From Capsaspora owczarzaki ATCC 30864 (lineage: Eukaryota; Opisthokonta; Filasterea), in contig NW_011887303.1 in the NCBI RefSeq assembly GCF_000151315.2, forward strand, positions 618,719 through 682,718: a DNA stretch of 64,000 nucleotides, read 5' to 3'. A program made the translations under genes and the position numbers. Shown one piece after another: positions 1 to 64,000 of the stretch. Below the pieces are notes generated by a model, which worked only from the letters and a program-made list of their open reading frames with translations, did no database searches and was not told the DNA's origin. The stretch's first letter is position 1. Each line of letters starts with the position of its first letter.

Positions 1-323
1 GCAAAGAGGGAGCAATGGAAGGCGAGATCTCGGTTGCTTTCTATTGCTCGTCGATCGAGGACCGGCCTTGGAATGAGGCGGGGCGGATGACTGGATGTCC
101 TTCTTGAAGTTGATTGGACCTGGATGTGAGCCTTGAGCTGCGGGGGTTGTAGGGGACGGTTGGTCTATGCAGCATGGATGGCAATGGTCGTCCTATGGTC
201 GTCCTATGGTCGTCTTCCCCATATCCCTCCGCTCTGACTGTGACTCTCGACACTTTGCTCATTCAATAGTTGCAACATTTCTCACTCATCTTTTGATTTT
301 CTGATCTTGTTGGCTTTTTTTAG
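1..323. other. Region upstream of the first visible SmG exon
   Basis: No exon could be recognised here. The first visible SmG exon starts at 324 and lacks about 15 N-terminal residues, so this stretch is probably the 3' part of an SmG intron whose first exon lies before the window. A direct repeat of TATGGTCGTCC occurs near 190-215. Confidence 0.4.
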
Positions 324-761
324 GTTTCTTGACCGACGTGTCATTCGTACGTTTTTTGTTTCACGCTCAAGGCTTTTTGAACATCGTTGCAAGCGCACAT
401 TACAAGTGCGAGTTAGAATGTTGCTGACTTACTGTGGAACGTTGGTTTGTATTTGGAATGCTTTGTTGTTTTTGTTTTGGTTTTGTGGGGGTGATGCAGT
501 CAAGCTGAACGGAAACCGTAAGGTCAGCGGCATTCTGCGTGGTTTCGACCCCTTCATGAACGTCGTCCTCGACGAGACCTTTGAGGAGGTGTCCGAGTCA
601 GAGCGTCACGAAATCGGCATGGTGGTGAGTGGCCTTGTTTGCTGTTGACACTTGCTTGTTGACTGCACATCATAAAACTCATCTCGTGTGTGTGTGTGTG
701 TCAACAGGCCATCCGAGGAAACAGTATCAACATGGTCGAAACCGTAGACCGGTCAGGCTGA
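324..761 (+). CDS. SNRPG: Small nuclear ribonucleoprotein G (SmG), N-terminus outside the window
   Basis: SmG is one subunit of the seven-membered Sm ring that binds the U-rich site of spliceosomal snRNAs in the nucleus. Visible exons are 324-346, 500-624 and 708-761; phases join cleanly (ATT C|TC AAG) to give KFLDRRVIL followed by KLNGNRKVSGILRGFDPFMN and, in the last exon, AIRGNSINMVETVDR. The Sm1 motif (GILRGFDPFMNVVLDE) and the Sm2 motif (IRGNSI) are both present. The protein ends TVDRSG, close to the human length at this end. The start codon and first residues were not found in 1-323. It is convergent with the small minus-strand exon at 999-1304. Confidence 0.9.
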
Positions 762-998
762 GGAAGGTTGTTGTGCTGCCACTTTTGCTTGTATGATGAA
801 TTCAAGTTTGAATTGCTGTGCGTTGTGTTGTGCTTCCTGCTTCCCCCCCCCCCATAAACATGTTAAGTCCTTTTGGGTGGTCTTTGATACTTGCTTCTGG
901 CAACGCTTGTCTGTTTGCACGGAACTGAGAGCGCTGCTTGAACAACAACCATAAATCATTTGTACTACCAACAAAAACAAATCTCTGTGAATCACCCA

Positions 999-1304
999 TC
1001 AAGCCCGCGATTTGCTCTTTTTCGATGACTTTGGCGTAGAAGCAGCAGGAGCAGACTGTTCCGTGTCCATCTCCATCACATCCGCGCTCTTGCTGCTGCT
1101 GCTGCTGTGCTTGGAAGGGGTCTTGGCTGTGCCATTGTCACTGCTGACGCTGTCGTCCGCAGACGCGCCTGAAACACGCTGCTGGTGACTTCGGATGCCT
1201 TGCTCGAGCACGCCCAGTTGGCTGGCGGTGGTTGCTGGCACGTTCAGTGCGTTCGCATGGCGCAGGAACGTTGCGAGCTGGCGACCAGCCTGCGACGCGG
1301 ATAT
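999..1304 (-). CDS. Unidentified C-terminal coding exon
   Basis: A minus-strand exon of 101 codons plus stop. It begins after a good acceptor (tttttgtag at 1305-1313, read on the minus strand), in phase 0 with I-S-A-S-Q-A-G-R-Q-L. The first half (RQLATFLRHANALNVPATTA) looks helical. The tail is rich in Ser, Asp and Lys, with a run of six Ser and a basic end (KSSKKSKSRA). I do not recognise the family. Upstream exons were not found between 1305 and 1886 and may fall in the assembly gap. The tail would suit a nuclear protein, but that is only a guess. Confidence 0.45.
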   Translation of the reverse strand: MSASQAGRQLATFLRHANALNVPATTASQLGVLEQGIRSHQQRVSGASADDSVSSDNGTAKTPSKHSSSSSKSADVMEMDTEQSAPAASTPKSSKKSKSRA

Positions 1305-1886
1305 CTACAAAAACAAAACCGAGCGCGCCATCACTCGTCAGTCACATGTGCTCTCTGCTACTACAATACGGGATGAGGAGTGTGAGTGAGGGGGTAGCGG
1401 AGGGGGGGGGCGTTGGATCATCGTCCTCATGGCACACACTCACACACATGGTGCACTCACTCTACCCCCCCCCCTTCAAGAGGCTCAGATCAGGTCATCC
1501 CCGCCGCTCACACACACACTTGTTGTTGGCTCTCCTTATCGACTATCAGCATAGGCGGGCAAGGCGGGCAGAGTTCACTCACAGGGGTCGAGTTCAAGAC
1601 TTCCATTCGAATTTGTGTGTGTGTGTGTATGAGAGATTCAGTGAGTCAATTGTCAAACGAGGAATATAACTGGACTGAATAGTAATAGTAGTAATAGTAA
1701 TAGTAATAGCAATCATGTCCATGAAGCGTCAGTAGAAACCGAGTAGCTGAGAACTCCCGCGCTCAACTTCCAAATCATCATCATCCTGGGCCCCCCCCCC
1801 TTCTCAAGTACGCTTCCCATGTCACATCATGATTGACTGCATGAATCCCTTTTGTGATGATGCACTTCAGTCTCTCTTCTTTCGTC
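1305..1886. other. Stretch without a recognised gene
   Basis: Between the small minus-strand exon and the assembly gap I see only low-complexity sequence: C-runs near 1467 and 1791, CA/TG microsatellites near 1436 and 1617, and a (TAG/TAA)n tract at 1677-1711. It is probably an intron of the minus-strand gene plus intergenic DNA. Confidence 0.4.
1677..1711. repeat. TAG/TAA trinucleotide microsatellite
   Basis: An imperfect array of about eleven AAT/AGT units, in non-coding DNA next to the assembly gap. Confidence 0.85.
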
Positions 1887-1986
1887 NNNNNNNNNNNNNN
1901 NNNNNNNNNNNNNNNNNNNNNNNNNNNNNNNNNNNNNNNNNNNNNNNNNNNNNNNNNNNNNNNNNNNNNNNNNNNNNNNNNNNNNN
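1887..1986. other. Assembly gap (100 N)
   Basis: Exactly 100 consecutive N, which is the usual placeholder for a scaffold gap of unknown size. It interrupts the N-terminal part of RMND1 and perhaps upstream exons of the minus-strand gene at 999-1304. Confidence 1.
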
Positions 1987-1988
1987 AG

Positions 1989-3327
1989 GGTCTCCAAGCC
2001 AAGACAGCGCAATCCTCAAGCAATAGCGCTGCGCCGAGCCTCCAAGACAACGATCGGGTAAACGGGTTGAATCGCTGTTCAACTTCCCCCCCCCCCACCC
2101 GAAATTATGAAATTATGGCTGAAGGTTATTCTGGATGTCAAGTTAACTGAGGACTTTTTGTATGTTTTGTTTGTACCTTTTGTTTGTTCAGGTTGTTGTT
2201 CCACTGCAGCCAAGAGCATGCGCGTATAGTACCGCAGACAGCTATGACTTTGACCGATTGCTTCCACTGTTGCACCGGGTCGAGTTTACGCTGGCTCCAT
2301 TTGCCGAGGAGGACGAAATCAGCAGCTCCGAAGTCATCCACATCTTCCTCAACAACGCGGCCGGAGAGCGCACCGGCGAGTGTTTCATCTTCCAAGTCGG
2401 CTCGTTCGTCACGTGGAATGCCACCGACAAGCAGATCGAGACAGTGCGGGGCATTCTCGAAGAGGTCGAAAACCAGCCATACGAGCGCAGCGTTGTGGAC
2501 GACGAGTATGAAGACATGCGGTTTGACGAGGACAGGTGAGTGCGCTTCTGCTTTCAGAGAGCACACAGGTGGTTTTGTGGTTGCGTTGCTTTGTGCGAAA
2601 GAATGGCAGCATTGGGCACTCAACCATATTTTCCCCCAATTTTATAACTGCAGTGATCGGACGCACGTAAAGAACGACCTCATCCTGTTCGACAAGACTG
2701 CCACACCGCACACACACAAGCTCGAAAAGTATTCAGTTTCGAATGGCATGGCCTTGGCAGTCAAGCTGTCCATGTGGGAGGACATGCTGTCCGCTCAGAG
2801 CGAGGACATTGCACGAGTGATTGAGGTTTGTCGGTGTTTGTTGTTCCTTTCACGGCAATGTCAGCAGGGTGCTGTCGTGGTTGTTGCTGGTGGGAGGGGG
2901 GTATTCTGCATCGAATTCTCACGCTTGTTTGGATGATTTGGCACTTTTGCTTTCTTTTTGTTTTTCGTTGTTTTTGTAGCAACTGCGCAGCGGCAAGGAC
3001 TTTAAGATGTCGGCGGATGCAGCGCTTCAAATCAACGGCGAGCTGCTCTACCTTCGGTATCGTGTCAATCTGATTGGCGACTTTTTGACCGTCCCGGTCT
3101 TTTACTGGAATCGCGAAGAGTTGGACACGTTGTACCGCTCGCTTGTTCGTGTGATGGATATCCCACACCGCATCACTGTGATTAATCGCCGATTGGATCA
3201 CGCCCTGGAAATTGCCGCGTTGTGTCGCAACCTGACGACCGAGGCCAAAGGCACCCGACTCGAGGTTATCATTATCGTGCTCATTGCCGTGGAGGTTGTA
3301 TTTGAGATGATTCATCTGGTCATCTGA
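1989..3327 (+). CDS. RMND1: RMND1/Rmd1 family protein (DUF155), N-terminus in gap
   Basis: RMND1 is a mitochondrial inner-membrane protein that supports mitochondrial translation in animals; fungal relatives are Rmd1 and Sif2. Visible exons are 1989-2057 (first codon after the gap), 2192-2535, 2654-2825 and 2980-3327, giving about 311 residues. DUF155 signatures run in order: RACAYSTADSYDF at the start of the domain, then KLEKYSVSNGMALAVKLS, and a C-terminal membrane segment RLEVIIIVLIAVEVVFEMIH, as in the family. A poly-Ser/Ala linker precedes the domain. The start codon and any targeting peptide are lost in the assembly gap, so the organelle location is inferred from the family only. Confidence 0.88.
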
Positions 3328-3421
3328 TGCTGACTTGTAGTGTTCAAAGCAGTAGTAGAACGAGTAAACATTTGTTGCCAAGACTTGTGCACAGAAAAGA
3401 AAAATGTTTGGTGTTTATGAA

Positions 3422-4364
3422 TTACTTTTTGGAGGAACCAAACCCTGAAAAGCCCATCATTCTGGCCAACTCTGGATCCATGCCAGAGTCCTCCTCTTCC
3501 TCAGGTTGTGATGGCGGTGCAGCAGCAGCAGCAGCAGCAGCAGCTTTTGGTTTCGATGCTGGCTTGCTGTCCTGTTTGTCGTCGTCCTGTCGTCCCTTCT
3601 TGTCCACGTGTGCTCCAACTTGGCCAGTTTTTGGTCCTGCCAGTGAGCGAGACATACAATAAGTTTCCAATGGCGATCGATGCAAGGCAGCTAAGCAACA
3701 ACAGCACCAAAAAAAAAAAAAACCCAAGTCGTACGAGAGTCGTCGTAGTCCTCGTTCTTGCGCTTGGCCAGTGCCGCCAACCTGGCCTTGACTTGATCAT
3801 TCGACGACCGTTCCACTTTCATACTCATACCCAGGTTGCGTTGGTCTGTAGAATGAGGGTTTCAGCATATGTGAGTCAAAAACACAAACATGTACGACCA
3901 CAACGACAACCAGAGCACCGTACGTTTGCGACCGTTGATGTGATCCATGTACGTCAACGAGTCCTTGAGCGTGCAATCGCATGTCTTGCAATAGTATCCG
4001 GCGCCCGTGATGGCGTCCTTGTCTGTCAGCACGACCGACTTGCCCAGCTTGCTCGTCAGGTCGATCTTGTACTCGCGCCCTTTCAGCAGCGCTTTCGGCT
4101 TGTCTGAATATCGCACAATTCAACATGAATCATTCCAATACATCACATCCATGTTGCATTGAGCCCTTCTCCCCTTTGATCACTCTCGCACCATTGAGCA
4201 AAACGATACTCACCATCGTCGCTGTCGTCGCTGTCCCAGCGCCGGTCTTCCTCGCTCTTCTGGCGGTCTTTCATGCGCTGCTCGTACTCTGCGCGATCCC
4301 ACGTCCGGCGGAAGGCCAGATCCAGATCGTTCACCTGCGACGGCGGCTTGTTGCTGCTGCTCAT
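3422..4364 (-). CDS. ZMAT2: ZMAT2 / Snu23 spliceosomal U4/U6.U5 tri-snRNP zinc-finger protein
   Basis: Snu23/ZMAT2 acts in the spliceosomal B complex. Exons (minus strand) are 4364-4214, 4103-3924, 3845-3735 and 3636-3422; phases are consistent and give 218 residues, near the human 199. The N-terminus has [13 protein letters not shown]. Next comes [16 protein letters not shown], then a U1-like C2H2 finger (YYCKTCDC followed by [16 protein letters not shown], with the second histidine pair split by intron 2), and the conserved C-terminus [13 protein letters not shown] run of nine Ala (GCT/GCA microsatellite, about 3519-3545) is inserted before the acidic C-terminal segment. It is divergent from VPS72, with 263 bases between start codons. 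Confidence 0.93.
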
Positions 4365-4627
4365 TGTGAAAAAGTCTGAGTCGAAAAAGTCTGAGTCAAA
4401 GTCTGAGCCCCTGTTTCTCAAACAAAAAAAGGTGGAGTGAAGAGATGTTTGTCTTGTTCTCGTTCCATTGCATTCGAATCACATTGCATCTCAATCACAT
4501 TGCATCTCAATGTTGCAGTGTTGGCTGGATTTTTCAATTGAGGTCAAAAAGGCTCAAGCTTTGAGCTTTCTGTACACTGTGCTCAAAACTGCCCACTCTC
4601 CATATTCACATTGATTCAAGTCAGGAG

Positions 4628-5937
4628 ATGAGCGACGACGAAGGGTCGACGAGCTCGGCTACATCATCGTCCTCGTCTTCGGCCTCAGAGTCGTCGTCTG
4701 GGCCGCCGTCGCCAATGCCCGAGCTGATGGTGACCAACCGCGCGCACCGAGCGAATCGCGGCAACCGCATGCAGAAGGTCATGACGGAGGAGCTCGAGGA
4801 GGGCGACATTTACAAGGAGCTCTACGGCGGCTTTGACGAGGTGGCCGACGACGAGCAGTACGAGACGGAGGAGTCGGACGACGACCAGGTCGACTCGGAC
4901 TTTGACGAGGCTGACGACGAGCCCAAGGATGGCGATCCAGACGCAGAGGCAGCCGCTGCAGATCGCGCTGCAGCAGACGAGGACGACGAGTTGCCGCGCG
5001 TGCGTTTTGTTTTTCTGAGACAACACTGTTTGGAGCTGTTTTTGAGCTTGGCTTAGTTTTTTATTGGGGGTGATGGTTGGAAGTACGACTCACATCTTGA
5101 TGTTTGCAATCGTGGAAAACAGAAGAAGCAGCGGTTGCTACCTGGCGACGAAAAGCCGAAAAAGAAAGGTACAGAAAGTGAAAACGCTCTCCGAAGCTCA
5201 GTACAACAGCAAACTGAGGTGGTTTTTTTTGTTGGGTTTGTTGGGCTCACCGTCGGTTTGATGGACAACATTTTGGACAGCCACCGCTGCTCCCAAGAAA
5301 GCACCGGCGCGGAGATCGGCAAACGACCAGCGCGCACGATTCGTCCAGCTTGGGGCTGGAGCTGCAGCCGTTGGACCGTCATCTTCCTCGGTCGGAGCAT
5401 CTCATGGAGACACTCCATCACCGTCCGTCGATGGCGAGGCCGAAGAAGGAGGACGCCGCAAGTCCAGGCGCAGTGTCGCCGTTGTCCAAGCACAAGAAGT
5501 CAATCGTCGATTGCAAGAGCGCGAAGAGATGCGAGTACGTTGATCTGGGTGTCAAACTCCTGCTCTTTTGCGTTACTTTTGCCAAGGCACGGCTAGAAGC
5601 GGCGGCGCGCGCTCACCCCCCCCCTTCGTTTGTTGTTGCCACCTTTTAGGTCAGCCGGTCGCTCTCACAAAAGCCAAAGGCGCCAGTCGTCGTCATGACG
5701 CAAGAAGAGCTGCTGGCAGAGGCGAAAATCACAGAGCAAGCCAACTTGGCGGATGTAGCCGCCTTCTTGAAGTTGGAAGAGGAGCGGAAAAAGCAAAAGC
5801 ACGCGCCAGTCGTGTTGACTGGCCAGCGCTACATTTATCACTCTCGTGCCATCCTAGATCCAGAGACGCAGCAACCACGGACCCAAAACTTTGTGACTTT
5901 TGTTGACGTACCTGATGTTGCTCATGCTTTTGGGTAG
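4628..5937 (+). CDS. VPS72: VPS72 / YL1 / Swc2, histone-variant H2A.Z binding subunit, lacking the YL1_C region
   Basis: YL1/Swc2 binds H2A.Z-H2B within the SWR1/SRCAP remodeller. Exons are 4628-4999, 5123-5168, 5281-5534 and 5650-5937, giving 319 residues. The N-terminal acidic H2A.Z-binding block is present (YKELYGGFDEVADDEQYE, then DDDQVDSDFDEADDEP), as are the middle block RKSRRS...RRLQEREEMR and the helix TQEELLAEAKITEQANL. The reading frame ends with NFVTFVDVPDVAHAFG, where relatives continue into the C-terminal YL1_C motif. I could not find that motif between the stop and the convergent METTL gene ending at 6039. A polyadenylation-like AATAAA lies at about 5963. Confidence 0.9.
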
Positions 5938-6038
5938 AACCTTTAACACAAAGCCGCCAAGCAATAAAAGTATCAAAACCTGCGTTCAAAACGCAAACAA
6001 AACGTTCTGTATTCCGAAACAAGCAATGATAGCATGAA

Positions 6039-7454
6039 TTAACTTGATGATGGTGCTGAAGTGTCCGGCTTGCGAAAGAGCGACTGGACAAATACACGCG
6101 GGACTTGGAGCTCTTCCTTGCGGTTGATTGTTTCCGTAAAGACATAAACGCTGCTCAACTGCTCAAAGCCGGCAGATTGGAAGAGTTCTTGCACGTGTTC
6201 TATCATAGACCAAGGTGTTGGTGTGAGATTCCAGGGTTGTTTTCACCTCTTCCCGAGAAGATTGCTTACCCAGAGTGAAAAAGAAGGCCTGGGTTCCGTC
6301 CTGCCGGACGTACAAGTTCTCATCGAGCTTGGAATTTCGCTGTTTGGCAAACCGAAGCATGGCCTCGTCATTAATGCCGTAGTCGCGGAAGAAGAGCGTC
6401 GCGCCTGGTTTCAAAGCCTGAAAAACAGCGAGGGGGTCGGTCGCATGTTGGTTTTTTCTCACAAAACCCAGACTATGAGACAATTGCAGCGTCCCTTACG
6501 TTGAAAATGTTGGAAACAGCGGCCGGCATCTTGGACTGCACCATGGCCGAGAGCACAAACAGACATGTGCAGAGATCCACCTTGTTAGCAGGAACCGTGT
6601 CCGAGATTGGCGTGTTGATCACATCACACACGAATGCGTGACACCGACTTGCATTTGCCTTGTACAATTCGTTTTGCTAATCAAGTGTGTGTGTGTGTGT
6701 GCGCGCAGCCAAAACAAAGTGAGCCATTTCGTGCAGTTGGAGTGAATGAGGCAAAACATCAAATGCCTCACCGTGATCAAATCGACAGCCTTCTTTGCGA
6801 AATCGCACGCATAGACCTCAATCGTAGGATTTGCCTGCAACAACGGGAAGAATGCGTTTCCGACACCGCATCCAATCTCGAGCAACGTATGCACAGGCTC
6901 CTAATGTTTTGGTTTTGGGGGAAACGGTGAGAAGCTGAGACAAATTTTGGCCAAACAAGCGTATTGCTTCGCTCCAAGCCTGGTCATCATTGCCTCATTG
7001 GAACACTCGTTGGAACACTCGAGCAACGAGTGCAATGCCCATCCCGAAGGCGACTTGGAGGCGGCATGTTGATGACACTGACGCGTGCGTGCACACATGC
7101 GGTTCACATGTGTTTCATACTCCGGCTCACCTGCTCGACAAGGGGCGGAAATTCGCGGTACAGCCAATGTCTGTCCTTGAAGAAGAACGTCTTGTTTGCG
7201 TGGTAGAACTTGTCCCAGAACATGCGCGCGTGCGTGTCGAAGCGCGACTTGTGGTACTCCGAGACGGTCATCTTGGTCGCAGCGACCATCGCCGCTTCGG
7301 CCTCAGACAGCTGCCGCGCCTCCACCGACTGCGTGCGTGCGACAACAAGCGGCTGGATTTCGCCTTCCTGTGGCTGAGTGCTACTGCTGCTGCTGCTGCA
7401 GTTACTGGTGGTGCTGGTGGTGGTGTTGGTGGTCGTTGATTCAGCTGGTTCCAT
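6039..7454 (-). CDS. METTL6: METTL2/6/8-family tRNA 3-methylcytidine methyltransferase
   Basis: This SAM-dependent class I methyltransferase family makes m3C in the tRNA anticodon loop. Exons (minus) are 7454-7131, 6900-6772, 6658-6500, 6417-6270 and 6187-6039, giving 302 residues with matching phases. Signatures: [18 protein letters not shown] before the fold; SAM motif [17 protein letters not shown]; motif II region [21 protein letters not shown]; the family mark [14 protein letters not shown]; and [13 protein letters not shown]. The C-terminus [13 protein letters not shown] is typical. A Ser/Thr-rich N-terminus of about 50 residues is lineage-specific. The exact paralogue (METTL2, 6 or 8) cannot be settled by eye. 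It is convergent with VPS72. Confidence 0.9.
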
Positions 7455-9324
7455 TCAGAGCGTGACTGTACTTGGATCTCAGAGCTGCTGTCAAACTAAG
7501 AAGCTTGCGAATGACTCGAAATGTGCATTCAGTACAATGTCAGCATGGTCAGTGAGGTGTCGGCAGCAACAAAACGAAAAACAAAAAAGCAAAGGTCGCT
7601 CACTCAACGGTCAATGCAAAAAGTCAAAGCTTCAAAGTGCTCCGAGAGCCCCGATTGTTTTGCACGTTCTCTATAAAGATCATATAGAACAAGAATTTGA
7701 AGAGAACCAGAGGACAAGGTGGTCTCAACTCTTGATCCGGTTGAACAAGTCTTTGCCAGTGGTGATGCGATGCTGATGTCAGTCTCCTTTTGTTCCTTCT
7801 GTTTACTTGTACGAGTTCTTCGTTGTGTCACACTACAATTCTCACTTTGGCGTTCGACGCAATGCATGTTCGGTGCGAGGCACGCGACCATTTCGGCCTG
7901 TCAACATGGCTGCCTTTGTATTTCCCTTGTCTTTTTCCTTCGTCCTTTGATTGTGTCGTTCGCTCGTTTCCACCTTACGCTCTTGCAGCCAGCCTTGCGA
8001 TCTGGTCTGCAGCGGCATTGCAGGGGCGTGAATAGAGATGAAGCAGCCCAAATTACCAAAAAAAAAAAAAACAGAAAAAAAAAAGGACCAATCGTCAAAG
8101 TGAGGTTCCGCCTTTTGCCGCTGTTTGCTTTACGACTTCTTCTTCTTGCTGTTTCCCCTCTCTCGATTCTGTCCTTCTCTGCACACGTATGAATACGATT
8201 GAAAGTCATCACGAATCACAAAGTCATCGAAACAACCCAACAGATCAAAATGACAAACAAAATGACCAAAGAATTCGATCGAACAACATGGCTGGTTTGT
8301 TGTTTGATATTCTTTGAATGTCGTTTTTCGTTGATCGATTGGACGGTCACTTTGTTGCCCTCTCTCTTCTTGTTCTTCACTTTGGAGCATTCGTGCAATC
8401 CCATCATCCCACTTCTGAAGCAGCATGCCATTGCGAGTGGGGGAGACAAATCGCAGCTTGGACAGTGTGTTTGTTTGTGGTTTGGCAATAAGTTCCGTTA
8501 TTTTGGTGTTATCTCTCGCGTGCCACCAAAAAAAAACCCGCTCATCCCAATCTCCTCACTTCAGCCCTGACGCTATGGGCAAGGTGACTGGGTTTGGCTC
8601 GAAGTGAGCGCGTGGTGGCACAGTGATGTTGGGAAGAAGAAGAAGAAGAAGAAGAGGCACGAACCAGCGTGTGAATGAGAATTTGGGAGGGGTGGGGGCG
8701 TGACACTCTGGTATGAATCACCTATCCGTTTGTCGGACGATTCTGTCGCTGAGCACACGACCGGGGGGGAGGGTTGAGGGACAGACACAGACACTATACT
8801 CGCGGGCTGAGGGGGGGGGGTTGTGGTGGCTGCTGGAGCTGGAGCGCGGACGGTGGTCAGCGAGCACCGAAAAACAATACTCAAGGGTGGCACTGCGGTT
8901 CCAGGGATGAACCCGTTGTTTTGTTGCCTCCCACGCCACGCGAGTCACGCTGCTGGTCGTGTTCACACAACCACACTCGAGCGGCTCGTGTCGAGACGGC
9001 CTGCATCGATGTGTGCCTTTAGTGGCTGTGTTGTGCTATGCGTGTGTGTGTGCGTCATTCAGCGACAGGCGACGGAAAGGATTCCGTTCCGTTTTTGCGG
9101 TTTTTTTTTTTGTTTTGTTTTTTTGTTTTTTGGTGCATTTTTTTGCAATTTGGCATCAAAACAAACGCTTATTCATTCATTATTTTTTTTATCATTATTG
9201 TATTGTCTTGTGTTGTTGAATCACGCGCCGTTCGTTGTGCGGGGTGTCTGTCGTACCACGCAACAATGCAAAACTCACTCTGGATGTGCTTCTTGTCGAA
9301 CAGGCTAGCCGACAAAAATAAAAA
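7455..9324. other. 1.87 kb without a recognised gene
   Basis: All frames here are short, and none gave a recognisable protein or a convincing chain of spliced exons. Visible features are an A-run at 8058-8087, a (GAA)n purine tract at 8636-8656, G-runs near 8765 and 8812, and a T-rich stretch at 9098-9200 just upstream of the LRR gene. The minus strand around 8195-8147 could encode a basic tail (GNSKKKKS) after an acceptor-like site, but no partner exon was found. A non-coding RNA cannot be excluded. Confidence 0.4.
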
Positions 9325-9563
9325 ATGAAGCTTGTCAATTTGAGCGCGATGCTTGTCCTTGCGGTCATTTTGGCTGCCTCTGCTCGCTCCACCGTCGCCG
9401 CGGATGCCTGCGATGTCTGCGTGTGCGATGGCACTACGATCGACTTTTGCGACACTGACGTCGCAGCCATTCCTGACAACATCCCTGCCACAACGACCAT
9501 CCTGTAAAGCCAAACCGCCCGTCTGTTTTTCACATTTCCCCACACTTGTTCAAACACTCATCA

Positions 9564-9595
<32 letters not shown>

Positions 9596-11680
9596 CAGCG
9601 ACTTGAGCTACACCCAAATCACTCAACTCCCCGCGAACGCCTTTGCAACACTGACCAGCCTCGTTCTCCTGTGAGTGCATGCATGGGAGAGAAGTGGATG
9701 CGACTGTTCAGTGAGCGGCAGCAACACGAGGATGCTGCTTCTGCTTTTGTTGATTATTTTGACTCTGTGATTTTGGTTGATATTTTCTTTTCACGAATGC
9801 TGACCGATCATCCTGAACCTGAACAGCGATCTGAGCAACACCCCGCTCGACACCATTGACGATGCTGCCTTTGCTGGTGTTTCAGGTCTCCAGTTCCTGT
9901 CAGTAGCGAGCCGTTATTTTGAATAGTTGCCTTTTTGTTAATTTTTGTATTTATTTTTTATTTATTTATTGCTTTATGCATCACCGTTATTGCTACAGCG
10001 ACCTCTCGTCTGCTGAACTGACGGCAGTTCCTACCACTGCGATGGCCTCGCTGACGAATTTGATTCAAGTGTATGCACTCCCTCCCCCTTTGTCGTCGTT
10101 GGATTTTCGCGCGTTTTGGATTGACATTGATTGTTATTTTTCTTTGTTTACAGTGACCTGAGTCACAACCAAATCACCACTATCGATGCCAACGCCTTCG
10201 ATGGTCTCTCTGCTATCGAAATTCTGTAAGGCGGAAATATCGGGAGAAACATGCTGATTGGATTGATGGACTGGCATCTAATTGTTCATGAATGGTGCAC
10301 AGGAACCTTGGCGGCAACTCGATCAGCTCTGTCAGCGATGATGCCCTTATGTCACTCGACGCTCTGTCCGTTCTGTAAGAATCTCGCAAGCCGCCCAGCT
10401 TTGATTGATGTTCTACCAAAAGCACTGATTGTTTTTTTGGTGCTTTTGCTCGGAACTTCCAGTGACATCTCTGGCTCGGAACTCACGGCCGTCCCTGTCG
10501 CTTTCCTGGCCCCCGTCGCGTCTACTCTTACCACCCTGTATGACTGCAATCGATGTTGAAAAATGCGACAGACCGGGGGCGAAAACCAACAAAACTCACT
10601 GATATTTTGACTGCTTTCGTTCCCTTCCCCCCCCCCACACACACACACACACATACCCACAGCGATTTGAGCTCGTCGCCCATCGCAAGCGTCCAGCACT
10701 CCGACTTTGAGGACCTCCAGAGCATCGAGCTCATGTGAGAAGCTTTTTTCTTGTGCCACCAGTGTTCCTCACGCTTGACGCTCGCTCACCTACCTGTTCA
10801 TGTTTTACTTTGCTTTGTGCCACTCTTGTAGCAACCTTGCCGACACTGACCTGACTGATCTGCCTCTGGGCGTCTTCGGAGACCTTCCTCAACTTACGAC
10901 CGTGCACTTGGCCGGCGTTACCTTCGCCTCGACTCCCGCTGGCATGTACGGCGATGCTGACAACGTCTTTGGTAAGATCACACAAGAGCGGGCGTTCTCC
11001 CGACCAACAGCACTGTTCTGTTCGCTCATCCTGTCCTGTTCTGTTCTGTTCTGTTCTGTTTGATAGTTTGCGACCAGGCATGCGTCACTTGCCACGGCTT
11101 TGGACCTGGCGCTTGCTGCGTCGACGGCTGCCTGACCTGCGCGGATGTCACTGGCTGCTCTGTGTGCATGGACAACACAAACGTCATCTATGATGGCTAC
11201 TGCATGACGCCCGCCAACGCCGAAATCTCTGCCACAGAGTCCATCATTTCCGCATCCTATGCCTCCCAGTCTTCTGTTTCGGCAGTGACCGCCAAGGCGT
11301 CCAAGGCCACTCTTGCGACGATTTCGGCCTCCGTCGCGACCGTCTCTGCAGCCTCCGTCGCCACTGTTTCTCGAAGCGCCAAGTCAGTGGCATCGGTCAC
11401 TTCGGCCGCATCCGCCTCGGTTGCCTCGGTCGCTTCGTTTGTGTCGGCCACGTCAGCTGCTTCTGCTTCCGCCGTCTCCGCATCTGTCGCTGCCAACAAT
11501 AACAACAACAACAACGATGATGACGACGACTCTGAGCGCAACGGCATCATTATCGGCGTCGTAATTGGCGGTGTTGCCCTTCTCGCCATCATCATCGGTG
11601 CCTCGGTTTACATGAGCCGCCGGCGCAACATGTCCGAGAGCAAGTCCTCCGAGGTGATTAACATGCACGAGGTCAAGTAA
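9325..11680 (+). CDS. Leucine-rich-repeat type I transmembrane protein
   Basis: A 479-residue predicted surface protein. Residues 1-25 are a signal peptide (MKLVNLSAMLVLAVILAASA). A small Cys-rich cap with CDVCVCDGTTIDFC comes next, followed by LRRs, a Cys-rich membrane-proximal module (DQACVTCHGFGPGACC..CLTCADVTGCSVC), a Ser/Ala-rich stalk of about 100 residues, an Asp-rich patch, one TM helix (GIIIGVVIGGVALLAIIIGA) and a 22-residue cytoplasmic tail. Exons are 9325-9503, 9599-9670, 9827-9898, 9999-10070, 10154-10225, 10303-10374, 10463-10537, 10663-10734, 10832-10971 and 11067-11680. Seven consecutive exons of 72-75 bases, all phase 2, each carry one LRR. The ligand and role are unknown; adhesion or recognition is an inference from architecture. 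Confidence 0.85.
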
Positions 11681-12126
11681 ATGGCCGTCTCGTTGGGGTT
11701 GCAAGAAGCAAGAACAAGCAAAAAAAAAAACCAAAAAAAAAAAAAACAGCTTAGGAACAGTGTACTTTTACCTGTGTTGTTGTGGGCAGTTACTTGGCCG
11801 ATTGACATTGTTGCACTGGTGCACGTTGTACCTGCATGTTTGAATACAACTTTTGAATGGACACGGCGTAGATTTTTGGCGGGACAAAAAGTTGAGAGTC
11901 TTGGCGGCGGGCGTTTTTTTGTGCTGTTGGCTGCACCCGAACGGAGGTTGAGCGTGCCGATCAGCCATTGAAAACGAACGCATTATCATCGTGATTCTTG
12001 CCAGCGACACAGTGCCGTCATGCTCGATCCCATTCTGAGATGATTGTTGGAGAAAGCAAAACGAGCAAAAAACACAAACGGAACCATTCTGATGAACGCC
12101 TAACCCATCAACTTTGTCCAAAGCCT
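11681..12126. other. Convergent intergenic stretch
   Basis: 446 bases between the 3' ends of the LRR membrane protein and the NTPase gene. There are A-runs at 11719-11749 and no coding signal that I can support. Confidence 0.5.
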
Positions 12127-15100
12127 CTAACTGGACATGCTGGCGCTGGAAGACGACGCTGCGGAACGAGCCGTATCAGGCAATGCAAAGTACCAGCCAA
12201 GGTGCTCGGCGGGCGGGACATGCTTCGACTTGAGAGTGTGGGTCACTTGCTTTGTTTCACCGCTCTCCGTCAGGGTGAACGAGACCTCTTTGGAAGCACC
12301 AATCTGGCGCAGCAAGAACTGGCGCAGGTCCTCCGCTGTTCTAAACTGCTGCCGGCTGTCTCGCTGGTGAGCTCGGTGCCGAGTCTGCACGAGAAGGTGT
12401 GCCAACGCGTTGCACACAGCTTGTGACTGCGTGTTCCACGAATAGAGGAAACTCGCAATGTGCGTTGCAGGGCTGTGGTGCGGGTCGAACGAATAGGCGC
12501 CTGTTGTTGCAGCAACATGCCAGCAGGTCAGTGCGTGCTCAGCAAGCATCAACAATCGCTCACAGCGTGGGCACGAACAAGAACTTACACTGCACAACCG
12601 CTCGAAATCCTTGCGCAAACTCGTACAAAGTGCGCCGCTCCAACACCCACGAGTGCTTAGGAGGGTCAGGAGTTGCAAACCGAGAAGGCGACATGACCCC
12701 CACAAGAACAAGCGTTTTGTCTCTCTTTCGTTTGTTTTTCGACACGTAGGACTGATCAAGTCGCTGGCGGGCCCATTGTTCATAGTTGCTAAGCTCAGCG
12801 GGGCCTGTCGACTGGAGGTGCATGTGCAGCTTCATCTGCAGACCAATGACGACACGTTTCTTCGTCGCCTGATAGTCGGCAGCCATCAGCAGCAGACAGT
12901 GAGAACTCAGAGTGACGACCACTCAACCAACAACAACGCGACCAATATCTAGCTCCAAACTTACGTGACCAGCAAGCTTGGCGAGCATGTAAGCGTCGAT
13001 TCCTGGCTCGTTCTCTGGGGCAAGTTGCATGAACACTTTCGTGCCCCATTTTTTGGGTTTCAGTTTGAGTGACAGGTTTTTGCAGTCATCACTGAACTTG
13101 ACCCCAGGCAGTAACTCGGTTAGAGGGACAAGATAGGCACTCGAAGAAGGTTTAGATGCCGACAACACGTGATCGGCAAGATACGCTGTCACTCGCAAGT
13201 TGAATAGATGGACGACAAGTCGCTCCCACAGATCGTGCCTGGCCGCAGAGCCTTGCATGTCTTCTGTGATCGAGTTTAGACAACGCTTCAGTACGCGTGC
13301 AAGCTGGTCTATCAATTCGACGCTGTGCGTGACAGGCTCGAGGACCTGATCAGTCGGTACTGCGAAATGTTGAAGCTCAAATGAGTGCTCCGTATCGCCG
13401 ATCTCCGTTTTCACTTGCGACTCATTGACGGACATGCATATCAGCTCCAATTAGAAACACAGCCGGCACTTACGCAAATCGAGTGGGATGTACAAGTTGA
13501 ACTGCAGGGACCGGGCTGCGATCTTGGACTGAGCTGAAGGTGTTGCAGCTGCAGCGAATTGCATCATAGCCAGCCGCAATACGTGAGATGGTTGCAACCA
13601 CATCAGCACATGCCAAAATCCTGATGGAAAACATACCTTCAACAGCTGCACCGCGACTGACCCAAGCAGCCACGTCCTCCAAGAGTGTTTTTCCTGTTAG
13701 TTGTGCATTGAACGCACAAACATGCACGAGCTTGATCAAAGAAACAGGGCTCAGTTGTGGTCGAGCAAAGGCATCAGGCGTATTCACGTCCATTACGTTC
13801 TCGATATGACGTGGCAGGCCTCCGGCAATGCGAAGTCTGCCCACTAAGTTTTCATCAAGGCGCCAATCCACCTGTGTTTGTGTAACTCCGGCAACCACGT
13901 CTACAAACTCGGCGGTGTGGGGGCCATCGAACGGCTCCATTGGAATTGGATAGACCGCCAAGTTGCTCGAGTCAGTGCTTCCGGTGTCAAAGGGCTCGAC
14001 CAGACCAGGTCGAAGGTGTTCTGGCACGGTTCCGGCGTACAAAACAAAGAGCCGGGTAGCCGGAATGAGGGCGACACTCTTGAGTGACGATAAGGTCGCT
14101 TTGAGCAGCTCACGCTGAGATTTAATCACAGCTAGCTTTGCTTGTCTCGCGTCTTCCGGCGAGCTCGAGCTGGAGGTTGTTGCCGCTTGTGGGTCTGGCT
14201 TTTGCTTATTGGTCACAAAAAGCAGTTTGCTGATTTCGTCAACTGCAATCGCGAGGTATGGCAATTTGTCTTTCACTCTGGGTTCACGATTGTACCGACG
14301 CTTGAAATCGAACTCCTGGATGAACCGGAGCGTAGCAGCGACCTCGAAGCTGCCAGTTTGTTCAAAGTTGTTCCGAAAAAAATCGAGGGGGATTTCAAAG
14401 TACGCTTGCAACAGGCGAGTCGCAAGAGCGTGCTCTGGGTGGGCGCGAAGCGTGATGGTCCAGTCGTTTGAACCGGCGAAAAAGGTTGAGCTGTTGAAGG
14501 TGACAAACAAGCAAACAAAGTTGACCTGTCGGCTCCTGAATACGGCAGGAGCGATGTGACGCACAAACTCTTGACAGAGCCTCGTTTTTCCGGCGCCTGG
14601 CAACGTTGTCGCAAGCAACGATGGAGTGCGACCTCGGTCGGAGGGAGTCAAAGGTTGGTCGATGCCTCGATTCAAGTGCGCTTTAATTGCAGTAGTTGCC
14701 ACTTGCAAGTCGACGAGAGGGTACTCGAACTTATCCTGCCAACACAACAAAACCAATGAATTCACTGACACGCCGCAGCTTCAAACGCAAAGTCCAATAG
14801 CATACGACATACCACTTGCTCCTTCTCCTTCAGTTTGAGTTCCAGTAGACCCGCAAGTGAAGCGCGGATGAGAGCCGGTGTGTTTTTCAGCATAGCTGGT
14901 CACAAGAACAAAAGGTCAGAATACCCGCGACTCAGTATCACACACACATACACACACACACTCACACATACCATTGCGACTGGGCAGAATAGGAGACAGC
15001 CAAGCTCTCGTCGAAACCGGCTGGGTATCGTTGCCCTCATCGTCGTCCTCATCGTTGCTTTGCTGTTGAGAGCAAAAAATACAAGGTTAGAATAATGTTT

Positions 15101-15434
15101 GCCATCGTCACAGACTATCAAAGCATGGCACCACTGCTGTGAAAAATTTCAAGCACATAAGGTCGGCAAAAGAAAAAAAAAAAAACCAACAACAAACAAA
15201 ATGGCGCGCAACTGCCGAGACACCAGTAAGAGCAAAGTTTGCTCACCCCTCACGACTCTCACCACTCTCGCCACTCTCCGGCACCACAGAACCAGTTCGT
15301 TCAAAGAATTCATGGAGAAGACGAGAGGGGTACACTAAAACAGGTCTCGGCCCACTTACGGTTCTGCCACGCTTATCGACGTGACCTCCAGGCGAGTCCA
15401 CTGCTTGACGCTTTGAAGTACCGGCCGAACTCAT
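12127..15434 (-). CDS. P-loop NTPase with C-terminal PD-(D/E)XK-like nuclease domain (RHS/Crinkler-like architecture)
   Basis: Eight exons (minus): 15434-15360, 15062-14972, 14895-14813, 14735-13637, 13548-13474, 13413-12965, 12868-12589 and 12500-12127; phases agree and give 841 residues. Residues 1-60 are a basic, then acidic, low-complexity leader. The NTPase follows: Walker A LPGAGKTRL near residue 131, a strand LFVTFNSSTFF, Walker B LAIAVDEISKLLF, and later RLFVLYAGTVPEHL and AGGLPRHIENVM. Around residues 610-640 PGIDAYMLAKLAGH runs into VVIGLQMKLH, matching the D...QxK pattern of PD-(D/E)XK nucleases. A further 200 residues form the C-terminus. Known relatives of this layout are trypanosomatid RHS proteins and oomycete/fungal Crinklers. 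The family assignment is by motif order only. It is divergent from SERCA (383 bases between starts). Confidence 0.7.
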
Positions 15435-15817
15435 CGCAAAAACTGAAAAACAAGAACAAAAGACTGATTCAACCTGTCAAAGTGATTCTCAACATCGTGT
15501 CGTTTATGGTGCGCCTCATGGCAGAAGACGCTGTGTTGATGGCATCTTGCTGACGTCTTCGTCTCCCCTTTTGTTTTTTTCTTTTGATCTTTCAGCTGTT
15601 TTTCGTCGTGAGTTTGATTGTGACTTCAAATGCAAGCTGGAATTGAGCTCCCAGGCTGCGCTCTGTGCTCTCCTACTTTCTAGATAATACAATGGTGGTG
15701 TAAAAGGGTGGCAAGAGGGGATTTTTGCCATATGCAGTTTATTTTGTGGTGCTTGGCATAGGCAGTCCATCTTTTTTTTTTTTTTTTTTCCTCCAATTTT
15801 TCTTGTCATGTCGTCAA
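15435..15817. promoter_or_regulatory. Divergent promoter region, NTPase gene / SERCA
   Basis: 383 bases lie between the two start codons. A T-run ends at 15789, about 30 bases before the SERCA ATG. An upstream out-of-frame ATG at 15808 opens a short reading frame that overlaps the SERCA start at 15818. No named promoter motif was recognised. Confidence 0.35.
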
Positions 15818-20688
<4,871 letters not shown>

Positions 20689-20992
20689 AGCGACATGCTC
20701 TTCTAGTGTGGCCCTATTCCTTTTGAGCCAAAATCTGAAGCTTATTTACATTGAGAGTTTTTTTTTTCCATGTTTTTTTGTTTTGGTTCTCTTTCGATCC
20801 TTTTGTTTTTTTTTTTTTTTTTGTTTTCTTTGTGCACTATTTTCTTTTTCGTTCGTTGTTTTTTTGTTGTTTCATCATCTTCCTCTTGCTTTGTTCTTAG
20901 CATCACTTGTTCCAAATGTAAAATTCCCAACTCCGCTTCTGAACCGAATTTTTATTTATTTGCAATTTTCGTACATGTCGGTTTGCACCCCT
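20689..20992. other. Convergent 3' intergenic stretch
   Basis: 304 very T-rich bases between SERCA and the J-protein gene, with T-runs at 20759-20768 and 20808-20822. No gene seen. Confidence 0.5.
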
Positions 20993-21805
20993 CTAACTTG
21001 CGACCTTGTCTTGCTTGTCGCGCTGATACCGAAGCCATGACCTGGCTGCTTCGGCTGCGAGGAGACAGCCGATGGTGATGGCGCCAACAAGCAGAAGCGG
21101 CGACTTGTTCAGCTTGGCAAACTCGACCGCATCGCGCTTGTTCTGCTTGGCCGTCTCGCGGTAGAGATTCTCCCAGACGTGTGGATCCCAGTGTTGATTT
21201 TGCGCATCGCCGGTGGTGCCGCGCGTTTCCTGGCCATAGTGATGGCGGTAGTGTTCCTCAAAGTTGAACTTGAACCGCGCGCGGTCTTCACTCGAGTACT
21301 TTTGCGATCCTTGAGCCGGGCCTTTGCTCGATGGATTGGTGCTGGATGTACTGTCGTCATGAGCCGAGCTGTTCTGGCCTTTGCGGTGTTGCCCTCCCTG
21401 CTGGGAGGCGGCAGGTCGCCAGGTCGCCTGCTCGAGCCGCAAGCTCCGATCGTACTTTTGGCGCATTTCGTAGCTGCTCAGCACCGAGTACGCCTCGCTG
21501 AGCTCTGTAAACTGCATGTGCGAGTCCTCTGCCTTGTTCACGTCCGGATGCAGCTGCTTGGAGAGCTGGTAGAAGCGCTGCTTGATCTCGGCCTGCGTCG
21601 CTGTTGGTCGCAATCCGAGCACCGAGTAGTGTGTTCGCAGTGTGCCGTCCGCATTCCGCTTGGGGCCTGTGGACGACGACGATGATGATGATGATGATGA
21701 TCTTGGAAATGACGTCGAGAACAACCGTGGATGGGTGGTGAGCCGGATAGCTGCGATTGCAGCTGCCATCGTGCGAGCGCTAGAGGCATGTAGCGCCAAT
21801 GCCAT
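20993..21805 (-). CDS. DNAJC30-like J-domain protein, probably mitochondrial
   Basis: An intronless gene of 270 residues. Residues 1-50 are Arg/Ala/Ser-rich with no acidic residues (MALALHASSARTMAAA and later RLFSTSFPRSS), as in a mitochondrial presequence. The J domain follows: THYSVLGLRPTATQAEIKQRFY, then the catalytic HPD in LHPDVNKAEDS, and FTELSEAYSVLSS. A polar region of about 100 residues leads to one TM segment near the C-terminus (SPLLLVGAITIGCLLAAEAA) and a basic tail. J domain plus C-terminal TM is the layout of DNAJC30, but other J proteins share it. The start is placed at 21805 because the frame upstream is His/Ile microsatellite-like. It is divergent from NAA40 (323 bases). Confidence 0.8.
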   Translation of the reverse strand: MALALHASSARTMAAAIAAIRLTTHPRLFSTSFPRSSSSSSSSSSTGPKRNADGTLRTHYSVLGLRPTATQAEIKQRFYQLSKQLHPDVNKAEDSHMQFTELSEAYSVLSSYEMRQKYDRSLRLEQATWRPAASQQGGQHRKGQNSSAHDDSTSSTNPSSKGPAQGSQKYSSEDRARFKFNFEEHYRHHYGQETRGTTGDAQNQHWDPHVWENLYRETAKQNKRDAVEFAKLNKSPLLLVGAITIGCLLAAEAARSWLRYQRDKQDKVAS

Positions 21806-22128
21806 TCTCTTCTGACTCGGACTGATGATGGTGATGATAATGGTGATGATGATGATGCTTGGGTTGAAACTGCCAGGAGGACTTGGTACAGCGGATCGAG
21901 GTGACTTTGGGGACGAGGGAATTGGTCTTGTAGCGGGATTTTGGAGAACGAATGAAGAGTGGTCGTTTCCGTTACAAATCTCAGACAGACAGCACTCTAT
22001 GGCAAGGACGAGTGAAGATGTGTTGGTGTTGCCGTTGTCAGAGTTGGCAAGGCTCAGATGCTCCAAGTCACTATCGAATCGACAAAAAAATCTGAGCACG
22101 CTCAGTCTTCTTTCCATTTCCATCGTCG

Positions 22129-23575
22129 ATGAAAACGCCCAAGGTTTTGTGATTGATGGACAGAGCAATTGCTTCATGATCATGCAAACATACTCAAACA
22201 CCATTCATTGGTCTTTGGTTGGATTTTGACAGGGATTGAGGGAGCACCAGAAGCTGCTCGATCTCGCCAATGCAAACACGAGCTATCTGGACAAGCTCAA
22301 GCCATTCTCCAAGTTCAACCGCAACGGGTAATAACCCACTCGTTGATGTAGATCACAGAACATGTCTTGATTCGAACGATACGAGAACGGGGTGCTGCTG
22401 AATGGAGAGAACTGATCATCTGGCTTTGGCGGGAAAAACGTAGGCTCGATGTTGCACTCTCAACGCGCCACGCGAGCGAGCTGTCCAAGGAGGACATGGA
22501 ATTCTGCTTCAACTTGACAAAGACGAACATGGAGACAATGTAAGGCGGGCTTTGCACGTAGATGCAGATGCAGAAGGAGATGGGGAAGCATGCGGCTGTC
22601 AACGTTTCCCGCCAAAAACCGCCACCGTTGCATTTCGGCCGTAGCCGGTCGCTGACAAGCGCTGTCGATGATTTCCGTACGTGCACTGCTTTGCTGAAAA
22701 GGTATAATGCGAGCAGCTGGGGTTGGAGCGACCAGCGCAAGCGAACCGAGCTGAAGGAGGACACGGCACGATTCTTGCTAGCACGAAGCCAATCGTCTGC
22801 TGACGGTGCGCCTGGCCAGCTCGTGGCGTTTGTGCACTTTCGATTTGACTTTGAAAGCACCGCCGACGAGGCCCAAATACCCGTGATTTATTGGTACATT
22901 GCTTGCGAACGAACGAATGCACTGATGGGGATTGGTTGGATTTTTCAACCCTCGCTGTTGGTGTTGCTGTGGAGAATCTCACGCTTGCATTATCGGCCTC
23001 GCATTGGTAGTTATGAGATTCAACTATCAGAGCCTGTCCAACGGAAGGGACTGGGCAAGTTCATGATGCAAATCATCGAACTGATTGGCATACAGGAGAA
23101 GATGCTCAAGAGCATGCTGACCGTTTTTCAAGGTATGTGGATTTTCAAAACCTGCTTGTCAACTTGCATACAGCAAGAACGCGAGTGCGATTGCACTGCC
23201 TTTTGGTGGCAATGTTTGGTCTGACTTTTGTTTCCGACGTGGTTTCGTTGGTGTCGGTCTGCGATACAGCCAACACTTCCGCCATTAAATTCTATCGCAC
23301 CATACTAAAGTAAGCGGGCATTGCTCTCTGGGAGGATGCAAGGCTTGCAATTGTAACTGAAAACTCACAATCACACTTCATCGTTTACGTGCTTTTGTTC
23401 AATGTTGCGTCATCGCATGATCTTGTCTTCGACTTGGCCTTTGTCCCCACGTCGTTCAACCACCATCAGCTACGAAATTGACGAAATTTCACCGAGTCAG
23501 TGCGACGATGACGAAGCCGATTATGAGATTTTGAGCAAGCGGTTGCCGCATCGCGCATCGCTCACCGGAAAGTGA
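22129..23575 (+). CDS. NAA40: N-alpha-acetyltransferase 40 (NatD), histone H4/H2A N-terminal acetyltransferase
   Basis: NatD acetylates the N-terminal Ser of histones H4 and H2A. Exons are 22129-22143 (tentative start exon coding MKTPK), 22233-22327, 22444-22539, 22702-22893, 23011-23132, 23270-23309 and 23470-23575, giving 221 residues. Family marks: FSKFNRNGLDV; FCFNLTKTNMETMYNASSWG; AFVHFRFDFE; CYEIQLSEPVQRKGLGKFMM with the acetyl-CoA loop R-K-G-L-G-K; MLTVFQANTSAIKFYRT; and EIDEISPSQ. Every internal junction keeps frame. The first exon is the weakest call, since its donor (AAG|gttttg) is poor; a different 5' exon is possible. Confidence 0.88.
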
Positions 23576-23823
23576 TCCGAGCAGCACGGCGTCTTCCCTT
23601 AATTGTTGCCTGAATTTGTCTTGATCCTGCAGTGCATGTTACAGCATGTAGCGGCTCATGCAACTGACACTCACGGTTTTTCAAAACTTGACAATTCGAT
23701 AAGCTTGTTGTTGTTGCGTTGCATCCAAATCTCCACCTTCCATTCACTCCATCCTTTAGAACATCCAGACACAGTATCTACTTACTCTAATTCTCAGTCT
23801 ATTTACTCCATTACTTTTGAACC

Positions 23824-24652
23824 ATGCTCGTCTTTTGCCCCACTTGCTCCAACCTGCTCGTCGCTGGAACCTACCAAGACTCGGTAACAACGGTCCCCTC
23901 CATCCCCACTCGGCCCCTCCGTTCCGTTGTGATGATTCACCATTGCGATGCATGATGCTCATTTTGCTGGCTTGTCATTGCTCGGTTGGACAGAGGGAGA
24001 ACGTCATGTTCCGCTGCGCCACATGTCCATACGTATACCAAGTCCAATCCATGGTAAGAACCACCTAAGACGTGAATAGCATGAAGACTGATGCAGAATG
24101 CCAGTTTGAGTGAACTGAACTGAAGCGTGGCTGGGAACGGGCGAAACGTGGCGCGTCGGATGCTTGCTGCCAATCCTCGTCCACAGTCATCGGCATTGGA
24201 CTGCCGGCTGAAACAAAACTCAACGGAAAACTGTGCGATTTTGCATTGACAGATTGGAAACATGCGCGAAATGAACAAGAAGGAGGTCGATGATGTGATG
24301 GGCCGCGAGAGTGACTGGGACAACGTCGACCAAACCGATGGTAAAGCGAAAAGTTGTGCACTCGGATTTGGTCGCTGGGGTATCGATGCGATTTACACGC
24401 ATGTGGAAGTGGTGATCATGATCACAAGGATGCTGTTGATGCAAGTATTCACACGGATGGCGAATCACACGTTCGTTTCCCCCCCCCCCTGTTTTCTCGT
24501 TTGGTTTTTTGTTTGATGTAGCCAACTGCCCAAAGTGCGGACACACAAAGGCGTACTACCGCCAAGTACAAACGCGCTCGGCAGACGAGCCCATGACCAT
24601 CTTCTTGCGATGCTCCAATATGGAATGCAAACACAACTGGCGAGGCGATTAA
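23824..24652 (+). CDS. POLR3K: RNA polymerase III subunit RPC10/RPC11 (POLR3K)
   Basis: POLR3K gives Pol III its RNA-cleavage activity and helps termination and re-initiation. Exons are 23824-23883, 23994-24053, 24253-24340 and 24522-24652, giving 112 residues (human 108). The N-terminal zinc ribbon has FCPTCSN and FRCATCPYVY. The linker is KKEVDDVMG..SDWDNVD. The C-terminal TFIIS-like ribbon has CPKCGHTKAYYRQVQTRSADEPMT (written here in part), with the acidic hairpin residues D-E, and CSNMECKHNWRGD. It is in tandem with NAA40, 248 bases downstream, and convergent with Nup62. Confidence 0.95.
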
Positions 24653-24897
24653 CACGGTTGGCATTGCGTGTGTTGTTATCATAAAAAAAGAGTTAGAATC
24701 GTTTTTGTTGCTTGCTTGACCTGCTCGTGCCCTCCCGGTCATTTGTTAAATTTTGGGATGGAAAAGGAAGACGGCGAGTGAAACAGTTGCAGAACAACAA
24801 AAGCGAGTCGGAATCTGACTGTTAAGAGAATATCGGATTTTGGTAAAAACTAAGTTTTCAGTAACTGTCACACAAAACACACATTTGGGTTGTCCCT

Positions 24898-27046
24898 TTA
24901 CAATCCTCGGTGGGATTGAATGCGAGCATATTGGTTCATCTTTTGAAGATTCTCTTGTTGCACCATCTGCAACTGGGTGCCAAGATGGGCTGCATTTCGA
25001 TCGATCGACTGCAAGGCGTTGACGTGGTTGCCAAGAATCTGCAGAATTTGGTGGATCTGTCAAACAAAGAGGGGGCGGGACGCGGGGGGGGGGGGGGGGA
25101 CCCCATCCAAACGAAAAAAAAAATCCGCAGCACACACACATAAACCTTGGGATCACAGAAGCATGCGGGTGCTTACTGGAATGGCCTCGTCGCGTTGAGC
25201 ACCAGTCGACTGGTTCAAACTCGAAATCATTTCCTTGAGTGACTTTGACATTTCATCGAGCTGGGCGTTCATACTTTCAGCAAGTTGGAATCTGAGGAGA
25301 GTGATTTCAAGTGGTAGAACCGCTCCAAGAGTGAGCGATCGGCGAAGTGTGCTGCTACAAGAAGCAAGAAAAATGCCACCACCCAAACAGTACTCACGTT
25401 CGTTGACGGGCGCGGTCGGCATGGGGAACAGACCGAGCCTTGTTGTAAAGCTGGTCAACATCACCCTCAAGCGATTCGAGCAACTGGCCGAGTTCGCGCT
25501 GTTGTGTGTAAATGTACTCGACGCGCTGATCCAAGTCCTTCTGGGACGACTGGATGCGCTCCACCTCCTTGTGCAAGTTGATGATCTGTAAGCATAGAGC
25601 ACGCATTTTTGACAAGGTTAGAAAATGCATCCAATGCAACAGAAGAAGAAAAAAAAAAGAAGGATGAAAACAAATCCCCTCACCTGCTCGCCATTGTCGA
25701 CAAGCATCTTGTCCCACTCGGCCACTTCGATGGCTTGGGTGTTGAATGTGTTGACCATTTCCTCGAGCTCGCGAGTCCACTTGTTCACAATGTCTTCGAC
25801 GGAGAGATTTTTGAGATCCGAGTTGGCAATGGCGCTGGCAGGAACGGGTGCAGCAGCAGGAGCTGCAGCCGCAGCAGCTCCAGCGCCGAGAGCAGCAGGT
25901 GCGGCGGCACCAACTGCAGCAGCGCCAAGCGCCGGTGCTCCAAGCGCGGGACGAGGGGCGCCGAGTGCGCCGAGTGCGCCGACACCACCAAGAGCACCGG
26001 CAGCAGGGAGCGCGCCAGGTGCAGCGGCGCCAAGCGTGGGACGAGGAGCGCCGAGCGCGCCAGCACCACCGAGACCAGGCGCAGCAGCACCGAGACCAGG
26101 CGCAGCAGCAGCAACAGCACCGGCAGCCGGAACACCAACAGCACCGGCAGCCGGAACACCAACAGCACCGGCAGCCGGAACACCAACAGCACCAGGCAAT
26201 CCCATCGCAGGGCGGGGCGCGCCGGCACCAAGAGTCGGAACACCGCCAAGTGCGCCTGGCGCAGCGCCGACAGCGCCGACCGCGCCGACAGGTCGAGGAG
26301 CAAGACCTGCGCCAAGCGAAGGAATGCCACCTGCAGCTGGAGCAGCACCCGCAGCAGCAGCACCGGGAAGACCAATACCAGCTCCCGGAGCAGCAGCAGC
26401 AGCAGCGCCAATGCCACCAAGCGTCGGACGAGGAGCACCCATTGCTGGCATTCCGCCTAGACCAGGCGCAGCACCACCGAGTGTTGGCCTAGCAGCACCG
26501 AGCGCACCAAGACCAAGCCCGCCAGCAGCGCCAGGAGGAGCAGCAGCACCGAGACCGCCCATTCCCAAGCCACCGAGCGGCCGAGCAGCGCCTCCACCGA
26601 GCGCGCCCATCGCAGGCATGGCACCAACAGGAGCAGCACCAGCAGCACCTCCGATCTGGCCGAACGCAGGCGGGCGAGCGACGGCAGGCATGCCCATCGT
26701 GGGACGCGGAGCACCACCTGGCGCACCAGCAGCAGCTGGATTGAAGACCGGTTGCGCTGCGAAAGGCGAGCATCAAGGTGAGTGAGCAATGGCACGAACA
26801 GTAGGCACCTCGTTCTGAACATGCCAGAGAGAGAGAGAGCGTCGTCGTCATTGGGGGGAAGGGGGCAAAAGGGGCAAAAGAAGGAAGAGATCTCGCCTTC
26901 TTCCTCTTTCTTCCATTCACTTCACTTCAATCACTTCATTCACTTTTGGCTTTGACTCGTTTGTTGTTCTCGATAGACTTCTTCATTGCATAGAAACACG
27001 TTGTGTGGATGAGTTGAAGTTGAATTTGTGCTTCGTTTTTACCCAT
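24898..27046 (-). CDS. NUP62: Nup62/Nsp1 nucleoporin with LG-rich instead of FG-rich N-terminal domain
   Basis: Nup62/Nsp1 is a central-channel nucleoporin. Exons (minus): 27046-27043 (only ATGG), 26756-25684, 25585-25398, 25291-25177 and 25056-24898, giving 512 residues. The tiny first exon is inferred: a donor follows ATGG, and phase 1 joins it to CG CAA CCG, reading MAQPVFNPAAAG. Residues 1-290 are Ala/Gly/Pro/Leu-rich with about two dozen LG dipeptides and a single FG. A 24-base repeat (three copies) codes for AVGVPAAG. The C-terminal Nsp1_C coiled coil is clear: SVEDIVNKWTRELEEMVNTF, EWDKMLVDNGEQIINLHKEV, SLEGDVDQLYNKA, ending NQYARIQSHRGL. Coiled-coil identity is strong; the replacement of FG is the odd part. 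Confidence 0.87.
26116..26191. repeat. 24-base tandem repeat in Nup62 (three copies)
   Basis: Three near-identical copies of a 24-base unit (AGCACCGGCAGCCGGAACAC..) encode three successive AVGVPAAG octapeptides in the N-terminal domain of the nucleoporin. Their near identity suggests recent slippage. Confidence 0.85.
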
Positions 27047-27430
27047 TGAAACAATTGAAACAATTGAAACAAAAATGAAAGAGTGAAATGTGGCGGGAAA
27101 ATCGAAGCAAGTGCAAAACTCGAATGTACGATGGATGATCAGGGAATACATGTATGATAAAGGTGCGTTCTACTGGTAAGAGAGAGAAGGAGAAGGAGAA
27201 GGAGAAGAGGCGAACGAGGTAAAAAAAAAAAAAGGATCTCGTCGTGCGCCAAGGGGGATTTGTGCCTCCATACAGTACATTTGACAGAGTTCAATCACAA
27301 AAGAGGCAAACGGAAGAAAGGCCATGCATAACAACAACAACATCAACAACATCAACAACAACAACAAAAACACCACAAAAAAGGACGAAAAAAACATCAA
27401 AAACAACTGCCAGCGTTGCGAACGTCAAGT
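27047..27430. other. Intergenic stretch between ADSS 3' end and Nup62 start
   Basis: 384 bases holding purine-rich microsatellites (GAGAAG at 27180-27206, an A-run at 27221-27232 and a CAA/CATCAACAA tract at 27328-27372). No gene seen. It should contain the Nup62 promoter on the minus strand. Confidence 0.45.
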
Positions 27431-29775
<2,345 letters not shown>

Positions 29776-29919
29776 GGCTAAAAAAATGAATCAAACTAAA
29801 ATAGACTGAAATCATCATCATCATCATCATCAGGCTGAAAATCTGGTGGTTACTGTCTTTGGTTTCTGAGCAGCTCAGTTCTCAATTCGTTACACTTGTA
29901 AACTTGTATCTGGCTTCGA
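29776..29919. promoter_or_regulatory. Divergent promoter, ADSS / Ctf8
   Basis: Only 144 bases separate the two start codons; they include an ATC/TCA trinucleotide tract at 29812-29830. Both genes must draw their promoters from this interval or from the neighbouring transcribed sequence. Confidence 0.45.
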
Positions 29920-30716
29920 ATGACAGTCATTCCGGTCCGGTTGTCGCCGGAAGCGCGGTTGAATGCACCGCAGAATATCAACTTTGACACGGATTGGGTG
30001 ATTGTCGAGCTGCAGGGCGTCGTGTCCAGCAAGGCGCCCGAACTGGACGGTCTCACGGCGGGAATGCTCGCGTTCGACGACAAGGCAAGCAAAGAGCGCG
30101 TTGCCGAAGAGCAATGTCCCCATCGAGCATCCAACACGAGAAATAACAAGCTGACGTGTTAACCTTGCCAATTGACAGGGCAATCCAAACCTCACCATCG
30201 GGCAGCAGATGCTGGTCGGGAAGGTCACTCCGTTGAAGACGCCGATCGCAGTCATGCGCCGCAAAACAAGCACCACGGACGCCGCTCATTCGCAAACGAG
30301 TGACACGCCTCAGAATAATGGTCAGTGATTGTGGCCTGTTGGCAGAGAAGAGAAGAGGAAGACTGGGCACGGGTGGCAGCACAAGGAAAAATGGCGCCAA
30401 AACGATGAATCTCCCGCCAAATGTTTTGTGCATCAGCACAAGTGCGCAGGACACCGACCTCCCGCTGCACGAGACTTGTATGTTATTGAATTTTGGTACC
30501 AACTCTTCTTGTTTGTTTTTTGGATTGATTGGCGATTTAGACAACAATGCCATGCAAATAGAGCCGCCATCACACCCGCAGCCAAGTCCGCAGCACCCTG
30601 CAGCATCCACATCAACAGAATACGAGATTGCGGCGATTGTACACCACAAACTCTTGTTCAAGACACGACCAAAGAATCTACTCAGCGAATCTTCACGCGA
30701 AAAGCTCACCTCTTAG
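29920..30716 (+). CDS. CHTF8: Ctf8/CHTF8, subunit of the alternative Ctf18 clamp loader
   Basis: Ctf8 pairs with Dcc1 in the Ctf18-RFC complex that loads PCNA and supports sister-chromatid cohesion. Exons are 29920-30084, 30179-30320 and 30541-30716, giving 160 residues (human 121). Family marks: DWVIVELQGVV; LTIGQQMLVGKVTPLKTPIAV; and the C-terminal YEIAAIVHHKLLFKTRPKNLL. The first intron begins with GC, not GT (AAG|gcaagc), and keeps frame only if spliced there. The second intron (220 bases) is open in one frame, so retention would add about 73 residues; relatives do not have them. A His/Pro/Gln linker is inserted before the C-terminal motif. Confidence 0.88.
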
Positions 30717-30739
30717 GCTTTTTCTGCCACAATTTTTCG

Positions 30740-30770
30740 TCGTTTCGTTTCGTTTCGTTTCGTTTCGTTC
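30740..30770. repeat. TTTCG pentanucleotide array
   Basis: About five copies of TTTCG in the 3' flank shared by Ctf8 and alanyl-tRNA synthetase. Probably slippage; no role suggested. Confidence 0.8.
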
Positions 30771-30929
30771 GTACATAAACAATCTCCCCGGTTGCTGTTT
30801 GTCTAGTGCACTCGTTTGACTTCATTGCATGATATTCAAGTGACAAAGCGAGAAGGAATCCAAGACGGGCAAGGCAACACGACGATTCGATGGAAACGAA
30901 AACGCACTCAATGTTTGTTTTTGTTTGTT

Positions 30930-33900
30930 TTACTGCAGGCGTGCAGCAGCAAACTTGGTAGCAGCGTCGATGACTGCAGCGTGATCGCTGCCAGTGCCGC
31001 TGGCCTGGCCAACAGTGTCAGCACCACCGGTCTTGGTGTTGCTGAGGCTCTTGACAGCCTCGGTAACCCACTCGCCAGCCTTAATCTTGCCAACCAGTGC
31101 CTGGCAGAGAGATCGAAAAGCAAAAGAGCGAGTGAGAATACGAAACGGTCACCTCAACACGCCAATTAAGAAAACTGTGTCTCACCTTGGGCACGCTGGC
31201 AACAGCAATGATGGAATCGCCGTCCTTGGAGACAAGGAGACCAGCGGCGTCCTTGGCAGCGCTCAGACCAGCAGACATGGCCTGTCAATTTCAAAAAGAG
31301 TAAAACAAAAAAAAACAGACCAAGATGTGAGAAACAGCCGACAAAATGAATGGACTCGACTCAATAAACGCGTGCGCCGTACCTTGCGGTTGCCGTTAAT
31401 GTCAACAAAGGCAACAACGAAGGGGGCGCCAGCATCAATACGCTCCTTGACAGCAGCAGTGGCCTGTTTGAGGAGAACAGTGTTCAAAAAACAAAAAAAA
31501 AAAAGTCAGCTCACAAACACCACCTTCATAGCCTTCACACCATCCCTTTTTTTTCTTCTTCTGAACGTACAATCTTGGTCTGCTCGGCTTGCTGGGCCTT
31601 CTCATGGTCGCTCACGCGCTTGCTGATGGCAGCAATGGCGGCCTTGATCTCGTCCTTGCGGAAGCTGGGGATGACGGCAGTGTCAACCGACTCGATGAGG
31701 GAGGGAAGCTCGCGACCGAGTTGGCCGATGGGGATTTCGGAAACCTGCTTGACCTTGGCCTCGAGCTTGTCGGCAGTCTTGTAGGCCTCGATGGCCTCCT
31801 TGCCGGTGATGCCCGAGATGCGGCGGATGCCCTTGGCAATGCCCTCCTCGCGGAAGATGGCAAAGCGACGGGCGTCGCGGGTGCGGTCAATGTGCGTGCC
31901 GCCGCAGAACTCGATCGAGTAGCCCTTCCAGGAAGCGGACGCCGGGTCGGCGAGGAGCTTCTCGACGGGGACGCCGACAGACACGACGCGGACGGGGTCG
32001 GGGTAGACCTCGTCAAAGACGGCGCGCAGGCCGGCAACCTCCTTGGCAAGGTGCAGTGCGGTCGGGACGCGGTAGACGGTCTCGTTCTTTTCAATAATGT
32101 CGTTGACAATCTTCTCAATCTTGCGGAGCTCCTCGGTCGAGACGGCCTTGGGGTGGCTAAAGTCAAAGCGGAAGTTGTCGGGGCGGACGAGCGAGCCCTT
32201 CTGGTCGACGCTGTTGCCGAGGACCTCGCGCAGGGCAAAGTTCAGCATGTGCGTGGTGGTGTGGTTGGCCATGATGGGGAGACGGCGAATGTCGTCAATG
32301 CTGAGCGTGAGCTTGTCGCCAATGGAGAGCGAGCCGCCCTGAAGGCGACCGACGTGGAGCACGTACGGGCCGTAGACCTTGACGCTCTCGATGGCAAACT
32401 CGGACGCCTCGTTGTCGACGCGCGTGGCAAAGCCAGTGTCGAAAATCTGGCCGCCCTGCTCGGCGTAAAAGTTGGTCTTGTCGAGGACAATGCCGACCTT
32501 GGCGCCCTTGAGCGACTCAAAGTCGACGGTCGAGACGAGCTCCTTGCCGAGAGCAATGGCAACGATCGAGCCGACTGCAGACTCGAACGTGTACTTGTCG
32601 TTCTCCGAGCGGTAGTTGAACTTGGGCGAGTCGTCGGTGGCGGGGACACCCTTGTCCTTGAGGGCGCTAATGTTGTGGACGTCGAGCACGACCGTCTCCT
32701 CGGCCTCGTCGACCTTGCCCTTGGAAGCCTCCTTGGCGTCGGCCTCGGCAATCTTGAAGCCGGGCTTGTCGATGGTGAGCTTGAGCTCGGCGGCCATCAG
32801 CTCGGTGAGATCGAGGGGGAAGCCGTACGTGTCGTACAGGCGCCAGGCAACGAGGCCCTCAATGACGCCGTTCTTGGACGCGGCGGCAGCGCGCTCAAAC
32901 AGGCGCTTGCCGCGGTCGAGGGTCTTGCGGAATTGCGCCTCCTCCTCGTTGATAATGTCCTTAATGTCCTGGGGCGAGCGAACGAGCTCGGGGAAGAAGC
33001 CGCCGAGCGAGGTGCCGACAACGTCGACGAGCGAGGCAAAGAAGCCGGGCTTGGCGCCAAGCTTCTCGGCGCAGTAACGGACGGCGCGGCGGAGAACGCG
33101 GCGGAGCACATAGTCGCGGCCGGTGGGACCGGGGGCGCCGCCGTCGGCGAGGGCGATGGTGAGGGTGCGAATGTGGTCGGCAACGACGCGGTAGGCCATG
33201 TCCAGGCCGTCAGTGTCGTCAGCGCCAACCTTGCCAGTGTACGCGCGAATGCCGGTGGCAGCCTGGATGGCGGTAAAGTACGGCACAAAGACGTCAGTGT
33301 CGTAGTTGGAGCGCTTGTTCTGGAGGACGGAGACAATGCGCTCAAGACCCATGCCGGTATCGACGTGGCAGCGGGGCAGTTTTCGGAGCGACTGGTCGAC
33401 CTCGCGGTTGAACTGAATAAAGACCAAGTTCCAGATTTCGAGCACATCTGGGTCGTCGGCGTTGACGAGGGCCGCAGCGTCGCGGCCGCCGCCAATGCGG
33501 TCAAAGTGGATTTCAGAGCAAGGACCGCACGGGCCAGTCTCGCCCATCTCCCAGAAGTTCTCCTTCATGCCGTAGGGGAGGACGCGCTCGGCGGGCAGGC
33601 CGACGCTGAGCCAAATGTCGCGAGCCTCGAGATCGGCCTCCAGACCGGCCTTCTCGTTGCCGCCAAAGTAGGTCACGTACAGGCGGTTGGGGTCGAGCTT
33701 GTACACGACGGTGAGGAGCTCCCACGCCCAGCTGATGGCCTCCTTCTTGAAGTAGTCGCCAAACGACCAGTTGCCCAGCATCTCAAAGAATGTGTGGTGG
33801 TAGACGTCCTTGCCGACATCCTCGAGATCGTTGTGCTTGCCGCCAGCGCGGATGCACTTTTGCGAGTTGGCGGTGCGGCGGTACTTGGCCATGCGAGAGT

Positions 33901-34693
33901 TGGGGTCGGCGGTTCCGAGGAAGGCGGGCTTGAACTGAGTGAGGGGGGGGGGAAACATGTCAATCAAAACCGGGGGGTTAGGGTTAGTTCCTTGAATGTC
34001 AGAGCACCATCTCAGAGCACCATCTCAGAGCACCATCTCAGAGTGATTGAGATGGACTATGAGCAAAACCATTGAGGAACAGCATCCAACGAGTCTCGTC
34101 GCCACTTTTCCCAACCCCCGATCTTCCAACTACGTCGCAGTAAACATGTTCATGCCATTTTGCATCTGCCGTGAATGAGCATCAGCAACGGAAGGCCTCC
34201 ATTAAAAAAAAAAAAAAAAAAAAAAAGCAGGATCTGGTTTTTTTTTTTTTTTCCTTTTCCTTTTTGTCTTGCGTCATGGCAGAGAACGACGCTGCCGCCA
34301 ACAACAAGCAAGCGAGCGCACTGCTCAAAGTCCCAGACTGCGAAGGTTTGCGACGCCAATAGAGCGCGATGTGGAGCTCAACAGCAAGTCGCAACGAGGT
34401 TTGCAGTGTGGAACCATTGCAACACGAGGAATCCCCATTCCTTGTTTTTTATTTTTTATTATGCTGTCCTTGTCTCCCATTGAAAAAGCCCCCACTCGAT
34501 GGATGATTGATGATGCATGAGGGGAGGAGGCCTTTCGTACCTGGTTCATGCCGGCGTTGGCAAAGAGCAGCGTCGGGTCGTCGTGGGGAATGACGGACGA
34601 CGAAGGGACAAACTCGTGGCCCTTTGAGACGAAAAAGTCGACAAACTGCTGCCGAACAGCGCTCGCGGGCGCGGTGGTCCAGTCCACAGACAT
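30930..34693 (-). CDS. AARS1: Cytosolic-type alanyl-tRNA synthetase
   Basis: Charges tRNA-Ala and edits mischarged Ser/Gly. Exons (minus): 34693-34541, 33934-31571, 31463-31383, 31281-31186 and 31100-30930, giving 954 residues. The class II core starts [20 protein letters not shown] and [18 protein letters not shown], with motif 2 in [16 protein letters not shown]. The editing domain has the zinc-binding HTTTHMLN (reading NHTTTHML) and later CGGTHIDRT. The C-Ala/DHHA1 domain ends with [20 protein letters not shown]. There is no clear N-terminal targeting peptide, which suggests the cytosolic enzyme; dual targeting cannot be excluded. A 606-base first intron carries short repeats. It is convergent with Ctf8. 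Confidence 0.97.
33973..34045. repeat. Short tandem repeats in AlaRS intron 1
   Basis: Two TTAGGG-like units (GGGGTTAGGGTTAG) at 33973-33987 are followed by three and a half copies of a 13-base unit (CAGAGCACCATCT) at 34000-34045, all inside the first intron. Confidence 0.75.
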
Positions 34694-35013
34694 GGTGGTG
34701 AATGGAAACTAATAGAAAAAATAATGAAAGAGTGGAGAGGCCATAGATCGAAGCAAACGAAAATATAAATTACAAAAGGAAATTACTAAAAAACTCAAAA
34801 TCAAACAAAATCTGCTGCGAACACAAAGGCAAAAGAACAAAAACATCGCTCCAGTGAAGTGATCGGCACAACACACACGGACAAGAACGCACACCAAGCA
34901 AGAACACGATGGGGTACGTCATCGTCATCGGTGGCCGGGGAGGGGGCAAACTGGGAGCAACGCCGAGCGAACTTTTCGCAGCAAAAATCATTGTCAGATT
35001 TTTTTTTTTTTTT
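34694..35013. other. Intergenic stretch between metallothionein 3' end and AlaRS start
   Basis: 320 A-rich bases (plus strand). No gene seen. The AlaRS promoter on the minus strand should lie at its left-hand, 34694-proximal end. Confidence 0.45.
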
Positions 35014-35544
35014 TTACTTGCACTCAGTGGACGAGCTGGCAGAGCCGCACTTGCAAGAATCGCCGCACTTGCAAGAGTCGCCGCACTTGCAGCCAGCGCA
35101 GCCAGTCTTGGTGCAGGCCTTGACGCAGGCTTGGTCGCAGGTGTCGCCGCACTTGCAAGCGGCACCGCACTTGCAGCCAGCGCAGCCGGCCTTGGTGCAT
35201 GCCTTCACGCAAGCCTGATCGCAAGTGTCGCCGCACTTGCAGGCTTCGCCACATGCGCAGCCAGCGCAGCCAGTCTTGGTGCACGCCTTGACGCAGGCTT
35301 GATCGCAGGTGTCACCGCACTTGCAGGCGGCACCGCACTTGCAGCCAGCGCAGCCGGCCTTGGTGCAGGCCTTGGTGGCATCAGCAGTGCCGCACTTGCA
35401 CGAGTCGCCGCACTTGCAGTCAGCGCCGCAGGTGCAGCCAGCCTTGGTGCATGCCTTGGCGGTGGTGTCGGCAGCGCCGCACTTGCACGAGTCGCCGCAC
35501 TGGCAGGCAGCGCCGCAGGAGCAGTTAGCGTTGGAGCAGGGCAT
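35014..35544 (-). CDS. Large Cys-rich metallothionein-like protein
   Basis: An intronless reading frame of 176 residues with 47 Cys (27 percent), arranged almost entirely as CxC, CxxxC and CxxC. No aromatic residues and very few hydrophobic ones. The core is a 28-residue unit (C-A-G-C-K-C-G-A-A-C-K-C-G-D-T-C-D-Q-A-C, then VKACTK) repeated about three times, flanked by shorter CKCGDSCKCG units. Metallothioneins bind Zn, Cu or Cd through thiolate clusters in the cytosol; typical ones have 30-80 residues, so this one is unusually long. The start at 35544 (MPCSNANCSCG) is the only ATG before the first Cys. Assignment rests on composition and spacing, as these proteins have little sequence identity between phyla. 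Confidence 0.85.
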   Translation of the reverse strand: MPCSNANCSCGAACQCGDSCKCGAADTTAKACTKAGCTCGADCKCGDSCKCGTADATKACTKAGCAGCKCGAACKCGDTCDQACVKACTKTGCAGCACGEACKCGDTCDQACVKACTKAGCAGCKCGAACKCGDTCDQACVKACTKTGCAGCKCGDSCKCGDSCKCGSASSSTECK

Positions 35545-36704
35545 TGTTGCTTGTTGGGAGTGTTTTTGGTCTTGGTTGATGGTCTGTGACGATGGAAACA
35601 ACGACGGGAAGATGAAAATGAGTGTGAAAATGAAAAAATCAAAAAAAAAAAAAACGCAATCGACCGCGCACATGTCAAAACCACCAACGCGAAACCCTCT
35701 CAACGGCACGACGTCAATGGGCAACGCAAGGACAAAACACGAGTACTGCAAAGTGTTATTTGCAGACGGAGAGGAGCCGTGGCGGAAGAAGAGGAGGAGA
35801 AGAAAGAGAAGAAAGGAACTCGAAAAAAAAAAAAAAAAAAAAAAGGGTTGTCGGCGTTTAGCTTCAGCCCCCCCCCTCTCACACACAGGCATCCGCGCAC
35901 CTCCCCCCTGTTCGGGAATAAGAGTGTGTAGTACAACACAACGAAGAGAATGACTGAATAGCAGAGCGGAAACGCAAACCGAAGACAAGTAAGAAACGAA
36001 AAGGACTTACAAAAAAGAGGAGTGATTGAAATTAGCATTGCGCGCTTGCTGCTTTTTACTGCGCAGCCGTGCAGTTGTCCAACAGCGCCTTCCCCCGCCG
36101 CCCTGTGGCCCGTCCTGCTCGCCAGGGTGCATCAATCGACGGTGCACGTTGTAATGAACCAGCGGGCGGGTCGCAGGACCGAAGCGCAGTCGCAGCAAAG
36201 CGAAAAGCAAAGCGATTTTGACTGGTGAGAGTTGCTGCTCGCTGATTGGTCGGCTGAAAGTTGGACAACCCCAAAAGCGGAAGTCCCTCGGTTGTCAGAC
36301 ACTCGATAAATTGAGCATTCGAGCATTTGTCAGTCAATCAAGTATCGACTCTGAGCAGAAAATGCGCGGTGGAGGCGTCAATCCTACTGCACTCCTACCA
36401 TCATGCGCGCAAACCAACAACCAACTGCAGCAAAACACCACAAGCTCACTCGTGGCACGTTTGCGTGTACAAAGCATGCCAAAGTAGCTCAAAACATTAG
36501 CTTGGGGGTGCTGACAACGCAAATGCACAATCGGGTGGAGAACAAGTTTGCCGGTCCTCTTCACTTCTTCCGCGCACTGCCTTCCTCCCCACTGCCAGCA
36601 CAAACAATCAGATGCATCAATATATCCTTCATTAAGTACTCTACATCTACAGTCGAAGGGCCAAACCCCGTGCAACGGGAACAATCAGGCGAAAACAAAA
36701 AGGG
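35545..36704. other. 1.16 kb intergenic region
   Basis: Between metallothionein (5' side) and the TRAPPC2 3' end. A-runs occur at 35641-35654 and 35824-35844, with a (GAA/GGA) purine tract at 35785-35815 that lies on the opposite strand to the metallothionein. ATTGG (inverted CCAAT) occurs at 36245. No coding exon that I can support. It probably includes the metallothionein promoter and a 5' UTR intron, but no metal-response element was recognised. Confidence 0.4.
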
Positions 36705-37718
36705 TCACAAGAACTTTTTCGCAAACGCTCGAACCTTTGCGTCGAAAGCCGGCGACGATATTGGTGTGTTGGGCTCGTAGAACGGATTCAGTAGTACCTG
36801 TGCATGGACGGTTCACGAGTGTGCCGGTGAGGATGGATGCGTTCGTTTCGAGCCAAAAGACAACGAAAGGGATTTTTTGCACAACCCCCCTCCTCCTCCT
36901 TTCTTCCCCGCACTCCACTACGCCCGCTCACTCTTGCGCAAAACACACTCCCCATGCTATGTAGCTCAATACACCACAGAGCCGTCTTGTTATTACCTTG
37001 ATGTACACTTCGTACACTTCTTGGAAGAAATTCTTGATGCCATCGTCGTTCTTGGCGTCGTGCAGCAGCATCAGCCGGACATTCCCCACTGTCACAAACG
37101 CTGAAATGAACAGCTCGTTATACTTGTCCACTACCTTGAGGTGCCTGTGTCACGCATCAGACGAAGTCAATTTTGGGGGTTTTGTTCTGAAATTGCTGAG
37201 CAAATTCGAGAAGGTGGCCTCTTCTTACATGTTGTTGGTCGTCCACATTGCCTCGTCCACAATGTCCAGTGCAGAGTGCAATACAAATTGATTGAGAGGT
37301 TTGTTTTCTTCTTTCTGTGAGCGGCAGAGGCATGCGCAAGAGGAACAGTGAGATCCGAGCGAATCAGTCGACTGAACGACCACACGGGGCCATCGCTCAG
37401 CAGGCAGAACTTTGCAGCCAACGTTACCCCTGCAGTCACTGGTGCGGCTTGAGCAGACACGGCGAGCGAGGACGCAGCGGCGACGGACGAGACGCTTGGT
37501 CCGTTCAGCACAGATGAAGTCGCCTGCTGCTGCTGCTGCTGCTGCTGCTGCCCTGCTCCGGACGCTCCTCCCGATGCTCCCCCAGCAGCAGCACTGGCGC
37601 CGGTCTTTGCAGCCACAGCCGAGCCCGCCGTTGGTGCCGCAGCGAGATCGAGCTCGTAGATCGGGTTGTCCTTCGCCCCGACGATCACAAAGTAGCTGGT
37701 GCCTCCACTGCTCGACAT
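36705..37718 (-). CDS. TRAPPC2: TRAPPC2 (sedlin/Trs20) with a long low-complexity insertion
   Basis: TRAPPC2 is a longin-fold core subunit of TRAPP tethering complexes at the ER-Golgi interface. Exons (minus): 37718-37428, 37314-37229, 37144-36997 and 36797-36705, giving 205 residues against about 140 in animals. The first strands [18 protein letters not shown] are followed by about 65 inserted residues rich in Ala, Gly, Ser and a Gln9 run. The family sequence then resumes: [57 protein letters not shown] and [12 protein letters not shown]. The insertion sits in the loop between strands 2 and helix 1. It is divergent from the Ube2v gene with 121 bases between starts. Confidence 0.93.
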
Positions 37719-37839
37719 TGTTGTGGCCAAACAAATCTAGTAGACTGAGACTTGCAATCCACTATCAAACGTTTACACTTGATTCTGAATTTGTTTTTTG
37801 CAGTCCTTTTTGTTGTTGACATTTTTTTTTCTTAGAATC

Positions 37840-38301
37840 ATGGCTTCGTCTGCTGGTGCAAGCGTCGTTGGTAAAAATCAAAAAAAAAAAAAAAAAAAAG
37901 CAATGCAACGCCCAGCCAAAAAAAAAAATAAAAAAATAAAAAATACAGTGAAAATGGTTTGTTTGGCTGGGCTGACGATTTGGTTTGCGTTGTTCTACCG
38001 GTTGTGAGCCGCTCGGTCTGATTTTGACTGCGGGCGCGGTTGGCGGTTGTTTTTGCGTTGCAAATGTCACTGCTTTGGCGCTGGACGACGCTTTGGTGCT
38101 TTGGGCGAGCAATCCTATTGCATCAACACCAAAAAGTTCTCGATTTTTTTTTTTTATGTTTGATGCTGTGTTTGTTGCCCAAGACGAGGGCGATTGAGAC
38201 CAACGGGCGTCGCATCCACTGCTGGTTTGCAAAACTGCCATTTCATGATGACAAGCGGCGCGGGCTGCAGCGCGGCTGGATTTCGAACAATGCGATCCCC
38301 A

Positions 38302-38349
<48 letters not shown>

Positions 38350-39142
38350 TGGATTGACGTGATCGCTGTCTGCTGCTTTGCTGGTGGAAAACCAACTCAC
38401 TCACGATGGACTCAAACATGCTTGCAATGTGATGGCTTTTGTGTTTGTGTTTTGTTTCTTCAGTCCCGCGCAACTTCCGACTGCTGGAGGAGCTCGACAA
38501 GGGCGAGAAGGGCATTGGCGATGGTACCATCAGCTACGGTCTGCAGAACGGCGAGGACATGGAGCTCTCCAACTGGATGGGCACCATTCTTGGTCCCCCT
38601 CGTGTAAGTGGTGTGATAGCGGGGGGGGGGAGATGTCCAGAGGGCGAGAGAAGAACGGGAGATTTTGCCCATCATGTTCCAAGCAGGCAGCGTACCGTTT
38701 TCTGATGCAACCCCAACCCAATCCATCACAGACCGTGTTTGAAAACCGCATCTACAGCCTGAAGCTGCACTGCGGCCCCAAGTATCCAGAGGAGCCGCCG
38801 ACGGTGCGCTTCATTACTCGCATCAACCTGAACTTTGTCAACAAGAACAACGGCGCGGTGAGTTCTCTTTTGATGATGCTATTCTCTCAGAAACACAGCA
38901 AACATGTCTGTCTTGGAGGCTGCGTGAGAATAGCAACCAGCCGTCGTAGACTGATTCTTTCCAACTCTGCTGGATCTCTCTTTGCAACTCGCACACAGGT
39001 CGACCTTACAAAGCTGCCCCTGATCGCAAAATGGCAGCGATCGTACACTATGGAGACCGTGCTCAGCGAAATCCGCAAGGCTCTAAGTTCCAAGGACAAC
39101 ATGAAGTCCTCCCAGCCTCCGGAAGGCACCGATTTCGAATAA
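37840..39142 (+). CDS. UBE2V2: Ubiquitin-conjugating enzyme variant (Ube2v/Mms2/UEV1)
   Basis: UEV proteins lack the catalytic Cys and pair with Ubc13 to build K63-linked ubiquitin chains in DNA-damage tolerance and signalling. Exons are 37840-37870, 38464-38603, 38732-38857 and 38999-39142, giving 146 residues, the normal size. Marks: [59 protein letters not shown]. The UBC active-site Cys motif is absent, and the sequence goes on to [20 protein letters not shown]. Intron 1 is long (593 bases) and carries an A-run of about 44 bases at 38303-38346. Confidence 0.95.
38303..38346. repeat. Poly(A) run of about 44 bases in Ube2v intron 1
   Basis: The longest single-base run in the window. It lies on the sense strand of the host gene. 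A second A-run (37880-37899) lies in the same intron. Slippage in sequencing is likely to affect its true length. Confidence 0.9.
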
Positions 39143-39267
39143 CGAGCACACGGCTTTTTTTTTTTGTTGTTGTTGAGAGTCGCGACAACTCGTGTGGCGC
39201 AGAATTTCTGCTGATCAAGTCATCCGATGGTGTGTCTTCGAAGCAGTCGAACTTGAAAAAAACCCTA

Positions 39268-39300
39268 CAATACAATACAATACAATACAATTCAATACCT
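39268..39300. repeat. ACAAT pentanucleotide array
   Basis: Five to six copies of ACAAT in the 275-base gap between the Ube2v stop and CTNNBL1 start. Confidence 0.8.
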
Positions 39301-39417
39301 TGCAATTCAACTTTTGTTTCGTGCATCACCACTCTGATGGAGCTTCAATTTTGATACTTTACCGTATTCGTACTGGCCAGTTCATTTCATATTTTTGGTG
39401 TGTTCCTGTCGAACATC

Positions 39418-42172
39418 ATGTTCAAGGTGAGGAGCGATCAACGCAGAAACATTGGAACTGTTTGAAACACACTCACCAAAAGCCGGCTGCTCGTCACCAG
39501 ATCCCACTCCCACCGCCAAAGCATGCCGGATCGTCGTCGTCGTCTTCATCGTCGTCGTCATCAGCTCCTGCGCCAGAGCCTGCTGCCAAGCGAACGCGCG
39601 CAGAGACGGACTCGAGCGACGCGCTGATCGACGACGACGACCGCAACGCGTTCGCTGCTCCTGCGCCTGTTGGACTTCCAGCGGGATTCTTTGATAGTGG
39701 TGCAGCTTCATCATCATCATCATCATCATCTTCGTCTCGAGCGGTGCATCGTGCTGCCGACGAGGACGACGACGAGGATGAGGACGATCGTTTCAAGCGC
39801 GCGCGCGTCGCGGTCGCTTCCCAGCAGCAGCGCCATGTTGCTCTGCCGACCGACACGGATGATGTAAGATTTATGTGTGTATGTGGGGGAGGGGGGTTTG
39901 GTGGAGATACCTTGAAAGAATCTCACCACTCAACCCGGCTGTTGATGCATAATTCAGGAAAACTCAATCTCATCCACTGCTGTCAAACGCCTTGCCCTGG
40001 CACTCGAGAAACGAATTGCCAAGAACGAAGAGATGCGCATCAAGTTTCCCAAGCAGCCTGCCAAGTATGCATGAATGGGATTACCTCTTGGTTGTGGTGC
40101 TTGTTGCTGAACGTTCCGTTTTCCACCCCCCCCTCCTCTTCCCTGCTTCCTCCTCTTCAGGTTTGTGGACTCTGAGGTCGAACTCAACGAAGAGCTACAA
40201 AAGTTGCACGTCTTGTCCACAGCACCAGAGTTTTACGGCGAGCTGATTCGACTCAACACGCCAAACTCGCTCATCACTCTGCTTTCGCACGACAATGTGG
40301 ATATCGCCATCGCCACCATCGAGCTCCTCAACGAGCTGACTGACATGGAAGAGGGTGACAGCGACCAGCAACAGAGTTTCTTGCTGCTTGTTCGAGCGCT
40401 TGTGCGTTTTTTTGTTTTGTTTTGTTTTTGTTTTTTTGGCCAACTTGTCGTGTTCGCGCCGTCCAAAGTGTGCACTCAATGGTTTTTGTGTTGGTTCTGT
40501 TTTTTTGCGCAATGCAGGTGGAGGGCAGCTTGTGGTCAGGGCTGCATTTCAACTTGCAGCGGTTGGACGAGTCACGCAACGAAGAATCGGAGGCGGTGCA
40601 CAAGATTCTCGGCATCCTCGAAAATGCCATCGAGTGCGAGACGTCCATGGCGCGCTCGCTGTACGAGCAAGCACCGGCGCTTGTCGCTTGGGTCATTGAT
40701 CGCGCCCAGCGGTTCACCGACAAGCACGATACTGCGGACGACAATCGCCTCTACGCGAGCGAACTGCTCGCCATTCTTCTTCAGACGTCGCAAGGTAAGG
40801 GGGGCTGGTTTGGTCAGTGTGCTCCTATTGAGGTGATTGTTGTGCTGCTTTTGAGAGACTCACAAAGTGATCGGTGGCGTAGAAAACAAGATTGACTTTG
40901 TCCGCGAAGGCGGAATGGACAGTTTGCTGCGCGCAGTAGCGGTAAGCAAAACCCCGACAAACAATGGTTGGCCACTGGTCCCTGATGGTGAGAAGGAAAA
41001 TGCTCAGTTCTTTGATTTTGCGATCTTGTCTTGCCCAGCCCTACAAAAAGCGCGATCCGCGTTCGGTGGAAGAAGCAGAAATGCTGGCCAATCTTTTCGA
41101 TTGCCTGTGCGCACTCTTGATTGTTCCCGAGCACAAGACCGTCTTCTTGGATGTAGAAGGCGTGGAGTTGATGTTGCTGCTCATCAAGTACGTGTTGGAT
41201 TTGGGGACGCCATGACGGGGGTTTTTTTTTTTTTTAGATTTGATTTTCATTCACTTTTTTCTGCTCCTCTTCTGCAGATCCAACCTTCAAGCTGGCAAAG
41301 CTGCAGTCAAGGTTCTCAACTTTGCTATGGCATTCCCGAACGGCGATGCCACGTGTTCGCGCTTTGTCGACAAGCTGGGATTGTCGGCCGTGTTTCCATG
41401 GTTTATGGTAGGTTGACACGATTGCAGTTAGATGAGGGAAGTAGGTCGTGCGGTCGTTTAATGACTTGCTTGGCAACGTACTGGGCAGACCGCACCCGAT
41501 CTCAAGAAGATTGGAACGCCTGAGCGACAGTTTGAAGGTAAAGAAAAGAACAACACGCGAACTTTCGAAACTGGGACATTGTGTGCTCACTTTGCGCGCC
41601 CAACCGCTCACTAGAGCACATTTGCACCATCGTGGCTGGTCTCTTTCGATCGCTGCCCGCGGGAGTGGCAAGGAATCGTCTGCTGAACAAGTTTATGGAA
41701 GCGGATTTTGCCAAGTGCGAGCGATTGGTCGAGCTGCACAGCAAGTACACGCGTTTGCTGTCGCGCGTCGACCAGCAGATTGCACGCGAGCGAGACGAAT
41801 ACGAAGAGGTTGACGATGCGTTGGAGAATGAGTTTTTCATGCGTCGCCTCGACGTTGGCTTGGCCACGCTGCAGCTTGTTGACACCATCATTCTCGAGCT
41901 TCTTGTTAGCGGTATTGACGAGGTCGGGCCACTTGCTGATTTTTTGGGGGGCAAGTTGCAAAGGATGAAGTGGTTGCTGACATGTTCTTTTCTCTTTGCT
42001 CTCGCCGCAGATTCGAAGTCACCTTTTGGTCCTGCTGGCTCAGCAGAGGCTGCCTGTTTCGTCGATTGATACAATCGTGCTAGAGTTTATTGATAATCTG
42101 GCGCCAGAGGAGGCTCAGCGTGTTGCTGCGCTGCACACCGAGTTTCACCGACAGCAAGCGGCGCGAGCATGA
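39418..42172 (+). CDS. CTNNBL1: Beta-catenin-like protein 1 (CTNNBL1), spliceosome-associated ARM protein
   Basis: CTNNBL1 is an armadillo-repeat protein of the Prp19/CDC5L spliceosome complex. Exons: 39418-39426 (MFK only), 39501-39863, 39958-40064, 40161-40401, 40518-40794, 40883-40941, 41039-41187, 41278-41407, 41489-41537, 41615-41922 and 42011-42172, giving 617 residues (human 563). After a Ser- and Asp-rich disordered N-terminus with basic KRTRAE and FKRAR patches, the conserved fold runs through KNEEMRIKFPKQPAK, LLSHDNVDIAIATIELLNEL, FNLQRLDESRNEE, LYASELLAILLQTSQ, LANLFDCLCALL, RNRLLNKFMEADFAKCERL and NEFFMRRLDVGLATLQLVDT. Exon 10 must end at GAG|gtcggg (41922), as the nearer GT breaks frame. 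It is convergent with the RPRD1 gene, 150 bases apart. Confidence 0.95.
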
Positions 42173-42322
42173 GTCCGCAACCAGACGAACGACTGGTGCC
42201 GTATCTTTGATTATTGTTTTTGGTTGTGCATGGCTATGATCAGAAACACTGGTTTGTTGAACGTGTATGCTTTTTCAATCAAGTTAAAATCGATTACATT
42301 TGGCAGACAACCCCCGTCTCAT

Positions 42323-44065
42323 TCACTGTCGACCCATTTGCTCAAACCCTGCGGCCGTTGCAGTGCGCTTTCGTGGATCCACGGGAGCCTCGCTACTTGA
42401 TGTCGGAGGCTGAACGGCAGGAGCTGTACGCCACGCGGGTGCAGAAGCGGACGAGGAGGACGGTTGCTGGTAGCCGCTGGCATAGCCGCCCGTTGCGTAC
42501 GGCATGTGAGATCGCGAGGAAGAAGCGCCGGAACCACCGCGAGAGAACAGCTCGCTTGTGGAAGGCAATCGACTGTAGGAGGAGGTGTCGTAGCCTATTG
42601 AGGGAAGAGACTTCATAATGGAGTTCAACTCGGTTTCCGCGGCATTCAACGTGTCCATCTTTTCTTGGCATTCCTATGTTGTTGGTCGAAAAAATTGCAC
42701 AGTCAGTGGAGCAGAAACTCGCACACACGAATACCCACCCAGTTCGCTCAAAAACACCGCTGACCTTGGCAGTCTCTGCCAGCTTTGCAACAGCCTGATT
42801 TTGTAACGCAAGGGCATCTTGGAGCATTTCAATCACCCGCTTGCGCTGCTTGGTTTGAGCTTCGAGTCTCTCCATTAGCTGCAAGGTTGCGCGCTGCCCT
42901 TGTGACACTTGATCTTGAAAGTATGTGCCACTTTGGTGATCTGCAAGTGCACGATGTGTGAGCTTGTCGTCCAAAAGGATTTGACCAAAAAAACCAAAAG
43001 CCAGCAAAAAGCTACAAGTCTGCTCGAGCAATCAATCACCTTTAACTTCTGTGGCGACGCGCTGCTTCAAGGAAGAAACCGGCAGGACTGTAACTCGTTG
43101 TTGAATGAGCGTATCGGAGACAACGGCGTCTTGGATTTGTCGTAATTGCAGCGCAAGCGCATCGGGCTGGGGAAAAACAAAAATCAAAATCCAGCAGCCA
43201 GATTAGATACAAAAAAGGCAAGAGCAACAGGCGGCAGCGGTGGCTCGAACCTACATCAACTGGCTGAGGGATGCGCTTTTCAACTTGACTTGCTGCAGCA
43301 CTCGTGCTTGCAGTTGCAGATGACGACTCCGACGACGACGAATCTTTGGTGAAAAAAAAAAAAAAAACAGACTTCCCGTCAGTGACCCCATCAGCGACCG
43401 AGCGTTCCTCGCCATTGTCAACATCATGCACGAAAATGAGGCTTTTTGACGCATGAATCCTTACTGAGAGCAGATTTGAGCTGTGCGACAAAGTCTGCTG
43501 GATACAGCGACCGATCTTGCCAGACTGTGAGGACTCGATTGAGCGACTTGACCACGGGCGGTTCGCACTCTCTGTAGCATCGGATTCAATGGACTTGTGT
43601 GAGAATTCTCATCGACCCATTGAACATTGAGTGATCAACGACCGTCATGTCATGTCATGAGCAGCTGAGAAATGGTAGCAATCCCATTGAGCTGGATTGA
43701 AACGCCCTCAGTTTGTCCCACTGACTGCCGCCCTCTGGCCTCGCCACGACGCTGGGGTTTTTTGTTTTGGCTAAACGTAATTCTTACCCAGCGACGTGCG
43801 CAAACGCGTCGATGAGAACTGGGCGGAAGGCCTCGGTGAACTCTGTGCCATGCTTCCTCGCGTTCTGCAGGACATCGTTGGCGACGAACATGTACGCGAG
43901 CTTCTTGCTTGCGTCGACGGCGCAGAGCTTCTCAAACCAAGTGTCGACGGACTCGCTGGCGTGGCGGCGGTGGTGCATAATCCACAGCGAGACGGACTGG
44001 ATGGCCGCCTGCGTCTCGTTCAGTGCGTTGAGCTTGGTCTCGAGATTGCCGGTCGAGAAGGCCAT
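42323..44065 (-). CDS. RPRD1-type CTD-interacting-domain protein (Rtt103-like)
   Basis: RPRD1/Rtt103 proteins bind the phosphorylated Pol II C-terminal domain. Exons (minus): 44065-43788, 43571-43465, 43343-43255, 43166-43040, 42940-42765 and 42673-42323, giving 375 residues. The CID spans about residues 1-130: LNETQAAIQSVSLWIMHHRR, KLAYMFVANDVLQNARK, FAHVAGE and LNRVLTVWQDRSLY. A Ser-rich linker follows, then a coiled coil (ALALQLRQIQDAVVSDT, LMERLEAQTKQRKRVIEMLQ) and a disordered Ser/Pro/Tyr tail ending RKRTATAAGFEQM. CID plus coiled coil is the RPRD1A/B layout. The exact paralogue is not assignable. Confidence 0.88.
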
Positions 44066-44898
44066 TCTTCTCAGCTTGCCAATCCCAATCTCAATCAAAG
44101 TCAAGGACTGACGCTTTGTACCGTAATTATAATTGAATAGGGAATGTGTGCATTGGGGGTTTTGGTTAGTTCTCTTTCGGTACGAAATTCGCTGGCTTGT
44201 CTGAGAATATCAGTCAAAAGCGAGTTTGGCGCTTCATTGTGGTTTGAGATGCAGAGCTGGTTGTTTGCTGTGTGGTTGAGTTTTCGAACATACGCCATAC
44301 GCAGGTGGTGGAGAGAGTGCAGAGTGGTTGGGGGGGGGGGCAGAGAGCAGAGTCGAGACAACAAGGGGGGCGAAAGTCGATGACGGCTGCAAGAAGGGGC
44401 CAACCAAGGTGTGACGACGCCCGCCTCCAACCCGCGTTCAGGATGGCGATTGCATGTGCTTGTGCAGAGGTGGGATCACTTGGTGGTGGCAGTTGAAGAG
44501 GGGACTTTGCGCGGCAAGAGCAAGAGCAAGCGAGGCCAAGCAGCGAGAAAAGTCGCAGTGAGAGTTGTATTGCTTGCCACTGCCTCTCGTCTTGGCTGCG
44601 GCTGAATGAGATGCGCATCTGAGATGTGGTCATTCAAGTGTGACTGTGGTCTGGCTGTGGCTGTGGGGTCAGAGACGGGAGGAAGGGGGGTTGGGAGCAG
44701 AGCCAGCCAATTTCCAATGCAACCTCACAGTCTCTTGCTTTGCAATGCAGTTGCATACACCTGTCCATGTCCATGCAACCTCACTCATTCGGCTTGTTTC
44801 GATCTGTTTTACAAAACAGATCAAACGTTAGTTTATTCCTCGAACAAGCGTCTCTCCGATCTCAACCCCTCAAGGGCAAGTCAATCCCAAACCAAACC
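44066..44898. other. 833-base divergent intergenic region
   Basis: Between the starts of the RPRD1-like gene (minus) and RanBPM (plus). A G-run lies at 44331-44340, a purine-rich block at 44340-44540 and repeated CATGCAACCTCAC near 44717 and 44774. No exon recognised; it should hold both promoters and perhaps 5' UTR introns. Confidence 0.4.
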
Positions 44899-45536
44899 AT
44901 GTCAGTGCTTGGTCGTATGCGCGAGCGTCAAAAGGCTCTGTGGCCAAGATTAAACCATGACGCAACGCCGCTTCCATCGGCATGGAACCCAAAGGACAAG
45001 TTCAATCTGCTCGAGCTCTCGCACAACAATTGCAAAGTCACCTACAAGGGTCAGGGCAAAGGCGACACCGACGCTGCTGCAGTGCGTGCCAACGCGTTCA
45101 TTCCTCCAGAATGTGGTGTCTACTACTTTGAAATGCTTGTCCGAGACAAGGGCCGTGAAGGGTACGGGGCCATGCGGTTGCTGGTGGTCTGTTTTGTTTT
45201 GTGCCTCCAACACGTTTTCGCTCACTGTGGTGCCTGTGCAGCTACATTGGCGTTGGAGTGGCAACTAGTAACGTTTCACTCAATCGCCTGCCAGGCTGGG
45301 AGCGACAATCGTGGGGCTACCACGGCGATGATGGACATACATTCGCCTCGTCCAACACTGGCACCGTGTACGGTCCAACATACACCTCGCACGATGTCGT
45401 GGGTTGCTGTATTAACTTTGTCGACAACACATGCTTTTATACGAAGAATGGCACAGCGCTAGGTGAGATTGCCATGGCCCAGAGCGTGATTTTTGTGAAT
45501 CTTTTGCAGTTTTTTTTTTGCTTTTTTTTTTTTTGC

Positions 45537-45577
<41 letters not shown>

Positions 45578-46865
45578 GTATCTCATTTTTCTCGTGCGTT
45601 TCAGCCGTTGCATTCCGAAACATGCGCGGTAAGCTCTTCCCTATCGTTGGCTTGCGGACGCAGGGCGAGGTTGTCGAGGCCAACTTTGGTCAAGACCCGT
45701 TCGTGTTCGATCTAGAAGGGTACATGGAGGTACAGTTTTGTTCGACAAGACCATTTTTCTGCCTTTTTTTTTGTTTTTTGTCATCCCTGTTGTTTGTTTG
45801 TTTTTCATGCCTCATCGCACGTCGCCTGATCTTTCCCCCCTCAGGAGACAAAGGCCAAAGCCCTTGCAACCATCAAGAAGCGCACGCTTGCTGAATCCCG
45901 TCTGTTCACGAGCGCGCCTGAAAAGGCCTTCACTTCTTTAATCGCTTCCTACCTTGTCCACCACGGGTACACTGAGACTGCCCGTGCATTTGCGCAAGAC
46001 TCAAACACTGAACTTCAGGAAAGCGAGGAGTCCATCCGCAGCCGCCAACGTAAACAGTCGCGCGCGATGAAGTTCCGAGTGTGCTTGTGTTGTTGCAATG
46101 GTCTTCTGACTTTCCTAATTCCCCCTTCCATGAAAAACGGCAGATATTCGCGAACTGGTTCTTGGTGGACAAATTGACGAGAGCATCGCTGCCGTCAACC
46201 AGTTGATTCCAGGCTTGCTTGCCTCCGAGACAGAGTTGCATTTCAAGCTCAAATGCCGCAAGTTCATCGAGATGGTCAGGGCAGGTGCCACGACCTCCGA
46301 AAGTCTGATGCAAATCATGCAATTTGGTCAAGAGTTGCAGCAAATGTCCGAGGCGGAGCAAGTGGGTGCTGCCAGTCTGAAGGATCTTGAGGTCGGTTTG
46401 GAACGACACCCTTGTTGTTCGGTTGTACGTTTTACGTGCTTGTTTTGAATTTCTCCCTTTGCTCATTGGGCACGTTGTTTGGTTTTTGGATGGGGGTTTT
46501 TTTTTCCTCGGCACCACAGGACGCGTTTAGTCTGCTCGCTTACCCCGAGCCCACACAGAGTCCAGTGGCCGGCTTGTTGAATCCTGCGCAACGAGAACCG
46601 CTTGCCGATGAGCTGAATTGCACCATGCTCCGTAAAGCCCGTTGTCAAAGCTTGCAAAGTGTTTGTGCAGCAGGAATTTCGGCTCACTTTTCGCTCTTGT
46701 GCATGACCCACAGAATGGCTGAACTTGCCTCCCGTTCCTGCTCTCGAACTTGCCGTGCGACAATCCGTCTGCGTTCTCAACGAGCTGTACACCCAGGGCG
46801 TTGGCATGTCTGGCTTTGTGAGCGTGGATGACTTTGTTCCAGAGTCCAAGGCGAGCAAGCAATGA
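44899..46865 (+). CDS. RANBP9: RanBPM (RANBP9/10), SPRY-LisH-CTLH-CRA protein of the CTLH/GID E3 ligase
   Basis: RanBPM is a scaffold of the CTLH (GID) ubiquitin ligase. Exons: 44899-45161, 45242-45462, 45605-45729, 45845-46049, 46144-46391, 46520-46631 and 46714-46865, giving 441 residues. Domains in order: SPRY (about 35-200; [64 protein letters not shown]), LisH ([20 protein letters not shown]), CTLH ([34 protein letters not shown]) and CRA ([26 protein letters not shown] and the last exon). The first donor is GG|gtacgg, giving REGYIGVG. Intron 2 holds a (GTT)n tract of about 42 bases. Confidence 0.96.
45536..45577. repeat. GTT trinucleotide array in RanBPM intron 2
   Basis: About fourteen perfect GTT units directly follow a T-run; together they form an extended pyrimidine/GT-rich tract upstream of the acceptor at 45604. 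Confidence 0.9.
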
Positions 46866-46995
46866 TGCGACAATGCTTGTGTGCCGCTTGTGTTGTTTGT
46901 TTGCTTTCCTGTTTCGAACACCTTTGTGAAGCTTTCTGTGCAAATGTACTGTAGATTTCTTTTTCTGTCATTTCTATGTTTGAGAGAATAAGAAG

Positions 46996-47013
46996 TACAG
47001 TAGATCTACTGTA
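46996..47013. repeat. Perfect 18-base palindrome upstream of LRR copy 1
   Basis: TACAGTAGATCTACTGTA reads the same on both strands. The core AGATCTACAG recurs near the other members of the LRR family: at 47115 before copy 1, at 49804 just after its last codons, and at 60433 upstream of copy 3. Its role is unknown. Confidence 0.7.
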
Positions 47014-47174
47014 TACAAATCCGATAAGGAAGTGAAACCTAGTCTGAGAAAAGCGAAAAAGCCTGCGTGGGACGTGGTTTTGATCTCAATGATACGTGAG
47101 GCAAACGTCGGCCGATAGATCTACAGCTCTTGGACTGTCCTCTAGAACTTGCTCAAATGTTTTGCTCCTCGACT

Positions 47175-49816
47175 ATGAGCATGAATGCAACAGCTACGGA
47201 TTTGGGAAAAAGTCGAGGGTCAGTCCTTGTTCGTTTTGCTGGGTCGATACGTCGCTCTGCTTTCTTCCAAATGATTACATTTCATGGTTTGCGCGGGCTG
47301 TGTAAAAAAGTCAAGACTGCGCCTGGAAAGGTCCTGTAAGTGAAAGCCAAGTCGGTTGGAATCAGTATGATAGCGCGTGTGTGTTGACGATATGGAGAAC
47401 ACAGGCTGTCTCGATCGCAGATTGGCGATGCAGAAGCACAGGCGGTTGCCAAAGCTCTCAAATTCACAGCGACAACGACTTATGTCGAGTAAGGCATATC
47501 GCTTTGACTGGTGCATGTGAGTGGGTGATTTCAGCAGCAGGCCTTCAAAGGTGCTCACGGATGGACAGTCTGAGTGAGAATCACATAAGCTGTGCAGGTG
47601 CACTGGCGATTGTGGAAGCACTTAAAATGAACACGAGACTGAAATTTCTCGAGTAAGCTGTCTCACGTTGACGGATGTGAGTGGTTGATTTCGGCGGAGG
47701 GCATTCAGAGGGCTCACGATTGGAGGGGATGGACAGTCTGAGTGATAATCGGATTGGCGATGCTGGAGCGCAGGCGATTGCTGAAGCACTCACAGTGAAC
47801 AAGACGTTGAGTGGCATCCAGTAAGGCATTTGACTTTGACTGCTGTATGGAAGTGGGTGAGAGGCAGAGGGCGTTCAGAGTGGCTCACTGATGGAGGCGA
47901 TGGACACAGTCTGAGCAACGATCAGATTAGCAATGCAGGCGCGACCGCACTCGCCGAAGCACTCAAAGTGAACGAGACGCTGACCAACCTCCAGTAAGGC
48001 ATTCGCTTCGATTGATGCGTGTGAGTGGGTGATGTCAGCAGAGGACATTTAGAGTGCTCACGAATGGACGGAATGTACAGTCTGGTGAAGAATCACATTG
48101 GCGATGCTGGAGCGCAGGCGCTTGGTGAGGCACTCGAAGTGAACACGACGCTGACTTGGCTCAAGTAAGTCCCTTTACTTTGATGCTTGGGAGGGGATGA
48201 TCTAAGCAGACGATATGAAAGCGTTCACTGACGGAAGGAGCGGACAGGTTGGACCAGAATCAGATTGGCGATGCTGGAGCGCAGGCCATTGCTGAGGTGG
48301 TCCAAGTGAACAGGACGGTGGCTGGGCTCGAGTAAGGCATCTCACTTTGATTTCAGCATAGGGCAGTTAGAGTGGCTCACTAATGGAATAAAATCAACAG
48401 TTTGAATCAAAACCAGATCGGCGATGCCGGTGTGCAGGCGATTGCTGAGGCACTCAAAGTGAACACGACGTTGAAAGAGCTCCTGTAAGCCATCTGACGT
48501 GGATGGAATGCATGCGCGTGGGTAATTACGCAGATGGTCTTCAGAATGCTCACTGATGGACAGTCTGAGCGACAATCAGATTGGCAATGCAGGCGCGACC
48601 GCACTTGCCGAAGCACTCAAAGTGAACACAGCGATGAGGAAGTTTGCGTCAGTCATCTCGCATTGAACTGATGCATGTGAATGGGTCATATGTGACAGTG
48701 AAAATGGCTCACTGATGCAATGAATGCACAGTCTGTTGAATAATCAGATTGGCGATGCTGGAGCGCAGGCGCTTGCTGAAGCACTCAAGGTGAACAAGAC
48801 GCTGACTGAACTCTGGTAAGGCATCTCACTTTGACTGATGCATGCCAGTGGGTGATGCAACAAAGGGAAGTCAGAGTGTCTCACTGAGGGATGAACAGGT
48901 TGAACTTTAATCAGATTGGCGATGTTGGAGCGCAGGCGATTGCTGAGGCACTCAGAGTGAACAAAACGTTGACTCAGCTCGTGTAAGCTACTGTGCGCGC
49001 TGTTTGTCCAGACCATTGAGCCTGGGTCAGCCATACCTTGCTACCTTCTCATTCTGCTCACCCATTGGGCAACAGTCTGTTTTCTAATTGCATTGGCAAG
49101 CTTGGTTCTCAAGCGATCGATGCGGCATGCGCAGGCAACCGCAGATGTCTGGTTGGGTAAGTTTGTTCTTGCCAACCACCGACATTGATGCTCGGAGAAT
49201 GTTCCTCCCACCGATGGAGTGGCCATACTTACACTTCGCTTGTTCATTGCTCAGCCTCAACACCCAGATCAGCCCTTTTGCGTTCTCTTTATTTCCACGA
49301 TTGGCGAGTGGTGAAGACAGTCAAGCCGTGTTCCGCATGCTGACTGGCGGGTTAGAGAATCAGCCCGCATCTCTTCCAGCACTACCAACCGAAATTGCCG
49401 AACTCATTATGGACGAGGCGCGTTATTGGCAAGGCGCGCAGCACACCAAACGGAACCGTTTTCATGTCGATACCTCCGACGGCGTTCTGACAGTCACTGT
49501 GCCTCGGAGTATGGATGGAAATTCGATCCGTGTGAAAGCAATTCAAGTGCTTCGTGACTGGACATCTAGTTTCTACAACTCCGACGACTGTGCTTTCGGT
49601 TTGACTGTCCGAGATGAACAAGGTGATGTTCAGTACGAGTGTGCTGTGCACCCGACTCTCGTCGAGTCGAACCTTGCGCGTGCGACAATCTGGCCAACGA
49701 GCCATCCTATCCTCCGACAAATGCGCGAGGGTTGGCAAGTTCAAATTCGATTCACCAGGGACAATTTGCAAATCCAATGGCTATGTGTCGAGTATGTCGA
49801 CCTAGATCTACAGTGA
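47175..49816 (+). CDS. LRR protein with F-box-like C-terminal region, family copy 1
   Basis: Thirteen exons: 47175-47335, 47405-47488, 47569-47652, 47737-47820, 47910-47993, 48081-48164, 48248-48331, 48401-48484, 48564-48647, 48732-48815, 48899-48982, 49076-49156 and 49255-49816, giving 547 residues. Ten exons are exactly 84 bases, all phase 2, each coding one 28-residue ribonuclease-inhibitor-type LRR (consensus LSxNQIGDAGAQAIAEALKV then NxTLxxL). The last exon holds a domain of about 170 residues: SLPALPTEIAELIMDEARYW (F-box-like), SIRVKAIQVLRDW, VRDEQGDVQYECAVHPTLV, and HPILRQMREGWQVQIRF. No signal peptide or TM is seen. An in-frame ATG at 47157 is an alternative start. I do not recognise the C-terminal domain. 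A cytosolic recognition or ubiquitin-adaptor role would be inference only. Confidence 0.8.
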
Positions 49817-50202
49817 TCACAAAGCGCCTCAAAGCGCGCCCTACTGTCGACCAATACATTTAAAGTTTTCTCAGCAATTTCGAAAGGCAATGTCGACGGA
49901 CGACCGGTCCACTTCGGCCTTTCAATCCAAAAAGATGACAAGTACACTACTGTAGCTCATATACGACTTGTCTGCACTTTTGTTCGAATTCGTGGACACG
50001 TTCGAACGAGCATTCTGCTGTACCTGCTCCTAAAAAATCCAAAGTTTGGTCGTGTCTCCCGCTCCGTTTTATTCACCCACTATGAGCATGACTGCAGAGC
50101 GCGATTTTGCAAAGTGCCGAGTCCAATAGGTTGAACTGAGAGTGATGCCGTTTTTGGGCGAGGTGGCAGTCTTTTCCGAAAGATTCGAAGCGTTCGTCCG
50201 CA
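49817..50202. other. Spacer between LRR copies 1 and 2, with conserved upstream block
   Basis: 386 bases. The part at 50043-50125 (including CGTGTCTCCCGCTCCGTTTT and a short ATG frame MSMTAERDFAKCRVQ) is conserved, inverted, upstream of copy 3 at 60300-60388. It is likely a shared promoter or 5' UTR. Confidence 0.6.
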
Positions 50203-51745
50203 ATGCTGTCGTATGAGCGTATGAATCAGAGACAGCGCGACTTGTATGACCAAGTCAAGAATGCGAGTGGAGAGCTCAGGTAAGAAAACGCCCCGAGTTT
50301 ATCGGAGCAACGGGCGCGTGTGTACTGATTGAACTGGAGGGACAGTCTGGACAGGAAGCAGATGCACCAAGTTGCAGCAAAGGTGATTGCCGAGGCACTC
50401 AAGGTGAACACGACGCTGACTGTGCTCGGGTAAAGGCATCTTCCTGTCGACGGATGCTTGTGGGTGCGGGTGGGTTGAGCAGCTCACTCATGAGTGCGAT
50501 GGACAGATTGGATGGAAATCAGATTGGCAATGTTGGTGCACGAGCGATTGCCGAGGCGCTCAAAGTGAACATGGGGGTGACCTTGCTCGGGTGAGGCGTC
50601 TCGCTGTGAATTGTACATGTGAGTGGATGGGTGCAGCAGAGGACATTACGAGTGCTCACTGATGGAGGGAATGGACAGTCTGCAACAGAATCAGATCGGC
50701 GACGCTGGAGCGCAGGCGATTGCCGAGGCACTCAAAGTGAACACAACACTGACTCAGTTCTAGTAAGTGGACTGATACATGTGAGTGGGTGGCTTCAGCA
50801 GAAAGCAGTTCAACGTCCTCATTTATGGGAGGGGGGGGGGAACGGACAGTCTTGGCCGGAATGAGATTGGCGATGTTGGAGCACAGGCGATTGCTGAAGC
50901 GCTCAAGGTGAACAAGACGCTGACTCGACTCGAGTAAGTTGCTGTGCATGCTGTTCGTCTTGGACATTGCGCCAGCCATTGTTACTGTGTCATCCTGCTC
51001 ACCCATTTCATTTCTCTCGACAGTTTCACGAAAAATTATATTGGCAGTGTTGCTGCTCAAGCGCTTGATGAGGCACGCAGAGTCAACGGCACGTTGACCT
51101 CACTTCAGTAGGGGGGGGGGTTTCCAGTCCTTGCGATGTACCTCCAGCCAATGGAGTGAACCCGTCTGACTGCTCCTGTGTCTTGCTTGCTCGTTTGACA
51201 GCATCGACAACCAGATAAACCCTCTGGCACTTTCCTTACTTCCACGGTTAGCGACGGCTGAAGACCTTCAGACCGTATTTCACTTGCTGATCCGCGGGCC
51301 GGAGCTGCAGGATCAATCCGCATCTCTACCAGCACTACCGGCCGAGCTTGCCGAGCGCATCTTGGACGAAGCATGTTACTGGCAAGGCGTCCTGCAGACG
51401 ATGTATACTGGTGGGCCGATCGTCACACTGCCTCAAGGCGCCGATGGCAGTTCGATCCGCGTGAAAGCAATTCATGCGCTTTGTGACAGGAGTGAAGGTT
51501 TCGACGTCACCGATAACAGAGTTTTTGAGTTAATTGTCTATGATGAGCAGGGTAACGTCCAGCTCGAAAGTGCTGTGCACCCGACTTTGCTCGATTCAAC
51601 CGTCGAATTCGTGACGCTCTGCCCAGCGAGTACTCCCATCATCCGACAAATGCGCGAGGAGTGGCAAGTTCAAGTTCGCCCCAGTGGGTCTGTGTACGAT
51701 TTGCGAATGGCATGGTTTTATGTCGGGTATGTCGAACGACTGTGA
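50203..51745 (+). CDS. LRR protein with F-box-like C-terminal region, family copy 2
   Basis: Seven exons: 50203-50279, 50346-50429, 50507-50590, 50679-50762, 50850-50933, 51024-51107 and 51202-51745, giving 346 residues. The first exon codes MLSYERMNQRQRDLYDQVKN, shared with copy 3. Five 84-base phase-2 exons carry LRRs (for example NQIGDAGAQAIAEALKVNTT). The C-terminal exon matches copies 1 and 3: SLPALPAELAERILDEACYW, SIRVKAIHALCDR, VYDEQGNVQLESAVHPTL, PIIRQMREEWQVQVRP and FYVGYVERL. It is the most divergent member in the C-terminal domain and has half as many repeats as copy 1. All junctions keep frame, so it looks intact. Confidence 0.8.
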
Positions 51746-51996
51746 TCACCAAACGCCTTTCTTGACGAATACATGGACACATTCCTTCTTCCTGAAAAAT
51801 CCCTCAGCAGCTTCGAAAGGCAGTAACTCGCTGGTCGGCGACCGGTCCACCTGGGACTTTCATTTCTCAGATTCAAAGTTTTCCATCCCACTCCTCATTT
51901 CTCTTCTCCTTCTCTATCTTCTTCCCTCCTCTTCTCCTTCTCCTTCTTCGTTCTTGCTTCCTTTTTTTCTTCCCTCCATTCTTCTCTGATTTCATC

Positions 51997-54900
51997 ATGT
52001 CGCAGTCGGACGGCGCGGGATCGAGCCGCCGCACATCCAGTCGGCCGCGCCAACGCACCGCCGCTGCCGAGTCCGCCCTCCTCTCCAGCGAGCCGGATCT
52101 TGCCGCAACCCCGCCCTCGCTCGGCACCCCGACGTCCTCGGCCCGCGGCGGCGCAGGGTCCCGCGGCTCACCACGCAGCAGCGCACCAGGCGGCTCTGCC
52201 AGCCAAACCAGCGATCGCAGAATTGATCCAGGTAAAACACAGAGAGAGAGACAGAGAGAGCAAGCGAAAGAGGGATTTTTGACAGGTCGCCCGTTTGCTC
52301 GCCTCGAGTCGCAACAACAGCGAGACCAAAAACCCACGACCGCGCCTCTCCGTCTGTGCGATCGCCGTTCTTGCATGAGAGTGCAAACAACGAACGGCTG
52401 CACACTCGCTGCAGTTCCCTCGCGGGGTTGCAGCGTCGAGCATTTGGCTGGATTTGCATTGGATTTTTTTTTTTTTTTTTTTTTGTTTGGCTGAAGTTTG
52501 CATTGATCCTTTTTTTTTTTTTTTTTTTTTTTGAATGAATGTTTGAATGACAGACGGTCGCTCGGGGCGATCGTTTGCCTCCGACATGAGCTCGCCGTTG
52601 CCGTATGGCGCAGCGAGCACACCAGTACTGAGCCAGCTTGCCACGCCGTAAGTCGCGCGCGTTCTCGTTCTCGATCTCTCGGCTGCGCTTGCTGCATTGT
52701 TGCTTCCCTGCTCAACTCACCAATCCAATCCAATCCAATCGTCGAACAGCGGTGGCTCGGGTCGCGTTCGTGCAGAGCTCGGATCGTCAACGCGCCTCCG
52801 TGCTGTCGTGACTGGTGGCCCCAGTGCCGAGGTCAGTGCGAACAAAGGCTTTTCGTCTGTTGTGCTGTATGCTCATTCCTCAACCACCCTCAATCCAACC
52901 CACAAACCTCGCAATGGCCATCACACGTACGTGCAGGGTGGATCTGACGTCAATGCTCTCCCTGGCGACCGCGCACCTGGTGACAATGCGGCGTCGCGCA
53001 CCGTCATTTGGGGAACCAATGTGAACGTCCAAGAGACGATGGAAACGTTCCGTGCCTTCCTCAACGACTTCGTTGTGCCTGACCAGACGGGACAGCCCTT
53101 CTACCTGCACGTGCTGGATCAGGTACACGTTGGCGAAAGGCCGAGTTTTGCTCTTTTTTTTTTTTTTTTTTTTTTTTGGTTTGTGTGTTTGTTTCTTACC
53201 TTTTCTGGCTCTGTTCACCACGCTTATTGCTGCCAACTGTCCTGTGCGCTACTAGATGGCTGTATCAGAAGCTCGCTATTTGAACCTGGATGCTAGTCAC
53301 TTGCGCGAATACGACTTGACGCTCTACACAAACATGTGCTCCTTCCCGCAGGAAGTGGTGCCCATGTTTGATTATGTCGTCAGCTCCCTGTCAGCGGAGC
53401 GCTTTGGCGAAGAGGGTGATGTGAACATTCAGGTAGTTGACTGCACGATTGTGATGAGAGCAAGCATGTTTTCCATCTCAATTTCTCCTCATGCAGGTTC
53501 GTCCCTTCCGCCTGGAACGTTCGATTGGTGTCCGCGAGCTGGGACCGCGCGATATCGAGGTTCTTGTCAGCGTGCAAGGCATGGTGGTGCGCACTTCATC
53601 CGTGATTCCTGATTTGAAGTCGGGTACGTCGGTCTACACGCTTTTGCGTTGCCTGTCGCCCCCCCCCCTTTTTCCGGGGTTGACTGACACTGTTTGCTTG
53701 CCTTCAATTTTGGCAGCATTCTTTTGCTGCATCTCCTGCAAGGCGACTGAGCGCGTTGAGGTGGATCGCGGTCGGATTGCGGAGCCGCTCGTCTGCAAGC
53801 GTTGCAAAGTCAGTCGAACCATGGAGCTCATCCACAACCGCTGCATATTTGCCGATAAGCAGATGATTAAGCTTCAAGAGAATCCAGGTGAGAGGTCGAT
53901 TCGATGCTGATTCGTTCAGAGTCCGTTCATCGTCTCAACTTTTTTTTTCTTTCTTTCCTTTTTGGTTCGCTTTGTTTTTGCGTTGCTTTATGTTCGTTCT
54001 TCTTTGGAATCTGAAGAAATGATTCCGGAGGGTCAGACACCGTACTCTGTGTTGATGTTTGCGTACGATGATCTCGTGGACAGCGTTCAGCCAGGTGATC
54101 GGTGAGTTTGAGTTTTGGTTTGCTCTCGTCTTTGTGCGCGCATGCATTTTCCGAGCTCACTCACCCGCTTACGCTGGCTTGGAACAGCGTGGAAGTTACT
54201 GGCATCTATCGCGCAACGCCAATGCGCGTCAATCCTCGTCAACGGGCGCAGAAAGCCCTGTTCAAAATCCACATTGATGTCATCCACTTCCGAAAGACCG
54301 ACAAGCGTCGCTTCCAGCGGACCGACACTGCCGATCAGACCGCGCCAGTCTTGTAAGACTGTTTTGCAACTGTGGTGTTGCTTTGGTTGAATCAAAGCTG
54401 TCCAGCACCCTTCTGACTGTGTTTTGTTTTTGCTGCGGATTTGTCAGAGAGGAGGACACTGAAAACGTCGTCAACTACGGTGCCAATCAAGTCGAGAGAC
54501 TCGTTGCTCTGTCTCGCACACCCGACATCTACGACCGACTGACAAAAGCGCTGGGTAAAATGACTTAGTTTGTGGCGACAGCCTGCTGTCATTCGAAGGA
54601 ACTCATCTTGTGGGGTTGTTGCACCAATCAGCACCTGGCATCTGGGAATTGGACGATACAAAACGTGGGCTGCTGTGTTTGCTGTTTGGCGGTGCTCCGA
54701 AGTCTCTAGCGGCTCATGGACGAGCGCGATTCAGGTACTTTGTCCGGGTTGATGGTTGCGTTTTATCGTTGTGAATTTGGCTCACTAATGCCTCGCCTTG
54801 GACCCGTCTTTTGTCGTTGAACAGGAGCGATCTTAACATCTTGCTTTGTGGCGATCCTGGTACCAGTAAATCGCAGCTCTTGCAGGTACAGTTGTCCCGC

Positions 54901-56623
54901 CGCACAGCAACCCCCCCCCCAAAAGAAAAAAAAAACGTAGCGTCTCACATTTGGTACATGCACCCATACTCTAGTACGTGCACAAGATTGCTCCGCGAGG
55001 CATTTACACATCAGGCAAGGGCTCGTCGGCTGTCGGTCTGACCGCCTACGTGACGCGCGACCCTGAAACTCGGCAGTTGGTGCTCGAAAGTGGCGCGCTC
55101 GTGTTGAGTGATGGCGGCGTCTGCTGTATTGATGAGTTTGACAAAATGCCTGAGGCTACCCGATCCGTTCTGCATGAAGCAATGGTACGTTGAGACTGGA
55201 TTTGTTTTTTTTTTTTGTTTTTTTTTTTGGATTGAATGAATGAATGGAACGAGGCTCTGTAACGCGGTTAACTGACCCACCCCTCCCCCCTTTATTTCGC
55301 TCCTGGCAGGAACAACAAACCATCTCCGTTGCCAAAGCCGGTATCATTTGCTCGCTGAACGCACGAACTTCGATTCTTGCTGCCGCCAATCCCCGCGAGT
55401 CTCGCTGGAACCCTCGCGCGTCCATTGTTGATAACATTCAGTTGGGCCCAACGCTACTTTCTCGGTATGTTTCACACGTGTGTCATCTTCCTCAGATGCG
55501 TTATGAGGACGCCTTTTTTTTTTGCTGATGTGCCCATTTTACCGTCCCACCTTGGATAGATTCGATTTGATCTACCTCATTCTGGACACACCGAACGAAA
55601 TTCTTGATCGTCGTCTGGCTCGCCACATTGTGTCGTTGTATCAAGAATCAGGCGAAGATCGAACTGAAGACGGCATGGTACGTGCATACGCTCACCAGCT
55701 CTTTGCTCAATGGTCTTGGTGCGACGGACTGACTTTTGATGACTTTTTTTTTGTCTGCTCGGATTGCTAGTCACTCGAAACTCTGAGCGAGTACATTTCC
55801 TACGCACGCAAGCACTTCAACCCGGTCCTGACGAACGAAGCAGCGCTCTTGCTCGTTGCTGGCTATGTTGGTATGGTGTTTTTGAAAGCCTCTCCCATGC
55901 TCGGCATGACTGACTGAGGTTACTCACCCAACACGTGTGATGCTTGGCTCCGATCCTCAGAGATGCGCAAGGCTGGTGGAAATAAGCACACTATTACCGC
56001 CACGCCCCGACAGCTCGAATCGCTCATTCGCATTTCTGAAGCGCTTGCCCGCATGCGCTTTTCCGAGACTGTCGACGAGGGCGATGTTCATGAAGCCTTG
56101 CGGTGAGCGTTGGATGTGTGGGCGCTTAAAGGTCGTTGTTGAAGGCTCACTTCTTTTTCTTTTTCTTTTTGTTTTCTTTTTTTTCTGAAAATGACAGTCT
56201 GGTGCGAGTTGCGCTTCAGCAGGCAGCCACAGATCCATCGACCGGTTTGGTCGATATTTCTCTGTTGACCACTGGTCAGAGCACATCGGCGCGCAGCGTC
56301 ATTGTTGCTGTTTCCGAAATCATGCGTGAAATTGTGTATGATATGAAGGAGCCGGCCATGACCACCCATCAAATGATGACACAGGTGCAAAGCCGCACAG
56401 ATGTACGTTCGCTTGCTGTTGTTGCTGTTGTTGTAGGTGTTGTTGTTGCGCTCTGTTAACCGGTACTCACATTTTGTTGTATGTTTTTGCATCTGCTTGT
56501 TGTTACTGTCACCTATTCCGGCAGATTATCGTCAATCCCGAGCTGATCAGTGCCGCAGCGTCCATTCTTCAACGCGACGGTGTCCTGTTATTCTCCGAAG
56601 ATCAGAGAATTCGTCGTTTGTAA
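51997..56623 (+). CDS. MCM4: MCM4, replicative helicase subunit
   Basis: MCM4 is part of the MCM2-7 helicase in the nucleus. Nineteen exons (51997-52231, 52554-52647, 52750-52831, 52937-53122, 53256-53432, 53497-53623, 53717-53887, 54017-54101, 54188-54352, 54448-54554, 54632-54734, 54825-54885, 54975-55184, 55310-55464, 55560-55677, 55771-55870, 55961-56102, 56198-56402, 56525-56623) join in frame to 873 residues (human 863). A Ser/Pro-rich N-terminal tail is the usual kinase-target region. The zinc motif is FCCISC...CKRCK. Walker A is [14 protein letters not shown], Walker [10 protein letters not shown], sensor 1 ILAAANP and the arginine finger [30 protein letters not shown] and VDISLLTTG mark MCM4 rather than a paralogue. 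Introns 1 and 4 hold T-runs of 20 or more. Confidence 0.98.
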
Positions 56624-56861
56624 TCGAATGGCTGCAGTTTCCCTCCAGTGCTTTTGTTTTCTATTTGCTTTCGATGCTTTGTTTTTCTCTTCTTTTGAGC
56701 TTTCTTGTTTCATGTCGAGTTTGCGATGGTGATGTCTTTTTCCGTCGAATGAAGTTTGTCTTCACGTTGGTGTGAATGTGCAAGGTTTTTATTTTGGTAG
56801 TCGTGGGGAAACGACATCGGGAATGGTGGTACAGCACTGGGAGGTCGGTCAAAAAGCGTGT

Positions 56862-58872
56862 TTACTTCTTGCGAAGACGACGCTCGGTACGCTGGTCGAA
56901 TTTGCGCATAGAAGCGTCCTTGATCGGCACCAACGGACCGACGTGCGGCAATCGAGTGTGCTTGCCATGCGACGTATCGGGCGTATAGGTGACCTTCACC
57001 ACTGGCAGTTGGACATCTGAGTAACACAATAATTTGAGTGTGCGTGCCACCGCCAGGCTGGCTCAACAACAACAACAAACCAACAAAAAAAAACTATGCT
57101 CCTAAACGTACTTTCGCGGGCGAAGGCTTTCTCGACAGAGTCGTCGTGGAAGGTTTGGCAGAAGCTGGCTCCCACAATTCGCACGCCAAATTCGTTGACA
57201 AAGAGGGCAGTTGAGAAGGATCTTGCGTACAAGTCGCTGATGATTGGAGAAACATGACGAAATACGCCAAGTAAGCAAGGCTCCAGACGCAGCTAGGAAC
57301 ATACAAACCAAACGCGCTCCTTACATTCGATTGTAGATCGATTCTGCCTGCATGCCTAATGGTGCGGCATGCTCGAGCAACAAGAAAGCAACTCGGTGGT
57401 ATCCAGTATCCTTCAGAGGCAGCGCTTGCACGTATGGATAGATGGTGTTGCCAGAAGAAATGCCGGCTTCAGAAATGTCCGCGCTGCCAACAAACCGATC
57501 AATAGCAACGGGATGAGATGGACGAAAAAGCGGAACGTGCGCTCCACAGGATTCAGGCAAACTTACACGAGCCAGTGCATGTATTGGTGGTTGGCAGACG
57601 AAATGTTGCTATCCAGACCAACCATCATGAGTGTATAGTATTTGCCACTCTCGGGCTCGAACGTGACAGTCGGAGCAGAGCTCGTCTGATCGAAGATTGA
57701 AGAAGATTTGGCAGGGCGAGAAAGGTCAACAAAACAAATTCACCAATGTGGCCGCACAATCCCCCTTCATCAGGGCATAGACGCTGTGATTGGTTACCAA
57801 GCCAGCAGGAACCAGGTTGCCGTGGACAATAGCGGTCTCCGGGTAGGTGACCTTGAGGTACCGAGTGAGCTTGGGCACCTTCTCGGCCAAATCGGTCCAG
57901 ATGCGGTTGTGAATGCCAAACGTCAAGGTAAGCTGGCGTGAAATGGAGTTGGCCCACGTTGTTTGAGTGAGTGGCTGGTCGAATGGGACGATTTCTGCAA
58001 GACAAAACGAAAACACGAGTCAACAAAGTCAGATCGTTGGTTGGTGTTGGTGGGGGTTTTTTTGTTGCTTTTTCGTCAAGTCATGTTGCACGATGTCCTA
58101 CACAAATGTCTCCTCAGCTCAATGCCCTCTTCTTTCTCACCTTGACCAGTGCGTGCGCGAAGCTCGCGCTCGGGGTCCGACCTGAGCTCACGAACCTGCT
58201 CGCGCTCGCGCTTGAGGCGATCAAAGAAGGCCGGCGTCTGCACGATTGGGCACTTGCGCAAACGCGTGCGTGCGAGTCCTGGCAGCACGACGTACAGGCC
58301 CATGTAGGTCGATCCAGGCGGGAGCTGGTCGAGCGGCGGCACGTTGTTCAGCGGATCGACGGGGTCTGGCGTGATGGCGATCGGCTGCGGCCTGCGCACG
58401 GCGTCCAAGTACGGCTTGTGTGTAGTCATTGTGCGCACTGCTTGCCGCAGCATGAGCGATGTCTGTCAATCGTCGACCACAAGCAAAGAGCAAGGTTAAG
58501 GACGGATGGTCTACACAACACTCCACCAGCTTTCCCCCAAGCCTTTTGCGCTTTCATCCACGAGCTGCTTTCTGCTCAGGCCACACTTTCATTCATCGAC
58601 CCGGTGGAAGGGACGCTGAAGAGGGGGAAAGTGGTGGTAGGGGAGCTGAACAATGGACAGATCTCGCGTTTTTTTGCCATTTCCCTCAATGCATGTGCTC
58701 TCACTCAAGTCTCACTCCAACGCGCAGTCACTCCAACTCGGTCACTCCAACTCGGTCAACAGCAAGTCATGCCATATCAGTAAGCAAGTGGCAGGTGCTC
58801 TGATGCGAGTCGCGTTCGGGGTTGGTGCTGCTCGCTCACCGTTGACCGCGTCTGCTGCACTGCCGACAACAT
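56862..58872 (-). CDS. MRPL38: Mitochondrial ribosomal protein mL38 (MRPL38, PEBP fold)
   Basis: mL38 is a PEBP-domain protein of the mitochondrial large ribosomal subunit. Exons (minus): 58872-58840, 58462-58141, 57994-57744, 57685-57567, 57483-57325, 57236-57112 and 57016-56862, giving 387 residues (human 380). The first 11-codon exon (MLSAVQQTRST) joins in phase to TSLMLRQAVRTM, a good basic presequence without acidic residues. The PEBP core: SGKYYTLMMVGLDSN, HQYMHWLVADISEAG, GNTIYPYVQALPLKDTGYHR and VAFLLLEH, then FVNEFGVRIVGASFC. The N-terminal extension with RLKREREQVRELRSDPE and the basic C-terminus (FDQRTERRLRKK) fit the ribosomal protein rather than a cytosolic PEBP. It is convergent with MCM4. 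Confidence 0.9.
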
Positions 58873-59001
58873 GATCAATGCAAATATACTGTACATTGAA
58901 TACTGAAATTGCTTGAAATTTAATACAGTATGGGTTTTTTCGATGCTAGTTCTTCTGGGAATCGTCCGTCCAAAGGATGTGGTGCGTTGCAAAGATTGCC
59001 A

Positions 59002-60233
59002 TTAGACATATCCGACATAAAGCGATTCAAATAGCACATCGAGGGAAAACTTGCTGGCTCGAACTTGAACTTGCCAACCCTCGCGCATTTGGCGGAGGAT
59101 GGGATGACTCGCAGGCCAGATTGTCGCAAGCGCAAGGTTTGATTTGACGAAAGTCGGGTGCACAGCACACTCGTATTGAACATCACCTTGTTCATCCTGG
59201 ACAGTCAAATCGAAAACACAGTCGTCGGAGTTGTCGGGACGCTCGCTCCAGTCACGAAGCACTTGAATTGCTTTCACACGGATTGAATTTCCTTGAGGCA
59301 CAGTGACTTTCATAATCCAGCGGGGATCATCGATATGAAAATTTCTTCGTTTGGTGTGCTGCGCGCTTTGCCAGTATTGCGCTTCGTCCATGATGAGTTC
59401 AGCAATCTCGGTTGGTAGTGCAGGGAGAGACGCGGGCTGATTCTCCAGCTCCAACCCGCTAGTCAGCATGCGGAACACTTCTTGGATGTCCTCAACACTC
59501 GCAAATCGTGGAAGTAAGGAAAACGCAAGAGGGTTGATCTGGCAGTTGATGCTGAGCAATGAACAAGCGAAGTGTAAGTATGGCCATTCCGTCGGTGAAA
59601 GGAACATTCTCCGAGCATCAATGGCTGTGATTGGCAAGAACAAGCTTACAAATTCTCAGAGCTGCATTTGCCGTTGCGTATCTCATAGACCGCTCGAAAA
59701 ACACGTTTGTCAATGCAATTATAAAATAGACTGTTGCCCAATGGGTGAGCAGAATGAGAAGGTAGCAAGGAATGGCTGACTCAGGCTCAATGGTCTGGAC
59801 AAACAACGCGCACAGTAACTTACCAGATCTCCTTCACCGTCTTGTTCACTTTGAGCGCCTTAGCAATCGCCTTCGCTCCAGCATTGCCGATCTGATTATA
59901 GTCCAGACTGTCCGTCCAGTGAGCAATCTTCACGCCCTCTACGGGTTCACCCACTCACATGCATCAAAGTAAAGGGACTTACTTGAGCACAATCAGCGTC
60001 GTGTTCACTTTGAGTGCCTCAGCAATCGCCTGTGCTTCAGCGTCGCCAAGCAGGTTGGGGTCGTTCGCGTGGTAGGGGTCGAGTCTGAAGATTCAGTTCG
60101 TCAGTACACACGCGCGATCAGACTTTGTTCCCAATCAACTCGGACTTCTCTCTTACAAGAGCGTTCCACTCGCATTCTTGACTCTGTCATACAACTGGCG
60201 CTGTCTCTCAGTCATACTCTCATAGGACAGCAT
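59002..60233 (-). CDS. LRR protein with F-box-like C-terminal region, family copy 3 (inverted)
   Basis: Exons (minus): 60233-60157, 60084-59983, 59907-59824, 59730-59650 and 59551-59002, giving 297 residues with all phases correct. The first exon codes MLSYESMTERQRQLYDRVKN, like copy 2. There are only two LRR exons (102 and 84 bases) and the 81-base exon shared with copy 1. The last exon is close to copy 1: FSLLPRFASVEDIQEVFRML, SLPALPTEIAELIMDEAQYW, SIRVKAIQVLRDWSERPDN and HPILRQMREGWQVQVRA. The last two introns are almost base-for-base the same as those of copy 1 (48983-49075 and 49157-49254), which points to a recent inverted duplication or gene conversion. Confidence 0.8.
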
Positions 60234-60619
60234 TCTGGAAGGAAGCGTTGAATCAATAGAAAAAGACTGCCTCGCTCAAAAACAGTATCGCTCTCAGAAC
60301 AGCCTATTTTTGACTCGGCACTTGGCAAAATCGTGCTCTGCAGTCATGCTCATAGTGGGTGAACAAACGGAGCGGGAGACACGACCAAACATTGAATTTT
60401 CTTTTTTTTTATTCTCTTTTTTTTTTTTTTTAGATCTACAGTATTGGGAAAGCTCGCTCGTGTCCACGGGTGAACAGCAAAAATCCACAAACCTTCCAAA
60501 AACCCTGGACCTCGGCTTTTCACCCTCCAGCGCGTCTCTGGCGCTCTTTTCCCGCCCTCTTTTGAGCCCAGTGTGGTTCTATCCACACCTGCAACGTTTT
60601 CCAGACATGGCAGCGCATT
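60234..60619. promoter_or_regulatory. Upstream region of LRR copy 3
   Basis: Contains, on the minus strand, the block (60300-60388) conserved with the region upstream of copy 2, and a T-run at 60418-60432 followed by AGATCTACAGTA. The right half is the 3' flank of the two-TM protein gene ending at 60620. Confidence 0.5.
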
Positions 60620-61540
60620 TCAGTGAGACCACATGGGAGTACCGCTCTGCGATGAATGCACCTTCTCCGCATCGCTGGGGCGATGGTGCCTGCACTTTTT
60701 GAACAACCAAGCAATCACCGACACAAATGTGGCGCAGATGCCGGCAAAACCACCCAGAGAACCGAGCAGGTCGACCCAGGTGAAGCTGTAGTACTCTTGC
60801 GTGACTTGGACATCAAAGTTGTCAATGACGGCAAACAGGAGGTACGGGAATGCGCTGTGGTCGGGCGGGTAGGAGATGTTGCGGTGCGAACTGAACACTC
60901 TAGAGGATGAGTGCACTGTCGTGACGGATTCGCCGCCAACGTCGGAGCGATCGTGACGCTGCCGATAGAGCGACATGAATGTTGTTTGAGGAAGGGGAGC
61001 ATATGTGGCTTGGCTACCCTGACGAAGCGGCGAAGGCTCGTCAAAGTAGGTGTACACTTGCAGCGAGTCGAGCGTGGGAAGCACTCCATCCGCTGGGAAA
61101 ATGCTGATGAGCATTCCAGCGAATCCAGAGTCAGATCGTTGAGCGACCAGGTTGGGCGCAGTGAATTCAATGCAGGAATGGCCGCCGTAGAGTTGACGGT
61201 TCTCCACCGTCAGGTTGGCATTGTTGAGCCCAGCAGAAGGCGGGGCCAGGCAATCGAGAGCCGTATTGTCGATGGTGATGCTGCAGGTATTGTTCCAGTC
61301 AACAATCATGTTCGCGAAAGAGAAGACGGGAGACGTCTGCGGCGTGCACACTGCAATCTTGGGGAAGGGAAAGTCCGACACCTCGTCGACAAACAAGCGG
61401 TTGGAAGGGCTTGAATAGGCGTCGCGGCACTGCTGGATTTGCACGGCCGCGTATGCCGCAAATGAGGCAATCGCAAAAATCAATGCAAGGTGCAGGACGA
61501 CGCGCTGGGGCGTGGAGAACTTGCGGAAGAGATTGCACAT
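60620..61540 (-). CDS. Two-TM membrane protein with a DEG/ENaC-like layout
   Basis: A single coding exon of 306 residues. TM1 is at about residues 12-35 (VVLHLALIFAIASFAAYAAV), followed by FPFPKIAVCTP, which resembles the FPxVTxCN motif after TM1 of amiloride-sensitive channels. An ectodomain of about 210 residues has at least five Cys and several N-glycosylation sequons (for example NNTC, NLT, NIS). TM2 is near residues 265-290 (VDLLGSLGGFAGICATFVSV), with the GSLGG turn that recalls the ENaC pre-TM2 region, then a basic tail. It is much shorter than known ENaC/ASIC subunits (500 or more residues), so the family link is tentative. An acceptor at 61551 suggests a 5' UTR intron. Other two-TM families (P2X and similar) remain possible. 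Confidence 0.6.
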   Translation of the reverse strand: MCNLFRKFSTPQRVVLHLALIFAIASFAAYAAVQIQQCRDAYSSPSNRLFVDEVSDFPFPKIAVCTPQTSPVFSFANMIVDWNNTCSITIDNTALDCLAPPSAGLNNANLTVENRQLYGGHSCIEFTAPNLVAQRSDSGFAGMLISIFPADGVLPTLDSLQVYTYFDEPSPLRQGSQATYAPLPQTTFMSLYRQRHDRSDVGGESVTTVHSSSRVFSSHRNISYPPDHSAFPYLLFAVIDNFDVQVTQEYYSFTWVDLLGSLGGFAGICATFVSVIAWLFKKCRHHRPSDAEKVHSSQSGTPMWSH

Positions 61541-62518
61541 GAGGGTGAGAACTGAAAATGGATGTTTTTTGTTTTTCGTTTCTTGTTTTTGAGGTTTGCT
61601 ACGTCTCACAGGCGACTACCGCAAATCTGCGGCGGTTGGCGGGGGGCCCGGGCGGTGAAACATCGCAGACACAGCATCCAGACATGCAGGCACACAAGCA
61701 CACGAAGGGTGAGCGACAGACGGCATGCGGTATCTCAGCCAAATGGAGCGGGAGAGCGCAAACACCCATGCCAACAATTCGCACAACAATGGGGAAAAAA
61801 AAAAAAAAAAAAACTCAAAAATACCCACAAAGTAGATGTGGAAAAATCAAAAAGAAAAAACTGGATTCTTGACCTAAATATGGGCCAGCAAAGATCTAGC
61901 GAAAGCTGCCACACACAAGTTGGCAAGTCGATGTGATTGAGCGAGAAGCGACGTGCAAAAAATCACAAACCGAGCGGATGCGGATGCCGGCAAAATCCCG
62001 TTGATGAGAATTTTGTTTGCTCGCTCGCCCTCATCTCCCAACAGAACGATCTGGTGAATTGCGTTGAACATGTTGCATTCGTCGAGCAAGTGCACATATA
62101 CGGGACAAGAGACGATAGCCAATGCCTGTCCTTTCGCAAGCTGAATGAAATTTTCCGCGATTGTGAGTTTCAATCACGAAGGATCCATCGTACGCTCAAG
62201 GAGCTCATTGGATTGTCGAGCAGTGCATGTACCGTTGCAGAAAACACGATCAACACTGCCCTTCCTTCAACAACAACAGCAGCAAGCAAGCAAGCAAGCA
62301 AAATCACAAAGCGATCCGTCAAAAGCAACCTGACGGCAAAAGTTTGCCCTCTCACAATTCGATCGAAAATCCCTCCAACGCTCTGCTGTACGCATGAGCA
62401 GGTCTTGATGGTGGTGCTTATCAGCCTCATACATGTCTCAGCTCAATGCAATACAGCCCCACTGTTCCTTTTTTTGATATCCATATTTTTTTGTCTCAGA
62501 ATCCTCCGCACTTCACTG
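61541..62518. other. 978-base divergent intergenic region
   Basis: Between the starts of the two-TM protein and the flavin oxidoreductase. An A-run lies at 61796-61813 and a GCAAGCAA repeat at 62281-62300. A long frame runs in phase into the oxidoreductase from about 61937, but it has no family resemblance and opens with TTG, so I do not treat it as coding. Confidence 0.4.
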
Positions 62519-63110
62519 ATGGCACCATCCGCCGCGCCATCGAGCAGCCCCGACGCAAGTGCGCAGCCTGGCGCCGCAGCATCCGTGTCTCGCAACCACC
62601 CGCGCGATGAGCTCGTCGTCGTGGCAGAGAACGAGGAGAAGGAGAAGGAGGAGCCGCTGCGCGTCGCCATCATTGGCAGCGGAATGGCGGGACTGACTGC
62701 AGCGTGGCTGCTCAAGCTGGACACTGAGCAGCGGGCCACCGAGGCCCAGGCGACCCAGACCGCACCAATGGCAAGCACAACTACTGCTACGTCCACGAGT
62801 AGTGCGCGACCCATCCACGTCGAGCTGTTCGAGTCGCAGCACGCGCTGGGCCTCGGGGCGCACGCGGTCGACCTCCGCGTCGGTGCTCATGACGCCGTCG
62901 TCGACATCCCGCCGCGCGTCTTTGTCAACCAGTTCTACACGCAAATCATCTCACTGTACACTCACATTGGCATTCCGTTCTTTACTTCGAACGCCGCGAC
63001 AACCTACCTCACGCTGCCCGCGTCAGCAGTTGCTGCCGAAGAAGCGCAGGCGGCCGACGCGACCACCGCTACCAGCTCAACGGGCTCGTCTTCAACGGAT
63101 GCCGCTAGCG

Positions 63111-63153
<43 letters not shown>

Positions 63154-64000
63154 GCGAAACGACGCGGACGACGACTTGCACTTCCAGTTCTTCAATCTGC
63201 TCGTCGGACCGTGGTCGGTGCCAATGATCTCGCCACGCTTCCTCCTCACACGCTCCTTCTGGCGCATTGCCATCGACATGTTCCGGTTTAAGCGCCAGAC
63301 TCGCGAAGCCTTCTTGTCCGGCAAGACCCACGGGATTACTCTGGGTGAATTCCTCGTCGCCAACAAGTACTCGGAGGATTTCTCAGATCGTTTCTTCATT
63401 CCCATGTTTGCAGGTATGCTGCCTTTTTTTTTGTAACTTGTAGCTTGTTGAGGGCGGGGTGGTGTGTTTTGTGGCCCGTCTCCGTTTTTGTGTTTGCTGA
63501 CGTCTTTCCCGTTTTTGTGTTTGCTATCGCCTCTCACCATCTCGCCACACTCGTCATCTCTCTCTCTCTCTCTAGTGATTTGCACGTGCACATGCGAGTC
63601 GGTCAGAAACTACCCCCTGCATGACATTGTCGAGTTTATGCTCTGCTTGACACTGCAGGGGAATGGCGTGAAGCGATCGGTGTGCGGTACGCGTGATATT
63701 GTCAATCGCCTGGCGCGGCACCTGGACAAGGTGCATCTGGGCACCAAAGTGACTGCCGTCTACCCAACCCCCGACGGCTCGGGTCGCGTCAATGTGGAGG
63801 TCGACGGCCAAACACTCCATTTCGATCACGTCGTCCTGGGCACCCAGGCCAACCATGCGCTTCAAATCCTCAAGGAACCAACAGAGGAACAGCGCGTCGC
63901 CTTGTCTGGCATCAACTATGAGACCACGTGCGTCAAGTTGCACCGTGATCGGGGACTGATGCCCGCGTCGCCGGCCAACTGGTCGCCGATGAACATTTTT
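62519..64000 (+). CDS. FAD/NAD(P)-binding amine-oxidase-like oxidoreductase, 3' end outside window
   Basis: Exons 62519-63413 and 63576 to the window edge. The N-terminal Rossmann FAD motif is RVAIIGSGMAGLTAAWLL near residue 50, with VELFESQHALGLGAHAVDL as the second strand and VDIPPRVFVNQFY matching the amine-oxidase-like COG2907 group. A Ser/Thr/Ala-rich insertion with a run of 13 Ala (GCT repeats, about 63113-63151) lies near residue 200. Exon 2 has GNGVKRSVCGTRDIVNRLAR and FDHVVLGTQANHAL, typical of FAD oxidoreductases. The substrate is unknown; bacterial relatives often sit beside lipid-modifying genes. The C-terminus lies beyond 64000. Confidence 0.78.

Follow-up and report, generated by a model that had tools for sequence, protein, structure and literature searches.

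What kind of protein is encoded by genes that join a run of leucine-rich repeats (LRRs) of variable length to a single conserved last exon? The question is raised by three genes in the 64,000-nucleotide stretch of Capsaspora owczarzaki DNA analyzed here (the window), which an earlier note had taken for a three-member family carrying an F-box-like C-terminal domain that it did not recognize.

Gene Models in the Window

The window holds three intact gene models, each with a single open frame and with GT-AG borders at all introns. The exon order is shared by all three and comprises a short N-cap exon, the LRR exons, a cap repeat and the single conserved last exon. Copy 1 (47271-49816, plus strand) has 10 LRR exons and the cap repeat and encodes 515 amino acids, copy 2 (50203-51745, plus strand) has four and the cap repeat (346 amino acids), and copy 3 (59002-60233, minus strand) has two and the cap repeat (297 amino acids). 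Compared with the last exon of copy 1, the last exon of copy 3 shows 74% identity and that of copy 2 shows 51%. Copy 1 had been delimited previously as 47175-49816; its end was retained, while its start most likely lies at 47271, within an N-cap exon of the kind found in 22 of the 23 modelled genes. The LRR exons kept in the window scored at least 11.8, compared with -19.2 for the best unrelated AG-84-GT stretch, and the N-cap, LRR and last exons are predicted to be spliced into one transcript. The features are as follows.

47271..47335, plus strand: copy 1 N-cap exon (MITFHGLRGLCKKVKTAPGKVL), from the gene model
47405-47488, 47569-47652, 47737-47820, 47910-47993, 48081-48164, 48248-48331, 48401-48484, 48564-48647, 48732-48815, 48899-48982 (span 47405..48982), plus strand: copy 1 LRR exons, ten of 84 nt, all phase 2, from exon scoring and Pfam LRR_6
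49076..49156, plus strand: copy 1 degenerate cap LRR exon, 81 nt, donor GTAAGT
49255..49816, plus strand: copy 1 conserved last exon with helical linker, LPALPTEIAELIMDEARYWQ helix, probably beta-rich part and stop, from sequence comparison and the gene model
50203..50279, plus strand: copy 2 N-cap exon (MLSYERMNQRQRDLYDQVKNASGEL), from the gene model
50346-50429, 50507-50590, 50679-50762, 50850-50933 (span 50346..50933), plus strand: copy 2 LRR exons, four, from exon scoring, the gene model and Pfam
51024..51107, plus strand: copy 2 cap LRR exon, from exon scoring and the gene model
51202..51745, plus strand: copy 2 conserved last exon, from sequence comparison and the gene model
60157..60233, minus strand: copy 3 N-cap exon (MLSYESMTERQRQLYDRVKNASGTL), from the gene model; best match in the N-cap search
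59983..60084, minus strand: copy 3 first LRR exon, 102 nt with an insertion, from the gene model
59824..59907, minus strand: copy 3 second LRR exon, from exon scoring and the gene model
59650..59730, minus strand: copy 3 cap LRR exon, from the gene model
59002..59551, minus strand: copy 3 conserved last exon, from sequence comparison and the gene model

No RNA family exceeded its gathering score within the window. By hydropathy, neither a membrane segment nor a signal peptide was found in the three window proteins, in which the highest 19-residue value was 0.99-1.21.

Variation of the Repeats

The repeats are 28-residue units of the LxxLxLxxN form and belong to the ribonuclease-inhibitor/NLR class (LRR_6, E 4e-48 in copy 1 and 6.7e-21 in copy 2). 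Among the best 60 PDB matches of copy 1, ribonuclease inhibitors stood at the top, NLRP chains were frequent and one GALA chain appeared, together with 5irl_A, which is labelled 'Uncharacterized protein' and which we take to be NOD2.

The earlier note had described LRRs that change quickly next to a constant C-terminus, and this description is borne out by the wider comparison. The number of scored 84-nt LRR exons ranged from 1 to 11 per gene across 22 genes, the search outside the window being for exons of 84 nt. In the pair L056 and L057, eight units and the last exon agree, and the difference consists of 819 bp of extra units (about five repeat units). Similar runs of repeats also occur inside otherwise different arrays (L046/L054 and L041/L060). 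Intron lengths were taken with gaps of at least 200 nt excluded, as these probably hide an unscored exon.

Entropy was calculated on 146 of 170 repeats after removal of 10 duplicates and 14 low-scoring units. It reached 3.6-3.75 bits at the exposed positions 1, 2 and 25, compared with 0.12-0.99 bits at the framework positions 0, 3, 5, 20, 23 and 26. The pN/pS ratio was 1.15 at exposed codons (bootstrap 0.89-1.55) and 0.42 elsewhere in the repeats (0.34-0.51), and synonymous change was likewise raised at the exposed sites. Such a ratio, near 1, would fit either diversifying selection or a relaxation of constraint equally well.

The Last-Exon Domain

The last exon encodes a domain of about 150 residues, in which one LP..EI..LI.DEA.YW helix is followed by a probably beta-rich part. 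From 43 translations, an alignment of 40 members was made, leaving out L017 and L026, whose proteins equal those of L018 and L027, and L072, which has no stop within its stretch. The alignment contains 11 invariant columns, and the last-exon pN/pS of 0.65 indicates moderate constraint only. No consistent match was found in Pfam, NCBIfam or the PDB sequences, nor was there one to an enzyme family in Pfam or NCBIfam, in agreement with the earlier note, which had not recognized the domain. The domain is uncatalogued, and the Pfam version searched has no model for it.

Several weak matches of the 40 members were judged to be chance. In Pfam, these were DUF6894 in five members (best E 0.0082), NifQ in one (E 0.00082) and 13 further families in one member each, including HSP20 (E 0.15). 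In NCBIfam, six families were each matched by a single member (best E 0.012), and the PDB profile search gave three matches, all with E 1.3 or worse. The searches of viral and prokaryote collections for relatives yielded 114 and 122 pattern matches, none of which was confirmed. A similar domain, of the form 'LPxEI...IxD.A.YW plus beta part', is presumably present in fungal proteins.

The resemblance to an F-box, on which the first description of the domain relied, holds for one helix and does not extend to a family assignment. LRRs and F-boxes are often paired in proteins, and ALPTEIAELIMD resembles F-box helix 1 with a pairwise E of 0.0074, better than all nine controls (eight shuffled and one reversed, 0.07-0.68). 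If the last exon were a true, very divergent F-box, the proteins would serve as adaptors of SCF ubiquitin ligases, with the LRRs as substrate receptors, as in FBXL proteins. However, the F-box profile (PF00646, 43 positions) matched 28 places genome-wide, none overlapping a family exon, and in hhalign the family met the F-box over 12 columns, in helix 1 only, with a probability of 5%, compared with 98.9% among F-boxes themselves. Nothing in the family alignment corresponds to the second half of the F-box motif (V..W), and the motif would follow the LRRs, whereas the F-box usually precedes them in FBXL proteins. The F-box is also absent from the 15 Pfam families with a match in at least one of the 40 members (E of 10 or less), a search in which most hits with E above about 0.1 are removed by HMMER's filters. 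Assignment to the F-box family is rejected on the profile searches and the profile-profile comparison, and the SCF reading with a very divergent F-box is regarded as improbable.

Family Size Across the Genome

The family greatly exceeds the three members first described. The last exon has 127 matches in the genome, 99 of them of at least 390 nt, and all contigs from C1 to C17 are represented. A search with a distant member recovered 98 of the 99 long matches, again as long matches. The N-cap, LRR and last exons occur together in 22 of 23 modelled genes, and for 26 of the 99 last exons the 5 kb upstream contain neither an N-cap nor a scored LRR exon among the matches listed. The C. owczarzaki genome holds a family of about a hundred of these genes. 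The genome also has two Runt matches, and Runx is reported in Capsaspora (PMC6040629). No earlier description of the LRR family was found in the portions covered of the Capsaspora literature other than the genome paper, including PMC3870316, PMC4007536, PMC3482391, PMC11797021 and PMC6040629.

Such an expansion might be mostly neutral or selfish, the product of an internally repetitive gene prone to duplication and recombination; the proteins would then have no part in recognition, and their variable positions would simply be free of constraint. The exposed-site pN/pS, which is not clearly above 1, is consistent with this, as are the 28 of 127 matches shorter than 390 nt, four pairs of adjacent match pieces resembling broken copies, and inverted duplicate pairs of recent origin within the family. 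However, a stop was listed in six of the 99 longer matches in the first search and in none of those six when the distant member was the query. Constraint is kept at the non-exposed repeat positions (0.42) and in the last exon (0.65), and a fixed N-cap and C-terminus persist through many diverged copies. A neutral or selfish expansion is considered unlikely.

The N-Cap Exon and a Kinase Class

The N-cap exon is not confined to genes of the window type. Its 105 genome matches lead to the last exon in 57 cases, to a receptor-like kinase domain in 30 and to neither in 18; random placement gave 2.6 and 1.7 for the first two, with sizes assumed for C16, C18 and C19 (for C16 in the LRR/upstream test). 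The kinase matches used were those of about 39% identity or more, from 138. Among the matches listed, the 5 kb upstream of 33 of the 73 long kinase matches hold neither an N-cap nor a scored LRR exon, and 27 of 150 LRR matches lead to neither last exon nor kinase.

The catalytic loop of the kinases is of the non-RD type (54 words vs. 1), and 25 of the 29 kinase matches to which an N-cap exon leads have this loop. Only two genes of the kinase type were read at the sequence level. The kinase frame of L075 looks disrupted; L074 has four LRR exons and, 208 nt further on, a frame with kinase domains. The best PDB relatives of this one frame by match score were 2qkw_B (1.7e-51), BRI1 (7.4e-50), FERONIA and IRAK4 (4.4e-43); 2qkw_B is named only 'Protein kinase' in the PDB listing and is presumably Pto. 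In Pfam, the frame, which starts behind the LRR exons of this single gene, matched kinase-related families only; the animal IRAK/Pelle proteins also have a death domain. Judged by these matches, the kinase domain of L074 is nearest to the RLK/Pelle/IRAK kinases. No kinase domain was found in the Pfam scan of the spliced window copies 1 and 2.

The N-cap exon and the LRR exon type that the two classes have in common, and the lack of any consistent match of the last exon to an enzyme family, would suit a further reading, in which the window class acts as decoys or regulators of the kinase class. Its LRR recognition would be the same, but its tail would not be an enzyme and would either compete with the LRR-kinases or serve as a scaffold for them. 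The tail is, however, conserved as a domain, with its 11 invariant columns in 40 members, beyond what a decoy would need, and we consider this reading improbable.

Proposed Function and Its Significance

We put the chances at about even that these genes encode intracellular LRR proteins for recognition, expanded into a large repertoire in which the output is either the uncatalogued domain or the non-RD kinase. The fast-changing repeat arrays, together with the same front end on an immune-type kinase elsewhere, look like a recognition system that lacks the receptor parts usual in animals or plants. A horseshoe would be built from the N-cap and the ribonuclease-inhibitor-type repeats, and the ligand would be contacted by the strand positions on its concave face. 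Because the typical repeat is one phase-2 84-nt exon, movable without breaking the frame, the ligand range could shift quickly through the gain, loss or exchange of repeat exons. The output would depend on the C-terminal module, which would be an RLK/Pelle/IRAK-type non-RD kinase in one class and the domain of about 150 residues in the window class, the latter most likely acting by binding a fixed partner. The proteins are probably cytosolic, and a role in defense or self/non-self recognition is suggested.

The fullest version of this proposal is advanced tentatively and is considered less likely than not. It holds that a single-celled relative of animals has well over a hundred cytosolic receptors for immune or self/non-self recognition, kept as a recombining repertoire. 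In these receptors, ribonuclease-inhibitor-type LRR exons would be joined to exchangeable C-terminal outputs, either a non-RD IRAK/RLK-like kinase or a new domain that binds a partner, and this intracellular recognition system would have evolved without NACHT, TIR or death domains.

If the proposal is correct, a unicellular genome close to animals would hold a diversified intracellular receptor repertoire built from modular single-repeat exons and two alternative signaling tails, which would bear on the origin of recognition repertoires before multicellularity. It would also offer a compact setting for following how repeats are gained, exons exchanged and outputs swapped among near-identical genes. 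The last exon itself adds a domain with about a hundred genomic copies to those that Pfam, in the version searched, does not model.

Comparison With Known Systems

FBXL and GALA proteins resemble the window family in their LRRs and in the short LP-x-EI helix, and the PDB matches of the copy 1 repeats include a GALA chain. In contrast to FBXL proteins, the window family has no F-box beyond helix 1, and the order of the parts is reversed relative to the usual FBXL order. The choanoflagellate Kinase TLRs and Kinase TIRs carry TIR domains, and the Kinase TLRs also a membrane segment, neither of which was seen in the Capsaspora genes read; nothing equivalent to the non-kinase tail is named in their published account.

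The RLK/Pelle/IRAK kinases, including the plant LRR receptor kinases, are similar to the Capsaspora kinase class, both in the plant receptor kinases and IRAK4 found among the best PDB relatives of the L074 frame and in the non-RD loop. Unlike in plant LRR receptor kinases, the Capsaspora LRRs are of the ribonuclease-inhibitor type, the window genes lack a kinase, and hydropathy gives no membrane segment or signal peptide in the genes read. The LRR class itself is that of the ribonuclease inhibitor and NLR LRR domains, as seen in both the PDB matches and Pfam LRR_6. In contrast to NLRs, in which an NTPase domain precedes the LRRs, no NACHT or other NTPase family is found in the spliced copies 1 and 2, in which only LRR families reach the cut-off. 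In the window genes, the N-cap exon is followed immediately by the LRR exons, so that the N-terminal region amounts to a short cap (22-26 residues), and the outputs of the Capsaspora family are C-terminal.

Window genes and surroundings

Three genes of the family lie in the window (C12:618719–682718), at the following window coordinates:

47271–49816, + strand: copy 1, N-cap exon (a short exon 5' of the LRR exons), 10 LRR exons, cap LRR exon and conserved last exon; 515 aa
50203–51745, + strand: copy 2, 4 LRR exons plus cap; 346 aa
59002–60233, − strand: copy 3, 2 LRR exons plus cap; 297 aa

All three models are intact, with GT-AG at the internal splice sites and every frame open up to a single stop. 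The LRR and cap exons are 84 nt long in 16 of 19 cases and the others measure 81, 102 and 81 nt; because all these lengths are multiples of three, the gain or loss of a whole repeat leaves the frame intact. The LRR exons kept here scored at least 11.8, against −19.2 at best for unrelated AG-84-GT stretches of the window. By 19-residue hydropathy the three proteins show no obvious membrane segment or signal peptide (highest values 0.99–1.21), which suggests a cytosolic location. A LisH-domain gene (45830–46174) is positioned immediately upstream of copy 1 and an MCM helicase gene (53458–55190; Pfam MCM_OB and MCM) between copies 2 and 3. The open frame at 60623–61615 (− strand), reminiscent of DEG/ENaC channels, has no Pfam match at E up to 0.001.

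The same anatomy was found when 20 further genomic loci were modelled with their upstream DNA (n = 23 with the window copies). The N-cap exon, with a consensus near MLSYESMTERQRELYDQVKNASG, is present in 22 of the 23 genes; these 22 carry between 1 and 11 scored LRR exons, with a median of 7, and introns shorter than 200 nt between LRR exons (n = 128) have a median of 84 nt and a range of 62–119 nt.

A large dispersed family

The family is real and large, and the three members counted in the earlier note need correction. In the genome searched (27.46 Mb, 29 contigs), whose two Runt-domain matches are consistent with Capsaspora owczarzaki, 127 places match the last exon of copy 1 with E no higher than 0.001. 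Of these, 99 span 390 nt or more; they are spread across contigs C1–C17, 49 on the plus and 50 on the minus strand. The most divergent member sampled (36% identical) gave 122 matches. The long ones among them overlap all but one of the 99 (98), missing a weak match on C1, so the set looks closed. A stop is listed in six of the 99 with the copy 1 query and in none of the same six with the divergent query. Four pairs of adjacent pieces have the appearance of broken copies.

The copies are dispersed with mild clustering, the median nearest-neighbour distance being 52 kb versus 98 kb under uniform placement, and 12 copies lie within 5 kb of another versus 3.5 expected. Two inverted pairs of near-identical genes, one about 18 kb apart (C8:471652+ and C8:490478−) and one about 48 kb apart (C12:93738− and C12:45556+), mark recent segmental duplication. 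No prior description of the family was found in the literature searched, a scope outside which the Capsaspora genome paper falls.

The last-exon domain and the F-box question

The last exon was described earlier as an unrecognised, F-box-like domain, and the first part of this description stands. Among 40 members, Pfam and NCBIfam each gave scattered weak matches and nothing more, the best match among PDB sequences was no better than E 1.3, and no relatives were found in the viral and prokaryote collections. The alignment of these 40 members has 11 invariant columns and a mean column identity of 61%, and the second half of the domain is predicted, from sequence, to be beta-rich.

If the last exon were a divergent F-box, the proteins would be F-box adaptors. 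When the last-exon profile was compared with that of eight F-boxes from this genome, the probability was 5% over 12 columns only (ALPTEIAELIMD), F-boxes against F-boxes reaching 98.9% as a positive control, and none of the 28 places found by the F-box profile overlaps a family exon; the F-box assignment is thus unsupported. What survives is the likeness of a single helix, which appears somewhat above chance since eight shuffled controls and one reversed control all stayed below 1%. Two of the 28 F-box places have a family last exon upstream on their own strand, C6:1087924–1088025 at 2.2 kb and C5:1646728–1646835 at 1.5 kb. The former sits in a separate 482-residue frame with no LRR seen by eye, and therefore looks like a neighbouring gene.

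A second output, the kinase class

The family gains in interest from its connection to a kinase class by way of the common N-cap exon. Of the 105 genome matches of the N-cap exon, 57 are followed on their own strand by a last exon within 8 kb, 30 by a listed kinase match (about 39% identity or more, the best of 138) and 18 by neither, random placement giving expectations of 2.6 and 1.7 for the last exon and kinase, respectively. An initial search gave 1647 LRR exon candidates. Of the 150 scored LRR exon matches, 77 lead to a last exon within 4 kb, 46 to a listed kinase and 27 to neither. At these 27 places (e.g., C8:204956–206015 and C15:630956–631502) the LRR exons are of the family type, and a third C-terminal module may follow them.

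Six of the 48 N-cap matches without a last exon were examined in sequence (L073–L078). In L074 (C2:2630900–2634900), four LRR exons are followed, 208 nt further on, by an open frame of 1101 residues containing three kinase matches, apparently an unusual tandem-kinase output; its best PDB matches are 2qkw_B (1.7e-51), presumably Pto, together with BRI1, FERONIA and IRAK4. L075 combines five LRR exons with a kinase frame that looks disrupted, and L077 and L078 have LRR exons. No scored LRR exon follows the N-cap exon in L073 or L076; in the latter, a long open frame that looks retroelement-like comes next, and the locus is perhaps a family gene struck by an insertion.

The non-RD motif FH[LF]DLKTDNV occurs 54 times in the genome, 53 of them inside listed kinase matches, and its RD form once; it is present in 25 of the 29 listed kinase matches reached from the N-cap exon. 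The kinase query gave 138 matches; of the 84 listed, 73 have a length of 700 nt or more. Among the matches listed, 73 of the 99 last exons and 40 of these 73 kinases (30 of the 40 strongest, 10 of the 33 others) are preceded within 5 kb by an N-cap or scored LRR match. Part of the kinase family, mostly more distant members, may thus lack LRRs or have LRR exons that went unscored.

Evolution of the repeats

The suggestion that the LRR part changes over a fixed C-terminus proved a good one. Among 146 core repeats, entropy is 3.6, 3.63 and 3.75 bits at exposed strand positions 1, 2 and 25 and 2.44 bits at exposed position 24, versus 0.12–0.99 bits at framework positions 0, 3, 5, 20, 23 and 26; the expected ligand face is hypervariable. 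Over 58 nearest pairs (identity 85 to 99.9%), exposed codons have a pN/pS of 1.15 (bootstrap 0.89–1.55) and the remaining codons one of 0.42 (0.34–0.51); the value of the exposed codons is reached by 3.6% of random four-position sets. For the last exon, pN/pS is 0.65. Alternatively, the expansion of the family would be largely neutral. Positive selection at the exposed positions is not proven, because synonymous change is also raised there (pS 0.239 versus 0.143 and 0.157).

Repeat gain is directly visible in L056/L057, two genes on C8 that lie in inverted orientation some 18 kb from each other and have identical last exons; here eight repeat units match at identity 1.0 (two decimals) and additional units in L057 total 819 bp, about five repeats. 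Exchange between arrays is suggested by a three-repeat run common to L046 and L054 (C10 and C17; identities 0.92, 1.00 and 0.87) and by two repeats common to L041 and L060 (both C14; 0.99), most remaining repeats of these arrays being less similar or having different nearest relatives. In the alignment, different tails are combined in the last exons of the C15 neighbours L020, L021, L032 and L038, a pattern that resembles gene conversion inside the exon.

Proposed mechanism and comparison

The genes share one anatomy, and the family has two outputs. We infer ligand binding, signalling and, possibly, a role in defence or self/non-self recognition. The N-cap and ribonuclease-inhibitor-type LRRs would form a horseshoe that binds a ligand in the cytosol on its concave face; the ligand would differ gene by gene because exposed residues and repeat numbers do. 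The C-terminal module would pass the binding on, through a non-RD kinase in the kinase class and, in the window class, through a conserved domain that matches no enzyme and whose probable role is to recruit a fixed partner. Alternatively, the class without a kinase would be a decoy or regulator. For choanoflagellates, PMC6040629 reports that NLRs with death or CARD domains were not found and that TLRs, Kinase TLRs and Kinase TIRs were.
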